From: Ktedonobacteria bacterium brp13
Lineage (GTDB): Bacteria; Chloroflexota; Ktedonobacteria; Ktedonobacterales; Ktedonobacteraceae
Direction of reading: 5' to 3'
Assembly: GCA_015099395.1 (NCBI GenBank)
Contig: AP024096.1
Span: 5,332,001 to 5,396,000, forward strand
Length of the DNA stretch: 64,000 nucleotides
Shown: piece after piece, positions 1 through 64,000 of the stretch
Layout: every line of letters starts with the position of its first letter
How positions within the stretch are numbered: position 1 is the first letter of the stretch
Notes under the pieces: model-generated
The model's input: only the letters and a program-made list of their open reading frames with translations
What the model was told of the DNA's origin: nothing
Databases searched by the model: none
Translations under genes and position numbers: made by a program

Positions 1-614
1 CGATTGCTATGCTGCTGGAGCAAGTGGTAGTAGATCTCAAAGTCAGTAGCGCTATAGGTTACACGCACATGCATCCCATACTGCTCTGCAAGGGAGATGT
101 TCTGCCGCCATAGAGGCTTGAATTGTGCGCGTAGACGATCCATGGGCGGACGAATGTCGAGTACCCAGGAGCGTCGTCCATGGATCGAATGAGGATTGCG
201 GCCGAAACCGGCCTTATGATAGACAGCCAGCCAGATATCCAGATCGGGATCATCGTCAGCGATATTCGGCTCGACACGTAGCATGACCGCGTGATGCTGT
301 TGCGCTATTCCCGCTATATAGGAGAGTAGGCGTAACAATATCAGCGGGTCGGGCCGTGCCAGCACTGGTCCGCGCCCACAATAAAGCCAGGTAGGCTTAA
401 TCTTTGGCAATGGTAAGGAGATGGTCGAAACAACCAGCATCATCACACCCACCAGCTGCCCATCTTCCAGAGCACCCAGACGATAGATTCGCTCACCCAG
501 TTTATCGTGCAGCTCGCCCCACTCGTAGGACTGCAAGAAATGTCCATGTGGTTGACGCAATAAGAAGGCGTCCCACTGTTCCCGATCATGAATTTCCTGG
601 ACCGTGATAGCCAT
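1..614 (-). CDS. FemX/FemAB-family aminoacyl (peptidyl) transferase, partial at left edge
   Basis: The reverse strand is open from an ATG at 614 to the window edge: 204 codons with the C-terminus missing. Residues 26-33 read FLQSYEWG, the typical FemAB entry motif, and residues 78-84 read YCGRGPV, matching the RGPV segment of the family. A later segment with SIHGRRSWVLDI matches the substrate-channel region. FemX-type enzymes add amino acids from aminoacyl-tRNA to the lipid II peptide stem at the cytoplasmic face of the membrane. It starts 8 bases after the stop of the acetyltransferase gene on the same strand, so the two are probably co-transcribed. The family is clear; the amino acid transferred is not readable from the sequence. 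Confidence 0.85.
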   Translation of the reverse strand, partial: MAITVQEIHDREQWDAFLLRQPHGHFLQSYEWGELHDKLGERIYRLGALEDGQLVGVMMLVVSTISLPLPKIKPTWLYCGRGPVLARPDPLILLRLLSYIAGIAQQHHAVMLRVEPNIADDDPDLDIWLAVYHKAGFGRNPHSIHGRRSWVLDIRPPMDRLRAQFKPLWRQNISLAEQYGMHVRVTYSATDFEIYYHLLQQHSN

Positions 615-622
615 GCGATCAC

Positions 623-1198
623 TTACAACGTTTCTAGGTATTCGCTCTTCAAGATACTATAGACTTTGACATTGTGGAACTTGCCGAAGCGTGGCATCAC
701 TTCACGCAGCGTTCCCTCATACTTAAAACCAGCCTTCTCGTCCGCACGCCAGCCACCGATATTGTCTTCCATATCCTGCGTCTGAATGCGGTTCAAGTTG
801 AGCTCAAGAAAACCATACTGCAACATCAACCTGGTTGATTCGGTTCCGTAACCGCGACCTTGAATATTACGATCACCAATAATCACGTAAAATTCGGCGC
901 TTTGGTTCAACACGTTGATATCTTTCAGACCAACCAGTCCGATCAGACGATTATCCTCTTTCAAGACAACGCCAAACAAGATATGGCGCGTGTCCTTATA
1001 GAGGTTCTCGAGACGCTCTTTGCCGCGCGTGTCGCTGGTCGGATAGACAGAGAAATAGCGGCGAATCTCCGCGTCATTGAGCCATGTCGAATACAGATGG
1101 TTATCTTGTGCCGGTTCTAGCGGCCGCAAATAGAGGCGCTCACCGATAATAAAAGGATTTTGAAAATGAGAGGTGTCTTGCGAAGCATCCTGGACCAT
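623..1198 (-). CDS. GNAT family N-acetyltransferase (RimJ/RimL type)
   Basis: 191 residues, full length for the RimJ/RimL-like GNAT group that acetylates protein N-termini or small amines using acetyl-CoA. The opening GERLYLRPLEP (about residues 19-29) is the usual start of the fold. Residues 113-118 (QGRGYG) form the acetyl-CoA pyrophosphate loop, followed by EST and a long helix. The C-terminal NIGGWRADEKAGFKYEGTLR stretch is the standard beta6-beta7 region. It lies 8 bases upstream of the FemX-like gene on the same strand, suggesting a two-gene operon. The substrate cannot be told; a ribosomal-protein acetylase and an antibiotic or amino-sugar acetylase are equally compatible. Confidence 0.85.
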   Translation of the reverse strand: MVQDASQDTSHFQNPFIIGERLYLRPLEPAQDNHLYSTWLNDAEIRRYFSVYPTSDTRGKERLENLYKDTRHILFGVVLKEDNRLIGLVGLKDINVLNQSAEFYVIIGDRNIQGRGYGTESTRLMLQYGFLELNLNRIQTQDMEDNIGGWRADEKAGFKYEGTLREVMPRFGKFHNVKVYSILKSEYLETL

Positions 1199-1463
1199 AG
1201 TACGATTTTCCCTTCTCTACAAGTACATACAAGCATATATCCGCTGCTGAAACTTCATGGGCAGTATAGCATAGGGGGTAGTGGAGGGCAATTTACAGCA
1301 ACTCTGGTAGGTCTTTTGCCCCTATGCGGTTGCGACTTTTGGAGAATGGAGATTGCGGCTTCTCTCCTACAAAACCCTTCTACCACTTCTATCGAACGGA
1401 TGGGTTGTCAGGTACAATCTTTCTTTGCCTGTACTCATCTGTCTTTTCGGAGGCAACTATGCT

Positions 1464-2273
1464 ATGCTTAACACGGTTACGGCTATGGATTGGAACGTTC
1501 TGCCAACGAACAGAGTGGAGAGTACAAAAAAGTCTCTCTTAGAAAGGTTTGACGGACCCAGGGTGCAGATCGAAGAGTTTATTCACCAGTATGACCTGCA
1601 TACCGGTTTCGCTGAGGACAACTGTTATCGCCAACGAGCGGAGTCATGGTATGTGGCAGCTTCTGTAATGGTTCATGATCCCTCAGCGACACAACATTTT
1701 CTTAGCGTGTTACGCAAGGCCCAGAAGAAGCTGACACGCGATAAAGATATCGTGATTACACTCGACCATATGGCTCATCCACTCCTTGAGCAGTTACAAG
1801 AACATGCACTCTTGCTTATCATACTCACAACCGAGCAGACAACGACCTGTCTGGTGCCTGGTGGGGATTGCCGAGCATTTCTCAGTGGGGACTGGCTCAA
1901 GGTATACCTCTGGCGGCAGCTGACACTCAGTGGTGTATATGACGAGGTACGTTGGAGTGTACGCCTGGTCTTACATGCGCAGATGGAGTATGAGCTCGAT
2001 GTCCTCTGCCTGCGTGATGACGCACTCTACCTCTACGAATGCAATACGATGGCTGATCCCATAGCACGCAGCACTATCTATCTCGATCTGTTTCAGACCT
2101 ATAACACCATCTTCTCCCCTACCCCACTCCACAGCTATTATGTCTGCATTCATCCTCAGCTCGCAACCCTGGCACACTACGACATGTTCATCGCCCGTGC
2201 CCAGCAACAAAACATAAGCGTGTTCGCCGGCTACGACATCTTGCAACTAGAGTCAGGTGCATTGCAGCACTAA
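1464..2273 (+). CDS. Orphan DUF1887/Card1-like nuclease-fold protein with altered catalytic motif
   Basis: 270 residues from an ATG at 1464, chosen because GGAGG lies 10 bases upstream; the reading frame is open further upstream to 1353 without a ribosome site. The C-terminal half matches the pattern of DUF1887/Card1 PD-(D/E)xK domains: FLSGDWLKVYL (residues 139-149), then a beta strand ending ELDV (177-180) and LYLYECNT (188-195). In the family the last motif is ECK; here asparagine at 194 replaces the catalytic lysine, while D179 and E192 remain. The N-terminal 135 residues are not recognisable as a CARF domain. No CRISPR array or cas gene is seen nearby. The family assignment is by motif only. 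Confidence 0.6.
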   Translation: MLNTVTAMDWNVLPTNRVESTKKSLLERFDGPRVQIEEFIHQYDLHTGFAEDNCYRQRAESWYVAASVMVHDPSATQHFLSVLRKAQKKLTRDKDIVITLDHMAHPLLEQLQEHALLLIILTTEQTTTCLVPGGDCRAFLSGDWLKVYLWRQLTLSGVYDEVRWSVRLVLHAQMEYELDVLCLRDDALYLYECNTMADPIARSTIYLDLFQTYNTIFSPTPLHSYYVCIHPQLATLAHYDMFIARAQQQNISVFAGYDILQLESGALQH

Positions 2274-2481
2274 ATCTGTACGATGTAGCGTTTATTGCTA
2301 CACCAGATTGTAGCCACTATGCAAGTTATACATGCGCATTACCCGACATACTCGTGAAAATAGCAACCAGGCATAATTGTAGCGGCTACAGGCACCCATC
2401 AGCGACAAAACAAATAGTTTTTATCTGAAAAATATCTAACACAGTAATATTCTAAAAAACATAGCTTAAAAGATAATCTTT

Positions 2482-2967
2482 TTAAATCCTATCTAAAGAG
2501 ATAATCTTCCAGGTTGTACCTTCTTGCTTCAACGTAAGATGAGCATGATAATGTAAACTTGAGCTACGATCAATCGTCAAAAGTATCTGCGTCGAATCAG
2601 TAGAGGCCGGATCGATCTCAACATTGACAATCGCGCCACTTTCGCTATCTGAAGCAAGGGCCATCTGCTTAAAACTAGCTTCAGTAAGTGTTTGTCCGCT
2701 GCTATTTTTGGCGTTTGCATCGACAAAAGTATATGCCAGCGTATAATTTTTTTCCTTGATAGCTTGATAATAGCTAGCAACCACAGGAATACTTTTGACA
2801 GCCCCTTGCGGCATGATTAAAGGTGTCGGCGTCGGTGTTGGTGTCGAAGCCGAAGTCGACTTCGAATTAGGGCCACCGGTTAACGTGCTGCCTGAACCGC
2901 TACATGAAGTACAGAAAAGTGCCATCAGAGCAACAAAAATGCTTATTACAAGCAGGTATCTCTTCAT
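2482..2967 (-). CDS. Secreted/lipid-anchored protein with DUF4878-like domain
   Basis: 161 residues. A positively charged start (MKR) and a hydrophobic stretch to about residue 20 end in a Cys (LFCTSC) that may be lipidated, although the position-3 residue of the lipobox is not the usual Leu. Then comes a Ser/Thr/Pro linker (STPTPTPTP) and a 110-residue alpha+beta domain starting VVASYYQAIKEKNYTLAYTFV, the NTF2-like pattern of DUF4878-type proteins. Such proteins sit outside the membrane; their function is unknown. The gene is convergent with the nuclease-fold gene and has AT-rich flanks. Fold assignment is moderate; the exported location is well supported. Confidence 0.7.
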   Translation of the reverse strand: MKRYLLVISIFVALMALFCTSCSGSGSTLTGGPNSKSTSASTPTPTPTPLIMPQGAVKSIPVVASYYQAIKEKNYTLAYTFVDANAKNSSGQTLTEASFKQMALASDSESGAIVNVEIDPASTDSTQILLTIDRSSSLHYHAHLTLKQEGTTWKIISLDRI

Positions 2968-3376
2968 CGATTTCTCCTCGTTTTTTCACTTACTCTCATT
3001 TACAGAATAAATAATATGACAGTAAATAGTGACCACTATAAATATGAAATGTATCATACAATTGATTTTGAAAAATAGCAATAATGCCCTTAATCGCAAT
3101 AAGCATCATAGATACTCTCCCCTAAAAATATATCAACAAATTCATAATCAAAGTACTTTATAGCCTAATTTGTCAAAAATATTGCCCATTGAAATTTAAT
3201 CATGTATATATTACAATATACTTGCCCAGGCCCATTTATGCCACCCCTTATTTGCTATATCAATACATATCTATGGGCCGATTACGCAAGCCAGCATGGA
3301 TAGCAAAACCAGACACGTAATAACCAGGCATCTAATTAACGTTCAAAAAATACTATTTATACCAAGGAGATTATGG
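2968..3376. other. AT-rich intergenic region between divergent genes
   Basis: About 400 bases, visibly richer in A+T than the genes around it, separating the divergently transcribed lipoprotein and propeller-protein genes. Promoters for both must lie here. I find no -35/-10 pair convincing enough to place, no RNA gene and no repeat. Confidence 0.4.
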
Positions 3377-6300
3377 ATGATTCCTCCAAATTCATCTGGA
3401 GCCAAACAGACTTTTGCTGCTCGTCTACGAATATCAACAGAAAATCATCATGCAAAGTGGCACCCAATGTCTCTCATAGTAAGCATCGTAGTATTGTTAA
3501 GTATAGCGGGAGGAACATTCCTCACATTTAACCTGACTCATTCTGAATCAGCACATGCGGCTGCTCCAGATAATACAGCCGTCGAAAGCTACAAGTACAA
3601 CAATGGTCATACAGGATCAGATAATAACGAGACAATCCTGAATACAAGCAACGTCAACAAAACAACCTTCGGCAAGAAAATAACCTATCCAGTTGATGGG
3701 CAAATCTACGCACAACCGCTCTATGTGCCCAACTTAACTGTCAATGGAGCCTCCCACAACGTCGTCTTTGTAGAAACCGAGAACGACAGCATCTATGCCT
3801 TTGACGCAGACCAAACAAACTCAAAACAGGCACTGTGGAAAGTATCATTTCTGCAAAATGGAGCCACGGCCGTCTCTAATATAGACGTGAGTTGTAACGA
3901 TATGGTGCCAAGCATAGGCATCACAGGAACGCCGGTCATTGATAGCACGACGAACACAATGTACGTCGTGACCTATTCCAAAGAAAACAACAACCTGATC
4001 TATCGTCTCCATGCGCTCGACATCACAACCGGGCAAGAGAAAGCTAACAGTCCAACAGTCATCCAAGGATCAGTAGCAGGCACAGGCACAGGGAGCGTCA
4101 ATGGCAACATTGTATTTAATCCCAAATACGAACGACAACGAGCGGCACTCCTGATGGAGAATGGTAACATCTACGTAGCCTTTGCGTCTTTCTGCGATAA
4201 CGGTCCTTATCACGGTTGGATCATGAGCTATAGCGCATCCACGCTCCAACAAACATACATTTACAATGACAGCGCAAAAGGCGCAGAAGGTGGCATCTGG
4301 GCAGCAGGAGGTCCACTGGTCACCGATAGCAACGGCAACATATACTTTGTCAGCGGCAATGGTGATTTCAATCTAAACACAACAGGAGGAGTCAATGCCT
4401 CCGATGCGATCATCAAAATAAGTCCACAACTCAAAGTACTCGACTATTTCTCACCATTCAATCAACTCTGCTTACAACAAGCGGATGCAGACCTTGGTTC
4501 CGGTGGTATATTAGTCGTCCCTGGCACAAACGAATTCATCCAATCAGGTAAAGAGGGACGTATCTATGTACTCAATACAGCTAACCTGGGCAAATATACG
4601 CCAGATGCAAATTTGAGTTGTTCCGCAACCTCCACAGAGAGAAAACGGACCGACATAGATAAAGTCCTACAGGAACTGCCACCAAGCACAGTAGGTGGCG
4701 TCTATACCACACCAGCTTACTGGAATGGAAATGTCTACTTCACTGGCACCAATGACCACACAAAAGCATTCTCATTCATCAATGGGAAATTATCAACTAC
4801 ACCCACCTCTCAAGCATCTACGACCTCGGCATTCTCTGGAGGAGGCGCCATTGTCTCAAGCAATGGAACCACCAGTGGCACAGGCATCGTCTGGACAGAT
4901 AACACGCAAGGGGGAGGAGCTCCCGGCATTCTACATGCCTACGATGCGACAGACCTATCCAAAGAGCTTTACAATAGCAACATGGATGCCGGACGCGATG
5001 GACTAGATAGCTATGTCAAATTCGCAGCCCCCATCGTAGCAAATGGAGAAGTGTTTGTCCCAACGGCGCAAAGCCTGAGCATTTTTGGCCTACTCGGCTC
5101 CGGTTCAACCCAGCCAACGCCAATTCCAACAGCAACAGCAACAGCAACCCCTCCTACAGGTACGCCAACGCAAAATCCAACGCCAACGCCAACGCCGACA
5201 CCAACCACAAGTTTCAACAATATCGGCATCAGCAATGACGTACAGCCCGGAGTAGGTAGCCTGGATAACGGTCACGACAGCTATTCAGCAGATGCACTAC
5301 GTACATACGCAGGCATCAATAGTGGAGACAATACCTTCTACAATGGAATGGTCTTTACCTGGCCAGATACACCATCGGGGACGCCGGATAACTATGTACC
5401 AGTGGGTCAAACTATTCCAGTTACGCCATTAGCGGGGGCAAATATACTTGGTTTCCTGGGATCAGCCACAAATGGCATCTCATCAGGCCAAGTAACTATC
5501 AATTATACGGACGGCTCAACTCAGTTGTTTACGCTAGGATTTAGCGATTGGACGCTCGGTGGTGGTAAATCACCTATCTCCTTTGGCAATGGAAAGCTAG
5601 CCACACTGCTTTATCGCAATACTGCAACAAGCTTCCAACTAGTTACCAACTACGTGTTTTATGCAGATGTTGCCATGCAGCCAGGCAAAACGGTTAAAAG
5701 TGTCACGCTACCAAAAACCACAATCGGTGGCGGCACAATGCACATCTTCTCCATCGCAACCAAACAGGGAATAATCACAACCAATCCGACACAGACCGTC
5801 CCTTACAACAATGTAGGCACCAGCAATGATAGCAATCCAAGCGTCGGAAAATTTGATGGCGGAAACGGCTACTCGGCGCAAGCATCACAATTAGCAGGAC
5901 TAATCCCAGGAGCTTCGGTCACCGCTTACGACGCCACCTTCGTCTGGCCTGCCTCTAATGCTGGAACAGCGAATAACTATCTTGCCCAAGGACAGACAAT
6001 ACCAGTCAATCCAGTCAACAATGCCCAAACATTAGCCCTGCTAGGCGCAGCAAACAATGGAGTCTCACAAGGTACCGCAACGATCACCTATAGTGATGGC
6101 ACAACCCAAACGTTTCAATTGAGTTTCAGCGACTGGACCCTCTATGGCGCCACACTAGCACCAGTCGCAGGCAACCAGATCGCCGTTTCAATGCCCTATC
6201 GCAACACACCTGTGGGAAAACAGGTCATACCGACATTAGTGTTCTATACTGACGTAAAATTGCAGGCCGGCAAAACAATCACCAGTGTTACCCTGCCAAA

Positions 6301-6910
6301 GACCACCACAGGTGGTCAGATGCACGTCTTCGCAGTCTCAACCAAAGCCAACGCCGCATATACCAGCACATACAACAATGCCGGAAGCAGCGATGACGCA
6401 CATCCAGGCGTGGCCCATCTGGATAGCACGTATAGCTATTCCAAACAGGCTCTACAACTGGTAGGACTTGCACCCGGTGGTACCTACAATGTGAATGGCG
6501 TAAATTTTGTTTGGCCTGGCGGATATGGAGCCCAAAAGAATAACTATAGTGCCGCTGGACAGGTTATTCCAGTCAACTCAGCGTATGGAGCCACAACGCT
6601 GGCCTTCCTCGGTAGCGCAAACAATGGACAGGCAATTGGAAGCGCGATCATTAACTATGCCGATGGCACAACACAAACCATACAATTAGGCTTCAGCGAT
6701 TGGACACTGGGTGGAGGTAAGCTCCAACCAGCATATGGCAATCAAATCGTCGCAACGCTGGCCTATCGTGACTACGCAGGAGGAAAACAAACATTAAAAA
6801 CATATGTGTTCTACACAGAATTCTCACTATCCGCATATAATGAGCCGATAGAAAGCGTAACCCTACCAAATAGCAGTCAACTACACATCTTTTCAGTTGC
6901 TACGCGCTAA
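3377..6910 (+). CDS. Large secreted PQQ-like beta-propeller protein with three repeated C-terminal domains
   Basis: 1177 residues from the ATG at 3377, chosen because AAGGAGA lies six bases upstream; an in-frame ATG at 3296 lacks such a site. A hydrophobic segment (MSLIVSIVVLLSIAGG) followed by AHAAA gives an export signal. Residues about 45-575 contain propeller-type blades with YAFDA and YVLNT strands like the pyrroloquinoline-quinone repeat family, though no cofactor residues can be assigned. A PTPIPTATATA... Thr/Pro linker (about 578-611) leads to three homologous domains of about 185 residues (about 612-798, 809-996, 998-1177). Each starts NN-G-S-D, contains FSDWTL, and ends SVTLP...MHIFS. 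These domains resemble beta-sandwich modules of actinobacterial glycosidases and are probably for surface or polymer binding. Substrate unknown. Confidence 0.8.
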   Translation: MIPPNSSGAKQTFAARLRISTENHHAKWHPMSLIVSIVVLLSIAGGTFLTFNLTHSESAHAAAPDNTAVESYKYNNGHTGSDNNETILNTSNVNKTTFGKKITYPVDGQIYAQPLYVPNLTVNGASHNVVFVETENDSIYAFDADQTNSKQALWKVSFLQNGATAVSNIDVSCNDMVPSIGITGTPVIDSTTNTMYVVTYSKENNNLIYRLHALDITTGQEKANSPTVIQGSVAGTGTGSVNGNIVFNPKYERQRAALLMENGNIYVAFASFCDNGPYHGWIMSYSASTLQQTYIYNDSAKGAEGGIWAAGGPLVTDSNGNIYFVSGNGDFNLNTTGGVNASDAIIKISPQLKVLDYFSPFNQLCLQQADADLGSGGILVVPGTNEFIQSGKEGRIYVLNTANLGKYTPDANLSCSATSTERKRTDIDKVLQELPPSTVGGVYTTPAYWNGNVYFTGTNDHTKAFSFINGKLSTTPTSQASTTSAFSGGGAIVSSNGTTSGTGIVWTDNTQGGGAPGILHAYDATDLSKELYNSNMDAGRDGLDSYVKFAAPIVANGEVFVPTAQSLSIFGLLGSGSTQPTPIPTATATATPPTGTPTQNPTPTPTPTPTTSFNNIGISNDVQPGVGSLDNGHDSYSADALRTYAGINSGDNTFYNGMVFTWPDTPSGTPDNYVPVGQTIPVTPLAGANILGFLGSATNGISSGQVTINYTDGSTQLFTLGFSDWTLGGGKSPISFGNGKLATLLYRNTATSFQLVTNYVFYADVAMQPGKTVKSVTLPKTTIGGGTMHIFSIATKQGIITTNPTQTVPYNNVGTSNDSNPSVGKFDGGNGYSAQASQLAGLIPGASVTAYDATFVWPASNAGTANNYLAQGQTIPVNPVNNAQTLALLGAANNGVSQGTATITYSDGTTQTFQLSFSDWTLYGATLAPVAGNQIAVSMPYRNTPVGKQVIPTLVFYTDVKLQAGKTITSVTLPKTTTGGQMHVFAVSTKANAAYTSTYNNAGSSDDAHPGVAHLDSTYSYSKQALQLVGLAPGGTYNVNGVNFVWPGGYGAQKNNYSAAGQVIPVNSAYGATTLAFLGSANNGQAIGSAIINYADGTTQTIQLGFSDWTLGGGKLQPAYGNQIVATLAYRDYAGGKQTLKTYVFYTEFSLSAYNEPIESVTLPNSSQLHIFSVATR

Positions 6911-7102
6911 TAAAGTCACGAGAGGATTGCGTGCCACTGTGCGCAGTCCTCTCTTGTTGTAAGTTGTCAGAGCCTTTTTTGAACAGTTAGAACCATCTGC
7001 AAGCAAAAAGTCAATGTGGGCATAAGTGCGAGCTCTTTGTTGTTCTCATAAAGAGATAAAGGTATTTATCTCCCCACAAGAATAAAAGGAGCACACAAAC
7101 AC

Positions 7103-7807
7103 ATGAAGGTAGAGATCTGGTCAGATATCGCCTGTCCGTGGTGTTATATCGGTAAACGTCGCTTTGAGCAGGCTCTGGAACAGTTTCCACACAAGGATCA
7201 GGTGGAGGTTGCATGGCGCAGTTTTCAGCTCGATCCAACAGCTCCACGCCAGTCTGATCTGACGATGAATGACGCGCTATCCAAGAAGTTTGGTATGAGT
7301 GCAGAACAGGTCGCACAGATGGATGCGCATATGACAGGACTGGCTGCTGCTGAGGGTCTGGATTTTCGCTTTGACAGGATCAAGAGTGCCAACAGCTTTG
7401 ATGGTCATCGCCTGATCCATTTTGCCGCCAAACATGGTAAGCAAGATGCGATGAAAGAGCGCCTGATGCATGATTACTGGAGCGAGGGGCTCGCGCTGTG
7501 GGATACAGAGGCATTGGTGAAAGCGGCCACAGATATTGGTCTGGACGCCGATGAGGCACGCTCGACCCTAGAAAGCGATAGCTACAGCGATGAGGTACAG
7601 GCGGATATCCAACAGGCCCAGGACTATGGGATTACTGGTGTCCCCTTCTTTGCCATCGACGAGACCTATGGCATCTCGGGTGCGCAGCCCGCAGAGACCT
7701 TTAAGGCGGCGCTCACGCAGGCCTGGACAGCCTCACATCCGTTAGTCAAACTTGGTGAGACCAGTCCTGGAGCTGGTACTTGCGAAGGCGACTCCTGCGC
7801 CATTTAA
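7103..7807 (+). CDS. DsbA family oxidoreductase (FrnE-like)
   Basis: 234 residues, full length for the FrnE branch of the thioredoxin-fold DsbA family. The CPWC active site is at residues 11-14 directly after the first beta strand (KVEIWSDIACPWCYIGKRR). The cis-Pro region is GITGVPFFAID near residue 182, and the helical insertion lies between them. No signal peptide is present, so this is a cytoplasmic thiol-disulfide or isomerase-type enzyme, unlike classical periplasmic DsbA. The start follows AAAGGAG with an 11-base spacer. It stands alone between two oppositely facing genes and ends in a strong hairpin terminator. Two extra cysteines near the C-terminus (GTCEGDSC) may be a secondary redox or metal site. 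Confidence 0.92.
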   Translation: MKVEIWSDIACPWCYIGKRRFEQALEQFPHKDQVEVAWRSFQLDPTAPRQSDLTMNDALSKKFGMSAEQVAQMDAHMTGLAAAEGLDFRFDRIKSANSFDGHRLIHFAAKHGKQDAMKERLMHDYWSEGLALWDTEALVKAATDIGLDADEARSTLESDSYSDEVQADIQQAQDYGITGVPFFAIDETYGISGAQPAETFKAALTQAWTASHPLVKLGETSPGAGTCEGDSCAI

Positions 7808-7830
7808 GCTACCGATTAAACGAAATAAAA

Positions 7831-7866
7831 GAAAAGGCCAGATGTATGTCTGGCCTTTTCTTTATC
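7831..7866. terminator. Rho-independent terminator, usable in both directions
   Basis: GAAAAGGCCAGA (7831-7842) pairs perfectly with TCTGGCCTTTTC (7849-7860) around a six-base loop and ends in T-rich sequence. It sits between the convergent DsbA-like gene and the kinase-like gene, and the A/T runs on both sides allow it to serve both. Confidence 0.85.
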
Positions 7867-7903
7867 TCCGCTCGCTATTGTACCTGATATCTGCTAGAAG
7901 ACA

Positions 7904-8650
7904 TTATTTTTCGTTCAGGTGAGCGTCAAAATCTCCTGGCTCTTGAGGATAGCGAGTCGAACCAGCACCTGGACCAAGTTGAGCGGGCGGAGTACCCAGA
8001 CGTAAGGCCTTGCTGGTCAGAGCATCACAAATGAGGGTAATGATATCATCGAGTGCGATAACACTGGAATTAACGACCAGATCATAGAGATGAGCATCAC
8101 TGCTATCAGCATGATAATGGTAGTTCAGATAGCGCTTACGCTGACGATCTTTCTGCTTGATACGATTTTGTGCCTCATCATGGTTCAAGCCTTCACGTAT
8201 CATCACATAGGTGATACGCGCTTCTAGCGCTGCCACAATACGCACATGTAAGACGTCATGACGTTTGGCAAGGATCTCTTGCCCACCACGCCCTACGATG
8301 ACGACATGGCCATTACGTACAGCAGCATGGACAACGTTGAGTAATGCACGATGATACGCATCTTCATCCGCTGTAATATACGGTACTGGATCAACCATGA
8401 TCGATGGATCAACGGAACGCATGCTGATCAAGATACGCGCTATTGTGCTCTGGGTATACTCATCTTGTGCCTCAACCTCGCTCTCGCTCACACCCAGGGC
8501 GTTCGCAACCTGCACTATAACCTCATGATCAATCAACTGCCAGCCGAGACACGCCGCCAAACGGCGTGCGATCTCACCGCCACCACTGCCATACTCGCGC
8601 GATATCGTAATAGCACGCATTCGTTCTGCCAATGAGCGTTGATTGTCCAT
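7904..8650 (-). CDS. Cytidylate kinase-like family protein
   Basis: 248 residues. The N-terminus AITISREYGSGGGEIARRLA (about residues 13-32) is the modified P-loop of the cytidylate-kinase-like family (cf. GSGGREIA), followed by LGWQLIDHEVI. The lid region carries REGLNHDEAQNRIKQKDRQR, with several basic residues as in nucleotide monophosphate kinases, and YDLVVNSSVI is the typical C-terminal strand. Family members are thought to phosphorylate nucleotides, but they are distinct from housekeeping Cmk and often of unproven substrate. The last 35 residues are Pro/Gly-rich and probably disordered. The gene is monocistronic on the minus strand. Confidence 0.85.
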   Translation of the reverse strand: MDNQRSLAERMRAITISREYGSGGGEIARRLAACLGWQLIDHEVIVQVANALGVSESEVEAQDEYTQSTIARILISMRSVDPSIMVDPVPYITADEDAYHRALLNVVHAAVRNGHVVIVGRGGQEILAKRHDVLHVRIVAALEARITYVMIREGLNHDEAQNRIKQKDRQRKRYLNYHYHADSSDAHLYDLVVNSSVIALDDIITLICDALTSKALRLGTPPAQLGPGAGSTRYPQEPGDFDAHLNEK

Positions 8651-8885
8651 AAAAACCTTCTTTCTACGGGCGAACCTGCTATGGCCGTGTGAATGACACC
8701 GGATCTACAGGTTCCACCTACACCATAATACCTCTTACCATGGTTACGTAAAAAGCAACGACAATGGAGACACGTAGTATCGGTCTTCTTTCGAATATCA
8801 ACGCAATTGGCGTCGCTCGTACTATGCACACTGTACACTCAGGTGTTCGGTCAGACGAATAGACTATGGCATGTGCTAAGTTCTT

Positions 8886-9719
8886 TTACAGGGTGCCGCT
8901 TACTAGCTCTGGTACGGTTACCAGTGCATAGCCACGTGCCTGCAAGCCTTTGATGATCTGAGAAAGAGCGGCAACGGTCTGCGAGCGATTACCACCACCA
9001 TCGTGCATCATGATAATCGAGCCATTATGCGCACCGTTGAGAGCCGCAGTAACAATACGCTGCACGCCCGGCAGTTGCCAGTCAGCGGTATCTACACTCC
9101 ACAGTACAGTCGCCATCTGCTGCGCGGCAGCAACGGCCTCTACCTGCGCATTGGTAGCGCCATAAGGTGGACGGAATAATGTTGGAGTCATACCGGTCAC
9201 ATTCTCGATCGCAGTTGAAGCCCGAATCAGCTCGCTGGCCTGAGCGGCCGGTGTGAGAGTCGTCAAAGACGGGTGATCCCATGTATGATTACCGATGACG
9301 TTCCCGTTCTGAACGACCAGGCGCGCTAAGCCCGGATTACTCTGTACTAGCTGACCGATCTCAAAGAAGGTGGCATGTGCATTGTTCGCAGCGAGAACCT
9401 GCAAAATCTGTGGAGTGTAGGTAGGATTAGGGCCATCGTCAAAGGTCAATGCAACCCAGGGCAGATCCGTGCGCCCACCCGTGATTACCTGTGCTCCTGG
9501 TGTAGTTGCCGCCGAATGGGGACCGGTTAAAGCACCTGAAGCACCTGAAACCCTGGGAGCTGTCACTCCCTGCCTTCCCTGAATGGATGCTGCGTAAGCG
9601 CCTTTCCCTGCCAGGAGAGCAGATCCGGTAAACAATGCCATGAGCAGAGTGACAATACAGAGCATACGTGCAAGGAAACGAAAAGGAGGCTTTTCCATTT
9701 GAGATATAATCATAAGCAC
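8886..9719 (-). CDS. Polysaccharide deacetylase (NodB homology domain), secreted
   Basis: 277 residues with an N-terminal hydrophobic export segment (about residues 17-38) and a Ser/Thr/Ala-rich spacer. The NodB domain carries all five motifs: TFDDGP (92-97, catalytic base and metal Asp), HTWDH (145-149, metal histidines), RPPYG (183-187), DTADW and IIMMHDGGG (catalytic His). Carbohydrate esterase family 4 enzymes remove N- or O-acetyl groups from peptidoglycan, chitin or exopolysaccharide outside the cell. The complete motif set indicates an active zinc enzyme. A GT2 glycosyltransferase follows on the same strand about 170 bases away, but shared transcription is not certain. Substrate not determined. 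Confidence 0.93.
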   Translation of the reverse strand: MLMIISQMEKPPFRFLARMLCIVTLLMALFTGSALLAGKGAYAASIQGRQGVTAPRVSGASGALTGPHSAATTPGAQVITGGRTDLPWVALTFDDGPNPTYTPQILQVLAANNAHATFFEIGQLVQSNPGLARLVVQNGNVIGNHTWDHPSLTTLTPAAQASELIRASTAIENVTGMTPTLFRPPYGATNAQVEAVAAAQQMATVLWSVDTADWQLPGVQRIVTAALNGAHNGSIIMMHDGGGNRSQTVAALSQIIKGLQARGYALVTVPELVSGTL

Positions 9720-9888
9720 TCTTCCTCTTAATAGATAGAAGCGGCCCTATGCCACTTCTATTTTGCCGCTTACTATCCCAGGAATATCAAAGGATGACCA
9801 CTCCAAAAAGTTCCACAATGTTTCACTTTATATCACGATTGAGTTTGTAAAAAGGAACTGGTTGCCTTGAGTAGTACGTTCAAAGACG

Positions 9889-10929
9889 TTAATCCAGCGG
9901 TACACTTTTTTTCGCGTCAGGTTCGGGTTGGGAGAAGCCGAGGGCATGATGGACAATGTAGAGCGGCCGTGCACGGACTTCGTCATAGATACGACCCAGG
10001 TACTCGCCGATGATCCCGAGAAAGATAAGCTGTATTCCGCCTAGAAAGAGGACCAGGATCAATGTAGAGGCCTGACCCGCGATAGCGCCAGTGACCAGAC
10101 GCAGAAATATTGCAAGCAGAATACCAATCAGGCTGATGAGCGCTAGAATGAAGCCCAGCGTGGTTGCGAGCTTTAATGGGAGATGGCTGAAACTGGTAAT
10201 CGCATCCATCGAGAACCTCAGCATCTTCGAGAGTGGATATTTGGTCGTGCCAGCATAACGCTCCTGACGATCATACGCCACCGCCTCCTGACGGAAGCCA
10301 ACCCAGGCGGAGAGACCACGCATAAAACGATGGTGCTCATGCATCGTCACCAGGGTATCAACCACACTCCGATCCAGCAGCCGAAAATCACCAACGTTAC
10401 GCGGAATATGAATCGAGGTAATACGGTCTATCAAGCGATAGAAAAGCGTAGCTGTGAGCAACTTGAATGGAGTCTCGCCAGCCCGATTCTTACGCTGAGC
10501 ATAGACGACCTCCGCCCCATCTTTCCAGCGGGCAATCAGTTCAGGGATCACCTCCGGCGGATCTTGCAAGTCCGAATCGATAATCACCACCGCCTTACCC
10601 TGAGCGTAGTCCAGACCAGCCGAGATAGCGATCTGATGACCAAAGTTACGTGAAAAATCGATGACACGCACACGGCTATCCTGTGCATGCAGCTCACGCA
10701 TCAGGCGAAAAGTTCCATCACTACTACCGTCATTAATGAGGATAAGCTCAAAGGGTTCGCCCACGGCATCCATCACCTGAATCATCCGCGTATAAAAATG
10801 AGGCAGTGTCTCTTCTTCATTAAATACAGGGGCAACAATTGAATAGACCGGTTGCATCCTCGCACTAGCAGCGATTACATCATTCTCGTTTACCTGATCT
10901 CCATTATCATGTGGAGCAATCATCTTCAC
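9889..10929 (-). CDS. Membrane-anchored family 2 glycosyltransferase (polyprenyl-phosphate glycosyltransferase, GtrB/DPM1 type)
   Basis: 346 residues. A GT-A domain begins YSIVAPVFNEEETLPHFY (about residues 29-46), and includes LINDGSSDGT and the metal-binding DSDLQDPPE. It is followed by two long C-terminal membrane helices (LATTLGFILALISLIGILLAIFL and TLILVLFLGGIQLIFLGIIG shortened here as the two hydrophobic blocks near 256-312) and the conserved EYLGRIYDEVRARP tail. This layout is that of enzymes that transfer a sugar from UDP- or GDP-sugar to undecaprenyl phosphate at the cytoplasmic face of the membrane. The first 28 residues are a non-conserved extension. The sugar is unknown. The neighbouring deacetylase suggests an envelope polysaccharide role. 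Confidence 0.92.
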   Translation of the reverse strand: MKMIAPHDNGDQVNENDVIAASARMQPVYSIVAPVFNEEETLPHFYTRMIQVMDAVGEPFELILINDGSSDGTFRLMRELHAQDSRVRVIDFSRNFGHQIAISAGLDYAQGKAVVIIDSDLQDPPEVIPELIARWKDGAEVVYAQRKNRAGETPFKLLTATLFYRLIDRITSIHIPRNVGDFRLLDRSVVDTLVTMHEHHRFMRGLSAWVGFRQEAVAYDRQERYAGTTKYPLSKMLRFSMDAITSFSHLPLKLATTLGFILALISLIGILLAIFLRLVTGAIAGQASTLILVLFLGGIQLIFLGIIGEYLGRIYDEVRARPLYIVHHALGFSQPEPDAKKSVPLD

Positions 10930-11104
10930 GCACCTTTTATATATCTTCTAAAGGTACAAAAACCTTTGTTACATCAGCACATAGGTATGTGCTACTTCCC
11001 ACCATAAGTGTACCAGAAGTAGAGCCCATATGCCCCCCATTTTCTTACCGATTCCCCATCCTTTCCGTCCCAGGCCCATAAAGATAGCCAACGATCAACA
11101 GCCA

Positions 11105-11122
11105 TCATATGTTAACATATGA
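11105..11122. promoter_or_regulatory. 18-bp perfect palindrome upstream of ybaK
   Basis: TCATATGTTAACATATGA is fully self-complementary and lies about 80 bases before the ybaK start and about 180 bases from the divergent glycosyltransferase start. It has the size of a dimeric repressor site. No regulator gene is adjacent, so function is inferred only. Confidence 0.4.
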
Positions 11123-11200
11123 GAAGATTCATTCAGGATTGGCAACCTCATGAAACGTTACGCAGAGGTTACCGCAAGGTTGCAAGGAGCTTTCTCGAAT

Positions 11201-11686
11201 ATGGCAAAAAAAGGCAAGACACTGGCGATGCGCACCTTAGATGCTCATAAGATCGAATATAGCGTCTACCATTTTCCCGCTACTATCCATAACGCGACCG
11301 AGGTTGCGGCACAGATTGGGAAGCCTGCTGAGCAAGTATTTAAGACCCTGGTCGTCCTACGCGATGGCGAAGAACGAGCCCATCCACTACTGGTGATTGT
11401 ACCCGGTAGCCAGGAGATTAATCTGCGCCATCTCGCGCACGAACTGGGTGTGAAGTCGGTACATATGGCTGGTCATGCTCAAGCAGAAAAACTGACCGGC
11501 CTCAAAGTGGGCGGCATCTCCTCACTGGCACTGTTGAATCGTCCCTTTGATATCTATCTAGATACGAGCGCCCAGAACTTTACAGAGATTCTCATGAGTG
11601 CTGGCGAGCGCGGCACTAACCTCCAGCTTAAAGTGAGCGACTTCCTGGCATTGACACAAGCTCAACTTATCTCAACCATACCTTAA
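11201..11686 (+). CDS. ybaK: Cys-tRNA(Pro)/aminoacyl-tRNA deacylase YbaK/EbsC family
   Basis: 161 residues from the ATG at 11201, preferred over the in-frame ATG at 11150 because AAGGAG is placed 11 bases upstream and the resulting length matches the family (about 156-160). The sequence shows the YbaK pattern: LDAHKIEYSVYHFP near the start, AAQIGKPAEQVFKTLVV with the conserved catalytic lysine, and KVGGISSLAL followed by DIYLD. YbaK hydrolyses mischarged Cys-tRNA(Pro) in the cytoplasm as a trans-editing factor. It is a single gene, divergent from the glycosyltransferase. Confidence 0.93.
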   Translation: MAKKGKTLAMRTLDAHKIEYSVYHFPATIHNATEVAAQIGKPAEQVFKTLVVLRDGEERAHPLLVIVPGSQEINLRHLAHELGVKSVHMAGHAQAEKLTGLKVGGISSLALLNRPFDIYLDTSAQNFTEILMSAGERGTNLQLKVSDFLALTQAQLISTIP

Positions 11687-12051
11687 GATGCATGAAGCGT
11701 GCTCCACAATAACATGCAAGAAATGGTAGAGCTTTCCTCAACGTATATGAACTCTCTGCCATATCCAGTCAATCCCCTACAGTGTTCATGCTCCAAATTT
11801 CAAATAGGCAGGTGTTACTCTATCTCTATCCGAGCAATTCGATAGCCACTACTATAAGACACGTTTTTTTATGCATAAAAATATCAGGTTGGTTATCAGG
11901 TAAAGCACTGATGCTATACTGGTCTATTAATGGCATACTATTGGCAGAGAGAAAAAGCAAAGAAGCATAAAAAAACCTCACAGACACGCCGCGGAGTATT
12001 CAGACACGTAAAAAAACATATTTGTATAAGACCATGTGAAGGAGCGCATCT
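11687..12051. other. Intergenic leader region upstream of cydAB
   Basis: About 365 bases between ybaK and cydA. A TATACT box at 11915-11920 could be a -10 element, but no good -35 lies 16-18 bases upstream. No hairpin or RNA gene recognised. The strong ribosome site AAGGAG at 12039-12044 lies seven bases before the GTG start of cydA. Confidence 0.35.
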
Positions 12052-13443
12052 GTGGATGCATTAACATTATCAAGGTTACAATTTGGTAGCACCATCATCT
12101 ACCACTATCTGTTTATCCCACTCACCCTTGGACTCGCACTCGCCATCGCAATTATGGAGACCTTCTATGTGCGCACAGGCGATTCCGACTACAAGCGTAT
12201 GGCAAAGTTCTGGGGTAAGCTTTTCCTGATCAATTTCGCCCTCGGCGTTGTAACAGGTATTGTGCAAGAATTCCAGTTCGGTATGAACTGGTCGGCATAT
12301 TCAAAATTTGTTGGTGATATCTTTGGCGCACCACTTGCAATCGAAGCACTGCTCGCCTTCTTCCTCGAATCTACCTTTTTAGGTATCTGGTTGTTTGGCT
12401 GGGAGCAGGTCTCGAAGAAAGTTCACCTCACCTGTATCTGGCTGGTGGTTATCGCCTCAAACCTCTCCGCCTTCTGGATCTTAGTGGCGAACTCTTTTAT
12501 GCAGGAGCCAGTTGGCTACGTCATACGCAATGGGCGTGCCGAGATGACCAATTTCTTTGCGCTATTGACCAACCCCAATCTCTGGTTTCAGTTCCCACAC
12601 GTATTCTTCGCGTCAATAGCGACTGGAGCCTTCTTTGTCGTCGGTATTAGCGCATACCACCTGCTGAAAAAATCCAAAGATATCGATCTTTATCAGAAGT
12701 CGATCCGCATCGGATTGACCCTGGCCCTGATTGGCAGTCTCGCGACCGCTCTAGCAGGTCACCTTGAAGGACAACACGTTGTACAGAACCAGCCGATGAA
12801 GATGGCGGCAGCAGAGGCCCTGTGGACCACAGAGAGCCCGGCTTCCTTCTCGATCTTTGAGATCGGCGATCCGAAGGATATGAAAGACATTTTCGCGATT
12901 AAGGTTCCTTATGTACTCAGCTTCCTATCCTACGATAGCTTCACCCATCCTGTACAGGGTATCAAACAGCTCCAGGCCCAGTATGTCAAGATGTATGGCC
13001 CGGGCAACTACGTACCGCCAGTGATCGTTACCTATTGGAGTTTCCGCTTGATGATGGGCGTCGCAGCAGTGATGGCACTGCTGGCACTCGCAGGTATCTA
13101 CCTGATACGGAAGAAGCAGCTAATGCAGCGGCGCTGGTTCCTGTGGTTGCTGGTCGCAAGCCTCTTTGTACCGTATATCGGCAACTCTGCCGGTTGGGTG
13201 CTCGCTGAAATCGGACGTCAGCCCTGGTTGGTCTTTGGACAGCTTAAGACCAGTGCCGGTGTCTCGACATCGGTTAGCCCTGCTGTCATCCTGTTCTCGC
13301 TGATCGCCTTTATCGTACTCTACGGTATCCTGGCGGTTGTCGATGCTTACCTGCTCGTCAAGACAGCACGTCAGGGTATGCCTCCTGTTGAAGACACCTC
13401 AGCAGAACATGAGTCACAAGAAGAATTAGCAACAGCATACTAG
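12052..13443 (+). CDS. cydA: Cytochrome bd ubiquinol/menaquinol oxidase subunit I
   Basis: 463 residues from a GTG preceded by AAGGAG with a seven-base spacer. The N-terminus LSRLQFGSTIIYHYLFIPLTLG contains the heme b595 ligand (His18 here). The FPHVFFASIATG segment carries the proximal heme b558 histidine, and GRQPW (388-392) is the CydA signature after the quinol loop. About nine membrane helices are visible. The length and the compact loop between helices 6 and 7 indicate the short Q-loop type common in Gram-positives. CydA oxidises quinol and, with CydB, reduces oxygen to water at high affinity. cydB follows 17 bases later. Confidence 0.97.
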   Translation: MDALTLSRLQFGSTIIYHYLFIPLTLGLALAIAIMETFYVRTGDSDYKRMAKFWGKLFLINFALGVVTGIVQEFQFGMNWSAYSKFVGDIFGAPLAIEALLAFFLESTFLGIWLFGWEQVSKKVHLTCIWLVVIASNLSAFWILVANSFMQEPVGYVIRNGRAEMTNFFALLTNPNLWFQFPHVFFASIATGAFFVVGISAYHLLKKSKDIDLYQKSIRIGLTLALIGSLATALAGHLEGQHVVQNQPMKMAAAEALWTTESPASFSIFEIGDPKDMKDIFAIKVPYVLSFLSYDSFTHPVQGIKQLQAQYVKMYGPGNYVPPVIVTYWSFRLMMGVAAVMALLALAGIYLIRKKQLMQRRWFLWLLVASLFVPYIGNSAGWVLAEIGRQPWLVFGQLKTSAGVSTSVSPAVILFSLIAFIVLYGILAVVDAYLLVKTARQGMPPVEDTSAEHESQEELATAY

Positions 13444-13460
13444 ACGAAGAGGAAAAATTC

Positions 13461-14483
13461 ATGGACCTACATACATTATGGTTTGGGCTGATTGCCGTCC
13501 TCTTCACGGGCTTTTTCGTACTGGAAGGTTTTGACTATGGCGTCGGTATCCTGCTTCCCTTCTTAGGCAAGCACGACGCCGAGCGCGGCATGATCCTGCA
13601 TACGATCGCCCCTTTTTGGGATGGCAATGAAGTGTGGATTATTGCGGGAGCCGGTGCGATCTTCGCAGCGTTCCCCATCTGGTACGCGACAATGTTCAGC
13701 GGCTTCTACCTGGAGATCTTTTTCATCCTGTTCGCTCTGATCTTACGTGGCGCAGCCATTGAGTTTCGCGGTCAGCGCAATAGCGTTACATGGCATCGTA
13801 CCTGGGAGTGGGTGCTCTTTGTAGGGAGCATTCTGCCAGGCCTGCTCTGGGGCATTATTCTCTCGAACTTGATCACAGGTGTGCCAGTCAACGCACAGCA
13901 GAACTACGCTGGTTCGATACTGACACCATTTAACGCTCAGGCGATCTTTTTCGGTCTGGCGCTGGTGGCACTCTTCATTCTGCATGGCGCGATCTTTATT
14001 AACCTGCGCGTCACGAAAGGTGAGCTCACCACCCGCGTACATCGGACAGCACTCTTTGCCTGGATTCCGGTTGTAGTGCTCTTTGCTGCGGCTTACGGTA
14101 TCGGGTACGCACATTCGCCGATCATGCGTCATATCCTCACGGCGGGTTCACTCATACCGGTCAATATTCTGCTGGCCATCGTTATGATAGCCACGCTGGT
14201 CTTCCTGCTGCGTAAGCGTACCGGCTGGGCCTTTGGCATGACAACCCTGACCATCATACTGGGCGCGCTAGAGATCGGCCTGGGAGCATTTCCGAACGTC
14301 ATGGTCTCCAGTCTGAACCCATCCTGGACCTTGACGGCGACCAGCGCCGCCTCTAGCCCATATACCCTTACGGTTATGAGTTGGCTCGCACTTAGTATCG
14401 TCCCGTTCGTGATTGCGTATCAAGCCTGGAATTACTACATTTTTCGCAAACGCATCCAGCCAGGCGTGATCGGTCATCACTAA
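13461..14483 (+). CDS. cydB: Cytochrome bd oxidase subunit II
   Basis: 340 residues with about eight membrane helices. The start MDLHTLWFGLIAVLFTGFFVLEGFDYGVG and the motif FWDGNEVWIIAGAGAIFAAFP are diagnostic of CydB. It partners with CydA in the membrane to form the bd-type terminal oxidase. The gene follows cydA after 17 bases with a GAGGAAAAA ribosome site, so it is certainly in the same operon. A 12-bp stem-loop downstream probably ends the transcript before cydDC. Confidence 0.97.
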   Translation: MDLHTLWFGLIAVLFTGFFVLEGFDYGVGILLPFLGKHDAERGMILHTIAPFWDGNEVWIIAGAGAIFAAFPIWYATMFSGFYLEIFFILFALILRGAAIEFRGQRNSVTWHRTWEWVLFVGSILPGLLWGIILSNLITGVPVNAQQNYAGSILTPFNAQAIFFGLALVALFILHGAIFINLRVTKGELTTRVHRTALFAWIPVVVLFAAAYGIGYAHSPIMRHILTAGSLIPVNILLAIVMIATLVFLLRKRTGWAFGMTTLTIILGALEIGLGAFPNVMVSSLNPSWTLTATSAASSPYTLTVMSWLALSIVPFVIAYQAWNYYIFRKRIQPGVIGHH

Positions 14484-14565
14484 AGCTTCGTTTGTGCGAA
14501 AAAGCGGTAAGCATGCAGCATCTGTAGCTTTTACAGAGGTAGCAGCCAATAAGATAAGCTCTTCT

Positions 14566-14600
14566 ATCCCTGGCATGTTCACTTGCATGTCAGGGATTGT
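14566..14600 (+). terminator. Hairpin terminator after cydB
   Basis: ATCCCTGGCATG (14566-14577) pairs with CATGTCAGGGAT (14586-14597), 12 pairs with one G-U, followed by TGTTGTATTC. The T-tract is weak, so some read-through into cydDC is possible. The remaining sequence to 14883 holds no gene I can support; it includes AT-rich sequence around 14680-14700 where a cydDC promoter could lie. Confidence 0.55.
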
Positions 14601-14883
14601 TGTATTCTGTCCATGCCAAATGTCGGTTTTTAATAGCAAGGGTTTAGCCTCCAGGGATGACTGCGTATTGAGATTATAATAGTATATTGTAATAACTGTA
14701 GACAGATGAACCGCTCAGGCGGAATAGATAAAGAAATTGAGGACGGGATCGCTCACCTGATATGCGAGCAAACCATAAGAGAAGAGAACCCGTTAAAAAA
14801 AGAATGGATAGACCTGTACAGTCATCTGATGCTGGTCAGCTCGAGCAAATTACAAATGTACCACGTTCTGGGGGTGGTAACGT

Positions 14884-16836
14884 ATGAATATCAATAAACG
14901 CCTGCTACAATATGTCAAGACCATGCGCCCCTATATTGTAGTGGTCGCTCTGCTCAGCTTCCTGACAGCCATCTTTATTCTGCTCCAATCGCACTATATC
15001 GCACTGATCATCAACGGAGCATTCCTCAAGCATGAGAGTCTGGCATATCTGATGTCTCCACTTCTTGTGCTATTGCTGGTCATTGTTGGCCGGGCCGCCG
15101 TGATCTGGGGCACGACAGCGGCAACCAATTTTGTCTCGACAACGGTCAAGGGCGATATGCGCCTGCGCCTCTTTCGCCATATCTTAAAGCTCGGTCCTAT
15201 GTATATTAAAGGGGAGCGCAGCGGCGAGATTGCCAATACCACAACCGATGGTATCGAGGCACTGGATGCCTACTTTATCCAGTACTTCCCACAGGTCTGT
15301 GCGACCGCCGTTATTCCGCTCGTGCTCCTGATCGTCGTCTTCGCAATCGATCCCCTCTCTGGCATCGTCCTGCTGATCACATTCCCTCTGCTCCCGATCT
15401 TTATGATCCTGATTGGCAAGCAGGCTAACGCGATGACCGAGCGCCGCTGGCGTCAACTCAGCACGTTAAGTGCTCACTTTCTGGATGTCTTGCAAGGAAT
15501 GACGACGCTCAAACTATTCGGGCGCACGACACGCCAGCGTACTACGATCCGTCAGATCAGCGATCGCTTTGGCGATGCAACGATGTCGGTACTACGGGTA
15601 GCCTTCCTTTCGGCACTCGTCATGGAGCTCGGTGCGACGATCAGTAACGCCATTATCGCCGTCGAGATCGGCCTGCGTTTACTGTATGGGCAGATCCCCT
15701 TTGAGCAGGCCTTCTTCGTCCTGCTGGTCACACCAGAGTTCTATATGCCTCTACGTAACCTGGGCACGCAGTTCCATAATAGTATGGAGAGTGCAGCCGG
15801 AGCACAACGCATCTTCGATATTCTAGAGACGACTACCCCGCACCAGGCGACTGCCGAGGAAGGAACACAACAGACCCTACAGCAGACACCACCGCACACA
15901 CCACCGCACACCCTACCGCACACGCCACAAATCGTAGCCCTCCACGATATCCACTATACGTACCCGGACATCGACAACAAAGAGCTCAGCACAGCTTCAC
16001 AGGGTCGTAAGATCGCAGGTGTGATGGTGCAGGCAGGGGAAGACGAACTCGTGACCTCACGTGAAGGTCCAGCGCCCATCCAATCACTGCCCCGGCAGAC
16101 GGATCAGCAGAGCATAAACGAAGCACCCATAGCACCTACACAGCAAGCTGCCCTGGATGGTGTCTCATTTGAGCTACGGCGCGGACAGAAAATCGCACTG
16201 ATCGGTAAGAGTGGAGCGGGCAAGAGTACGATCGCCAATCTGCTGCTACGCTTTATCGAACCGGATAGCGGCACGTTGACGGTCGATGGTATTCCGATCC
16301 AAAGCTTTTCCGCTCAGGACTGGCGAACGCTCGTCGCCTGGCAACCACAGCGACCCTACCTCTTCAATACAACGCTCGCCGATAATATTCGCCTGGGACA
16401 TCCAGAGGCCAGTCAACAGGAGGTCGAGGAGGCCGCTAAAAGGGCCGATCTGCACACCTTTATTCAGACACTCCCACGTGGCTATGAGACCGTCATTGGC
16501 GAACGTGGTACACGTCTGAGCGGTGGACAGCTTCAGCGCTTGAGCCTGGCGCGTGCGCTGCTCAAGAAAGCTCCGATCCTGGTACTGGACGAGGCAACCT
16601 CAACACTCGATGCCGAGAGCGAGTCGCAGATCCTCAAGACAATTAATGAGATAGCGCATGAGCGCATCATCCTGATCATTGCGCATCGCTTGAATACTAT
16701 CAGTAATGCGGATCAGATCCTCGTGATGCAAGAAGGACAGGTCATCGCTAGCGGCACCCATCGCACGCTGCTGACGCAATCGCCTATCTATCAGGAGCTG
16801 GTAAAAGCATACGGAGAAGAAGAGGCAAGCATATGA
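14884..16836 (+). CDS. cydD: Thiol reductant ABC exporter subunit CydD
   Basis: 650 residues, longer than the usual 550-590. The N-terminal six-helix transmembrane domain (about residues 15-300) is followed by an ATPase domain with Walker A GKSGAGKST (about 440), signature LSGGQLQR, Walker B ILVLDEATSTLD and H-loop IIAHRLN. With CydC it exports glutathione/cysteine or heme-related species required for cytochrome bd assembly. A low-complexity stretch (TPPHTPPHTLPHTP) precedes the ATPase domain. About 58 extra residues (about 361-419) interrupt the first ATPase beta strands. It overlaps cydC by four bases (ATGA), showing translational coupling. Confidence 0.95.
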   Translation: MNINKRLLQYVKTMRPYIVVVALLSFLTAIFILLQSHYIALIINGAFLKHESLAYLMSPLLVLLLVIVGRAAVIWGTTAATNFVSTTVKGDMRLRLFRHILKLGPMYIKGERSGEIANTTTDGIEALDAYFIQYFPQVCATAVIPLVLLIVVFAIDPLSGIVLLITFPLLPIFMILIGKQANAMTERRWRQLSTLSAHFLDVLQGMTTLKLFGRTTRQRTTIRQISDRFGDATMSVLRVAFLSALVMELGATISNAIIAVEIGLRLLYGQIPFEQAFFVLLVTPEFYMPLRNLGTQFHNSMESAAGAQRIFDILETTTPHQATAEEGTQQTLQQTPPHTPPHTLPHTPQIVALHDIHYTYPDIDNKELSTASQGRKIAGVMVQAGEDELVTSREGPAPIQSLPRQTDQQSINEAPIAPTQQAALDGVSFELRRGQKIALIGKSGAGKSTIANLLLRFIEPDSGTLTVDGIPIQSFSAQDWRTLVAWQPQRPYLFNTTLADNIRLGHPEASQQEVEEAAKRADLHTFIQTLPRGYETVIGERGTRLSGGQLQRLSLARALLKKAPILVLDEATSTLDAESESQILKTINEIAHERIILIIAHRLNTISNADQILVMQEGQVIASGTHRTLLTQSPIYQELVKAYGEEEASI

Positions 16837-18599
16837 GTACAACATTTCAACGCCTGGTGAAGCTGGCTGCGCCAGTCGGTGGCACGATGGCGCTGGCCGC
16901 GCTCCTGGGTAGCTGCACCATTCTGAGTAGCGTCGGACTGCTCGCAACCTCAGCCTATCTGATCTCCATGGCCGCACTCCATCCATCGGTCGCAGTCCTG
17001 CAGGTCGCAATCGTCGGAGTACGTTTCTTTGGTATCGCACGCGGTATCTTTCGCTACTTAGAGCGTCTGGTCTCACATACAGCCACGTTCAAACTACTCG
17101 CTAACCTGCGCGTCTGGTTCTATAACGCACTGGAACCATTGATCCCGGCCCGCCTGCTGCAATATAAGCACGGCGAGATCAGCGAGCTACGCAGTGGTGA
17201 TATCCTGCGGCGTGCTATCTCCGATATCGATGAGTTACAGCAGTTTTATCTGCGTGTTCTGGCCCCACCGGCCGTCGCGCTGATCATCGGTATCTGCATG
17301 TGGATCTTCTTCGGAGCTTTTGGCGGTATCTTTGCCTTGATCTATATCGTCTCCTTTATCATCTCAGCTATTCTCGTACCGCTATTCGCACACCTGCTGG
17401 GTAGGCGCTCAGGCCGAGAGATGGTCACAACCAGGGCCGCATTGCAGACAATGCTGGTCGATAGCGTACAGGGGATCGCAGACCTTGTGGCCTTTGGTCA
17501 GGAGGAGCGTCAGGCCCAACAGATTGCGGTGCTCAACAAACGCACCAAAGTCCTGCAGATGATGACCGCCTATGTCAGCGGTCTTGAAGGTAGCATCACG
17601 AATCTGCTCATGAACGGCACCGCCTGGGTGCTCTTGTTCAGCGCAATCCCACTGGTCTACGAGCACAGGCTCAACGGCATCCTGCTCGCAGTTCTGGTCC
17701 TGGCAGCGTTAAGCGCCTTTGAGGCCGTAATGCCGCTACCAAACGCGTTTCAGCAACTGAGTGGTAATCTAGAATCGGCGCGTCGACTCTTCGAGATCGT
17801 CGATGCACAGCCAGCCGTTACAAATCCTGGCACCCCCTCACCGGAGCCACAGGACCAGAGCATCCAGGTTGAGCATCTCACCTTCCGCTATAACGAAGAC
17901 GAACCCGATGTCTTGCAAGATGTCACCTTCGCCCTGCCACCAAACCAGTGCCTGGCGATCGTTGGCCCTAGTGGTTCGGGCAAATCCACACTAGCACAAC
18001 TCCTGCTGCGTTTCTGGGACTATCAGCAGGGAGAGATCAAACTAGGTGGCTATCCACTCAAAGCGTATCAGCAGGACGATCTGTACACCCATCTGAGTGT
18101 CGTTGAGCAGGATACACACCTCTTCAATACCAGTATTCGCGAGAATCTGATGCTTGCACGCTCGGATGCCAGTGAAGAAGAGATGATCGCCGCCGCCAAA
18201 CAGGCACAACTCCACGACTTCGTACAGACACTGCCCCGAGGCTACGATACACACGTAGGCGAGCAGGGACTGCGCCTGAGCGGAGGTGAACGACAACGGG
18301 TAGCAATCGCCCGCGCATTCCTCAAAGACACCCCTATCTTGATCCTGGATGAGCCTACCGTCAACCTCGACGCCATCACTGAGCGAGCCGTCATGAACGC
18401 GATCAACGCCCTGCGCAATGGACGTACAACCTTCCTCGTCACCCATCGCCTTGTAGCTATGGAGACGGTCAACGAGATCCTCGTCTTGCGTGAAGGTCGT
18501 GTTGCCGAACGCGGCACACACACCGATCTGCTCCAAAAAGAGGGCCTCTACTGGAAGATGTGGCAACAACAGCGCACAAGGACAGAAGCCAGCATCTAG
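16833..18599 (+). CDS. cydC: Thiol reductant ABC exporter subunit CydC
   Basis: 588 residues, normal length. The transmembrane domain contains the RFFGIARGIFRYLERLVSH segment diagnostic of CydC. The ATPase domain has Walker A GPSGSGKST, signature LSGGERQRVAIARAF, Walker B ILILDEPTVNLD and H-loop VTHRL. It forms a heterodimer with CydD in the cytoplasmic membrane. The start codon overlaps the cydD stop (ATGA). A strong hairpin follows the stop. Linkage to cydAB, 4.8 kb unit in total, supports a role in bd oxidase maturation. Confidence 0.96.
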   Translation: MSTTFQRLVKLAAPVGGTMALAALLGSCTILSSVGLLATSAYLISMAALHPSVAVLQVAIVGVRFFGIARGIFRYLERLVSHTATFKLLANLRVWFYNALEPLIPARLLQYKHGEISELRSGDILRRAISDIDELQQFYLRVLAPPAVALIIGICMWIFFGAFGGIFALIYIVSFIISAILVPLFAHLLGRRSGREMVTTRAALQTMLVDSVQGIADLVAFGQEERQAQQIAVLNKRTKVLQMMTAYVSGLEGSITNLLMNGTAWVLLFSAIPLVYEHRLNGILLAVLVLAALSAFEAVMPLPNAFQQLSGNLESARRLFEIVDAQPAVTNPGTPSPEPQDQSIQVEHLTFRYNEDEPDVLQDVTFALPPNQCLAIVGPSGSGKSTLAQLLLRFWDYQQGEIKLGGYPLKAYQQDDLYTHLSVVEQDTHLFNTSIRENLMLARSDASEEEMIAAAKQAQLHDFVQTLPRGYDTHVGEQGLRLSGGERQRVAIARAFLKDTPILILDEPTVNLDAITERAVMNAINALRNGRTTFLVTHRLVAMETVNEILVLREGRVAERGTHTDLLQKEGLYWKMWQQQRTRTEASI

Positions 18600-18635
18600 C
18601 TTAGCCGCCGACACTATGCTCTTGCATGGAGTGTG

Positions 18636-18680
18636 AAGAATCCCTCCGTCGCTGTAACGACAGAGGGATTCTTGTTTCTG
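18636..18680 (+). terminator. Rho-independent terminator after cydC
   Basis: AAGAATCCCTC (18636-18646) pairs with GAGGGATTCTT (18663-18673), with an inner CGTCG/CGAC extension, followed by GTTTCTG. Confidence 0.75.
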
Positions 18681-18808
18681 CTCTATAACACCCTAAGGGT
18701 CCTGATAGCCGCCCACTTTATTGGCATACTGACCGCTAACACGCACAGTGTGGATGATACAATGGAGTCAAACAATAGTTGCTATTGTCATTTCAATAAT
18801 CACGTTTA

Positions 18809-18837
18809 TTGACGTATACAGTAAATACTCATAGAAT
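18809..18837 (+). promoter_or_regulatory. Predicted sigma-70 type promoter for the amidase gene
   Basis: TTGACG at 18809-18814 and TAGAAT at 18832-18837 are separated by 17 bases. The predicted transcript start is only about a dozen bases before the ATG at 18857, so the leader would be very short. Confidence 0.5.
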
Positions 18838-18856
18838 CTGATAGAGGGCTGGTGAC

Positions 18857-20317
18857 ATGCAAAACAGACTGCAATACTCATCAATACGCGAAGCAGCAGA
18901 AGATCTGCACTCAGGTATCGTCACACCGACCGAGTTACTACTAGAGACCTTTGAGCAAATTGAACAGGATGATCAAGTAATCAACGCCTTTACCACAGTA
19001 ACGCGCGAACAGGCACTGAGAGACGCCGAGCAGGCAGAGAAAGAGCTACGCACAGGTCTCTATCGCAGTCCACTCCATGGCATACCAATCGCTATCAAAG
19101 ATCTGATAGCGGTCAAAGGGGTACGGACAACCGCAGGCTCACAGGTATTGGCCGACCACATAGCGCAGGAAGATGCAGCGGTCATCGAACAACTGCGCAA
19201 GAGTGGAGCAATCATCGTCGGCAAAACGAACCTGTTCGAGTTCGCTTATGGACCCTACTCGCCCCCAACGCGCAATCCATGGGATCACAGCAAAACAACG
19301 GGTGGCTCAAGCGGCGGCTCAGCGGCAGCGATCGCCGCAGGCATGAGTCTGGGCGCAATTGGGACAGACACCGGCGGCTCCATACGTATTCCAGCCGCCT
19401 GCTGTGGCATTACTGGCCTCAAACCAACCTATGGACGTGTTAGCTGTTATGGTGTCATCCCCCTCAGCTGGTCGCTAGACCATGTCGGACCCATGGGCAG
19501 AAACGCAGAAGATTGCGCCATCATCTTTGACGCCATTGCAAAATACGATCCGCGGGACCCCAATAGCGTCGCCGGTCCATCGAGCGCGACCGAACGCACC
19601 ACAGCGGGCTTGATCGGTGGCGTCGAGGGACAAGGACCCCTCTCATTGCAGGGATTAAAACTTGGAGTTCCACAAGAAGACTTTATTGGACCCCTGGACC
19701 CAGAGGTCCGTCAGGCCTGGAAAGCCTCCTTGCACGTATTAGAAGAAGAAGGAGCTGAGATCGTCAACGTCGAACTACCCCGACCGACCATGGAGCTCTA
19801 CCGGGCCATCCAGAAGCCGGAAGCAGCTCTGGCCCATCGCCAGCAGCACTGGTATCCAGAACGTAGTGAACTCTATGGCGATCTGGTCAGAACACGTTTA
19901 CAAGAAGGGGAACAGATTCCTGCTATCGACTATCTCAAGGCATTGCACGACCGCCGTATTCTCTCAGGGACGCTGCGTAGCCTCCTACAGAGAGTGAACG
20001 CCTTCGTACTACCTACTATACCGGTACCGGCCATCCCTGCCGAACAGGCTGGACAAGAGATCATCATAGAAGGAATACGCGAAGAGGCGACCACCGCCTA
20101 TCTACGGCTCACCATGCCCTTCAATCTCACAGGTCTACCAGCCATCTCACTGCCCTGCGGTTTTAGTAGCCAGGGACTCCCCATTGGCTTGCAGATAGCC
20201 GGTCGCCTCTTTGAAGAAGCAACTGTCCTGCGTATCGCCAATGCCTATCAACAGTTAACTGATTGGCACCGACGCCCATTACCAACACAGTCTTCATCCG
20301 AACACCAACGCGACTAA
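18857..20317 (+). CDS. Amidase (amidase-signature family, GatA-like)
   Basis: 486 residues. The Ser-cisSer-Lys triad is present: Lys in IAIKDL (about residue 81), cis-Ser in TTGGSSGGSAAA (about 155-160) and nucleophile Ser in GTDTGGSIRIPA (about 178). The family hydrolyses carboxamides; GatA uses the same fold in Asp/Glu-tRNA amidotransferase. No gatB or gatC lies nearby and residues 245-270 contain a short extra loop, so a stand-alone amidase is preferred over GatA. The gene is single, with a predicted promoter directly upstream. The substrate cannot be predicted. Confidence 0.9.
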   Translation: MQNRLQYSSIREAAEDLHSGIVTPTELLLETFEQIEQDDQVINAFTTVTREQALRDAEQAEKELRTGLYRSPLHGIPIAIKDLIAVKGVRTTAGSQVLADHIAQEDAAVIEQLRKSGAIIVGKTNLFEFAYGPYSPPTRNPWDHSKTTGGSSGGSAAAIAAGMSLGAIGTDTGGSIRIPAACCGITGLKPTYGRVSCYGVIPLSWSLDHVGPMGRNAEDCAIIFDAIAKYDPRDPNSVAGPSSATERTTAGLIGGVEGQGPLSLQGLKLGVPQEDFIGPLDPEVRQAWKASLHVLEEEGAEIVNVELPRPTMELYRAIQKPEAALAHRQQHWYPERSELYGDLVRTRLQEGEQIPAIDYLKALHDRRILSGTLRSLLQRVNAFVLPTIPVPAIPAEQAGQEIIIEGIREEATTAYLRLTMPFNLTGLPAISLPCGFSSQGLPIGLQIAGRLFEEATVLRIANAYQQLTDWHRRPLPTQSSSEHQRD

Positions 20318-20500
20318 GATCGCTCGTGTTCGGACCAATGATCATAATGAAGTGAAAGAGTGTTGTATCACCATGCATAATGAAGCGCTATAAAGAGAAA
20401 AGCATAGCAATTACAGGAATGAAGTAATATGCTATCTCATATATTTATGCGCATTCTAAAGTATTCCGTGCTATAGCAGGCCATATAAAGGAGTAATACA

Positions 20501-21352
20501 ATGCAAGATGAATTGCGCACAAAAGCAACTGATAAAGAGTTTCTGCTTTCAATCATAGACAACAATTTTGAATTGCCCTCTAATATTGATGCCTATACCT
20601 TCGCACAAGCGTTGCTCCCTAATTTTGGCTCGACAGATAGCGAGCTGCGTGACGATCTCAGCTATATGGTATTGGCACGCGGAATTATCGACAAACAGCT
20701 CCTCAGTCAGGAGCGACTCGGCAATCTACTCGAGACCGTACTGGACGACCAGCATCTCTTCTATCGGCTGGGGAGTACCGCGACAGACGCAATATTTATG
20801 CGTAGCTTCTCCAATCTGATTATCGCCGCACTCCTCTTCAATGACGAGCGCAATCCTGCCTTTGACGAGACAACCATCCAGAGCATAAAACGTAGACTCT
20901 TACAATACGCAGAACAAGAGAAGGACTGGCGCGGCTATATCGAGGGGAAGGGCTGGGCACATGCCCTGGCACATCTCTCAGACGCCCTGGATGAATGTGC
21001 GCAACATCCTCATATGGTAGAGAGCGACCGCAAGGAGATCATGCAACAGATCAGCAAACTGGCAAGCTTGCCAAGGGCATTATATAACGAAGAAGACATC
21101 CGGCTGGCCAAGGTCCCCTACCATATTATCCTGGGGCATCAGGTCAACGAAGACTTTATCGAAAGCTGGCTTGAAACCTGCACACCTACGCGAGACACCG
21201 ACGTCATATCCTGGACTCGCGTCACCAACAGTAAAAACTTCCTGCGCAGCCTCTACTTCCTACTTTACTGGGACAGCACCGGAGCCGTCCTCGCCGACCA
21301 GATAGCGGACCAACTCAAACATCTGGATGAGGTCTACCTGGAGCGACGCTAA
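20501..21352 (+). CDS. DUF2785 family protein
   Basis: 283 residues, all-helical by composition. Diagnostic segments are IFMRSFSNLIIAALL, then QEKDWRGYIEGKGWAHALAHLSDALDE (here abbreviated; about residues 143-170), matching the FxRSFSxL and EKDxRGYxxxKGWAHAxAHxxD pattern of DUF2785. The conserved His/Asp residues suggest a metal or catalytic site, but no function is established for the family. A good ribosome site (AAAGGAG) precedes the ATG. It stands alone upstream of the tRNA gene on the same strand. Confidence 0.85.
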   Translation: MQDELRTKATDKEFLLSIIDNNFELPSNIDAYTFAQALLPNFGSTDSELRDDLSYMVLARGIIDKQLLSQERLGNLLETVLDDQHLFYRLGSTATDAIFMRSFSNLIIAALLFNDERNPAFDETTIQSIKRRLLQYAEQEKDWRGYIEGKGWAHALAHLSDALDECAQHPHMVESDRKEIMQQISKLASLPRALYNEEDIRLAKVPYHIILGHQVNEDFIESWLETCTPTRDTDVISWTRVTNSKNFLRSLYFLLYWDSTGAVLADQIADQLKHLDEVYLERR

Positions 21353-21519
21353 TATCCATAGTCATGCAGAAATGTCATACTCGTGGCTAGAAATATGTTA
21401 CGACTCTCTGTTGTGTAGAGATTGTCAGGGTAGAACAGTAATGAGCAGTGCGGGACCTCCGCACTCTCACGGCTTTCAATAACCAGTAAAAATCCATGTA
21501 AATTCAGCCTGAAAATAGC

Positions 21520-21548
21520 TTGACAACGGAAAGCAAGAGATGTATAAT
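21520..21548 (+). promoter_or_regulatory. Consensus sigma-70 promoter of the tRNA-Thr gene
   Basis: TTGACA (21520-21525), a 17-base spacer and TATAAT (21543-21548) match both consensus hexamers perfectly. The tRNA starts 33 bases after the -10 box. It is the best promoter in the window. Confidence 0.9.
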
Positions 21549-21580
21549 CCCCCTCGTAGTCACGAACGACGACACAACAA

Positions 21581-21652
21581 GCCGGTGTAGCTCAGGGGTA
21601 GAGCAGCTGTTTTGTAAACAGCTGGCCGGGGGTTCAAATCCCTCCACCGGCT
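21581..21652 (+). tRNA. tRNA-Thr (anticodon TGT)
   Basis: A 72-base cloverleaf: acceptor GCCGGTG pairs with CACCGGC, a D-arm with CTCAGGGGTAGAG, anticodon stem GCTGT/ACAGC around loop TTTGTAA (anticodon TGT, reading ACA threonine codons), and a T-arm GGGGG-TTCAAAT-CCCTC with one wobble. The discriminator is T and the CCA end is not encoded. It has its own consensus promoter and a strong terminator and borders an AT-rich island, so it is a plausible integration site, although no second copy of its 3' end is visible in the window. Confidence 0.97.
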
Positions 21653-21683
21653 CTAGAAGAAGAAAAACAATGCGAAAGCAACA

Positions 21684-21750
21684 AATAAGCCGTTTCAGAG
21701 GGTCTCGATAGTCAGAGACAAAACCACTGAAACGGCTTATTTTTTTAATA
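21684..21750 (+). terminator. Rho-independent terminator after tRNA-Thr
   Basis: AATAAGCCGTTTCAG (21684-21698) pairs perfectly with CTGAAACGGCTTATT (21728-21742), followed by a run of Ts. A nested hairpin (GTCTC/GAGAC) fills the loop. It is strong for a single tRNA transcript. Confidence 0.85.
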
Positions 21751-22020
21751 ACTTCAGGTCTACAACGGACCAGAAAACATGAGATAGTTAACCTTTTTAC
21801 TCTGATTTTTTTCCCTTAAATCCATCCTTCAACCTCTGAAATCTAGCTGTTAGTTCAAGTAGAGCTAGCAGAAAACCGTTTTGTCTAGAGGATGAGAGTA
21901 AAACGTCAAAACTTGCTGCTGATAGTAAGTTAACAGCAGGGAGGAATGCACTACTTAGAGCAGTGCATTTGAACTTATGCATGATAAAATTAGCAGAGTG
22001 CTTATATAATTAATAGTTTC

Positions 22021-22569
22021 TCATCTAAATGGGGGTATATCTCTAGGCAATCCCACACGTGAAAAAAAGTTTCCGAATGCGTGAGACATTTGCTCTCGAT
22101 AGGGTGATAGAAGCCTTAATCGTTTCCCTTGAGATTCGGCAAATTGTATCAAAAACAGGTAAGGAACTGTAAATGTCGTGCGAAAATCTATAATCTTGAT
22201 TCCTGATGACATGCCATCTAGAATACAATTATTTAGCATATGGAGATTTCGTGTATCACCTCTTCTAATTTTTTCATATTCCTTCTTGGAACGAAACTGA
22301 CTATATTTATCGCTAAGTTCTTCTAAAGACCAGTATGGACAAGCAACAACATACTCAATTTTTCCGTGTCCAAGATCACACGATTGGCTCATCACTACAA
22401 TGTCATAAGTGTATTGATTGGCATTGATTTGATAAGTTCGATCTGACTCTGGATCTTCAACCACATTTACGCTATATTCAGGAACATATACAGGGCAATT
22501 CTCTATCAAGTCCCCTTGCTCAAGATCTTGCCCTTCTACTATCTCATACCAAGAATCATCTTTTGCCAC
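22021..22569 (-). CDS. Conserved hypothetical protein, third gene of the TIGR04255 cassette
   Basis: 182 residues from a GTG with GAGGAG seven bases upstream. Visible conserved-looking blocks are VVMSQSCDLGHGK (about residue 58), LHMLNNCILDG, a DFRTTFTVPYLFL strand, RLRLLSPYREQMSHAFGNFF and GLPRDIPPF at the C-terminus. I recall uncharacterised proteins with the same blocks next to TIGR04255 genes, but no function is known to me. SQSCDL with nearby Cys and His could be a metal or catalytic site (inference). It lies 22 bases after the 137-residue gene and closes the operon. Low G+C compared with flanking core genes suggests acquisition. Confidence 0.7.
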   Translation of the reverse strand: MAKDDSWYEIVEGQDLEQGDLIENCPVYVPEYSVNVVEDPESDRTYQINANQYTYDIVVMSQSCDLGHGKIEYVVACPYWSLEELSDKYSQFRSKKEYEKIRRGDTRNLHMLNNCILDGMSSGIKIIDFRTTFTVPYLFLIQFAESQGKRLRLLSPYREQMSHAFGNFFSRVGLPRDIPPFR

Positions 22570-22591
22570 TTGGCATCTCCTCAGACTACAG

Positions 22592-23005
22592 TTACTCTTC
22601 TGCTAATTCATCGAAATCGAAGTCTGGAAGTGGTCCTCTCCCCATTCGCTTAACGTTCATAATGACATGCTTAACCGTATGTGGAGGCATATCAATTAAA
22701 GAACTTTGTCCTCGATATCGACCCTGAGCAAAAGAAGATGCTAACTGTAGCTTTAACCTTATAGAAGAGATAGGTGTCTGAGAGAGTGACTGAATAATTT
22801 TGTTAAAAGACACACCCATTGACCTCGCTTGATTATTAAGTGGGACCTCAGCAATAGATGACTCATATTGATCTAGAGAAGATGAAATGTTGGAGACTGC
22901 TCTTTCCCCAACGCCAGTCCACTGTGTACCAGATAGGGTTCTTGAAATTGGCTTAAAAGATATATAACTACTATCTCTCAATTCTAATGTTCCTGCTCTA
23001 CTCAT
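22592..23005 (-). CDS. Small hypothetical protein, second gene of the TIGR04255 cassette
   Basis: 137 residues, no recognised family. The N-terminal 75 residues are polar with Ser/Thr-rich stretches; the C-terminus ends in an acidic DFDFDELAEE tail. No signal peptide or membrane helix is present. Its ATG overlaps the stop of the TIGR04255 gene by four bases, indicating coupled translation, and the next gene follows after 22 bases. The tight arrangement implies a functional unit, possibly an adaptor between its two neighbours (inference). Confidence 0.65.
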   Translation of the reverse strand: MSRAGTLELRDSSYISFKPISRTLSGTQWTGVGERAVSNISSSLDQYESSIAEVPLNNQARSMGVSFNKIIQSLSQTPISSIRLKLQLASSFAQGRYRGQSSLIDMPPHTVKHVIMNVKRMGRGPLPDFDFDELAEE

Positions 23006-23742
23006 TTGTTCACCTCTCCGAAAATCTCACTATGCGTCTTTTCAGTAAAAGATGCGGTGAATGCTTCTTCAATATGTTCATGCGCAGCTTCTAACCAATC
23101 AATGATATGGGCGTCAGAAGGTATTGCATCGCTCAAGCTATACATATTTAAATCTAGTACATAAGCAGAACTATTTTCCAACTTAGGAATTATTGTTCCG
23201 AAAGTAATCCGTAATGCACTGGATGGAGATGTATAGGGTATATCCACATTAAGCAAAAATGAGGGAAATATTTGAGGGATAGGAGCAGGAACCTGGGGCA
23301 ATACTGAAAAGTATTCCTCAAGCTCAGCTTCGTTAAGAGGTATTTCTACATGATTTATATAACGTAATGCTACACTTATTAATCCTGAGGGATGCGCAGC
23401 TTTTTGGTAAGCATGTAGGTATTCAAATATATGCTCTTTGAAGTCTATCCAACTATTATAAGGGGGAAGTAGATGAATTGACAAAGAATCCGGTGCAATC
23501 TGTATGACTACATTACGTGCCTCATTGGAAAATTGCAGTTTGGGTATAGATTGCTGAATAAATTGACCTTGATCTTGATCAATTTTTGTTTCAATTGTAT
23601 TAAGCTGCTCTTTATACGGAAAGCTATCTCGTATCTCTTCGTAGAAAAGTCCTGGAATGGTCCAATCCCACGGCTGCAAACTAGAAAATTTGAAATCGCA
23701 TACAGCTTCTATCAAAGGAGGCTTCATATAAGTTCTTGCCAT
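23002..23742 (-). CDS. TIGR04255 family protein, first gene of the cassette
   Basis: 246 residues from the ATG at 23742, chosen because TGGAG lies nine bases upstream; an in-frame ATG at 23757 has no ribosome site. The start MARTYMKPPLIEAVCDFKFS is the family opening (PPIxEA...F). VALRYINHVEIP and the C-terminal DAHIIDWLEAAHEHIEEAF helix, ending in a FTEKTHSEIFG block, also match TIGR04255. The family is widespread in variable islands and has no proven biochemical role. It leads an operon of three overlapping or closely spaced genes in an AT-rich island next to tRNA-Thr, an arrangement seen for defence or conflict modules, so that role is possible but unproven. Confidence 0.8.
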   Translation of the reverse strand: MARTYMKPPLIEAVCDFKFSSLQPWDWTIPGLFYEEIRDSFPYKEQLNTIETKIDQDQGQFIQQSIPKLQFSNEARNVVIQIAPDSLSIHLLPPYNSWIDFKEHIFEYLHAYQKAAHPSGLISVALRYINHVEIPLNEAELEEYFSVLPQVPAPIPQIFPSFLLNVDIPYTSPSSALRITFGTIIPKLENSSAYVLDLNMYSLSDAIPSDAHIIDWLEAAHEHIEEAFTASFTEKTHSEIFGEVNK

Positions 23743-24292
23743 GCCATTCCACTCCATTGTCTTTACAATCTAAGCCTTCATCAAGATCAGTATAGCATAC
23801 TTTTAAAGCTAAGCCCGCTACTTCAAATAAGAACAAACCACTTACATAATCAGCTAATTTTCACTGATTTGATGCCGATATTTGACTCCTCCATACTCCA
23901 CGACCGCATCTATCTTCCTTTGTGTTCCTCAAGAAAGCTCAATAACGTGACCTCTTCCTTAAAGTATAATCACATATACTAGAGCAACTACAATACTGAC
24001 GTTACTACTTATTTTATCTTGAAGAACAGTAGTAGTAAAAAGAGGTAGTCTATAATACACGATAAGTAGCTGCTGATATACGTAGAGGGCTACATTGAGG
24101 GTATACATGGAGAACAGCAGTTTGTTTCTTTAAAGTCGCTCACCAATGACGATCCAGAGCTCACCTTTATTCAATTTAATTATATGCAAGTAACTATCCA
24201 CACATAAAAAGGTTCACTATTCATGTCAGGGGCGACATGAATAGGTAACGCAATTTATCTTATAATAGTTTTGACTGCTCTCTGCAAAGCAG
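23743..24292. other. AT-rich spacer with a possible coding remnant
   Basis: About 550 bases without a complete gene. From about 24076 to 24205 the plus strand can be read without a stop as a protein-like stretch containing GYIEGIHGEQQFVSLKSL and FIQFNYMQV, but it has a stop just upstream and no start with a ribosome site. It may be a decayed gene fragment. The promoter of the cassette should lie near 23750-23850. Confidence 0.3.
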
Positions 24293-24514
24293 TTAGCCTA
24301 CTACTTCTTGATAGAGTTTAGCCATGATACCCTCGGCTTGTTGTACTCCTACAAGATCTTCCAGTTGATCTTGATAGTCACCGAGGGCATCATATTTGTG
24401 AGCAATGAATTCGTGTTTCGCGGTGCCACACGCCAATCCCGTTAAGCCCTGGCGCATCGCTGTGAGTTCCTCGGCTATCTGTACACGCAATTGCGCTACT
24501 TCACTGCCGGCCAT
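24293..24514 (-). CDS. Small conserved hypothetical protein (73 residues)
   Basis: 73 residues with AAAGGAAG placed ten bases before the ATG on the minus strand. The composition is helical: MAGSEVAQLRVQIAEELTAM, then GLTGLACGTAKHEFIAHKYDALG, and a C-terminal helix. I recall similar 70-residue proteins starting with SEVAQLRxxI and containing GLxGLAxGTAxHxFI in Chloroflexota and other soil bacteria, of unknown function. The heptad-like spacing suggests a small helical bundle. Not cotranscribed with the cassette (500-base gap). Confidence 0.65.
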   Translation of the reverse strand: MAGSEVAQLRVQIAEELTAMRQGLTGLACGTAKHEFIAHKYDALGDYQDQLEDLVGVQQAEGIMAKLYQEVVG

Positions 24515-24781
24515 AGCTGTGTGCTTCCTTTCCTGATAACGTTGCTACAGATGATATATCTGATATATCTGTAAGTAATATTAACTAACTTTGTCCGAAA
24601 TTGGAACACTTTAGGAGAGGCAATAAGAGCAACTATGATACAACTTATCAGCTTCTGACGGTTATATACGATCTTCCGCTAGTATTTGGAACCGTAATGA
24701 CCGCTTTTGGCGTGATGAAAAAGAAGATTCTTCTATGCATTCATCAGTTTGACGATCTAACAGGAAAAAAGGAGTAGACAG

Positions 24782-25462
24782 ATGTGTGGGCGTTTTACGC
24801 TGATACGCGATATTGGCAGCATTGCCAGGGCATTTGATGTACCTGCCCCGGATGCATTCAAAGTTCAGCCACGCTACAATGTGGCACCATCTCAGAATAT
24901 ACTCACGCTCATCCGTGATAAGGATACGACTCCTACCCATCTCGCGCTACTGCGCTGGGGACTGATTCCGGCCTGGGCGAAGGATGAGAGTATTGGTAAT
25001 CGTATGATCAATGCACGCGCCGAGTCACTGGCCGAGAAACCGAGCTTTAAGCGACTTCTGAATAGTAAGCGCTGCCTGATCATCGCTGATGGCTTCTATG
25101 AGTGGAAAAGTGAGCCAGGGAGCAAACACAAGACTCCCATGTATATTACCCTCGAAGATGATGAGCCGTTTACCTTTGCTGGACTCTGGGATACCTGGCA
25201 CAATCCCGTTGGCGAAACGCTACAGACATGTACGATCATCACTACCGATCCCAACGAGGTTATGGCGTCGATCCATAACCGTATGCCGGTTATCATACCC
25301 TCCGTTGCACGTGAGGAATGGTTGGCTCCGCAAAATCACGATACAGCAGCACTGCAACAGCTCTTGCAGCCCTACAGATACTCTGAGATGAAGGTCCGTC
25401 CGGTCTCACGTCTGGTCAATAATACCAGCAATGATAGCGCAGAGGTGTTGCTCGCACAATAG
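24782..25462 (+). CDS. SOS response-associated peptidase (SRAP/YedK/HMCES family)
   Basis: 226 residues, full length. The catalytic Cys2 follows the initiator Met (MCGRFTL). Asn33 in QPRYNVAPS, Glu107 in DGFYEWK and His165 in IHNRMPVI complete the active site known from YedK and HMCES. These proteins form a thiazolidine crosslink with abasic sites in single-stranded DNA, shielding them during replication. AAGGAG lies eight bases before the ATG. It is monocistronic with no visible LexA-type site that I can support. Confidence 0.96.
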   Translation: MCGRFTLIRDIGSIARAFDVPAPDAFKVQPRYNVAPSQNILTLIRDKDTTPTHLALLRWGLIPAWAKDESIGNRMINARAESLAEKPSFKRLLNSKRCLIIADGFYEWKSEPGSKHKTPMYITLEDDEPFTFAGLWDTWHNPVGETLQTCTIITTDPNEVMASIHNRMPVIIPSVAREEWLAPQNHDTAALQQLLQPYRYSEMKVRPVSRLVNNTSNDSAEVLLAQ

Positions 25463-25553
25463 GGTTGCGTCGCCATACATGATGTTATAATACTTCTAGC
25501 CCTATGGGCACATTTACATATAAACATTTGACTTCGGGGAAGGAGTATTTCTC

Positions 25554-26183
25554 ATGGCAATTGCTCCAGGCACAACACTAGCAGACTATGTCTTACCAGC
25601 ACGCGCTAGACGCAGTCAGCAGTTAGTACGTGATGGCATTCTCGTCATCGGCTTCAGTATCGTGGTGGCTTTGAGTGCGCAGGTAGCTATTCCACTACCA
25701 TTTACACCGGTGCCAATTACATTACAGACATTGGCTGTGCTGCTTACAGGTGCGGCATTGGGCAGCAAACGTGGTGGATTAGCAATGCTGCTTTATCTGG
25801 CAGAAGGAGCGGCAGGGCTACCGGTATTTGCGCATGGACTAGGCGGCTTCATTTATCTGGTCGGTACAGATGCTGGTTATCTGTGGGCCTGTCCAATCGC
25901 AGCGCTTGTTGTCGGCTTGCTCTGTGAACGTGGACTGGATCGTAGCTACCTGACGTCACTACTGGCGATGCTGCCAGGGACGATTATCTTCTATGTGCTC
26001 GGCGCAACCTGGTTGGGGATCGTACTGCACCTTACGGTAGCACTGTCGTTTGCCGACGGGATCTCGCCCTTTATCCCAGGCGACCTGCTAAAAATAGTCA
26101 TTGCAGCCGCTCTGGTACCAGCCGCATGGCAAATCATTCGCATGGTGCGACCCGATCTCAAAAACACAAAGGGTACTATCTAA
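25554..26183 (+). CDS. bioY: Biotin transporter BioY
   Basis: 209 residues with about six membrane helices. The family block IPLPFTPVPITLQTLAVLL (about residues 43-61) and GAALGSKRGGLAMLLYLAEG are clear; the usual GGYL segment appears as GTDAGYLW. The C-terminal FIPGDLLKIVIAAALV block is the standard last helix. BioY is the substrate-binding membrane component of energy-coupling factor biotin uptake; it can act alone or with EcfAT, and no ecf genes are adjacent. The N-terminal 25 residues are a basic extension. GGGGAAGGAG precedes the ATG. Confidence 0.93.
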   Translation: MAIAPGTTLADYVLPARARRSQQLVRDGILVIGFSIVVALSAQVAIPLPFTPVPITLQTLAVLLTGAALGSKRGGLAMLLYLAEGAAGLPVFAHGLGGFIYLVGTDAGYLWACPIAALVVGLLCERGLDRSYLTSLLAMLPGTIIFYVLGATWLGIVLHLTVALSFADGISPFIPGDLLKIVIAAALVPAAWQIIRMVRPDLKNTKGTI

Positions 26184-26234
26184 GTAGCTAAGATAGGTAC
26201 AGGAAAGGGTAACACGAGGCGCAAGCCATTGAGC

Positions 26235-26313
26235 GGGAGAGCAGATAGCGTGAATATATTAAATTATATTATATCAAATTTATATAATTTAGATTCACAC
26301 ACGATGCTCTCCC
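26235..26313. terminator. Long AT-rich inverted repeat between convergent genes
   Basis: GGGAGAGCA (26235-26243) pairs perfectly with TGCTCTCCC (26305-26313); inside, GTGAAT pairs with ATTCAC and TAAATTATAT with ATATAATTTA. The result is a stem of nearly 35 pairs with small bulges. Being placed between bioY and the convergent DUF512 gene, it may end transcription in both directions; it could also be a small repeat element. Confidence 0.55.
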
Positions 26314-26397
26314 AATCAGGCCAGCTTACTACTGATCCGAAAACTTGCGTGTGCGAGCACTAGCGACGCCAGTCGCGTTGGTTTTCGGAATAAGATC

Positions 26398-27816
26398 TTA
26401 GAGGCGAGACTGCACGCGGACAAGTCGGCGGTCATTGCCACGACCGATACCGGCAATTGAACGGACAGCCTCGATGGTCTCCTGGGCATTGCGTACAAAC
26501 TCAACGCGCGCAGGAGCGAGACGCTCTTTGAACTCTTCAACGGTCATGTCGTCGAGGAAGCGTACGCCTTCGTTGTCTAGCATGACACGCGACAGTAAGA
26601 TCAGGTCAGCCGCGCTGGCACGATCTTGCAGAGCAGCCAGGACGTCCTGACCACAGAGCAGACCAGCGACAGTGACGTTGTCACCGAAGAACTGATTGAT
26701 CACCGGCAGGACCTGCACATCCAGGTTCTCGATCTTACGCAGGTCGGCAGCCAGACCCTCCAGAATAGGGACCGCCATGGTACCAGTGACCAGAGCCACG
26801 CGCTGCTTCTCAGGCATACTGGCAGGCAAGCGGCGTTTTGTCTTGGCCCATTGATCAATCAGAAAGCGGGTCATGCCAACGCCATTCTCGATCTGGGAGT
26901 AGAAACCATAGTGCTGAGCCGGTGGAAACTCGCGATTGGTAATGTAGTACCACTCATCCGAGAGGTACACAAAGGGGAGCCCATCGGGATCTTCAGCGGC
27001 GAGTTCACGCTGAAAGCCCTCTACCAGGTCGATGACCGCATTGGCCTCGTCGACGGTATACGCACGCAGCGGGGGCAATCCTTCGTTCTCAATCATGTTA
27101 TTATACTTTGTCAGGCCAACCGGAACCGCAGAGATGGACTCGACAATTGGACGCAGAGCCAGCAGATCACGAATGCTGCGTTCCAGCCAGGGTCCGTCGT
27201 TAATACCCGGCATCAGTACAAGTTGTGTATGACAATTAATGCCCATGCTACCCAGACGCTGGATATGCTCGATAATCTCACCGGCACGTGGACCAATGAC
27301 CAGTTTACGGCGGAGATCAGGATCGGTCACGTGTACAGAGACATAGAGCGGCGTCAGCTTCTGTTCGTCTAAGCGCTGCCAATCCAGTTCTTTCAGGTTC
27401 GTCAGCGTAACAAAGTTGCCAAAAAGAAACGAGTAGCGATAATCATCATCTTTAATGTAGAGAGAGGCACGCATGCCTTGATGCATGCCCGGTTGCGGAG
27501 AATAGCGCTCCGGCAAACCCTTTAAAAAGCAAAAGACGCACTTATTGGCGCACTGGCGAATAAACGGGGTTGGCTCCTCACCAAATAACACGCCCAGATT
27601 CTCATCAATGCCTTTTTTGACATGGACCTCGCGCTGGGCCTCCTGGCGGTCGAAGCCGATGAGCAGGTCCTCGTCAGCCGCATAGAAGCGGAAATCAACC
27701 AGGTCACGCACCAATTTTCCGTTAATAGTGCGCACGAGATCACCTGATTGGAGCCCGGCTCGGTCGGCGGGACTTTCGGGCACGACCTCACGCACCCAAC
27801 CATACATTTTTGGCAT
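26398..27816 (-). CDS. DUF512 protein: PDZ domain plus radical-SAM-like Fe-S domain
   Basis: 472 residues. An N-terminal PDZ-type domain (residues about 5-70, with VVPESPADRAGLQSGD) is joined to a radical-SAM-like core with cysteines 89, 93 and 96 (CANKCVFC), then the DUF512 C-terminal domain with GTMAVPIL and NQFFGDNVTVAGLLCG blocks. The family is known from Firmicutes, Cyanobacteria and Chloroflexota, often near der/ndk genes, and its reaction is not known to me. The cysteine spacing CX3CX2C is intact, indicating a [4Fe-4S] cluster and probable S-adenosylmethionine chemistry. The gene stands alone. Confidence 0.93.
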   Translation of the reverse strand: MPKMYGWVREVVPESPADRAGLQSGDLVRTINGKLVRDLVDFRFYAADEDLLIGFDRQEAQREVHVKKGIDENLGVLFGEEPTPFIRQCANKCVFCFLKGLPERYSPQPGMHQGMRASLYIKDDDYRYSFLFGNFVTLTNLKELDWQRLDEQKLTPLYVSVHVTDPDLRRKLVIGPRAGEIIEHIQRLGSMGINCHTQLVLMPGINDGPWLERSIRDLLALRPIVESISAVPVGLTKYNNMIENEGLPPLRAYTVDEANAVIDLVEGFQRELAAEDPDGLPFVYLSDEWYYITNREFPPAQHYGFYSQIENGVGMTRFLIDQWAKTKRRLPASMPEKQRVALVTGTMAVPILEGLAADLRKIENLDVQVLPVINQFFGDNVTVAGLLCGQDVLAALQDRASAADLILLSRVMLDNEGVRFLDDMTVEEFKERLAPARVEFVRNAQETIEAVRSIAGIGRGNDRRLVRVQSRL

Positions 27817-28216
27817 TGGTTCAATTCCTTAAGAAATCTTACGGGGGAAAGCAAGGATAGGTGGCTATATCGCCCCCTTTTCAACACATAGCTATTCGAA
27901 TGATTATAAACTTTCTACTTCGTGACGTCAAATAGTAGTGAAGCCACTATACACAAAAAGTCTGACTATACCACTACGGCATACTGTAAGCGAAGCGACA
28001 AAACATCACCAGGGGAACAGAAGATGCGATAAGCAAGCTAGCTATATTCTCAGATACCAGTTACAATACTCGTACGTCAACGCCGCTCTCCAGGCATTCT
28101 GCAAGAACATACGTTCTTCAATATCAGGCAGAGATAGTATACGATACATATCTCTCTTTTAGCGTGAGCAGAAGTTATTCGTAATGCCTTATATCTTATA
28201 TGGTCGGAGGTACCCT
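27817..28216. other. Divergent intergenic region
   Basis: About 400 bases between the DUF512 gene and the ABC exporter pair. It must contain promoters for both; none could be placed with confidence. No RNA gene or repeat seen. Confidence 0.3.
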
Positions 28217-30106
28217 TTGTCTTCTCGCAGCGAATTCACCATTCCAGGTGAATATCAATACGATCGTAGCAGCCCTACCCGCTGGATACGATCGCATATA
28301 TTACGCTACAAGTACTTCGCACTCGGTTTTATTCTGCTATCAATTGCAACAAACTCAAGCTTCTCGCTTATTTCCACATTGAGTGGTACTGCCTTCAATG
28401 TGGTCACGCAGGGAAAGAATGTGCTGCACGATCTGCTGATGATCGTGTTTATGTTGATTGGTATTATCGTGCTAGAATGCTGCTTCGATCTGAGCGCACG
28501 CTTTATCGCTGAGATCATTAGTAAACGGCTGGCACGCGATTCACGGGAAGAATTGTATACCAGCCTGCTCGGGAAAAGTCAGACCTTCCACAATCGACAG
28601 CGTGTGGGCGACGTAATGGCGCGCGCCTCTAACGATATGACACAACTTTCAGATATGGTCTCACCAGGCATGGATGTAATCTTCGATTCATCGATCGCGA
28701 TGCTTGTGACGCTGGTCTTTATTGGCTTCATCGATCCACTGCTCTTGCTGGTACCATTGCTCTATTTGCTGGTCTTTGCCTTTGTCTTGCGCAGGTACTC
28801 GCGCCGCCTGAGTCCTATTTCCCGCCAGATGCGCTCGGAGTTCGGCCAGACCAACGCGGTACTCAATGAGGCAGTAGCCGGCATCGAGGTTGTTAAAGCA
28901 ACAGCCCAGGAGCAGCAAGAGGTCCACAAGTTCGTGACCCGAGCCAGTCAGTACCGTGACTACTACGTCAAGAGCGGTCAGATCCAGGGAAGCTATCTGC
29001 CACCTATGCTGCTCGGCATCGCGCTCTCCCTGGCTTTCTTACATGGTCTCTACCTGGTATTGATCCATCAGACCTCAGTCGGAACACTGATTGCCTTCAT
29101 GAGCCTGATGACAAATCTGCGCTATATCACCTATAACGCCAACTGGGGCTTTAACCTGATACAGCTAGGGATCGCCGGCGGGGGCCGTATCCTCGAACTG
29201 ATCAAAGAAGAGAGCGACATGGATGAGAATGGAGCAGGACACGAAGGCACGATCCAGGGTGATATCACCTTTGAGCACGTCACCTTCCGTTATGGCGAGA
29301 CACCGATCTTGCAGGATGTCTCCTTCCATGCACGGCCCGGTCAGACGATTGCGATCGTCGGGCAGACCGGCGCTGGCAAGAGTACGCTGACCAAACTGGT
29401 GAACCGCATCTACGATATCGAGGAAGGCCATGTGCGCATCGATGGTATCGACGTGCGCGATTGGAACCTGAACGCCCTGCGTTCGCAGATCTCAACCATC
29501 GAACAAGATATCTTCCTCTTCTCACGTACTATCGCGGAGAATATCGGCTATGGGATGGGAGACCAGACCGATCGTGCTGCGATTGAGCGGGCAGCTCACG
29601 ACGCGCAAGCAGATGAATTTATTCGCCAGTTCGCAGAGGGCTACGAGACCGAGATCGGCGAACGTGGTGTCACGCTCTCCGGTGGACAGCGCCAGCGCCT
29701 TGCCATCGCCCGCGCCTTATTGACCAATCCACGTATCCTGGTGCTCGACGACTCAACCAGTGCCATCGATAGCGCAACCGAAGACGAGATCCAGAAAGCC
29801 ATTCGGCGCGTCTTACAGGACCGCACCACACTGCTTATCACGCACCGGCTCTCACAGATCCGCTGGGCTGACAGCATCCTAGTAATGCGCCGGGGCCAGC
29901 TCATCGATCAGGGTACCCATGAAGAGCTCATCGTTCGCTGCGATACCTACCGGCGTATCTTCTCACATTATGATGCAAATGACGCAGAAGATGATAAGAA
30001 CAGCCCGGTATCCGTAACGTTAGAGGAAGCAGAGGGATCAGGAGAATCAGAGATCCCCGAAGAGTCTGCATCAATGGCAATCGCAGAACAACATCGTACA
30101 AACTAG
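28217..30106 (+). CDS. Heterodimeric ABC exporter, subunit with degenerate ATPase site
   Basis: 629 residues if the TTG at 28217 is the start: GGAGG lies six bases upstream. An in-frame ATG at 28184 has no ribosome site and would add 11 residues. A six-helix membrane domain (about residues 30-320) is followed by an ATPase domain with GQTGAGKST, LSGGQRQR, ILVLDDSTSAID and ITHRLS. The catalytic Glu after Walker B is Asp (LDD rather than LDE), as in the degenerate half of BmrCD- or TM287/288-type exporters. The C-terminus has a 50-residue acidic tail. The partner gene begins 23 bases later. Likely drug or lipid exporter; substrate unknown. Confidence 0.92.
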   Translation: MSSRSEFTIPGEYQYDRSSPTRWIRSHILRYKYFALGFILLSIATNSSFSLISTLSGTAFNVVTQGKNVLHDLLMIVFMLIGIIVLECCFDLSARFIAEIISKRLARDSREELYTSLLGKSQTFHNRQRVGDVMARASNDMTQLSDMVSPGMDVIFDSSIAMLVTLVFIGFIDPLLLLVPLLYLLVFAFVLRRYSRRLSPISRQMRSEFGQTNAVLNEAVAGIEVVKATAQEQQEVHKFVTRASQYRDYYVKSGQIQGSYLPPMLLGIALSLAFLHGLYLVLIHQTSVGTLIAFMSLMTNLRYITYNANWGFNLIQLGIAGGGRILELIKEESDMDENGAGHEGTIQGDITFEHVTFRYGETPILQDVSFHARPGQTIAIVGQTGAGKSTLTKLVNRIYDIEEGHVRIDGIDVRDWNLNALRSQISTIEQDIFLFSRTIAENIGYGMGDQTDRAAIERAAHDAQADEFIRQFAEGYETEIGERGVTLSGGQRQRLAIARALLTNPRILVLDDSTSAIDSATEDEIQKAIRRVLQDRTTLLITHRLSQIRWADSILVMRRGQLIDQGTHEELIVRCDTYRRIFSHYDANDAEDDKNSPVSVTLEEAEGSGESEIPEESASMAIAEQHRTN

Positions 30107-30129
30107 CAGAGAAAGGGGCTCTCTTCACT

Positions 30130-31953
30130 ATGGGCTTTATTATGGACGGTCTCGATGCCGAAGCCTACGACCGAACCTATACAGACCGCCAATTGCTGAT
30201 GCGTATCATCACATACTTTAAGCCGAAACTGCCATTGATGCTCACGATCACTGTGCTGATCGTCCTGAACTCAGGTCTGGATACTATCTATCCAATCTTG
30301 ATCTCAAGCAGCCTGGATTCGCTGGTAAGTGCGCATGTCTTTCAGACGGCCACGTTACTGGTGGGCTTTATCTTGATCTCAGCCGTCCTCTCGTGGACCA
30401 GCAATATGCTCCGGCAGCGTTTCACCGCACGGGCAGTTGGTGACGTTGTCCTGCAATTGCGGACAGACGCGTTTAGCGCAGTAATGAAGCGTGATATGTC
30501 GTTCTTTGACGAGTTCGCATCGGGCAAGATCGTCAGCCGCGTCACCTCTGATACAGAGAAATTCGCGACGGTCGTGACGCTGACGCTTAACCTGCTCAGT
30601 CAGGTACTGCTCTTTGTACTGATCGTCGTCGTACTCTTCTTTCGGAATGTACAGCTCACGCTTTTGGCGATGGTCATCTTGCCGGTCATCATCGCTCTAG
30701 CACTGGGCTTCCGCATCCTGGCACGCAAACTCACACGGAACGCCCAACGCTCACTGGCGCGTGTCAACGCCAACGTGCAGGAGGTTGTAAGCGGTATCAC
30801 GATCGCCAAGAACTTCCGCCAGGAACAGAATATGTACAATCGCTTCGAGCAGATCAATCAGCAGTCGTACCACGTTAACCTGCGCAGTGGTATGCTCTAT
30901 AACGGCATTTTTCCGCTGCTGGTAACGGTCGCCAATGTAGGAACAGTCATCGTGATCTATTTCGGTGGTCTGAAAGTACATACGGGCAATATCACACCGG
31001 GCGATTGGTTCCTCTTCTTGCAAGCGATCGGTCTGCTCTGGACACCGTTGACCAGTATCGCTTCATTCTGGAGTCAGTTCCAGCAAGGCCTGGCAGCCAG
31101 TGAACGTGTCTTCGCGCTGCTGGATGCCGATCCAAGAGTGGTACAGACAGATGACAAGCCAGTCACAGGTCTGCACGGCGAGATCGAATTCCAGAGTGTT
31201 CTGTTCAGCTACGATCAGCGGCAGACCGTACTCAAAAACTTTACGGTGAAGATCAAGGCTGGCGAGACTGTCGCCTTTGTTGGACATACGGGGGCTGGTA
31301 AATCCAGTATCGGCAAGCTAATCGCACGGTTCTATGAGTTTCAAGGTGGACGCATCCTGATCGATGGCCGCGATATACGCGAGCTCGACCTGCACGACTA
31401 TCATCATTATCTGGGTATAGTGCCACAATCGCCCTTCCTCTTCTCGGGGACCGTCGCGGATAATATCCGTTACGCGCACCCGGAAGCCAGTGACGACGAG
31501 GTAGCAACGGTGGCACGTCACATCGGCAATGGTGATTGGTTGGAGGCATTACCCGCTGGTCTGCAGACCATGGTTGGCGAGACCGGTCGTGCACTCTCGA
31601 TGGGTCAGCGTCAATTGGTCGCACTCTCACGTGTACTACTACAGAATCCAGCGATCCTCATTATGGACGAGGCAACTGCCAGCGTTGATCCGCTGACCGA
31701 GGCACTCATTCAAGAAGGACTGGATACTATCTTACACGATCGTACCGCCATCGTCATAGCGCATCGTCTCTCAACGATTCGTCATGCCGATCGCATCATC
31801 GTACTGGATGCCGGACAGATCGTGGAAGAGGGGAACCACGAACGTCTGCTAGAGAACGGCGGTCACTACGCCGACCTGTATAATACCTACTTCCGTCACC
31901 AATCACCCGACTACAAACCAGGCGAGGGATATATCGCAGTCAAGAACGCGTAG
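30130..31953 (+). CDS. Heterodimeric ABC exporter, subunit with catalytic Glu and altered signature
   Basis: 607 residues: membrane domain (about 20-330) and ATPase domain with Walker A GHTGAGKSS, Walker B ILIMDEATASVD (catalytic Glu present) and H-loop IAHRLS. The signature reads LSMGQRQL instead of LSGGQ. With the Asp of its partner this gives one consensus and one degenerate ATP site, the known arrangement of heterodimeric exporters. The start has GAAAGGGG upstream and follows the first subunit after 23 bases, so the two are one operon, closed by a hairpin at 31986. Confidence 0.94.
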   Translation: MGFIMDGLDAEAYDRTYTDRQLLMRIITYFKPKLPLMLTITVLIVLNSGLDTIYPILISSSLDSLVSAHVFQTATLLVGFILISAVLSWTSNMLRQRFTARAVGDVVLQLRTDAFSAVMKRDMSFFDEFASGKIVSRVTSDTEKFATVVTLTLNLLSQVLLFVLIVVVLFFRNVQLTLLAMVILPVIIALALGFRILARKLTRNAQRSLARVNANVQEVVSGITIAKNFRQEQNMYNRFEQINQQSYHVNLRSGMLYNGIFPLLVTVANVGTVIVIYFGGLKVHTGNITPGDWFLFLQAIGLLWTPLTSIASFWSQFQQGLAASERVFALLDADPRVVQTDDKPVTGLHGEIEFQSVLFSYDQRQTVLKNFTVKIKAGETVAFVGHTGAGKSSIGKLIARFYEFQGGRILIDGRDIRELDLHDYHHYLGIVPQSPFLFSGTVADNIRYAHPEASDDEVATVARHIGNGDWLEALPAGLQTMVGETGRALSMGQRQLVALSRVLLQNPAILIMDEATASVDPLTEALIQEGLDTILHDRTAIVIAHRLSTIRHADRIIVLDAGQIVEEGNHERLLENGGHYADLYNTYFRHQSPDYKPGEGYIAVKNA

Positions 31954-31985
31954 CGGACAACCACCACCTAACCATTACAGAAAAC

Positions 31986-32016
31986 GGGGAGCTCTTGTGC
32001 TCCCCATCTTTCCCAG
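31986..32016 (+). terminator. Rho-independent terminator after ABC exporter operon
   Basis: GGGGAGC pairs with GCTCCCC around a TCTTGT loop, followed by ATCTTTCCC. Short and GC-rich, with a moderate T-tract. Confidence 0.7.
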
Positions 32017-32187
32017 TTTTGCTCCATTCTTCCTCACAAACTCATCTTTTGGTAAAAATCGACGGCGTTCTACGTGTTACACAGTATTACAAAGGGAAAC
32101 CCTTTTATCGATATAATAAAAAGTAGAAGAATATGGATCATAGTCATGTCCATGGTAGAGCCGCATTAACCGGTGAAATTGGAAAAC

Positions 32188-32367
32188 CTAAATTTGGTCC
32201 AAATTAGCAACATAAAAACTCGGAGCACATTGATAAACAACTTAGACCAAGCAAGCAGTAAATCTCTGTGCATACGAAGCTCCAGTTCTTCTGCCTTTTT
32301 GCTGCGCTATGATTTGAGGCCCCAAGCGCATTGACAAAAATGTGTCACTAATTTGGACAAAATTTGG
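32188..32367. repeat. MITE-like inverted repeat pair A (about 180 bp)
   Basis: The left arm CTAAATTTGGTCCAAATTAG (32188-32207) matches the reverse complement of the right arm (32348-32367) at 18 of 20 positions; similarity weakens inward. The interior of about 140 bases has no coding capacity. The size and structure suggest a non-autonomous transposable element or remnant. No direct target repeat was found. Confidence 0.5.
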
Positions 32368-32415
32368 GGAGAAAAACGATAAATGCTTGAAAAATAGGTA
32401 ATGCTGCTAATGCCT

Positions 32416-32608
32416 TGCCTCCCTCTTTGAGGGGGGAAAGTCGCCATAGCGACAGGGGGGAGTAGAAAGTTAGCAATCGCCCAACAGAAGATGATACGGA
32501 CTTAGTAGATAAAAAGGATCATTGACGTATGGGTATCGTGAGTAGCGTAGTTCGAGGATCTACTCCCCCCTGTCGCTGCGGCGACATCCCCCCTCAAAGA
32601 GGGAGGCA
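32416..32608. repeat. MITE-like inverted repeat pair B (193 bp) with self-complementary arms
   Basis: The left arm (32416-32466) and right arm (32559-32608) are inverted copies with about 45 of 50 matching bases, beginning TGCCTCCCTCTTTGAGGGGG and ending GACAGGGGGGAGTAGA. Each arm also folds on itself (CCCTCTTTGAGGG and GTCGCC...GCGAC), as in REP/BIME or foldback elements. The interior of about 92 bases is non-coding. It lies in an 850-base spacer together with pair A. Confidence 0.65.
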
Positions 32609-32804
32609 GGGGTATTACCATCCTTTCCTGTGAATTCCTACTTTTTAGTACCAGAGGTTTTATTGTGAATGTTGTTTAAAAAACTTCATAAGTTAGTGTT
32701 GTTCTACCATGTCCATACAATAGAGCATTAATCTCACCGATAAAAGCTCACGGAGCGTAGAGCATTCCGCTCCATACGCAGTAACACTATAAAGGCATAC
32801 TCAC

Positions 32805-34520
32805 ATGTCAACACAAGAACTATCACCAGTACCCAGGCAGCCAGGAGCACGCGCACAATTCTGGCTGGGCGCAACAGCCGGTATCATCGCCGGTATCATC
32901 GCCAGCGCATTAATGCTGCTGCTCAGCTTTACGCTAGGCAGTATCTCGCTACCAGAGGCTTTAGGCTCAGCAATCGCGCTAGCGCTACCACTACCGATCT
33001 TTAGCTTCCTGCACGATGCGCTGGGAGCCGGTGCAAAACACGACCTATTTTATATTGTCTTAATTGGCCAGTGCCTGATCTTCGCGCTCTTTGGAGGACT
33101 CTGTGAACTTGTCGTAGACCGCCTCAGCACGCAATTAAAGAGAAGCTATCGCAATGAGCAAGGTGAGCTATCGTACAATATAGGCATCGTATTTGCCATA
33201 GTTCTCTGGCTCTTCAGCGGCTTTGTCTTCCTCCCTTTGAGTGGCGCAGGTATATTTGGAGCGAGCCTCGCCAGCGGAGTCTTCAATACGATGCTCAGTC
33301 TTGCGCTGGTCGGACTGATCTTTGGGCTTCTCTTTATCTTTGTACAGAACTGGTTAACATGGCGTAACTGGCAAAGGGCCAGTACACAAGGAGATCAGCT
33401 CGCGGAGATGAGCGCCGAACACGTAACACAGCGTCGCGCCTTTCTCCGCAACGGTCTGATCGTAGTCGGTCTGAGCGCATTTGGCTTTGCAGCATGGCGT
33501 TTCATTAGTAATGGCTTGCTCGGTGGAAGCGCATCACTGCCATCGAGTACTGCACAGACAAATCTGGTACAGCAATACCAAAGCAAGATTACACCTCCCC
33601 CTACACCAAACTACGGCACCCTGCAGACATTGCCCCAGCAAACACCCTATATTACCCCCAACGATAGCTACTATATAGTCTCTAAAAATCTCACCTCCGA
33701 TCCAACAGTCAATGGTAGCTCGTGGAGTATGACCATCGACGGACTGGTAGAGAAGCCTTATACGCTCAACTATAGCCAGCTGACCGCACTCCCACGCAAA
33801 ACGCAAAACGAATCCATGATGTGCATTAGCAATGAAGTCGGTGGCAACTATATGAGCAACGCCACCTGGGAAGGGGTCCCGCTCAAAGACCTCTTGCAGA
33901 AAACTGGCAGTATCAAGCCAGGTGCCACAAAAGTTGTCCTCTATGCGGCAGACAGCTATAGCGACAGTATCCACCTCGCCAAAGCGCTGGAACCGACCAC
34001 CATGGTCGCAGTCCGTATGAACGGAGTCACACTACCCGACGGGCATGGCTATCCCGCTCGCCTGCTCGTCCCCGGCATCTATGGCATGAAGCACGTCAAG
34101 TGGATCACGCATATCCAGATCGTCGACACCGACTACCAGGGCTACTGGCAGCAGAACGGCTGGAGCGATTCCGCCGTACTCAAGATGACCTCACGCATCG
34201 ACACACCAATCAGCGGCAGTAACATTAGCGCCAACAAGCCCACCTACATCGCAGGCGTCGCCTTCTCCGGCAACAAAGGTATCAGCCAGGTAGATGTAAG
34301 CACAGACGAGGGCAAGACCTGGACGATCGCAACCCTCCAGCGTCCACTCTCCAACCTGACCTGGGTCCTCTGGCAAGTTCCATGGCAACCCGCTAGCGGT
34401 AGTTACTCGATTATGGTGCGTGCCATCGACCTGGAAGGCAACGTCCAGGACCCCCACCAGGCACCACCCCTGCCCGATGGCTCATCTGGCTATCATACAG
34501 TCAACGTAACTGTCTCGTAA
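32805..34520 (+). CDS. Membrane-anchored molybdopterin-dependent oxidoreductase (sulfite oxidase/YedY-like)
   Basis: 571 residues. Residues about 20-195 contain about five membrane helices. At about 208-228 a twin-arginine-like segment (QRRAFLRNGLIVVGLSAFG) forms another helix. The catalytic domain (about 290-470) has the sulfite-oxidase fold with the Mo-ligand Cys in MMCISNEVGG and PDGHGYPARLLVPGIYGMKHVKWI. The C-terminal domain with GVAFSGNKGISQVDVSTDEGKTW is the dimerisation beta-sandwich. The enzyme should face outside, using the molybdopterin cofactor to reduce or oxidise S- or N-oxides. No partner heme subunit is nearby. Confidence 0.92.
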   Translation: MSTQELSPVPRQPGARAQFWLGATAGIIAGIIASALMLLLSFTLGSISLPEALGSAIALALPLPIFSFLHDALGAGAKHDLFYIVLIGQCLIFALFGGLCELVVDRLSTQLKRSYRNEQGELSYNIGIVFAIVLWLFSGFVFLPLSGAGIFGASLASGVFNTMLSLALVGLIFGLLFIFVQNWLTWRNWQRASTQGDQLAEMSAEHVTQRRAFLRNGLIVVGLSAFGFAAWRFISNGLLGGSASLPSSTAQTNLVQQYQSKITPPPTPNYGTLQTLPQQTPYITPNDSYYIVSKNLTSDPTVNGSSWSMTIDGLVEKPYTLNYSQLTALPRKTQNESMMCISNEVGGNYMSNATWEGVPLKDLLQKTGSIKPGATKVVLYAADSYSDSIHLAKALEPTTMVAVRMNGVTLPDGHGYPARLLVPGIYGMKHVKWITHIQIVDTDYQGYWQQNGWSDSAVLKMTSRIDTPISGSNISANKPTYIAGVAFSGNKGISQVDVSTDEGKTWTIATLQRPLSNLTWVLWQVPWQPASGSYSIMVRAIDLEGNVQDPHQAPPLPDGSSGYHTVNVTVS

Positions 34521-34540
34521 TATCCATACCCATTTAGACA

Positions 34541-34574
34541 AAGGCCCTGTTTCATATGCGAAACAGGGCCTTTT
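34541..34574 (+). terminator. Rho-independent terminator after the molybdopterin enzyme
   Basis: AAGGCCCTGTTTC pairs perfectly with GAAACAGGGCCTT around ATATGC and runs into TTTT. A second weaker hairpin (AAAAATACA 34609-34617 with TGTATTTTT 34627-34635) follows. Confidence 0.85.
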
Positions 34575-34863
34575 CATATGCGATCCCCACCTATTCCATT
34601 TATAACTAAAAAATACACAAGCATAATGTATTTTTCGAGTTATACGGGTACTTTATGGTATAGTTTTGCCAATAGTTTGCAGAAGAAGAGAAGATGCCGT
34701 AATCTATAGGAAGCGCATTGAAATATGCATGTAAGTTATATTTATACATGTATAGCATATACAAATGAAGTCTTCTGGTGTGGATGTGTTGTTTGAAGGG
34801 AATTTTCCCCGGTAGTGGTGAATCTGCAAACGTGAACGGGCAGAGAAAGGTAGTAGTGTCGTA

Positions 34864-36780
34864 ATGACCGCTGTCTCACTCAAAGCATCGCAGGCAAATG
34901 AACAAAATAACCAATCAATAATCGAAGCTGAATCTGAAATAGAGCTAGAAGTTATAGAACAGACTGCAAAAAAATATCTACAATATTTTCATAGCTCAGA
35001 TGTACTGGATAAAGGCATTATCCTCATCCCCAAAGCACTCAAAAAGGCTTATAAAGAGATCGGGATCACGCTAACCGAATATGCAGTCATGGAACTGCTA
35101 CTCACCCACTGGTACCATGATAAAGCTCAGCCGGAGGTCAGTATGCATACACTGGCGGAGGAACTGGGCAAGAGCAGACTACAGATCTGGCGTCATATCA
35201 AAAAGCTCCAGCAGAAGGGTGTCCTTATTGTATCGCACGTCTATGACAAGGATGGCGGACAACGCAACAATCGCTACAACATCTATCCTTTTATTGAGCG
35301 CCTTGAAGCATACGCCAATCAGCGTCAATATACTGTCGGCGAGAAGTTTGTCGAAGATGAGGTAGCACCGCAGATAGAGATAGAGTCAGCACCAATCAGC
35401 ATAGCTAAACCCACACCCGAGCCCGCACCTGAACCTGCCACAGTTCTAGTAAACACACAACCAGCAGTAACAGTCTCCTACGCTGACGAGGATACATTCC
35501 AACTTCCGCCACCTGCCCTCGGTCCTAAGGACGCCCACGCATATGGGTTACCCTCCCAGGACGACAAAGATATGTTCCAGCTCCCGCCACCTGCCCTTGG
35601 TCCTAAGACCCCTGGTAAAGCCATGTCTCCTGTAGCAGAGACGGAGTGTAAAGAGGAAATCACAGGGCCAGTTGAAAAGAAAAGTAAGAAGACAGAGTCT
35701 ACAACAAAGAAGAAGCCAGAGCACACTACAAAGTCGCGTAAGAAGAGCAAGCAACAGGACGACTCATTGACACCTCGAGCGATCGCTGAAGGGGTAAACA
35801 GACTGGTGAACATATATGTAGATGCAGATGCGTCGGAACAGCAACAACGCATACGCGAATATACCGAGATGGTAAATCCAGCCGCGCGTCCTATGGCAGC
35901 AGATACTGAAAGTGAAACAGTGCCAGAGACAGACGGAGCCGAGCCCGGCGTCGAGGATGAACGAGCACAGTTTGAAGATGACCAGCAAGGAACCTTGCTC
36001 CCATCCCACGTCGTCGAATATATGCACGAATGTTTCACAGCCTTCTCTGATACAGCACTCGATGACGCCCTGGCATATAAGATCATTGTCAGGATCTATA
36101 AAAAGGCGCTAGAAGTCAAGCTCATCAGCAAAGATTATCTGGACGAGCATATCGAGACAAACTTTTTGAATACAATGGTGCGCGCAACCAAATACACCAT
36201 CTACCAGCTACAGGCCGCAGAGACCGCACAGGATCAGGCGACAGAACTCGATGTCCGGGTGAACTTTGTAGAGCTTTTAGATACCTTCGTAGAAGAGGAT
36301 AGACAGGTAGCAGCCTATGATTGGGGACAGTTCCTGCTCGATAGCCATGAGAAACAATTCAACTACGAACACTGGGGTATCCCGGTGGTGCAGCAACCAA
36401 CTATGGCGGCACATCAGATCCTGGAGAAGCCAAGAGCCTTGATTACACGTGAGAAATCAAGTGCACGCGCTCCTTACGGCATCGAACTCATCAATATGCT
36501 TCGTTACTATGGTATCCAGCTGGAACGCAGAATAGAGAGTAATCTGTTGAGCAAGATGCCCAATATCGAGAAGCTCAAAGAGATGCAAGGCATCCTACGC
36601 ATGGAACAGTTCAGAGATGAACAGGAACAGCTCAAACACGTGACCCCCTGGCACATTGCCGGCAGTACCCTTGAGCTCTACTGCAATCTCTACCTCGACG
36701 CAGCAGCACCGCAAGAGGAGCAGTATTCATCCGAGGCCATCCAGCACCAACCAACGGACCAGTCCATGCAGACAGAGTAA
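34864..36780 (+). CDS. Winged-helix DNA-binding protein with Pro-rich repeats, function unknown
   Basis: 638 residues. Residues about 50-150 form a winged-helix domain (TEYAVMELLLTHWYHDKAQP, then MHTLAEELGKSRLQIWRHIKKLQQKGVL), like helix-turn-helix replication or plasmid initiator proteins. A disordered centre (about 165-320) holds two copies of MFQLPPPALGPK or TFQLPPPALGPK and a Lys-rich block (EKKSKKTESTTKKKPEH). The C-terminal 260 residues are helical and unrecognised. No catalytic motif or membrane segment. Upstream lies a TACATGTA-rich spacer. It is probably a DNA-binding protein whose repeats recruit a partner, but this is inference. The gene stands alone between terminators. Confidence 0.65.
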   Translation: MTAVSLKASQANEQNNQSIIEAESEIELEVIEQTAKKYLQYFHSSDVLDKGIILIPKALKKAYKEIGITLTEYAVMELLLTHWYHDKAQPEVSMHTLAEELGKSRLQIWRHIKKLQQKGVLIVSHVYDKDGGQRNNRYNIYPFIERLEAYANQRQYTVGEKFVEDEVAPQIEIESAPISIAKPTPEPAPEPATVLVNTQPAVTVSYADEDTFQLPPPALGPKDAHAYGLPSQDDKDMFQLPPPALGPKTPGKAMSPVAETECKEEITGPVEKKSKKTESTTKKKPEHTTKSRKKSKQQDDSLTPRAIAEGVNRLVNIYVDADASEQQQRIREYTEMVNPAARPMAADTESETVPETDGAEPGVEDERAQFEDDQQGTLLPSHVVEYMHECFTAFSDTALDDALAYKIIVRIYKKALEVKLISKDYLDEHIETNFLNTMVRATKYTIYQLQAAETAQDQATELDVRVNFVELLDTFVEEDRQVAAYDWGQFLLDSHEKQFNYEHWGIPVVQQPTMAAHQILEKPRALITREKSSARAPYGIELINMLRYYGIQLERRIESNLLSKMPNIEKLKEMQGILRMEQFRDEQEQLKHVTPWHIAGSTLELYCNLYLDAAAPQEEQYSSEAIQHQPTDQSMQTE

Positions 36781-36803
36781 TAAGGCCATCAGATAAACTC
36801 AGC

Positions 36804-37241
36804 CTATTGAGCGGAGACTGAGAACTGTGCATGCTCGGTTGCTTGACCAGATAGCGAGATAGTGACGTCGATCAGCCAGGAGCCACGCATAGCAAAGTGA
36901 GCTTGCATATGATAGATGCCCGGCGACACTTCCCGCGCCGTAGCAGTCTCCGTACCCATATCCATATCAGCCATCACGTCGCTGATCACGACCCGCGCAT
37001 GGCTGACCAGTTGCTGTGAAGGGCTGTCGAGTACCTGCACAGAGAGATCAGCCGTGCTACCAGGTTTAGGAGGATTAGGGGCAACCTGGAACGTCAGCGC
37101 ATAAGGGCCCGCTTGAGCACTCTGAGTCGTCGGACTGGTCTGCATGGGGAGCCAGGCCTCTAACGAAGAACCCAGCCAGGTTACCAGTCCTAACAGGAAT
37201 AGACCCACAAGGAGAATCAAAAGTTGACGTCGCCTCTTCAT
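36804..37241 (-). CDS. FixH/YtkA-like membrane-anchored protein
   Basis: 145 residues. A single N-terminal membrane helix (residues about 7-26) is followed by an extracytoplasmic domain with PNPPKPGSTADLSVQVLD, MADMDMG and SPGIYHMQAHFAMRGSWLIDVTI, matching the YtkA/FixH immunoglobulin-like pattern. Family members are associated with copper handling or cytochrome oxidase assembly; the Met/Asp-rich MADMDMG resembles a metal site. It is monocistronic and convergent with the winged-helix gene. Role inferred only from family. Confidence 0.75.
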   Translation of the reverse strand: MKRRRQLLILLVGLFLLGLVTWLGSSLEAWLPMQTSPTTQSAQAGPYALTFQVAPNPPKPGSTADLSVQVLDSPSQQLVSHARVVISDVMADMDMGTETATAREVSPGIYHMQAHFAMRGSWLIDVTISLSGQATEHAQFSVSAQ

Positions 37242-37573
37242 AATACCTCAAAAGCTGTATTGCCCACAGCCACGACATTCACGAATATCCATATGTATTT
37301 ACGAGCATCTATGAGTATCTCTACTTTATAGTAAAAAGGTGGGCCACGTCTGCACACCCCTGCTAACAGAAGATACGATATATATGAAGCAGGGGCGAAA
37401 CATGACCCACCTGGAGCGGCGTAAAAAGCCGGCTCTATAGGAGAGCTATACAAGGAGCAAGACAGTGCGATGAGCATACCTCGTGAAAGAGACAAAGTGC
37501 TGAAGATGGTAAACTCTGATACCTTGCTTCATGTATAGTATAGCTGATCAAGCAAATAACGAAAAGAGGAGGC

Positions 37574-37612
37574 TAAAAAATCATCAGAAAGTCCTGATGA
37601 TAAGCTTTCTGA
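37574..37612 (-). terminator. Minus-strand hairpin terminator with an alternative fold
   Basis: On the minus strand ATCATCAG (37601-37594) pairs with CTGATGAT (37587-37580) and is followed by TTTTTT. TCAGAAAG (37584-37591) can instead pair with CTTTCTGA (37605-37612), so the two folds exclude each other, as in attenuators. No minus-strand gene is annotated upstream of it. Confidence 0.5.
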
Positions 37613-37639
37613 CAGGAGCGTAAAAAATAGATTTTACCA

Positions 37640-37669
37640 TTTACAGGGCTTCACAGGGTGAAGTATAAT
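37640..37669 (+). promoter_or_regulatory. Predicted sigma-70 type promoter upstream of sdh operon
   Basis: TTTACA (37640-37645) and TATAAT (37664-37669) are separated by 18 bases. The spacer contains a small inverted repeat CTTCAC/GTGAAG. The leader to sdhC would be about 480 bases. Confidence 0.4.
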
Positions 37670-38153
37670 CATATCTAGCAACGTCAACGACCATGCACAG
37701 ACAGTGGAGTGCTACAATAAAACACAAGGCTAGCTCAGAACGTTGCAGCAAAGATTCAGACAGATTCTTGCATGTATAGCACATGAAAAAGCATAACGCA
37801 TTTTAAAGACTTACCATTAATCATCTGAACTTTGCGAGTCGCAATGGTGCGGCTTAAAGATTGTTTTTAACCGCCTGTACCTTTTTTAGTATACATGCCA
37901 GCAAAAACAATCATATGGATGCTACACCAGAGTTAATCGGCTTCTTTACCCATCTAAGATTTTATGCAACGATGGCACTCCAGATGTCAGAATAAGGCGA
38001 GAGCAAGAGCTACGAGGCCAGAAGGCGATGCAAAAACTTGCATTATGCCGGGCATAGCAATTGAGAAGCCCATGATGATACCGGAGGCATCATGCACACA
38101 TACCTTCTCAGTGCCTCATGTGACACCTCTCGCCACTCAGAATCGAGGAAGAA

Positions 38154-38540
38154 ATGTATAAAGGTCAATCTGGTATGTGGTCCTGGTTGCTTCACCGCAT
38201 CTCGGGACTCGGATTACTCCTTTTTTTGCTCATCCATATCGCCGATGTCTCGATGATCAGTTTCGGCCCTCAGGTCTACAATCAGAGTGTGCTCTTATTT
38301 GACTACTGGATCGTACGACTGCTCTCGGTAGCGCTTGTGACGGCAGTGCTCTTCCACTCATTTAACGGTATTCGCATTATCATGATCGATTTCTGGCGCA
38401 AAGGTGCCCGCTATCAGCGTGTCCTCTTCGGTATTGCTCTGGCCCTCACTATCGTCATCGCTCTACCGTTCGCCTATATCATCATGGTCCCTTCACTGCA
38501 TTGGCTCACAGCAATGCCACATATCACAGCGAATCGTTAA
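38154..38540 (+). CDS. sdhC: Succinate dehydrogenase cytochrome b subunit
   Basis: 128 residues with three membrane helices. WSWLLHRISGLGLLLFLLIHIAD supplies the His for heme and SVALVTAVLFHSFNGIRIIMIDF the second, the usual SdhC motif pair. It anchors the catalytic subunits in the membrane and passes electrons to quinone. GAGGAAGAA lies immediately before the ATG. First gene of sdhCDAB. Confidence 0.93.
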   Translation: MYKGQSGMWSWLLHRISGLGLLLFLLIHIADVSMISFGPQVYNQSVLLFDYWIVRLLSVALVTAVLFHSFNGIRIIMIDFWRKGARYQRVLFGIALALTIVIALPFAYIIMVPSLHWLTAMPHITANR

Positions 38541-38658
38541 CCAGCCCGGTATACTGCGTGAACCGTTCTCTCTATCTGATGCGCACTATCCATGAAAATC
38601 ATGAAGAGATAACACCAGAGTTATCACGTATATGCCTTTCTGGAAGGAGAAAGACTTT

Positions 38659-39078
38659 ATGTTACAAGTTTCGACTGGCAAAGGTCCACGACCTGCCGGT
38701 GGTGGTTTTGAGACATTTTCCTGGTATTATTTTCGCATCTCCGGCATCCTGTTGGTTTTCTTAGTGATTGTACATCTGGTCATTATGCATATTACTAATG
38801 ACGTGGCATGCACAACGTATTCATTTATCGCGAGTCGCTACGCCAATATCTTCTGGCGTGTCTTCGATTGGTTGTTGTTAACCATCGGCCTGACACACGG
38901 TATGAATGGCTTGCGCGTCGTTATTGATGACTATGTACAATCGGCGCGAGCACGCTTATGGTGTCTGGCGCTTACTGCTGTTCTCCTGGTTGTGTTCTTT
39001 ATGCTTGGTACCCTTACACTGGTCACTTTCCATGGTGTTGCAAGCAGCCTATCAGGACCAACGTGCGTTCCCAAATAA
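38659..39078 (+). CDS. sdhD: Succinate dehydrogenase hydrophobic membrane anchor subunit
   Basis: 139 residues from the ATG at 38659, chosen because AAGGAGA lies eight bases upstream; the in-frame ATG at 38632 lacks this. Three membrane helices are present. FSWYYFRISGILLVFLVIVHLVIMH carries a heme-ligand His and LTIGLTHGMNGLRVVIDDY a second His. It pairs with SdhC to form the heme b and quinone site. The gene lies 118 bases after sdhC, a wider gap than in the remaining operon, and 15 bases before sdhA. Confidence 0.9.
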   Translation: MLQVSTGKGPRPAGGGFETFSWYYFRISGILLVFLVIVHLVIMHITNDVACTTYSFIASRYANIFWRVFDWLLLTIGLTHGMNGLRVVIDDYVQSARARLWCLALTAVLLVVFFMLGTLTLVTFHGVASSLSGPTCVPK

Positions 39079-39093
39079 GAATGAGGATATAGA

Positions 39094-40830
39094 ATGTATC
39101 AGAAGTTTGATGTTGTAATTGTTGGCTCGGGTGGTGCTGGCTTAATGGCAGCAATGCAACTCCCCAATGCCAGTGTTGCGGTCCTGACAAAAGTCTATCC
39201 AACACGCTCACATACCGGAGCGGCGCAGGGCGGTGTCGCGGCTGCATTAGGGAACCAGGAAGAAGACCACTGGAAGTGGCATATGTACGATACGGTCAAG
39301 GGTGGCGACTATCTGGTGGATCAACCGGCCGCTGAGATTCTGACCCGTGAGGCGATCGATGCCGTCTATGAACTAGAACACCGAGGGCTACCCTTTAACC
39401 GTACCGAAGATGGTCGTATCGATCAGCGCCGTTTCGGCGGTCATACACGTAACTACGGCGAGGGACCGGTCCGCCGTTCCTGCTATGCCGCAGACCGTAC
39501 CGGTCACATGATCCTCCAAACGATGTACCAGAACGCCATTAAGAACGAGGTCCGCTTCTTTAACGAGTTCCTGGCACTGGACCTACTTATGAATGATGGT
39601 CAGGTCTGTGGTGTCGTCGCAATGGAGATCCGCACAGGCGAGATCCATACATTCCACGCCAAAACGGTCCTCTTCGCGACCGGTGGCTATGGTCGCGCAT
39701 GGCGTGTTACCAGCAACGCCTTTGCCTGTATGGGTGACGGTATGTCGATCGCGTATCGCCGTGGTATCCCATTGCAGGATATGGAGATGTACCAGTTCCA
39801 TCCAACTGGCATCTATAAGGTCGGTGTGCTACTCAGTGAGGCCGCGCGTGGTGAGGGGGGCAAGCTCCTCAACGGGAAAGGCGAGTACTTCATGGAGCGC
39901 TATATGCCGACGCTGAAGGATCTTGCGCCGCGTGATATCGTCTCGCGCTGTATCGTACAGGAGATCAAGGATGGGAACGGCGTCGATGGGAAAGATTATG
40001 TTTATCTGGACGTCCGTCACCTGGGCGCGAAAAAGATTGCCGAGAAGCTACCAGATATCACCGACTTTGCCCGTAACTATCTGGGCGTCGAACCGATTAC
40101 CGAGCCGGTCCCGATCCAGCCAACCGCACACTATGCCATGGGCGGCATTCCTACCGACACGGATGCACGAGTCGTAATCGACAGCCAGTGGACCCCTCTA
40201 CCAGGCTTCTACGCCGCTGGTGAGGTCGCCTGCGTCTCCGTACACGGTGCTAATCGTCTGGGTACCAACTCACTGGTCGACCTGATCGTCTTTGGACGCC
40301 GCGCAGGTAAGCACATGGCAACGTTTATCCAGGAGAACGACTTCGCACCATTACCCGATCATCACGAAGATAAGGCGCGTCAACTGGTCGAGCGCTTAAG
40401 AAGTTCGACTGGCGGCGAGTCGGCAGCCCGTATTCGTAGTGAAATGCAGAACGAGATGATCGACAACGTCTTTGTAGAACGCACAGATCAGGGTCTACAC
40501 CACGCGCTGGATACCATTAACGGACTGCAAGAGGCCTACCAGCGTGTCCAGCTACAGGACAAGGGCCTGTGCTTCAATACAGAGCTACAAGAGGCACTGG
40601 AGCTCGGTTTCCTGCTTGACTGCTCCGAGGCTACTATCCATGGTGCGCTGGCCCGCACTGAGAGCAGAGGCGCACACTTCCGTCTCGATTATCAGAAACG
40701 TGACGATGTCAATTGGCTTAAGCATACACTGGCCTATCGCGACGAGACAACGCAAGACGTCCACCTGGACTATAAAGATGTTATCCTCGTTGACGACCCG
40801 ATCTTCAAGCCCAAAGAACGTAAGTATTAG
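39094..40830 (+). CDS. sdhA: Succinate dehydrogenase flavoprotein subunit
   Basis: 578 residues. The FAD-binding GSGGAGLMAA is at 11-20 and His40 in RSHTGAAQGG is the covalent FAD site. Catalytic blocks RRFGGHTRNYGEGPVRRSCYA, HPTGIY, HYAMGGIPTD and ANRLGTNSLVDLIVFGRRAG are all intact. The enzyme oxidises succinate to fumarate in the TCA cycle. The gene follows sdhD by 15 bases and precedes sdhB by 12. Confidence 0.98.
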   Translation: MYQKFDVVIVGSGGAGLMAAMQLPNASVAVLTKVYPTRSHTGAAQGGVAAALGNQEEDHWKWHMYDTVKGGDYLVDQPAAEILTREAIDAVYELEHRGLPFNRTEDGRIDQRRFGGHTRNYGEGPVRRSCYAADRTGHMILQTMYQNAIKNEVRFFNEFLALDLLMNDGQVCGVVAMEIRTGEIHTFHAKTVLFATGGYGRAWRVTSNAFACMGDGMSIAYRRGIPLQDMEMYQFHPTGIYKVGVLLSEAARGEGGKLLNGKGEYFMERYMPTLKDLAPRDIVSRCIVQEIKDGNGVDGKDYVYLDVRHLGAKKIAEKLPDITDFARNYLGVEPITEPVPIQPTAHYAMGGIPTDTDARVVIDSQWTPLPGFYAAGEVACVSVHGANRLGTNSLVDLIVFGRRAGKHMATFIQENDFAPLPDHHEDKARQLVERLRSSTGGESAARIRSEMQNEMIDNVFVERTDQGLHHALDTINGLQEAYQRVQLQDKGLCFNTELQEALELGFLLDCSEATIHGALARTESRGAHFRLDYQKRDDVNWLKHTLAYRDETTQDVHLDYKDVILVDDPIFKPKERKY

Positions 40831-40842
40831 AGGGAGCTTGCT

Positions 40843-41553
40843 ATGAACGTCCTGATACGCATCAAGCGCTACAATCCTGAAGAGCATGGCGCGAAACCCT
40901 ATTGGAACGAATTCCGTGTCGAGGTTGATCCGATTGATCGTCTGCTCGATGCACTCAATATGATCAAATGGAACATGGATGGTACATTGACTTACCGTCG
41001 CTCATGTGCGCATGGTGTCTGCGGCTCTGATGCTATGCGCATCAATGGGCGCAACCGCCTGGCCTGTAAAGTGCTGATGCGCGATGTCGGCAATAAAGTC
41101 ACGATTGAACCGATGCTGGGCTATCCGGTAATCAAGGACCTGGTCGTTGATATGGATCGCTTCTTTGAAAAATATCGCTCCATCAAGCCGTTCCTGATCA
41201 CTCATGATAACGAGCCTGGCACCGAGCGAATCCAGTCGCCCGCCCAGCGCGAGCGCTATGACGAAGGCACCAAGTGTATTCTCTGTGGCGCTTGCACCGG
41301 TTCTTGCCCATCGATCTGGGGTAATCCGAACTGGGTCGGCCCGGCCTCTATCGTCAATGCACATCGCTTTATCTTCGATAGCCGTGACCAGGGTGCCGCC
41401 GAACGTCTACAAGTGCTAGGCCAGCGCGACGGCGTATGGCGTTGTCGTACGATCTTCAACTGTGCCGACGCCTGCCCACGTGGTATACCTGTCACAGATC
41501 TGATCGAAGATGTGAAACGTGCCATCATCTATGGTAGTACCGAGGAAGCATAA
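40843..41553 (+). CDS. sdhB: Succinate dehydrogenase iron-sulfur subunit
   Basis: 236 residues. The plant-type [2Fe-2S] ligands lie in SCAHGVCGSDAMRINGRNRLAC, the [4Fe-4S] in CILCGACTGSCP and the [3Fe-4S] in CRTIFNCADACPRGI. It transfers electrons from SdhA flavin to the SdhCD heme and quinone. The ribosome site GAGGGAG precedes the ATG. Last gene of the operon, followed by two hairpins. Confidence 0.97.
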   Translation: MNVLIRIKRYNPEEHGAKPYWNEFRVEVDPIDRLLDALNMIKWNMDGTLTYRRSCAHGVCGSDAMRINGRNRLACKVLMRDVGNKVTIEPMLGYPVIKDLVVDMDRFFEKYRSIKPFLITHDNEPGTERIQSPAQRERYDEGTKCILCGACTGSCPSIWGNPNWVGPASIVNAHRFIFDSRDQGAAERLQVLGQRDGVWRCRTIFNCADACPRGIPVTDLIEDVKRAIIYGSTEEA

Positions 41554-41575
41554 GCAGATAGCAGTATCTCCATAT

Positions 41576-41653
41576 CCAGGATAGCCAGGGTCATAGCAGG
41601 CCAGCTATCCTGGTCGTGTCTCTGTTCATTTCTGTTCATGAGTGAACAGAGAC
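41576..41653. terminator. Two tandem hairpins between sdhB and the convergent zinc-ribbon gene
   Basis: CCAGGATAGC (41576-41585) pairs with GCTATCCTGG (41604-41613). GTCTCTGTTCA (41618-41628) pairs with TGAACAGAGAC (41643-41653). Both stems are perfect. They probably terminate the converging transcripts. Confidence 0.65.
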
Positions 41654-41657
41654 GCTG

Positions 41658-41993
41658 TTAACGCATATGCATTTTTTTCGAAGACAGGGGTCGAGACGTT
41701 TTAGAGGTCTCAGAAGAACGCTCTTGTAGCTGCAATACCATCTGGGTAATCGATTCATGGCTTCCCATCTCCTGGAGGACTTTACCACTTCCACTACCAC
41801 CTGTGGCATCCACCTCATACCGCTGGCGCACTCCCTGGGGATCATCGGCTGCAATAACCTGCTCCATCCATTGCACGCCGCAGATACCACATATCCCATG
41901 GCTTGCCTCATAGAGCTTGGGTACTGGAAGGGGAGAGAGACGTTCCCCCGCGCTATCAATCAAGCGCAAGCACCAAGCGCACTGACGCACCAT
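41658..41993 (-). CDS. Small cysteine-rich (zinc-ribbon-like) protein
   Basis: 111 residues from the ATG at 41993, chosen for AAAGGA nine bases upstream; another in-frame ATG at 42020 would add nine residues including two cysteines. CAWCLRLIDSAGERL and ASHGICGICGVQWMEQV give a CX2C...SHGICX2C pattern known from short domains attached to PAS or response-regulator proteins, probably a zinc knuckle. The C-terminal 50 residues are polar and contain GSGSGK. Function unknown. Single gene convergent with sdhB. Confidence 0.65.
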   Translation of the reverse strand: MVRQCAWCLRLIDSAGERLSPLPVPKLYEASHGICGICGVQWMEQVIAADDPQGVRQRYEVDATGGSGSGKVLQEMGSHESITQMVLQLQERSSETSKTSRPLSSKKMHMR

Positions 41994-42682
41994 ACATCCA
42001 CATCCTTTCTCAGCAGGCATTTCTTCAGTTTTTAGAAGAGCTAGTCTTCACAGATTATTCTATTACAGCACCACATCCGCCGCAGGAGGCTCTGTACATG
42101 CAAACCAGCGAGCAATGCGGCATACATCGTCAGGTAGTGTGAGCATACGACGAACACCTCAATTTTCATACCCCCCTATCTATTATAATCAATCTGTGGG
42201 TAAATAATAGACCATTTTGCTGCTATTTTTACCGTGCCTATTATGTTGAATACTACCCATCTTTTAAAAGAAACGCACTTTTTTTTGTATTTAGAATAAG
42301 TGCTACTCTAGAAACGAAGTATATTCAGGCTGGTCACTCATTTTAGGTGTAAATATATTCATGTTACAGCAGACGGCAAGGAATTTTTGATGAATAAATG
42401 TATAGGTAGTGTGACAGAAACACAAGGAGCAAAGACTTTTGCATATGATATTTTATGCATGTAGCAAGGCATTATTTATGCGGACACTTGACGTAAAGCT
42501 TAATAGTATGTTACCTTTGTCTCATGGTTCTACTTAGTTAAGAGTAATGACTAACTAAGATCTTATTTCACTTATCAACGCGACTCACATCGCTTGCGCT
42601 TTGTGTTCTGCGCACCCAGGTGTTCAAGTCAGCAATACGTGCAGTTTTACGAATTAGTAATAGATGCTCTTGGTGGTCAGTT
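41994..42682. other. Long intergenic region upstream of the ROK regulator
   Basis: About 690 bases, AT-rich around 42160-42560, between divergent genes. It should contain the promoters of both. A TTGACG at 42488 has no convincing -10 partner. No RNA gene or repeat recognised. Confidence 0.3.
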
Positions 42683-44014
42683 ATGGATAACCAGACCCGC
42701 CGCAACGATAGCGGCACACATACACACGAGGTGCAGAGACGTAGCAGTCGACAGATTGAACATGGTATAGACCTCCACATGATCCGTGAGTTCAACCGCC
42801 TCCTGATCTTAAATCATATCCGCGAACATGGCCCACTGGCGCGTGTCATGATTGCACAGCGGCTCGGTCTCTCACGTACAACCGTCAGTAGTATCATAGA
42901 TGTGCTCATGAACGAGGGTATCGTGCGCGAAGGAAGTCTGCTTGACGCGGCCCCTCAGGGCGGACGCCGGGCTATTCTCGTCCACTTCGAGGAGGATGCA
43001 GGCCGTGTAATTGGGATCGATATCGGGCGTAGCCATCTTACATTGATTATCACCGATCTCGCAGCTACAGTCCTCTCTCAGAAGACACTCCCCTTTAACA
43101 CCGATCATGGCGCAGAACACTGTATGCTTGAAGTTATACAGTTGGTGCGTCTCTTTACCAGCGAAGTAGAACTCAATTGGAGCAGGGTCATCGGCATTGG
43201 CGTGGGCATCCCAGGTCCTTTAGATAATGAATGCCATCGCATCAGTCGAGCGCCCCATATGCCTGGTTGGGAAAATATCGATCTATGGCAGATCCTCCAG
43301 CAAGAGTTCCATGTACCGATATGGATTGATCGAGATGCCAATATGGGTGCAATCGGTGAGTATCGCGGTGGTGCGGGCCAGAAGCACACAGACCTGGCAT
43401 ATATCAAGGTCGGAACAGGCATCGGTGCGGGACTACTGCTCAATGGTGATATCTATCGTGGGCATAGTGGCAGCGCCGGTGAAGTAGGCCATCTGACGAT
43501 CCAGGAGAATGGGATACAGTGTAGCTGCGGAAACCGGGGCTGCCTGGAGACCGTTGCCACCGCTCCATTAATTGTCGCCGACGCAGAACAGGGCCTTACC
43601 CTCTCACAGAAACAATCCACCCACCTGAGCGGCATAGCTACAGCACATCCCGCCGACCAATCCAACAGAGCAAACAGAGCAGGTAGACCCAAGAAGAATA
43701 TTGCCGATGTCCTTCAGTCTGCCCGTGAGGGTGACCCGGCGAGTCTGGCAGCACTGGAGCAGGCAGGCAAACATATAGGTGTCGCGCTCGCTGGGCTCAT
43801 CAATATCTTTAATCCCTCCGCAGTTATTATCGACGGCGGGATCGCCCATCCTGACGAAATCTTCCTGCACTCATTGCAGAGGAGCGCAACTGACGCCTGC
43901 CTGCCTTCAGCCTGGGAAGGGACACATATAGTCGCAGCTGAACTGGGTACACTCTCGGTCGCACTAGGAGCAACCTATACAGTTATCGACGCTACGTTTA
44001 ATCAGCAGAAATAG
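42683..44014 (+). CDS. ROK family transcriptional regulator (NagC/XylR type)
   Basis: 443 residues from the ATG at 42683 (GGTGG upstream); an in-frame GTG at 42620 is less likely. Residues about 35-95 form a winged helix (GPLARVMIAQRLGLSRTTVSS). The ROK domain carries GIDIGRSHL (phosphate-1-like), GIGVGIPGPLD, IDRDANMGAIGE, KVGTGIGAGLLLNG and the zinc motif EVGHLTIQENGIQCSCGNRGCLE. ROK repressors sense sugars or their phosphates and control sugar genes. The lipoprotein gene follows after 12 bases, and no sugar genes are adjacent, so the regulon is unknown. Confidence 0.92.
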   Translation: MDNQTRRNDSGTHTHEVQRRSSRQIEHGIDLHMIREFNRLLILNHIREHGPLARVMIAQRLGLSRTTVSSIIDVLMNEGIVREGSLLDAAPQGGRRAILVHFEEDAGRVIGIDIGRSHLTLIITDLAATVLSQKTLPFNTDHGAEHCMLEVIQLVRLFTSEVELNWSRVIGIGVGIPGPLDNECHRISRAPHMPGWENIDLWQILQQEFHVPIWIDRDANMGAIGEYRGGAGQKHTDLAYIKVGTGIGAGLLLNGDIYRGHSGSAGEVGHLTIQENGIQCSCGNRGCLETVATAPLIVADAEQGLTLSQKQSTHLSGIATAHPADQSNRANRAGRPKKNIADVLQSAREGDPASLAALEQAGKHIGVALAGLINIFNPSAVIIDGGIAHPDEIFLHSLQRSATDACLPSAWEGTHIVAAELGTLSVALGATYTVIDATFNQQK

Positions 44015-44026
44015 GAGTTTTACACT

Positions 44027-45325
44027 ATGCACCTCTCGCATTGGAGGACCAGGGCACTCCTCTTCACTCTCGCTACCCTGGTCCTCCTCATCGTCGGTTG
44101 TGGACGTGAGACGACAAAGACAACACATACGATACATACAACAGGCTCACAACCAGTCCGCCAGAGCTCGACGTCCTCCCCAGGACAGAGAGCCAGCAGG
44201 ACTGGCGTGATCACAGCCAACGTCGTATTCTCCATACGAGCAGAGAGACAGCCACTCCTGGTCCAGATAGCCAACGCTCTTGATACAGCACATACACTCC
44301 ATGGCTCCTTCACCACCAGCATTAGCAGCCCGGTCTTCAATGGCACTGTCAATAGCGAACTATGGAAGATGGCTCCAAATCAGAGTCGGAGTGAGATTCA
44401 TCAATCTACACTCGCACAAGAGCAGAGTGGCTCAGTCAATGTCACCAACGGCAAACAGCTCTGGCAATACAATCCCACAAATAACATAGTCTATACGGGG
44501 CAAGCAGATACGAGCTCAAATGGGAACACTACCAATAACGGTCTCAACGGGATAGCAGGGACAGGAGGCGGTCAGCTTCAGACGCTTTTCGCTCTTGTCC
44601 AGGGGATATTTGAGCAGGGACAGGGGACACTCAAGCCAGGAACCAGCATCATCAACGCACGACACGCCGTAGATATTCATGTCGTATCAACGAGCACGGC
44701 AGGGAGTAATCCGGCCAGTGGCAGCCCGTTTAGTGGCAACCAGGCAGCGCTTAGCTATAACGGCGAGGTCTATGTAGATCAGCAGACACACCTACCACTC
44801 AAGGTCAACATCACTATCGCTGGCCTGGGTGATGTGAGTATGAGCTTTAATAGTCTGGAGATCAATCCCATACTGCCAGCCAGCACCTTCACCTTCGCAA
44901 CACCAGCCGGGGCCAGCGTCCAACCGCTCTCCGCCGAGAGCAACAGTACCAGCGGCACAGTTAGCAGTCAGTTGACGCTCGCGCAAGCAGAGAAGCAAGC
45001 TGGCTATCACCTGCTAAGCATCCCTGGCGATCAAGGTCAGTACCAACTCAATGGCGTCACGCTGTTAGGAACCCGTGGTAACCAGACGTACGAGCTGAAT
45101 TATATGAAGGGCAACCAGTCCTTCACATTAGCCGAAGGCAAGCCACTGGCTAATCTTCCCCTCGACTCGGCTGGACAACAGGTACAGATTCAGGGCCAGA
45201 GCGGTATGCTCTCCAGCAGTCAGGGAGCAGTCACTGTTGCCTGGACGCAACAGGGTACAGGGCTGCGCCTCATCGGTCCCCTCTCAACTGATGAAGAACA
45301 AGCTATCGCCAACATGCTCAACTAG
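44027..45325 (+). CDS. Large lipoprotein with LolA/DUF2092-like domain
   Basis: 432 residues. A signal peptide ending LIVGC gives a lipidation Cys at residue 25. Residues about 80-290 read like the LolA-type beta-sheet fold (SFTTSISSPVFNGTVNSELWKM, GKQLWQYNPTNNIVY, LPLKVNITIAGLG). The C-terminal 120 residues form a second domain with LTLAQAEKQAGYHLL, common in sigma-factor-linked lipoproteins. It may bind lipids or polymers at the outer face of the membrane; role unknown. The gene is 12 bases downstream of the ROK gene, suggesting co-transcription. Confidence 0.75.
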   Translation: MHLSHWRTRALLFTLATLVLLIVGCGRETTKTTHTIHTTGSQPVRQSSTSSPGQRASRTGVITANVVFSIRAERQPLLVQIANALDTAHTLHGSFTTSISSPVFNGTVNSELWKMAPNQSRSEIHQSTLAQEQSGSVNVTNGKQLWQYNPTNNIVYTGQADTSSNGNTTNNGLNGIAGTGGGQLQTLFALVQGIFEQGQGTLKPGTSIINARHAVDIHVVSTSTAGSNPASGSPFSGNQAALSYNGEVYVDQQTHLPLKVNITIAGLGDVSMSFNSLEINPILPASTFTFATPAGASVQPLSAESNSTSGTVSSQLTLAQAEKQAGYHLLSIPGDQGQYQLNGVTLLGTRGNQTYELNYMKGNQSFTLAEGKPLANLPLDSAGQQVQIQGQSGMLSSSQGAVTVAWTQQGTGLRLIGPLSTDEEQAIANMLN

Positions 45326-45330
45326 ACTAA

Positions 45331-45378
45331 CGCCCCTTACCTGTTGCTTATTCTCTTCAAAAAAGCTGGTAAGGGGCG
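45331..45378. terminator. Hairpin between convergent lipoprotein and hemH genes
   Basis: CGCCCCTTACC (45331-45341) pairs perfectly with GGTAAGGGGCG (45368-45378) around a 26-base loop containing AAAAAA. It can act on both converging transcripts. Confidence 0.6.
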
Positions 45379-45385
45379 AAGGCTG

Positions 45386-46321
45386 CTAGCGTGCCATGGT
45401 CTCTCTCACGACAGAGGCCAGGGCTTTGATAAACAAGGGGTGTGTATTGAGAGATTCGATACGAGCAAACTTGATACCGTGCTCTTCCGCCTGTTCGCGC
45501 GCGCCGACCTCTATATCATAAAGGATCTCCAGGTGGTCTGCCAGGAACTGTACAGGGGCGATGAGCACATTGGTCTGACCGGCCGCTTTAAGCTCAGGCA
45601 TCACATCAGCGAAATCAGGTTTGAGCCATTCCTCGGGCGTATGCCCGGCGCTCTGATAACAAAACATCCAGCGGTCAGGACTGAGTCCGGCGCGGCGAGC
45701 GATCTCGGCTGCAGTCTCTTTCAAGTGGTTGATATAGTCCGGCTCGTTCTCGATGACGCGTTTCGGCATGCTATGAGCGGTAAGCAGGACTGGCGTCGTA
45801 GCACGAACATTCTCTGGCAGTTTAGCGAGTGCTTGCTGTAAACGATCACTGACTGCATCCAAAAAAGAGGATTGCAGATGCCAGTCCCGTGAGATCTTCA
45901 GTTGAATGTCATCCCGATGTAGTTCCGCAAAGGCTTGCTCAAGGGTACGGATATACCCATTCATGATGATCGGCGAGTACTGAGGGGACATAATGATACC
46001 GACCAGCGTCTGAGCACCAGCGGCAGTCTCTGGTACCATATCGGCGATAAATGGTGGGGAGAAGCGCATTCCGGCGGTCACATGAAATGTCGTACCATCA
46101 CCAGTCGTATTCAGTTCTGCTTCCAGTGCCTGAGCCTGTTCTTGCGTAATACGAATCAGTGGCGAACCACCAATGAGAGCATAGCGGCGACGGAACTCTG
46201 TCAATACCTCTTCATCAGGTTCGCGGCCACCATAGACATTTTTAATATAAGCTGGAATATCATCAAGCGTTGCTGGAGAACCATAGGTCATCAGCATTAC
46301 GCCAACATGTGCATGCGACAT
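45386..46321 (-). CDS. hemH: Ferrochelatase (proto-/coproporphyrin ferrochelatase)
   Basis: 311 residues, full length for bacterial ferrochelatase. LLMTYGSPA-type opening (VMLMTYGSPATLDDI), the active-site His in LLTAHSMPKR and the Glu in FLADHLEILYDIE are present, and YQSAGHTPEEWLKPDF matches the Gram-positive-type loop. It inserts Fe(II) into the porphyrin at the end of heme synthesis; whether the substrate is protoporphyrin or coproporphyrin III cannot be settled. It is two bases after hemE on the same strand. Heme supply fits the neighbouring bd oxidase and SDH genes. Confidence 0.94.
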   Translation of the reverse strand: MSHAHVGVMLMTYGSPATLDDIPAYIKNVYGGREPDEEVLTEFRRRYALIGGSPLIRITQEQAQALEAELNTTGDGTTFHVTAGMRFSPPFIADMVPETAAGAQTLVGIIMSPQYSPIIMNGYIRTLEQAFAELHRDDIQLKISRDWHLQSSFLDAVSDRLQQALAKLPENVRATTPVLLTAHSMPKRVIENEPDYINHLKETAAEIARRAGLSPDRWMFCYQSAGHTPEEWLKPDFADVMPELKAAGQTNVLIAPVQFLADHLEILYDIEVGAREQAEEHGIKFARIESLNTHPLFIKALASVVRETMAR

Positions 46322-46323
46322 TG

Positions 46324-47394
46324 TTACCTCTGTGTCTGTTCATGTACGGCATCCACCAGACGTCGGAGCAGATCAGGTTGTGCAGCGACAGGGATACCAT
46401 GACCAAGATTGAATATATGTCCAGGACGGTTAGCGGCACAGCGCAGGATATCCCGCGTACTCGTCTCAACCACCGGCCAGGAAGTGAGTAAGAGCGTCGG
46501 ATCCAGATTACCCTGAATACCACGCGTGTAGCCAATCCGCTGCCACGCATCATCCAGATCGACACGCCAATCCACACTGATCACATCGCCACCAGCCTCC
46601 ACCATCGCCTCTAACAGCGCAGAGGTGCCGGTTCCGAAGTGGATAGCAGGCACAGCCGCCTGTTTGATAGCGGCAAAGATCGGTTGCGTATAGGGCAAGA
46701 CATAACGACGATAGGCAGCAGGACCAAGGGTACCAGCCCAACTCTCAAAGAGCTGTACGACATCCGCACCCGCCTCAATCTGTGCCAGCAGATACGCCTG
46801 GATGACCAGGGAGAGCTTGCGCATCAACGTATCCCAGAGGACAGGCTCGCTATACATCAACGCCTTCGCCGTTGCATAATCGCGGGATGGCTTCCCCTCA
46901 ATCATATAACAAGCCAGCGTAAAGGGTCCACCGCTCAAGCCGATCAGTGCCTGCTGACCCGCCAGTGCGCGACGCACCATACGCAGCGCCGACAAAATAT
47001 AGGGAACAGATTCCTCGACATTCATAACGCGTAACGCCTCGATATCGTGTGCGGTCCGTATCGGATGATGGATAACCGGTCCTTCATTGCGCAACTCGAA
47101 GGAGACACCCATCCCTTCCATTGGGAGCATGATATCAGCATAGAGAACGGCTGCATCGACACCAAAGCTCTGCACCGGCATCAGCGTCATCTGAGTACAC
47201 AGCTCCGGCGTCTTGATCAACGTCAGTACATCGTACTTATCACGCAACTCATGATAGCCCGTCGAGTTCCGCCCTGCCTGCCGCATAAACCAGATCGGAG
47301 TAGCATCTGGCTGCTCCAAACGACAAGCGGATAGAAAGCGCGATCGACCCGTAGAGCTGATAGAGCCCCTGGAGTCTATAGATTCTTGCATCAC
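46324..47394 (-). CDS. hemE: Uroporphyrinogen decarboxylase
   Basis: 356 residues. TPIWFMRQAGR near residue 35 is the active-site arginine motif, followed by DAAVLYADIMLP (catalytic Asp), GGPFTLACYMIEG, QLFESWAGTLGP, FGTGTSALLEAM and NLGHGI with the conserved His. It decarboxylates uroporphyrinogen III to coproporphyrinogen III in the cytoplasm. First gene of a hemE-hemH operon. hemB/C/D are not in the window. Confidence 0.97.
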   Translation of the reverse strand: MMQESIDSRGSISSTGRSRFLSACRLEQPDATPIWFMRQAGRNSTGYHELRDKYDVLTLIKTPELCTQMTLMPVQSFGVDAAVLYADIMLPMEGMGVSFELRNEGPVIHHPIRTAHDIEALRVMNVEESVPYILSALRMVRRALAGQQALIGLSGGPFTLACYMIEGKPSRDYATAKALMYSEPVLWDTLMRKLSLVIQAYLLAQIEAGADVVQLFESWAGTLGPAAYRRYVLPYTQPIFAAIKQAAVPAIHFGTGTSALLEAMVEAGGDVISVDWRVDLDDAWQRIGYTRGIQGNLDPTLLLTSWPVVETSTRDILRCAANRPGHIFNLGHGIPVAAQPDLLRRLVDAVHEQTQR

Positions 47395-47582
47395 ACATTC
47401 CTACTCATTACAGTGACATAGCCCTTCAACCAGAAGGCTTAGTATATATATAATAGCGCGATTTTTCCCTACCAACAATAAAAAAAACTATAGAAAACTC
47501 CAACCTCTCCTACTATTTTCTCTATATTTCTATATATTTCTCTACAATGCGATTTTCACACGCTGAAAGCTGCCGATGGCTG

Positions 47583-48815
47583 CTACTTTAGGAGAAGAGG
47601 AGCTCGTTTCTTTGGATGACCAGGGCTATGAGCACCAGGGCCCTTAGGAGGGGCCGGAGCAGTCTTTGCCTGTTGCTTCTTTACAATGATTGGAGCAGGT
47701 CTCTTAGGTAAACGTGTGAGCGTACCTTTTTCAGATAAGCCTGCCTGCATCCCTGTGGCATGAAGATGTGTATTCGTAGAAGCATGCACACCGATCATAT
47801 TCGTCTTCCATAGTGCAGGTGTGAGCACAGAGCTCACAATCAGTGGTGCGATGACCAGCAAGAACGAGAGCAGCGTTGTCATCATCAATACGCGACCGCG
47901 CAAGGGATGATGCTTCTGCCGAACAACCGTCACACGCGGCCTCTGCATACCCAACGAGATAGCTTGCGTCGCCAGCACCGAAACGGTAGTACACTGCCCC
48001 TCAACTACATCAAGAGCATACTTGAACGCACGATAAAACTCTTGCACAGACTGAAAACGGCGGTTAGGGTCCTTCTCAAGAGCATGCATCATGACATCCT
48101 CGATGATGGGAGGGATAGCAGGATTGAGTGTTGAAGGAAGCGCAGGAGTGTCTCGAATATGGCGCAAATAGATACCGATAGGCGTACCAGCTTTAAAGGG
48201 AACACGGCCTGTCAACATCTGATAGAGCAAGATACCGAGCGCATAGATATCGCTACGCAGAGACGCATCTTCCTCCGCCAGTTCAGGAGCCATATATTCG
48301 GGTGTACCGATGAGATAGCCAGTCAGGGTCAGATTATTATCGACCCCCTCTTCCTTGACCAATCCAAAATCAGCGAGATAGACATGTGTACCATCGCGCA
48401 TCAGAACATTTGATGGCTTGATATCACGATGTACGATCCCCTGATCATGTGCATACTGCAACGCCTCAGCGAGTTGCGAAAAGATCTGATTCGCATCCGT
48501 TAAAGAGAGAGGCCCTTGCGCAAGTCGCTCGTCCAGGGTCCCATATTCTATATACGGTGAGATCAGATAGCACCACGACTCATGCTCACCGAAATCGAGC
48601 ACAGGTAAAATATGCTTATGAGAGAGCGTTGCCAGCACACGCACCTCGCGCCGAAAACGTTCGCAATAGTCACCAGAAGAGGTATGTACAAGCTTGACGG
48701 CGACGATCTGATCGGTTTCGATATCGCGGGCAAGATACACCTCTGCCATACCACCCTTTGCCAGGCGATTCTGAATATGATAATGTCCTAGAGTAATTTG
48801 TTCAAGCTGCTGCAT
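47583..48815 (-). CDS. Membrane Ser/Thr protein kinase (PknB type)
   Basis: 410 residues from the ATG at 48815, chosen for GAGGA six bases upstream; the frame is open to 48899. The kinase domain (residues about 10-270) has glycine loop AKGGMAEVYLA, Lys41, catalytic HRDIKPSN (Asp131), DFG (149-151) and APE. It has one membrane helix (about 318-345, VLMMTTLLSFLLVIAPLIVSSVL) and a short Pro/Lys-rich outer tail (PAPPKGPGAHSPGHPKKRAP). No PASTA repeats are present. Ligand unknown. It is divergent from the SUI1 gene. Confidence 0.95.
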   Translation of the reverse strand: MQQLEQITLGHYHIQNRLAKGGMAEVYLARDIETDQIVAVKLVHTSSGDYCERFRREVRVLATLSHKHILPVLDFGEHESWCYLISPYIEYGTLDERLAQGPLSLTDANQIFSQLAEALQYAHDQGIVHRDIKPSNVLMRDGTHVYLADFGLVKEEGVDNNLTLTGYLIGTPEYMAPELAEEDASLRSDIYALGILLYQMLTGRVPFKAGTPIGIYLRHIRDTPALPSTLNPAIPPIIEDVMMHALEKDPNRRFQSVQEFYRAFKYALDVVEGQCTTVSVLATQAISLGMQRPRVTVVRQKHHPLRGRVLMMTTLLSFLLVIAPLIVSSVLTPALWKTNMIGVHASTNTHLHATGMQAGLSEKGTLTRLPKRPAPIIVKKQQAKTAPAPPKGPGAHSPGHPKKRAPLLLK

Positions 48816-49072
48816 TGAAGTCCTCAGGCCGGTTTGTTGAAGCAGATCAATCACACATCCCACACATATACTACACGGTCTCGCAGCCTCATTCGTCACA
48901 GGATGAGTTCAATAGCGGTAGCCTCGCCAGAGACGACTATTACCACGTTTTGAGCTACTATCGCACAGCTTGACATAAGCGCAAGAGAGAGGCAAGCACG
49001 CAGAGAGAGCTCAAGAGAGAGCGGTATGATACAATGCAGATGAAGAGAATGACAGTGAGAGGATGAGGACTT

Positions 49073-49423
49073 ATGGCAGATCGTATCGTCTATTCAACAG
49101 AAAGTGGACGCATTAGTACCTGTCCCAACTGCGGACAGCCCTACAAGACATGTCGCTGCAATCAAGCGACCGCTGGCAATAAGAAGAATGACGGTATCGT
49201 CCGTGTCATGCGCGATCGCAAGCAACGTGGCGGCAAGACAGTCACAGTTATCACCGGCATACCAGAGGGTGACGCCAGCACGCTCGGTCAGCAACTCAAG
49301 AAGTTTTGTGGCACCGGCGGCACCGTCAAAGATGGCACCATCGAGATCCAGGGCGACCACTGCGATAAGATTCAAGAGAAACTGACGACGCTCGGCTATA
49401 AAGTAAAGCGCGCCGGTGGTTGA
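49073..49423 (+). CDS. yciH: SUI1/eIF1-like translation factor (YciH family)
   Basis: 116 residues. An N-terminal zinc-ribbon-like block (CPNCGQPYKTCRC, about residues 18-30) precedes the SUI1 domain with RVMRDRKQRGGKTVTVITGIP, KKFCGTGGTVKDGTIEIQGDH and LTTLGYKVKRAGG. YciH is the bacterial relative of eIF1; it binds the small ribosomal subunit and affects start selection. Single gene with a strong terminator. Confidence 0.95.
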   Translation: MADRIVYSTESGRISTCPNCGQPYKTCRCNQATAGNKKNDGIVRVMRDRKQRGGKTVTVITGIPEGDASTLGQQLKKFCGTGGTVKDGTIEIQGDHCDKIQEKLTTLGYKVKRAGG

Positions 49424-49430
49424 TCGGTAT

Positions 49431-49486
49431 CAAGAATATCAAGGGCGCAGACTCCGTTTCTGAAGTCTGCGCCCTTGATATTCTTG
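49431..49486. terminator. 23-bp perfect stem-loop between convergent genes
   Basis: The stem from CAAGAATATCAAGGGCGCAG (starting 49431) to 49453 is perfectly complementary to 49464-49486 around a 10-base loop CCGTTTCTGA. It lies eight bases after the SUI1 stop and 27 bases from the end of the next, convergent gene. It is unusually long for a terminator. Confidence 0.8.
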
Positions 49487-49512
49487 TAAGCACACCCGTA
49501 CTGACACTATTG

Positions 49513-50070
49513 CTATTGTTCCATCGGTGGCAGTTGCTCAGGGTATTGCGATTGAGGAGCATCATACGATTGCTTGGGCTGCTCGGCCTCCTGGGCTGGG
49601 TGGTAATACTGCTGTCGACCCTCCTGATAGGGACCCTGAGGTGCTGCCGGCGGCTGATAGCCCTCTTGGTATGGTTGATAGGACGGCGGCGGGGCTGGCT
49701 GATCAGGATTGGATGATGGCTGATAATATGGCTGCCCGTTTTGTTGATACGGCGGCGGCCCATTCTGCTGGTAGGGCTGCTGATACATTCCGTTTTGATA
49801 TGGCTGCCCGTTCTGCTGCCAATTGCTGAAGCCATTAGGAATCAGACCGAGGCGACGCAGAATAAAGAAAGCAAGTGCAGCAATCACAAGGCCAGGGATG
49901 AGCCAGGCGATAACATGCGTGAAGATGACGATCAAGATGATGAACAGAAAAACACTCCCCATAACGCTGCCACCAGTGCGATAGCCATACGCTCGGCGAG
50001 TAGCTCTGTAGGCGCGACGGGCCGCTCTGCGGGCCTCACGGCGCGAATAATTTGGGTCTCCGTACCACAT
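49513..50070 (-). CDS. Small membrane protein with Gln/Pro/Tyr-rich tail
   Basis: 185 residues from an ATG at 50070 with GAGGAG upstream; the frame is open to 50322 but without ribosome site. An Arg/Tyr-rich N-terminus (YSRREARRAARRAYRATRRAYG) is followed by one or two hydrophobic helices (about 36-75) and then over 100 residues of low complexity built from repeats such as PYQQNG, QPYQ and YQP. Not recognised. The tail looks disordered and prone to self-association; the basic start would face the cytoplasm. Function unknown. Confidence 0.7.
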   Translation of the reverse strand: MWYGDPNYSRREARRAARRAYRATRRAYGYRTGGSVMGSVFLFIILIVIFTHVIAWLIPGLVIAALAFFILRRLGLIPNGFSNWQQNGQPYQNGMYQQPYQQNGPPPYQQNGQPYYQPSSNPDQPAPPPSYQPYQEGYQPPAAPQGPYQEGRQQYYHPAQEAEQPKQSYDAPQSQYPEQLPPMEQ

Positions 50071-50541
50071 AGTATGCGCTCCTCTATTGGTTCTAGTACT
50101 GCTCAGGCTGGTGCGTTCACATCGTTGCTGCGTCACAGTATCTATGATTACACTGTTTACAAGACGGCGAACGTAGAGCATATCCCGAAGACCCACGCGA
50201 CAGACTCGCTCGTGTTTTGCACGCTGCACGCTTAGTTTTCGGATCAGCAGGTCTATACGGTTGTATACGAACTCACCTATCAAGGGTTGCGTATTTTCCC
50301 GTTCTCTACCCTTACACCACAACAGTATCGAAGCTCTTACGCTCTTTTTCTTTTCCTCATATAACCATACGCTATAATGGCGTCAGAATCAAATAAGATC
50401 ACACTCGTCATTTCCACTTCTACAGCATGAAGAAAGAATGATAGAGGGAGCGGCAGCAATGCAATAGAAATAAGGGATAGCACCTCGCAAAAAACGGGTA
50501 TAGAGGTCATGCCACTAAAGCAGTATATGGGAGCAGGTACA
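50071..50541. other. Divergent intergenic region
   Basis: About 470 bases. A TATAAT at 50372 with no good -35 may serve the plus-strand gene. No RNA gene or repeat recognised. Confidence 0.3.
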
Positions 50542-51018
50542 ATGAATATAGACGAGCAATTTGAAGATTTTCTGGCTGAGTTAGGAGTAGAAATGGAACG
50601 CCCAGAGGAACAGCTTCTCTATAATGGTGACTCAATTCCAGAGATTTCCATCTTCCAGGCTTCACGTGATCATTACGGCGTTTTCTATCGGCTAGATATC
50701 GTAGACCAGAAGCCAGAACTGCGCATTATGGTCCCGGTCGATAAGGGAGAGGCCCGGATGGATATCTATCTCGTACGCTTAAGCGAGCGCACACCTCTAA
50801 ACACCAGTTTTAGCTTGATGTCCGACTACGAAGGCAGCACGGCCTATGAACAGGGACGTGAAGGTGCCTTACAGCACATGCTCTACGCCGTAGCCGAGAT
50901 GATGAAACAGCTTTTCTGGAACGGTGATCTGCAAAGCATGACCTTTCCACCTGAGTTAGAGGTCATTCCAATTCTCATATACAATGAAAAAAGGATGGGT
51001 AGAAAAAAATTTCATTAG
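50542..51018 (+). CDS. Hypothetical acidic protein, 158 residues
   Basis: 158 residues from the ATG at 50542 (GGAG eight bases upstream); an in-frame ATG at 50509 has a poor ribosome site. Not recognised. The N-terminus is acidic (MNIDEQFEDFLAELGVEMERPEEQ), the middle has beta strands (GVFYRLDIV, MDIYLVRLSE) and a helix (ALQHMLYAVAEMMKQLFW). No signal peptide. The gene is followed by the translin-like gene about 200 bases on, same strand. Confidence 0.6.
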   Translation: MNIDEQFEDFLAELGVEMERPEEQLLYNGDSIPEISIFQASRDHYGVFYRLDIVDQKPELRIMVPVDKGEARMDIYLVRLSERTPLNTSFSLMSDYEGSTAYEQGREGALQHMLYAVAEMMKQLFWNGDLQSMTFPPELEVIPILIYNEKRMGRKKFH

Positions 51019-51224
51019 CAAGAAGTTATAGGAGACAATGCTCACCACCACGTATCTTTTCAGACCAAACGAAACGCTTTCTATACTGATAACGTTCCCT
51101 TCTATGGTACACTATCGAAAACCTTATTATGAAAACCAACGTGCACTGGCGTCGCTAGCGTTATGCACAACTATGCACAGGTTTTAAATAAGCAGTATGT
51201 TACAGTAGAAAGGAACGTGTTTTT

Positions 51225-51884
51225 ATGCCTGAACAGATAGAAATTATTGGTCGTGAGGCCATCACATATTTCTCGCTGAAGCATGCCGCCCGCGAACGCG
51301 CTCTCCCCAAATCGCGTGCAACGATCCGACTCTGCGCCAATAGTATTAGAGCCACCCATCGTCATGACAGAGAGGGCGCTCACGCTCTGATCACGCAGGC
51401 TGGTGCCTTAATAGCCGAGATGGAGCAGGATCTACAAGAACATCGCGATATCTATTATGCAGGTTTCGTACAGGATGCCCAGAAAGAGTACGCCGAGGCC
51501 GCTACGTTTGCCGCGCTCAGCCAGCATCAACCACTACCCACACCGGGCGAACTGTCGATCGGTCATGCCGCCTACCTCAATGGCATCTCTGAAGCGATCG
51601 GTGAGCTGCGCCGCTTCGTACTGGACCAGTTACGCCGTGGCAACGTTGAAGACTGCGAGATCTTCTTATCGTACATGGATGACATCTATGCCGTCCTAAC
51701 GACTGTAGACTTCCCTGACGCCATCACCGGTGGCTTACGCCGCTCGACAGATGCAGCACGCGGTATATTAGAAAGGACACGCGGAGACCTGACTTCATCC
51801 GTTGTTCAACTACAATTGCAACACTCAATGCGAGAATTGCAAGAGAATTTAGAAAAGCATCTCCCTGCCGATCAAGAAGGATAG
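51225..51884 (+). CDS. Translin family protein (COG2178-like)
   Basis: 219 residues, all-helical. The pattern IRATHRHDREGAHALITQA, then KEYAEAATFAALSQ, LSIGHAAYLNGISEAIGELRR, and GGLRRSTDAARGILERTRGDL matches the prokaryotic translin family. Eukaryotic translin/TRAX form octamers that bind RNA or single-stranded DNA and cleave RNA; the acidic residues in EYAEA and GELRR are the likely metal site. Prokaryotic members are uncharacterised to my knowledge. Ribosome site GAAAGGAACG precedes the ATG. Single gene. Confidence 0.85.
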   Translation: MPEQIEIIGREAITYFSLKHAARERALPKSRATIRLCANSIRATHRHDREGAHALITQAGALIAEMEQDLQEHRDIYYAGFVQDAQKEYAEAATFAALSQHQPLPTPGELSIGHAAYLNGISEAIGELRRFVLDQLRRGNVEDCEIFLSYMDDIYAVLTTVDFPDAITGGLRRSTDAARGILERTRGDLTSSVVQLQLQHSMRELQENLEKHLPADQEG

Positions 51885-52023
51885 GAAAAATAAACTAGAA
51901 ATTAGTCCGCTTCCTTGACTTTATATACTATCAACAGTAAGCTGAATAGAGGTAGAAAAGATATTTTAAGTATACTCGCCTACTCTATCGTTTGCATACC
52001 GCTATATCACGTCCATACCCATT

Positions 52024-52097
52024 CCGTTACCTATTGGCAAGCAGTCCAGTTCGACATTCAACGATACCTTCCTGCACTGCTTGCCAATAGGTAACGG
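52024..52097. repeat. 22-bp perfect inverted repeat with 30-base loop
   Basis: The left arm (52024-52045, starting CCGTTACCTATTGGCAAGCA) is the exact reverse complement of 52076-52097. There is no T-run, so it is not a typical terminator. It lies in the 358-base spacer between the translin-like and prenyltransferase genes, the rest of which shows nothing further. Confidence 0.7.
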
Positions 52098-52242
52098 CTC
52101 GACTCCAAAGCGAATTGCCAGCGCATAGGTGATGGTAAAAGACCTTTCGCAGATAAACATCAATATCGATGTATACAGGAATTATATCATAGGAACGCTC
52201 AGAAAAGATGTATAGCGCTTCATTGCACCACGAGAGGAGCGT

Positions 52243-53796
52243 ATGGATAACGAGAACGAGAACGAGAATATGTTGAAGCAGGACACATTGCAACAACCGG
52301 AGGATCACGAAGAGCAGTCGGCACTGAAAACACAGGACACATCAGTCGCCACAGCCGATGATCCAGAGGCAGAGACTCCCTACGAATCCGATGATCCAGA
52401 GGCAGAGACTCCCTACGAATCCAATGATCCAGAGGCAGAGACTCCCTACGAATCCAATGATCCAGAGGCAGAGACTCCCTACGAATCCAATGACGTCACA
52501 ATACCGCAGGGATCCGAGGAGCCATTGAGCAGCGTAGAAGAGCCTGAAGCTGTGGACGACGAGACCGCAACGTATACACCGCAGTCGCAGATCGTCGAGG
52601 CCAATACGGTCGATTCACTGCCATCTAACGACGTAGCCGATAAAAAACATCATTCCGCACAGGTGGTACGAGCAGATTCAGTGCCAGCCGAAGAAGTACC
52701 AACAATCCCAATCGGATCACTACAAACCATTCACGCGCTCGAACCCGAGGTATCGGTACATTCTGTCGCTTCTATGCGCGAAACAAGTATCCATGCTCCA
52801 TTGGTCGCACAGCCAGCGGAATATCGCCGTGGCTTAGGTGAATGGGTGGATATCTGGCGCGACGGCATGCGGCTCAAATATGTGCCGCTATCGTTATTAC
52901 CAGTTCTACTGGGTACTGCTCTGGCCTGGATGCAGGCGGTATTACGACAACATCACCTGGTGCAGCTAAACATTCTTCATTTTGTCGGTATCATCATCGC
53001 CGTTATTCTCATGCAGGTCGGTGCCAATCTTATCAACGACTATTACGATCATCAACGCGGCATCGATACGAGCAACGCATTGGGACCCGGAGGACTTATT
53101 CAGCAGGGTTTTGCCCGACCGCTGAACATCTTGATTCCTGGTCTTGTGCTCCTTGGTCTGGGAACGGTTATCGGACTTATCTTTGCCATCGCGGGTGGCA
53201 TCCTCGCCTGTCTGGCTGTCATTGTCATAGCGCTACTGGGATACTTCTTTAGTGGATCAAAGTGGCCGCTCTCATCCCTGGGCCTCAGCGAATTGATCGG
53301 CTTCCTGGCCTTCGGACCCTTACCGGTCATCGTCGCGTACTTGATCCAGACACGAGGTGTCTATGCCAATAGTGCACTGCTCTACAGTCTGCCGCTGGGC
53401 TTCCTGGGTGCAGCCGTGATCTATGCGAATAATCTGCGGGATTACGAAGGTGATAAGCATGCCAACAAAAAGACTCTGGCAACGCTGCTCGGCATCGTAC
53501 CCGGACGGATTATCTATACGCTATTGCTCCTCGCATCCTTTGCGGTTATCATCTTGTGTGGAGTTCCCCACGGCACACCACACCTGATCCTGATTGCGCT
53601 CTGGACCCTACCAACCCTGGCATTAGCGATCAGCGGCATCTTGCGCACAAAGATCGCCGCCAGCTTCCAGGATGTCTTGAAGCAGACGCTGAAAATGCAG
53701 ATCTTTTTAAGCATCTATCTGATTATCGGACTTGTCGCGACCGCTATCCTCTCGCTTCTACCACACTTACCCGCGATAAAGATCCCTTTCCTATAA
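52243..53796 (+). CDS. UbiA-family prenyltransferase (MenA-like) with acidic tandem-repeat N-terminus
   Basis: 517 residues. Residues about 1-200 are hydrophilic, acidic and unlike known family members. Residues 39-82 consist of four tandem copies of an 11-residue unit (D/N-DPEAETPYES). From about 205 the MenA-like domain begins with eight to nine membrane helices. The Asp-rich motifs are NLINDYYDHQRGID and NNLRDYEGDKHANKKTLATLLG, typical of 1,4-dihydroxy-2-naphthoate polyprenyltransferase, giving menaquinone. SdhCDAB and bd oxidase would use menaquinone. AGGAG precedes the ATG. The exact quinone product is inferred. Confidence 0.88.
   Translation: MDNENENENMLKQDTLQQPEDHEEQSALKTQDTSVATADDPEAETPYESDDPEAETPYESNDPEAETPYESNDPEAETPYESNDVTIPQGSEEPLSSVEEPEAVDDETATYTPQSQIVEANTVDSLPSNDVADKKHHSAQVVRADSVPAEEVPTIPIGSLQTIHALEPEVSVHSVASMRETSIHAPLVAQPAEYRRGLGEWVDIWRDGMRLKYVPLSLLPVLLGTALAWMQAVLRQHHLVQLNILHFVGIIIAVILMQVGANLINDYYDHQRGIDTSNALGPGGLIQQGFARPLNILIPGLVLLGLGTVIGLIFAIAGGILACLAVIVIALLGYFFSGSKWPLSSLGLSELIGFLAFGPLPVIVAYLIQTRGVYANSALLYSLPLGFLGAAVIYANNLRDYEGDKHANKKTLATLLGIVPGRIIYTLLLLASFAVIILCGVPHGTPHLILIALWTLPTLALAISGILRTKIAASFQDVLKQTLKMQIFLSIYLIIGLVATAILSLLPHLPAIKIPFL
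52357..52488 (+). repeat. Four tandem 33-bp repeats inside the prenyltransferase gene
   Basis: Four in-frame units beginning GATGATCCAGAGGCAGAGAC (later copies with AAT as first codon) encode DPEAETPYES repeats. The units are nearly identical at DNA level, with changes only in the first codon, pointing to recent duplication or slippage. Confidence 0.95.
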
Positions 53797-53815
53797 GTTT
53801 GTACGTTTAGTAGAC

Positions 53816-53864
53816 AAAAAGCGAGCGGCTCTTCTTATATTAAGGAGCCGCTCGCTTTTTGTTG
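53816..53864 (+). terminator. Rho-independent terminator after the prenyltransferase gene
   Basis: AAAAAGCGAGCGGCTC (53816-53831) pairs perfectly with GAGCCGCTCGCTTTTT (53845-53860) around a 13-base loop and ends in a T-run. Confidence 0.9.
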
Positions 53865-54047
53865 AGAAGGCTATAGATCCCTGACTAATATATAGCTCAA
53901 TTGCACCGAGCAATGTTGCATAGCGAGGCCAATCTTAAACGTGCTATACTAACAATACTGACATATCTGGGAGAGCATTAAGCTACTTTGGACGCTTTGA
54001 CTCTCCCTTTCTTAATGCTTACTTGCCGTAAGGAAAGGACAGAGAGA

Positions 54048-54827
54048 GTGCTCGTCGATAGTCACGCGCATGTCGATACTAGCCGCTTTAATGAGGATCG
54101 CGAGGCAGTCATTGAGGCAGCGGTAGCTGCTGGGATAACGCGTATGGTTGATCCCGGTTGCGATCTGCCGTCGAGTCGCGCGGCGCTGGCGCTAGCGAAG
54201 GCCCACCCCGGGACCATCTTCGCCGGGGTAGGTGTCCACCCTCACGATGCATCCACCTATAACGATGAGGTCGAGGCGGAGTTACGCCTGTTGGCGAGTG
54301 AAACGGAGGTGGTAGCAATTGGCGAGTTTGGACTCGATTATTTCCGTATGCTCACACCGCGTGACATTCAACGCTCCGTCTTCTGTGCTCATCTTAAACT
54401 GGCCCGCGAGTGCAATCTCCCTTGCATTATTCATGTACGCGACGCTCACGACGATGTCATCGAGTTGTTACGCGCCTATGGGCAAGGTCTGCGCGGGGTC
54501 TTTCACTGCTTTTCTGGAGACGTTGCGCAAGCTGAGGAGTGCCTCTCCTTTGAAGGTTTCATGCTCTCTTTTGCAGGTCCCCTGACGAAACAAGGCAATG
54601 CGCTACCAGAGGTCGCCCGCATGGTGCCTCTCGATCGCGTGCTTGTAGAGACGGATAGCCCGTATCTGGTTCCCAAACCACTGCGTGCCAGGCGCAATGA
54701 GCCACTCTTTGTGAAGCATACTGCTGAGAAGTTGGCAGAGATCCGGGGTATGCCATTTGAAGAGATTGCACAGATCACTACGGCAAACGCAGTCCGTCTG
54801 TTTTCTTTAGGAGATACACAAGCATGA
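54048..54827 (+). CDS. TatD family metal-dependent hydrolase (deoxyribonuclease)
   Basis: 259 residues from a GTG at 54048 with AGGAAAGGA eight bases upstream; the frame is open to 53988. The start VLVDSHAHVD has the metal HxH. Further metal residues are Glu in AIGEFGLDY, His in HVRDAHDD, His in FHCFSGD and Asp in LVETDSPYLVPKP. TatD enzymes are 3'-5' exonucleases for DNA and are also linked to quality control. The stop overlaps the start of the next gene by four bases (ATGA), a frequent pairing with aminoacyl-tRNA synthetase genes. Confidence 0.94.
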   Translation: MLVDSHAHVDTSRFNEDREAVIEAAVAAGITRMVDPGCDLPSSRAALALAKAHPGTIFAGVGVHPHDASTYNDEVEAELRLLASETEVVAIGEFGLDYFRMLTPRDIQRSVFCAHLKLARECNLPCIIHVRDAHDDVIELLRAYGQGLRGVFHCFSGDVAQAEECLSFEGFMLSFAGPLTKQGNALPEVARMVPLDRVLVETDSPYLVPKPLRARRNEPLFVKHTAEKLAEIRGMPFEEIAQITTANAVRLFSLGDTQA

Positions 54828-56008
54828 AATTATTTAATACCCTTACACAATCCTTACAGGATTTTGCTCCCATCGATGATACGGTACGTGTCTACGTATG
54901 TGGGGTGACGCCTTATGATACAACACACCTGGGTCATGCCTTTACTTATGCTTCTTTCGATACACTGATGCGCTATCTGGAGTATAAAGGCCACAAGGTT
55001 CGCTATGTGCAAAATGTGACCGATATCGATGATGACATTATTCGTAAGTCACGTGAGCTGAATATGACCTGGGATGAACTGGGGAACCGCGAGATCGAGC
55101 GTTTCCTGGGCGATATGGATGCGCTGAACCTGCGCCGTCCTGCTGTCTACGCACGCGCCACAGAGGAGATTGAGCGTATTATTGTGCTCATTCAAACCTT
55201 GCTAGAGCGGGGCTTCGCATATGAAAGCGAGGGTTGTGTCTTCTTCGATGTACACAAAGATCCAGAGTTCGACATTATGGCACAGGCAATCGGACTCCAT
55301 AGTTACCAGGCGATGCTAACGATCGCCAACGAGCACGGCAACTTCCCCAATGATACCCGCAAGAATGATCCACTGGACTTTGTCCTCTGGCAGGCACAGG
55401 CTCCCGGTGAGCCTGCATGGGAGAGTCCCTGGGGTCCCGGACGGCCCGGTTGGCATATCGAGTGCAGTAGCATGTCGATGCACTTCCTGGGTGAGCAGAT
55501 CGATATCCATGGTGGTGGCGTAGATCTGGCTTTCCCGCATCACGCTTGCGAAATCGCTCAATCCGAGCATGTCAGTGGCAAAGCTCCTTTCGTCCGCACA
55601 TGGATGCACGTAGGGATGGTCTATCAAGATGGTGAGAAGATGAGCAAATCCCTCGGCAACCTGACCCTCGTCCGCAATCTGCTCAAAGAGTATAGCGCCG
55701 ATGCTATCCGTATCCTGCTCGATAGCCACCACTACCGCTATCCCTGGGAATGCTTCCCACAGGATCTGCAAAATGCAGCTGAGACCGCAGACCTCTTCAC
55801 ACAGGTCCGCGCACTGGTTGGCCCGACCCCCAGAGGTGAAGACCAGATGCTACGTGACCTGTTTGAGGCTGCAATGGACAACGATCTCAACACACCAGAA
55901 GTGGTCCTGCTACTCAAGCATGCCGCACAAGATGCTCTGGAGCAAAAGAATACCAATCTTGGTGCTGAAGTCCTGCACCTGACCACAGTGCTTGGTCTGC
56001 GAGCATAA
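54824..56008 (+). CDS. cysS: Short cysteinyl-tRNA synthetase / MshC-like cysteine ligase
   Basis: 394 residues, shorter than standard CysRS (about 460-500). The class I motifs are HLGH (35-38) and KMSKS (272-276). Zinc ligands appear in VCGVTPYD (Cys26), HIECSS and HHACEIAQSE. The TPYDTTHLGHA form recalls MshC, the mycothiol cysteine ligase, rather than CysRS (usually PTVYDxxHIG). A helical region with AMDNDLNTP follows, but the C-terminal anticodon-binding domain of CysRS is absent. The gene overlaps tatD. Whether it charges tRNA or makes a thiol is undecided. Confidence 0.8.
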   Translation: MKLFNTLTQSLQDFAPIDDTVRVYVCGVTPYDTTHLGHAFTYASFDTLMRYLEYKGHKVRYVQNVTDIDDDIIRKSRELNMTWDELGNREIERFLGDMDALNLRRPAVYARATEEIERIIVLIQTLLERGFAYESEGCVFFDVHKDPEFDIMAQAIGLHSYQAMLTIANEHGNFPNDTRKNDPLDFVLWQAQAPGEPAWESPWGPGRPGWHIECSSMSMHFLGEQIDIHGGGVDLAFPHHACEIAQSEHVSGKAPFVRTWMHVGMVYQDGEKMSKSLGNLTLVRNLLKEYSADAIRILLDSHHYRYPWECFPQDLQNAAETADLFTQVRALVGPTPRGEDQMLRDLFEAAMDNDLNTPEVVLLLKHAAQDALEQKNTNLGAEVLHLTTVLGLRA

Positions 56009-56025
56009 TACGCGTAATAGAATAA

Positions 56026-57276
56026 CTAAGGCACTAACGACTCTCGCGCTGCCAGGCTTACTTCGTTATCCGCTTGTTGTAGGCCTGGAATAGCCACCAC
56101 TGATGCGCATAGCGCGGCAATCACACACAGACAGACGACCAGGATCAATGCCAGACGTAGACCGACCTGATCCGCGATAAAACCGATTACAGGTGGACCG
56201 ATAAGCATACCAAAGTAGCCACACGTCGTCACATTAGCGAGAGCAGAACCCGTATCGCGCTTGTCTTTGGTGGTCCGACTGGCCGCGCTTAAGACAAGAG
56301 GAAAAATGACAGAGAGACCGATTCCTACCAGACCCAGGCCAACAAACACAATTGGAGTCCAGGCAATCAATAGAGCAAGCGCAAGCCCGATCGCTGCGAG
56401 CGAACTTGCAATGCGCACTAATAAAGCTGGACCGAAACGCGCCGCAAGATAGTCTCCCACACCTCGCCCAATCGCCATACATAACGAAAAGATGGCAAAG
56501 CCTGCCGCAGCTAATCCGGCACCCGAGTGGGCAACGCCAGACAGATAGATGGCGCTCCAGTCCGACATAGCGCCTTCACTAATCAACGCACAGAAGGCCA
56601 TCAATCCAAGCAGAAGCAGGGTACGTGAGATGGTAATCAGTGGGACCTTCTGCGTGCGTTCATTGGCTACAGGCTCACCCTGTACTGTCGCAGCTAATGA
56701 CAAAAGAAAACGCGCGCTCCCTAAAATTCCAATACATGCGCATACTGCGATTACTAGAAAATGAGGGCCAGGAGCAATATTATAGGCGGCCAGAATGCCG
56801 CTAAGAAATGCACCAACCAGGCCTCCCACGCTAAAGCAGGCATGGAACGAATTAAAGATCGGTCGACCATACTTTCGCTCAACATCCGCACCTTGCGCAT
56901 TCATCGTGACATCCATGGCTCCGTTACTGGCCCCAAAGAATAGCAGTGCCACTATCAGGAGCGGAAAATTTGGCGCAAAGGCCAGTAAAGGGAACGCGAT
57001 ACACAAACAGAGCGCGGCTATTGTCGTAAGCACTTTGCTACCAAAACGCTTTGACATACGACCAGCAGTATTCATAGCCACAAGCGCGCCAATAGCACCT
57101 CCTAACAGAGCAAGCCCTAACCGACCCGGAGATAAGGCCAGTTTTGCCTGCACCGCAGGAATACGCGCCGCCCAGCTAGCGACAATCATACCATTCAAAA
57201 AGAAGAAAGCGATCACCGCAGCCCGAGCCATACGTAAACGCCGCATATCTTCCTGCTTATAGGAGCTTGCTATCAT
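56026..57276 (-). CDS. MFS transporter (YbjJ-like)
   Basis: 416 residues with 12 membrane helices from the ATG at 57276 (AAGG 11 bases upstream); the frame is open to 57414, overlapping the divergent regulator start, which is unlikely. WAARIPAVQAKLALSPGRLGLALL and the AGRMSKRFGSK loop resemble the YbjJ branch of the major facilitator superfamily. Substrate unknown; divergent linkage to a DeoR regulator suggests a sugar or sugar derivative (inference). It is convergent with the cysS-like gene, only 17 bases apart. Confidence 0.85.
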   Translation of the reverse strand: MIASSYKQEDMRRLRMARAAVIAFFFLNGMIVASWAARIPAVQAKLALSPGRLGLALLGGAIGALVAMNTAGRMSKRFGSKVLTTIAALCLCIAFPLLAFAPNFPLLIVALLFFGASNGAMDVTMNAQGADVERKYGRPIFNSFHACFSVGGLVGAFLSGILAAYNIAPGPHFLVIAVCACIGILGSARFLLSLAATVQGEPVANERTQKVPLITISRTLLLLGLMAFCALISEGAMSDWSAIYLSGVAHSGAGLAAAGFAIFSLCMAIGRGVGDYLAARFGPALLVRIASSLAAIGLALALLIAWTPIVFVGLGLVGIGLSVIFPLVLSAASRTTKDKRDTGSALANVTTCGYFGMLIGPPVIGFIADQVGLRLALILVVCLCVIAALCASVVAIPGLQQADNEVSLAARESLVP

Positions 57277-57311
57277 GTAGAAAATACCTTCATCTGTGAC
57301 TATTGACACTA

Positions 57312-57400
57312 GCATAAAATACGCATAAAATTGCACTACAATTCTTAGTTTAACCGCATAAACGCGCAAAATCAAGGGGCATCGACGCGTTTTTATGCGG
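57312..57400. promoter_or_regulatory. Operator array with GCATAAA boxes between MFS and deoR-type genes
   Basis: GCATAAAAT occurs twice in direct repeat (57312-57320 and 57323-57331, 11 bases apart). CCGCATAAACGCG (57354-57366) and CGCGTTTTTATGCGG (57386-57400) form an inverted pair. The four boxes lie in the 137-base divergent spacer and are likely bound by the adjacent DeoR-type repressor. Confidence 0.75.
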
Positions 57401-57413
57401 GAATGGAGCAACA

Positions 57414-58172
57414 ATGCTGAAAGAAGAGCGCCATCACTATATCGTCGATCGGCTTCATCGCGAGGGCAAGATCCTGGCGACAGATCTTGTGGTCCAGTTA
57501 AATGTATCAGAAGATACCATTCGGCGTGATCTTAATGAGCTAGCCGAAGCGGGCGTCCTTCAACGCGTGCATGGCGGAGCGCTTCCTCGCTTACAATCCG
57601 CATCCTATGAGCAGCGGATGCAGGAGACGGCTACAGCGAAAGTAGCTATAGCCAGAACAGCGGCGGGACTTATCCACGATGGTCAGGTAGTAATCATGGA
57701 TAGTGGGACCACAGTACATGAGATAGCCAATCAGCTTCCCCCTACGCTCCAGGCAACAATCATCACCAATAGTATCCCAATTGCCGCTACTCTGGCACAT
57801 CATCCTAACGTGGATGTGCATATTCTGGGCGGACAACTTAAGAAAGATGCACAGGCAACGATAGGGGTACCGGTTATCGATGCATTAAGGCAGATACGCG
57901 CCGACCTTTGCTTCCTGGGCATCTGTAGCTTACATCCAGAGATCGGCATCAGTGTACCAGATAAAGAAGAGGCCTATATCAAACGCGCTATGTTGGAACA
58001 AGCCGCAGAAGTGATCGCCGTGGCAGAGGCCGCCAAGCTGGGTACCGCTGCTCCCTATATCGTCGGCCCGCTCAATGCGCTGACCTATCTGCTGACTGAT
58101 GATGTGCTTGATGAAGAAGCGCTCACACCCTACCGGGCACAGGGGATTATAGTGGTACGCGCTGGCATGTGA
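57414..58172 (+). CDS. DeoR/GlpR family transcriptional regulator
   Basis: 252 residues. The N-terminal winged helix has LKEERHHYIVDRLHREGKI and the family signature ATDLVVQLNVSEDTIRRDLN (about residues 21-40), then VLQRVHGGAL. The C-terminal sensor domain carries IMDSGTTVHEIANQL, TIITNSIPIA, ILGGQL, DLCFLGICSL and VAVAEAAKLG, the sugar-phosphate-binding pattern. It probably represses itself and the divergent MFS gene through the GCATAAA boxes. GGAG lies upstream of the ATG. Effector unknown. Confidence 0.95.
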   Translation: MLKEERHHYIVDRLHREGKILATDLVVQLNVSEDTIRRDLNELAEAGVLQRVHGGALPRLQSASYEQRMQETATAKVAIARTAAGLIHDGQVVIMDSGTTVHEIANQLPPTLQATIITNSIPIAATLAHHPNVDVHILGGQLKKDAQATIGVPVIDALRQIRADLCFLGICSLHPEIGISVPDKEEAYIKRAMLEQAAEVIAVAEAAKLGTAAPYIVGPLNALTYLLTDDVLDEEALTPYRAQGIIVVRAGM

Positions 58173-58225
58173 AGTTCGCTATCTTGCGCCATCCATAGTC
58201 CATTCCTCCTATATACATCTCTACA

Positions 58226-58360
58226 TGTAAATGTGATAATTGGATGTCGTAGTTTTTTGACAATTATCTGTCGTAAACAATCGACTTTTCAAGCTGGGAA
58301 GAGGACCGAGTACGACACATAATAGGAAAGGTATTACGACATCCAATTATCACATTTATA
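58226..58360. mobile_element. 131-135 bp mini-element with 24-bp perfect terminal inverted repeats
   Basis: TAAATGTGATAATTGGATGT starts the left arm (58228-58251), an exact inverted copy of 58335-58358; one more mismatch extends it to 58226-58360. Each end has a second motif copy 24 bases inward: TGTCGTA at 58245 and 58269, TACGACA at 58311 and 58335. Two spaced protein-binding repeats per end resemble TnsB-type transposon ends (Tn7/Tn5053-like). No coding sequence inside and no clear target duplication. It lies between convergent genes. Confidence 0.7.
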
Positions 58361-58412
58361 CCCCAAATAGGCGTTTCGTACGACGAACAGATACGCTTAT
58401 CTTGTCGCATTA

Positions 58413-59525
58413 TCAGTCTTGACGTAAGGGTTTAAGAGCAAGGATTGATTGCTCCGCTTGGTCATCATTGAGTGAGGATGGCAACAATTGATCTTCCTTG
58501 GGTCGAGGTTGATTTTTACGGGTACCAATGCTTGCGCCAAGTATGCCCAGGAGTACTGCCCCACCCACTCCAACCAGGAGATAGATGATGGCTGAAAAGA
58601 GGGATGAGAGGTAAGGCTGTGCCATATCCATCAGTATTACTCCAGGTTGACCATAAAGATTGATATCTGCGCCATTATAGATAAAGGCAATGAGTGTGCC
58701 AATATTGATCACACTTCCAAGGAACACCATCCAGAAAATGGTTCTTGACCTTGTACGACGATCGTTGCTCTGCTTGCCAACCAGGAAAGCAATAATGAAT
58801 GTACAGAGACACAGTGCCACTACTCCACAAAAAGAAAGACCTGTGATAGCTATTCTTGCAGATGCATTGCTATTGTCAATATAATTCAAAGTAATGCTGT
58901 AACTTCTGCTCCCCAGAATACGTATCAATGGAAATCCAATAACACGATTGACAAACACAATAAATGCACATGCAAAAACTATATAGAGGTCCATTATGCC
59001 AGATAGAGGTTGAGGTTGCCTTCTACTGGCCTCCGTTGTGTCTGGTTGTAGCATCATTTGAGTTGAAGCAGTGCGGCGCAATCGCCACTGACTCGCCAAC
59101 CAGTTTCCCAAGAAACCAAGGGCACCAGCTAGACCCAGCATCAGTAACTCTTGTGGAATCGCTCGCACAAGTGTTTCTGCAGCCATCGAGAATAGATTGG
59201 GAACGGAAGAGGCGGCGGGATAGCGATGATACAAGAGGATAATGGGTGCCGCAATATCTGCCAGGGTGCCAATGAGTAGACCGCAGAGCCCAGCGATGAT
59301 ACCTATATGTTCTTTTTTTGTATATATACCTGCCAGAAAACCAGCCAAAAGATAGTCAAGCAGCCACAGGATAAGCATAAAGGCCGAAGGTATTTGTGTT
59401 GCTTGTGAGACATAGACAGATTCATTATAGAGATCGATACCAAGTTGAAGCGCACCTAGAACGCATCCAAGTGCCAGCCCGACACCAAGAACAATAGACA
59501 ACGAACGAAAGCGTGAATAGTACAT
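58413..59525 (-). CDS. Polytopic membrane protein, unknown family
   Basis: 370 residues with about eight hydrophobic segments: near 10-28, 47-67, 73-98, 118-143, 178-200, 225-250, 260-285 and 305-330. The loop at 150-175 is polar and the C-terminal 35 residues are hydrophilic. The short glycine-rich segments (GLALGCVLGALQLGI, LVGVGGAVLLGILGASIG) resemble small-transporter or YIP1-like membrane proteins, but no specific family is recognised. The gene is single, with AT-rich flanks. Function not assigned. Confidence 0.7.
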   Translation of the reverse strand: MYYSRFRSLSIVLGVGLALGCVLGALQLGIDLYNESVYVSQATQIPSAFMLILWLLDYLLAGFLAGIYTKKEHIGIIAGLCGLLIGTLADIAAPIILLYHRYPAASSVPNLFSMAAETLVRAIPQELLMLGLAGALGFLGNWLASQWRLRRTASTQMMLQPDTTEASRRQPQPLSGIMDLYIVFACAFIVFVNRVIGFPLIRILGSRSYSITLNYIDNSNASARIAITGLSFCGVVALCLCTFIIAFLVGKQSNDRRTRSRTIFWMVFLGSVINIGTLIAFIYNGADINLYGQPGVILMDMAQPYLSSLFSAIIYLLVGVGGAVLLGILGASIGTRKNQPRPKEDQLLPSSLNDDQAEQSILALKPLRQD

Positions 59526-60040
59526 TTCAAACTCCTCTAATTATACAATGCACAATAGTATAATAGTGTTTTGTCGATTATCTATTACATCTTCAACAAT
59601 AAATCAACATGCTCTTATGTTATACGTCTATTATGCTAATCTTATCACAGAGAATGCTACAGTTTACATCAGCCTCCATAGATAAAAAGTGGCATTTGAC
59701 TCATTTCTTGAAGCTGTGTTCATAGCACCCACGTGATGCGCACGAGATGACACATTCACACGGAGTGGCCCCAAAGCGCTCTTCGTGGGTTCTCTGTAAA
59801 TCATAGGATTCAGTGAGGTAATTTCTGTGATTTACACTCTACACCCCAAATCCTGGAGTACACGGAGTTCTTTGTTGCGATACAAAAAGCAATTTTTTTG
59901 CCGAAGCGCGTAAAACATTTTATAATCATACACTAGTATAGATACAGTAAAGCAGAAAAATTGAGAACAGATAGCATAGAGGGTGCGATCATTGTAATCG
60001 TATGCTTACTTAAGCAATGTGTAGGTTATGCGGGGGTAGA
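59526..60040 (+). other. Intergenic region with predicted promoter of the MFS exporter
   Basis: About 515 bases, AT-rich. TTGCCG (59898-59903) and TATAAT (59921-59926) are separated by 17 bases and face the MFS gene, giving a leader of about 107 bases. Nothing else recognised. Confidence 0.5.
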
Positions 60041-62458
60041 ATGTATACGTTTGAAGACGATCACGAGACAACGGGACGCTTGAGACGCGCTCAACTCAAT
60101 GCGGCTGAGCCAACAGTAGTGCAACAACAAGCTTTTGCAATGCCAGCGAATGAGCATATGCTACCAACGGATAAGCTGAGCAAGCAGGTTGAGCCTGTGG
60201 CAGCCAGGAAGTCAGACATGCCAGCACCGTATTCTGCACGGGCAGTGCTGGTTGCAATGATTATCGCGTGTGTGGGCGTCTTTATTACGGCGCTAGATCA
60301 AACGGTCGTCGTTACAGCGCTGCCACAGATGATCACAGATCTTAATATTCCACTTACGCAGCTTGATCGTGCCGCCTGGATTATCAGCGCGTATCTGCTG
60401 GGCTTCGTGATCGTTATGCCCCTGGTGGGACGAGTCTCTGATATCTATGGCCGTCGCCGGATCTTCCTGCTCTGCCTGGCTATCTTTGGGCTTGGCTCGC
60501 TACTCTGTGCGCTCGCTCCACAGCTTGGCAAGAGCATGCCTCTCACGTTTCTCACGCCACTGCATATCGATACATCCTCACCGGGTCTACTGTGGTTGAT
60601 TGGTGCTCGTGTTATTCAGGCCATCGGTGGCGGAGCGGTCGTCCCGGTGGCGATGGCTGTCGCGAGCGATGTCTATCCACTCCACAAGCGTGGCCTGGTA
60701 CTGGGCATTGTTGGAGCGGTCACAGAGGCAGGAGGGGCGGTGGGACCGCTCTATGGAGCATTGATCGTCGGACGTCTCGGGTGGCAGTATATCTTTTACT
60801 TTAATGTGCCGCTCGTCCTGGTCCTCTTCGCTGCCGCCTGCATCGGTATCCCCAAAGGTCAGCGCCAGTATGAGAAGATCGACTGGTGGGGTGCTCTGCT
60901 ACTGGGGCTAGCGCTCACCTGTCTGAGTCTCGGTCTCGCTCAGCAAGGATCGAGCATCGGCCCGGTCAGTGCCAGTGCCCAGGCCGGACAGAGCAATCCG
61001 CTGACCCTGATCCTGGCAGGCGTCTTTCTGGTAGGTTTTCTGCTTGTCGAGCGCAATGTTCATTGGCCAATCATCGACCTCAAGCTCTTCAAACAGTTCG
61101 CCTTCAGCGCAGCTGCCCTGACCAGCCTGCTCGTCGGTGCCGCGCTCATCATCGCCATGACCAATATCCCCATCTTTGTCGATACGGTCCTACGCCTCCC
61201 TGTACTGGATAGTGGACTGGCCCTGCTACGCCTTACATTGATGATCCCAATCGGTGCTATCGTCGGTGGCTGGCTCTGCAATCGCATTACAAGCCGGATC
61301 ACTGCACTACTGGGTCTGCTCTGTACCGCGACTGGCTTTTATCTTATGAGTCATTGGTCGATCCAACCTGACTGGACACAGATGACGATGGGCACAGTTA
61401 TTGCGGGCCTCGGCTTCGGACTGGTCATCGCTCCAATCAGTACGACCGCCATGAACGCCGTGCGCCTGAACCAGGCCGGCTCCAGTTCAGCGATTATCAC
61501 AGCACTACGCATGGTTGGTATGATGCTGGGGCTGGCCATGCTTACCTCGTGGGCGCTGGCCGACTTCCGTCAGCTGATCCTGACCTTCCCAAGCTCGGCA
61601 GCGGCAGCCAGTGGTGATCCGCTACAAAACTATGCACGCTACGCCTTGCAGGCCGAGCATACCGTCTATACCACCGTCTTCTTTATCTCCGCCATTATCT
61701 GCCTGCTTGCCCTCATCCCCGCGCTCTTCCTCTGGGGTCGCAAACTGCCGCATAGTGTCCTGGCAACGCTACCGCTGGAGGAACAACCTACGGCACCAAT
61801 ACCAGACATTCATAGCAGGACAGGACGTGTCCGGCCTATGTTCGGAACAACCAATATCATCCTGAGCGGCCTGCTGATCGTGGGCAGTTGCTCCGCGGTT
61901 ATTCTGGCAGCCAGTCTGAACGCAAACCCCGCCCCGAAGGCACCCACCAGAGAGATACAGCTGGCCCTTAGCACGCAGGCACTCACCTCCATCTTCACCA
62001 CACAACTGGGCAAACAGCAGGTGATTCATAATCTCCAGGCCACACCTGGCACGAACAACGGACTAAAGATCACCTTCTCGCTCCACATCGACTTTGGCTC
62101 TATACACCGTGTTATGCCAATTGAGCTGGACAGCACTATTCGCATGGATAAACAGCAAAATCTGCAGCTGGTCATCCAGCATGTCAAACGCGACGGCATC
62201 GAAGGTACACCTGCAGTCGCTCATGGCATGCAGGGAGCGCTCAATCAATTGATGCTCCAGAATATCATGCCAACCATCCATCAAAAGCTCAAAAGCATGC
62301 AGATTATCGCCGTTACTACCAGTCAAACAATCTCCTGTGGTAAAAACAGCACTATGCTCGTCTTTAAAGTAGCAATCTCTTCACTGCAAGGGATACCAGT
62401 CGATGCGATACCGTCCCCGATCTGTTTCCATGATGCACTAAATTTGAATGGTTTGTAA
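60041..62458 (+). CDS. DHA2-type MFS exporter fused to an extracytoplasmic beta-rich domain
   Basis: 805 residues from the ATG at 60041 (GGGGG four bases upstream); the in-frame ATG at 60017 lacks a ribosome site. Residues about 65-570 form the 14-helix EmrB/QacA-type exporter with ALDQTVVVTALPQM (motif D1), GRVSDIYGRRRIF (motif A) and GAVTEAGGAVGPLYGALIVG (motif C). A further membrane helix (about 608-628) leads to about 175 outer residues with alternating strands (IQLALSTQALTSIFTTQLGK, LKITFSLHIDFGSI), resembling DUF2993-like lipid-binding domains. The next gene codes for a secreted protein of the same type. Drug or lipid export is likely; substrate unknown. Confidence 0.85.
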   Translation: MYTFEDDHETTGRLRRAQLNAAEPTVVQQQAFAMPANEHMLPTDKLSKQVEPVAARKSDMPAPYSARAVLVAMIIACVGVFITALDQTVVVTALPQMITDLNIPLTQLDRAAWIISAYLLGFVIVMPLVGRVSDIYGRRRIFLLCLAIFGLGSLLCALAPQLGKSMPLTFLTPLHIDTSSPGLLWLIGARVIQAIGGGAVVPVAMAVASDVYPLHKRGLVLGIVGAVTEAGGAVGPLYGALIVGRLGWQYIFYFNVPLVLVLFAAACIGIPKGQRQYEKIDWWGALLLGLALTCLSLGLAQQGSSIGPVSASAQAGQSNPLTLILAGVFLVGFLLVERNVHWPIIDLKLFKQFAFSAAALTSLLVGAALIIAMTNIPIFVDTVLRLPVLDSGLALLRLTLMIPIGAIVGGWLCNRITSRITALLGLLCTATGFYLMSHWSIQPDWTQMTMGTVIAGLGFGLVIAPISTTAMNAVRLNQAGSSSAIITALRMVGMMLGLAMLTSWALADFRQLILTFPSSAAAASGDPLQNYARYALQAEHTVYTTVFFISAIICLLALIPALFLWGRKLPHSVLATLPLEEQPTAPIPDIHSRTGRVRPMFGTTNIILSGLLIVGSCSAVILAASLNANPAPKAPTREIQLALSTQALTSIFTTQLGKQQVIHNLQATPGTNNGLKITFSLHIDFGSIHRVMPIELDSTIRMDKQQNLQLVIQHVKRDGIEGTPAVAHGMQGALNQLMLQNIMPTIHQKLKSMQIIAVTTSQTISCGKNSTMLVFKVAISSLQGIPVDAIPSPICFHDALNLNGL

Positions 62459-62534
62459 TAATAACCATCGTGCCCTACACTAATGTGAAAAGAAGAGACG
62501 GGAGAGCCTTGATCTCCCCAACGAGGAAAAATCG

Positions 62535-63677
62535 ATGAGAAGATTAGTCTCACGCCTGATACGCTTGTGCTGGATATTGATCGTTGTATTTCTATGCGTT
62601 GGGATTACCGCCTCTGTCACTGGAGTCATCACACCAGCGGATGCTCAACCGGCACCACGGCAGAACACAGTAACGCTCAACGGCATGATTTACCTGTCAC
62701 GCACGACGCTACAACAACGTTTCCAGGCCAGTATCAATCAGCAGTTGCCAAAGCTAAAGGATACCGCCATCAAAAATATTGTCAGCGGCCTCCCAGGCTG
62801 GGCGGGTGATTTCGCCAACAGCTTGATCCAACCATCTGTCAAACTACTGGCTCTAACACCACAGCAGGCGGGACTGCGCGCCGATCTTCAACTCAGCCTC
62901 TACAATGGAGATCCTGATCCGACCGCTATCAGTATGCTCGTTACCTTCCAGGTACTCAACAGCACCACGGTCCAGGTCAGCGGTCAACCAATCGACGGTC
63001 AGCCAACCCTGATCAGTGGTCCCATCACCACCATCACATTACCCATTGGACAGATCAGCAGCGTTACACCTACGCCCACCTGCGGCACCTCTGGTCTCCA
63101 GGTCGGCCTACAGTTGCCCGTCAACCTTGCAGCCAACGCAACCAAAGCACAAAGCAACACGAGTGCAGCATATGTACCACTCAGCTTGCATAGTAGCCAA
63201 CGAGAGCAGAGGTCACAAACGCAGCAGGACTCTGTAGCAGCCAATATCGAGATACCAGTCAGTTCGCTCTCAACCCTGGCACAGGGGCTGGGTACCATCA
63301 CCATTAACTCTAGCCTGCAGGCACAGAACCTGCAGATCACAGAGCAAAACGGCACCTATAGCGCCAGCGCCGACATCATTGGCAACGTCTTCGGCAATCC
63401 CACGCTCAAGCTAGGGACCGCCACGACGATCCTCGCGCCCAGCGCAGTCAACGGCCAGCTACAGATGAATGTCACCAACACCAACGTCCACATCCTCTTC
63501 CTGACGCTACCGGTCAATGACTATAACCAGCAGATCCAACAGTCATTAAACGCAGCCATCAGCAGCGCACTCAAAAATCAAGTTTACATCAACAGCGTCA
63601 CAGTTGGACCGAACTCCCAGATCCCCTGCGCCGCACCCAGCAGTCTCCTGCTTAGCGGAACAGCCTCGCTCAACTGA
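62535..63677 (+). CDS. Secreted DUF2993/LmeA-like protein, probable partner of the MFS exporter
   Basis: 380 residues with a signal peptide or anchor (about residues 8-35, ending ADAQPAP). The rest is beta-rich, with NTVTLNGMIYLSRTTLQQRF, VSTLAQGLG-type and LQLSLYNGDPDPTAISMLV strands like DUF2993/LmeA proteins (TULIP-type lipid-binding barrels). Two Cys (near 185 and 366) could form a disulfide. It follows the MFS gene after 76 bases, AACGAGGAAA precedes the ATG, and the C-terminal domain of that MFS has similar strands. A functional pair is probable; lipid carriage is an inference. Confidence 0.7.
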   Translation: MRRLVSRLIRLCWILIVVFLCVGITASVTGVITPADAQPAPRQNTVTLNGMIYLSRTTLQQRFQASINQQLPKLKDTAIKNIVSGLPGWAGDFANSLIQPSVKLLALTPQQAGLRADLQLSLYNGDPDPTAISMLVTFQVLNSTTVQVSGQPIDGQPTLISGPITTITLPIGQISSVTPTPTCGTSGLQVGLQLPVNLAANATKAQSNTSAAYVPLSLHSSQREQRSQTQQDSVAANIEIPVSSLSTLAQGLGTITINSSLQAQNLQITEQNGTYSASADIIGNVFGNPTLKLGTATTILAPSAVNGQLQMNVTNTNVHILFLTLPVNDYNQQIQQSLNAAISSALKNQVYINSVTVGPNSQIPCAAPSSLLLSGTASLN

Positions 63678-63682
63678 AACCG

Positions 63683-63726
63683 AACCAGACCGACGGGCTT
63701 TAATGAGCCCGTCGGTTCTGGTCTGA
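63683..63726 (+). terminator. Rho-independent terminator after the secreted protein gene
   Basis: AACCAGACCGACGGGCT (63683-63699) pairs with AGCCCGTCGGTTCTGGT (63705-63721), 16 pairs with one wobble, around TTAATG. The T-tract is short. Confidence 0.75.
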
Positions 63727-64000
63727 GCGTGGATCGAGAGAGCAATAGCTAACGCTAACACCGTTCGTTTCCTATTTTGCCCATTTACAAAGTACACTTC
63801 CATCATGTAATCTCTATTTATAAATCTAAGTTGCATAATGATGCCCGGTGAGCTTCTCTGTACAATATTAAAAAGAGATTATTACGACGGATAGGGTCAG
63901 GTACCCTATCCCCTGAAGGGGATGGGCTTGTAAACTGTTCGTGGCTTTACACGAGGCTGTTGCAAGCCTGGACCTGACCAGACTCAGTTTCAGCGTTTTG
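63727..64000. other. Right-edge non-coding region with nested hairpins
   Basis: No gene supported. From 63888 onward GGATAGGGT/ACCCTATCC (63888-63911), ATCCCCT/AGGGGAT (about 63907-63924) and GGTCAGGTACC (63895-63905) with GGACCTGACC (63970-63979) can fold in alternative ways. It may be the end of an IS200/IS605-type element or a structured RNA continuing beyond the window. Confidence 0.35.

What the first reader, a model, noticed from the sequence alone, without database searches (positions are those of the whole stretch)
22021..23742. Three-gene TIGR04255 cassette in an AT-rich, tRNA-adjacent island: candidate undescribed defence or conflict module
Seen: three minus-strand genes with a four-base overlap (first/second) and a 22-base gap (second/third). 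They are visibly lower in G+C than the core genes and lie 0.4 kb from tRNA-Thr. Known: TIGR04255 is a widespread uncharacterised family in variable islands. Inference: the unit (TIGR04255 protein, small acidic-tailed protein, SQSCDL/SPYRE protein) works together, perhaps against phage. No transposase, integrase or second att copy was seen in the window.
Basis: partly seen in the sequence, partly recalled or inferred. Interest (0 to 1): 0.8.

Follow-up and report, generated by a model that had tools for sequence, protein, structure and literature searches.

The report
Three-gene toxin–antitoxin-like cassette with TIGR04255
Three small genes next to a tRNA gene form a module that recurs in many bacteria and archaea and looks like a poison-and-antidote pair plus a third protein (TIGR04255) that is also combined with other possible effector proteins; no description of it was found in the papers searched, and its function is untested.

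Summary
In detail: three tightly packed minus-strand genes (P1 TIGR04255, P2, P3) lie 367 bp from tRNA-Thr and are the lowest-GC genes of 46 in the window. Relatives keep integrases beside the same tRNA, so the spot is an integration site. The cassette is widespread: P3 ("SQSCDL") relatives were found in 247 genome-collection stretches, bacterial and archaeal. Of the best 80, 70 have enough upstream sequence, and 40 of these have TIGR04255 directly upstream. P2 varies but mostly ends in a conserved tail: a profile from 8 loci gave its first 31 held-out hits, among 9,720 ORFs, all directly upstream of P3. One P2 homologue carries a RelB-type antitoxin domain. The P3 model (pLDDT 91.5) best matches MazF/Kid/CptN/PemK toxins, without detectable sequence homology. 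P1 resembles TATA-binding protein. In Chloroflexota, TIGR04255 heads cassettes with swapped third genes (P3 superfamily, HEPN, an unnamed family). Best reading: a three-component toxin–antitoxin-type conflict module, P2 restraining P3, TIGR04255 as regulator or sensor. An anti-phage role is plausible but untested.

The parts
23002..23742 (-). P1, TIGR04255 protein (246 aa), TBP-like predicted fold; proposed regulator/sensor component
   Evidence: NCBIfam TIGR04255 E 4.4e-39; AF2 pLDDT 87.7; Foldseek best matches TATA-binding protein, prob ~1.0, TM <=0.41
22592..23005 (-). P2 (137 aa), proposed antitoxin; acidic C-terminal tail with MPP...VK..GRG-type motif
   Evidence: Position and tail; family tail profile validated on held-out loci; window copy itself matches weakly, E 1.7
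22021..22569 (-). P3 (182 aa), SQSCDL / SPYRE protein; proposed effector with a MazF/PemK-like barrel
   Evidence: AF2 pLDDT 91.5; PDB and viral fold searches both headed by MazF/PemK; 247 related stretches in the genome collection
21581..21653 (+). tRNA-Thr(TGT), the integration hotspot beside the cassette
   Evidence: ARAGORN; integrases beside the syntenic tRNA-Thr in relatives
21654..24290 (.). AT-rich variable segment carrying the cassette (boundaries approximate)
   Evidence: GC 0.38-0.40; conserved flanks amidase/DUF2785 upstream, SRAP/BioY downstream

Best explanation
The cassette is a three-component toxin–antitoxin-type conflict module. P3 is a MazF/PemK-like-fold effector that impairs an essential host process when free (inferred). 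P2 is its antitoxin: a variable N-terminal part plus a conserved C-terminal tail that binds and holds P3 inactive, as MazE tails do with MazF (tail conservation and linkage shown; binding inferred). P1 (TIGR04255), a TBP-like protein encoded first in the same presumed operon, stabilises or regulates the P2-P3 complex and probably responds to infection or a rival element, freeing P3 (inferred). P1 is a shared front end: elsewhere it is joined to other middle/third gene pairs, including HEPN proteins. The module travels in variable islands, here at a tRNA-Thr integration site.
For: Gene order P1-P2-P3 with short gaps recurs across phyla and domains (TIGR04255 directly upstream in 40 of 70 loci with enough sequence). 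P2 tail profile: first 31 held-out hits among 9,720 ORFs all directly upstream of P3, including loci without TIGR04255. A P2 homologue has a RelB-like antitoxin domain (PF18506, E 1.2e-9, above cut-off). P3 model: the top 13 PDB matches are toxin structures (MazF, Kid, CptIN, and entries titled only as toxins of S. aureus and K. pneumoniae), and the top viral-library match is PemK-like. P1 and P3 distances correlate (rho 0.75, 0 of 2000 permutations). HEPN-type third genes beside TIGR04255. Hotspot location and low GC. Restriction-type genes near 7 of 90 P3 loci, none in control stretches. Phage copies lie after lysis genes.
Against: No toxicity or neutralisation data exist. Fold matches are moderate (best E 6e-3 in PDB, TM 0.4-0.6). 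P3 has no detectable profile similarity to PemK (hhalign probability 0.3%), and by eye the catalytic Arg and Thr of MazF are not kept. The HEPN third genes lack the usual R-x4-6-H motif. The window's own P2 matches the tail profile only weakly. The defence-neighbourhood numbers are small, with imperfect controls.
Confidence: 0.55

Rival explanations
1. A dedicated anti-phage abortive-infection system: TIGR04255 senses a phage product and switches on P3 directly, with P2 as an adaptor rather than an antitoxin.
For: Copies beside type I, type IIG and Hma-like restriction genes and after phage lysis genes; sporadic distribution; third gene swapped among families.
Against: P2-P3 pairs occur without TIGR04255, with P2 as short as 62-73 aa, and one P2 has a RelB-like antitoxin domain, which fits an antitoxin better than an adaptor. 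No PADLOC system covers it.
Confidence: 0.2
2. An addiction/stabilisation module of integrative elements with no defence role.
For: Position at an integrase-used tRNA-Thr site; toxin–antitoxin-like anatomy.
Against: No integrase or second att copy beside it here; some copies lie beside restriction genes; no match of the window P3 in 72,556 plasmids.
Confidence: 0.12
3. Not a toxin module: P3 is an enzyme or binding protein with a Q-x-C-D centre, and P1-P2-P3 form a regulatory or repair complex.
For: P3 has its own invariant residues (Q62, C64, E159, R171) and lacks detectable PemK homology; P1 resembles TBP.
Against: RelB-like domain on a P2 homologue, MazF-like fold in two libraries, sporadic distribution, third genes that can be HEPN.
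Confidence: 0.13

Closest known systems
MazEF / PemIK / Kid type II toxin–antitoxin systems
   Same: Antitoxin gene directly upstream of a toxin gene; predicted barrel fold of the toxin; acidic C-terminal antitoxin tail (the MazE comparison is from general knowledge)
   Different: P3 has no detectable PemK sequence profile and different invariant residues; a third gene (TIGR04255) heads the cassette
CptIN / ToxIN type III systems (PMC4627078, PMC5086642)
   Same: CptIN is among the top structural matches of P3; type III systems of this kind can act against phage
   Different: The antitoxin there is an RNA; here a protein antitoxin is inferred
CmdTAC and other toxin–antitoxin–chaperone systems (PMC11618068, PMC5105189)
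   Same: Three-gene logic with toxin, antitoxin and a third protein controlling the pair; CmdTAC is anti-phage
   Different: The third protein there is a SecB-like chaperone, here a TBP-like TIGR04255 protein; the toxin families differ
RnlA-RnlB / RNase LS (PMC3710099, PMC5308261)
   Same: A TBP-like domain is associated with a HEPN effector in an anti-phage toxin–antitoxin family, as TIGR04255 is with HEPN third genes
   Different: There the domains are fused in one protein; here they are separate genes, and the window copy has P3 rather than HEPN

Membership tests
TIGR04255 (P1) | Match to the NCBIfam model above its curated cut-off | tested here: met
   134.8 bits against 30, residues 5-239
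MazF/PemK toxin family PF02452 (P3) | Sequence-profile match | tested here: not met
   No PF02452 hit at E <= 10; hhalign with a PemK alignment 0.3%
MazF/PemK toxin family PF02452 (P3) | SH3-like MazF fold | tested here: inconclusive
   Top matches in two libraries, prob up to 1.00, but E >= 3.7e-3 and TM 0.4-0.6
MazF/PemK toxin family PF02452 (P3) | Catalytic Arg and Thr/Ser of the RNase site | tested here: inconclusive
   Not seen in the P3 alignment by eye, but no reliable alignment to PemK was obtained
Type II toxin–antitoxin system | Adjacent antitoxin and toxin genes as a recurrent unit | tested here: met
   P2 tail linked to P3 with and without TIGR04255
Type II toxin–antitoxin system | Recognised antitoxin domain in the partner | tested here: inconclusive
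   RelB-like in 1 of 10 P2 homologues scanned; none in the window P2
Type II toxin–antitoxin system | Toxicity of one product and neutralisation by the other | not testable with these tools
   Needs expression experiments
Known anti-phage defence systems (PADLOC) | Match of cassette proteins to a catalogued defence family | tested here: not met
   Only PDC-M01A at E 0.035 for P1; none for P2, P3
Defence-island gene | Neighbourhood enriched in defence genes | tested here: inconclusive
   Restriction/Hma genes near 3 of 7 matched loci; none named in the distal control stretches; homologues in 7 of 90 P3 loci vs 0 of 16 control stretches
TATA-binding protein fold (P1) | Structural match | tested here: inconclusive
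   Foldseek prob ~1.0, E 2.7e-4, but TM only 0.28-0.41

The most novel reading that the evidence does not exclude
TIGR04255 is the shared sensor of a large, so far unnamed class of modular conflict systems in bacteria and archaea, in which the middle and third genes are swapped as restraint-effector pairs (SQSCDL barrel, its longer relatives, HEPN, an unnamed family), and the SQSCDL barrel is a toxin with a chemistry of its own around its invariant Q-x-C-D residues.
Probability: 0.35. Interest if true: 0.8.

Novelty: new variant of a known kind. Interest (0 to 1): 0.62.

Why it matters
TIGR04255 is an annotated family with no assigned function; no paper in the 5.39 million searched mentions it. 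If the reading holds, it gives that family a role, adds a toxin-like family and an antitoxin tail found from Asgard archaea to Chloroflexota, and offers a simple two-plasmid test of function. A shared front protein with exchangeable effectors would also be a useful case of modular design in prokaryotic conflict systems.

Tried and rejected
tblastn of the window P3 in plasmids and phages: no match; a phage P3 in both: no match; a TIGR04255 relative in phages: none, in plasmids one, in a prophage on a Pantoea plasmid. PDB sequence searches with P1 and P3 profiles: nothing credible; with three P2 homologues: nothing useful. The idea that P3 is simply a PemK family member was rejected. The idea that all TIGR04255 genes carry the window's partners was rejected. 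The promoter/terminator scan found no more sites than shuffled sequence; one is a perfect consensus promoter before the tRNA.

Full report
What is in the window. The finding's three minus-strand genes are exactly where stated: P1 23002-23742, P2 22592-23005, P3 22021-22569, with a 4-base overlap and a 22-base gap. They are the three lowest-GC genes among 46 in the window (GC 0.38-0.40; third-position GC 0.29 against a mean of 0.53). The tRNA-Thr(TGT) ends 367 bp away. P1 is TIGR04255; P2 and P3 match nothing significantly in Pfam, NCBIfam, PADLOC or PHROGs. The phylum is Chloroflexota: a same-phylum genome (G267) has a P3 contig of the same length, 145,216 bases, as the Chloroploca record of L056.

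The site. Eight relatives that keep the amidase-DUF2785 pair were read. Seven have tRNA-Thr nearby, and what follows the tRNA differs from genome to genome. In four of them (L182, L184, L185, L188) a phage-type integrase lies beside the tRNA. In one genus member (L183) two identical tRNA-Thr copies lie about 4.4 kb apart, followed by the same SRAP and BioY genes as in the window; that tRNA differs in sequence from the window's. The site is therefore an integration hotspot, although the window has no integrase beside the cassette and no second att copy.

The cassette elsewhere. P3 relatives were found in 8 of 301 Chloroflexota genomes, the window's own included, and in 247 stretches of the 84,980-genome collection, including Methanosarcinales, ANME-2 and Asgard archaea, plus 10 viral contigs. 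Among the best 80 genome loci, 70 have at least 1.7 kb upstream, and in 40 of these TIGR04255 lies directly upstream of P3 with room for one small gene. P1 and P3 distances correlate across 45 loci (rho 0.75, no permutation of 2000 as high). This sample is the closest 80, so the share among more distant relatives is unknown.

The middle protein. P2 sequences hardly align over their length, but most end in a short stretch like D-V-V-R-M-P-P-K-(K/R)-x-Y-x-I-x-V-x-I-K-x-I-R-K-A-x-P followed by acidic residues. A profile of eight such tails, searched against 9,720 ORFs (all ORFs of the other loci and of the window), gave its first 31 hits all directly upstream of P3, though such ORFs are only about 1.3% of those in the loci. 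These include loci without TIGR04255. Some P2 are only 62-73 aa. In Oscillatoria the tail follows a RelB-like antitoxin domain (E 1.2e-9). The window's P2 has a recognisable but weak copy (MPPHTVKHVIMNVKRMGRG; E 1.7), so for the window itself the antitoxin role rests mainly on position.

The third protein. The P3 model is confident (pLDDT 91.5). Its best 13 PDB matches are toxin structures, mostly MazF with Kid and CptIN, and the best match in the viral library is a PemK-like protein. E-values are moderate and there is no sequence-profile similarity. P3 has its own invariant residues, among them G19, Q62, C64, G104, E159 and R171 in all 83 aligned sequences. So it resembles MazF in fold but is not shown to be a member of that family.

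TIGR04255 seen from its own side. TIGR04255 occurs in 29 of 301 Chloroflexota genomes. In 34 such loci, sorted by me from the printed neighbours, the third gene is short SQSCDL in 4, a longer or diverged relative of it in 11, HEPN in 6, an unnamed 'YRR' family in 8, and unclear or absent in 5. The tie between the long and short SQ-x-CD proteins is weak for some members. HEPN identity is supported by Pfam (E 0.003, below cut-off) and by a solved HEPN protein (E 0.0032). The window's own genome has a second TIGR04255 gene with a HEPN-like third gene. TIGR04255 itself resembles TATA-binding protein in fold, with low TM-scores.

Neighbourhood. In 7 loci with matched controls, Hma-like, type IIG or type I restriction genes lie within 10 kb in 3, and none appear in distal stretches of the same contigs. 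Homologues of six such proteins occur in 7 of 90 P3 loci and in none of 16 control stretches; the six queries came from these very loci, so this comparison favours the test set. Phage-borne copies follow holin and amidase genes (L106; function read from sequence), and on a Pantoea plasmid a TIGR04255 cassette lies between lysis genes and terminase.

Reading. The simplest account is a toxin–antitoxin-type module: P2's tail restrains P3, and TIGR04255 is a regulator or sensor shared with other effector pairs. Linkage, tail conservation and fold resemblance are shown; toxicity, binding, sensing and an anti-phage role are inferred.

Known or new. Neither TIGR04255 nor DUF6941, an alternative first gene in phage copies, is mentioned in the paper library searched, which lacks most subscription journals and all preprints. 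The closest known systems are MazEF, CptIN/ToxIN, CmdTAC and RnlAB.

Noticed in passing
L012:9983-11703 (own genome, G000:C1 about 6009216-6010936): Second TIGR04255 cassette in the same genome with a 199-aa middle gene and a HEPN-like third gene; HEPN third genes in this set lack the usual R-x4-6-H motif.
   Followed up: partly
L143, L148, L151, L152, L155, L159, L162, L168, L190: An unnamed small third-gene family ('LYRR..SS.AF..SVDRA') follows TIGR04255, with a different kind of middle gene; also in a Pantoea plasmid prophage between lysis genes and terminase.
   Followed up: partly
L103, L106, L107, L108: In phage contigs P3 is preceded by a DUF6941-type first gene, in several downstream of holin/amidase genes.
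   Followed up: partly
L065, L067, L094: Another unnamed first-gene family ('ILNTS.V..A..HNPTILHP', about 220 aa) stands in the place of TIGR04255 upstream of P2-P3 in Planctomycetota and a Phycisphaerales MAG.
   Followed up: no
L047, L061, L068, L159: A type IIG restriction enzyme plus an SNF2-type helicase recur together beside these cassettes.
   Followed up: no
L027:8991-9965: A P2-like tail fused to a protein that looks like TPR repeats, directly upstream of P3.
   Followed up: no
window 24293-24514: Small 73-aa ORF with a 42% identical homologue near the same tRNA-Thr in another genus (L187:8136-8387).
   Followed up: no
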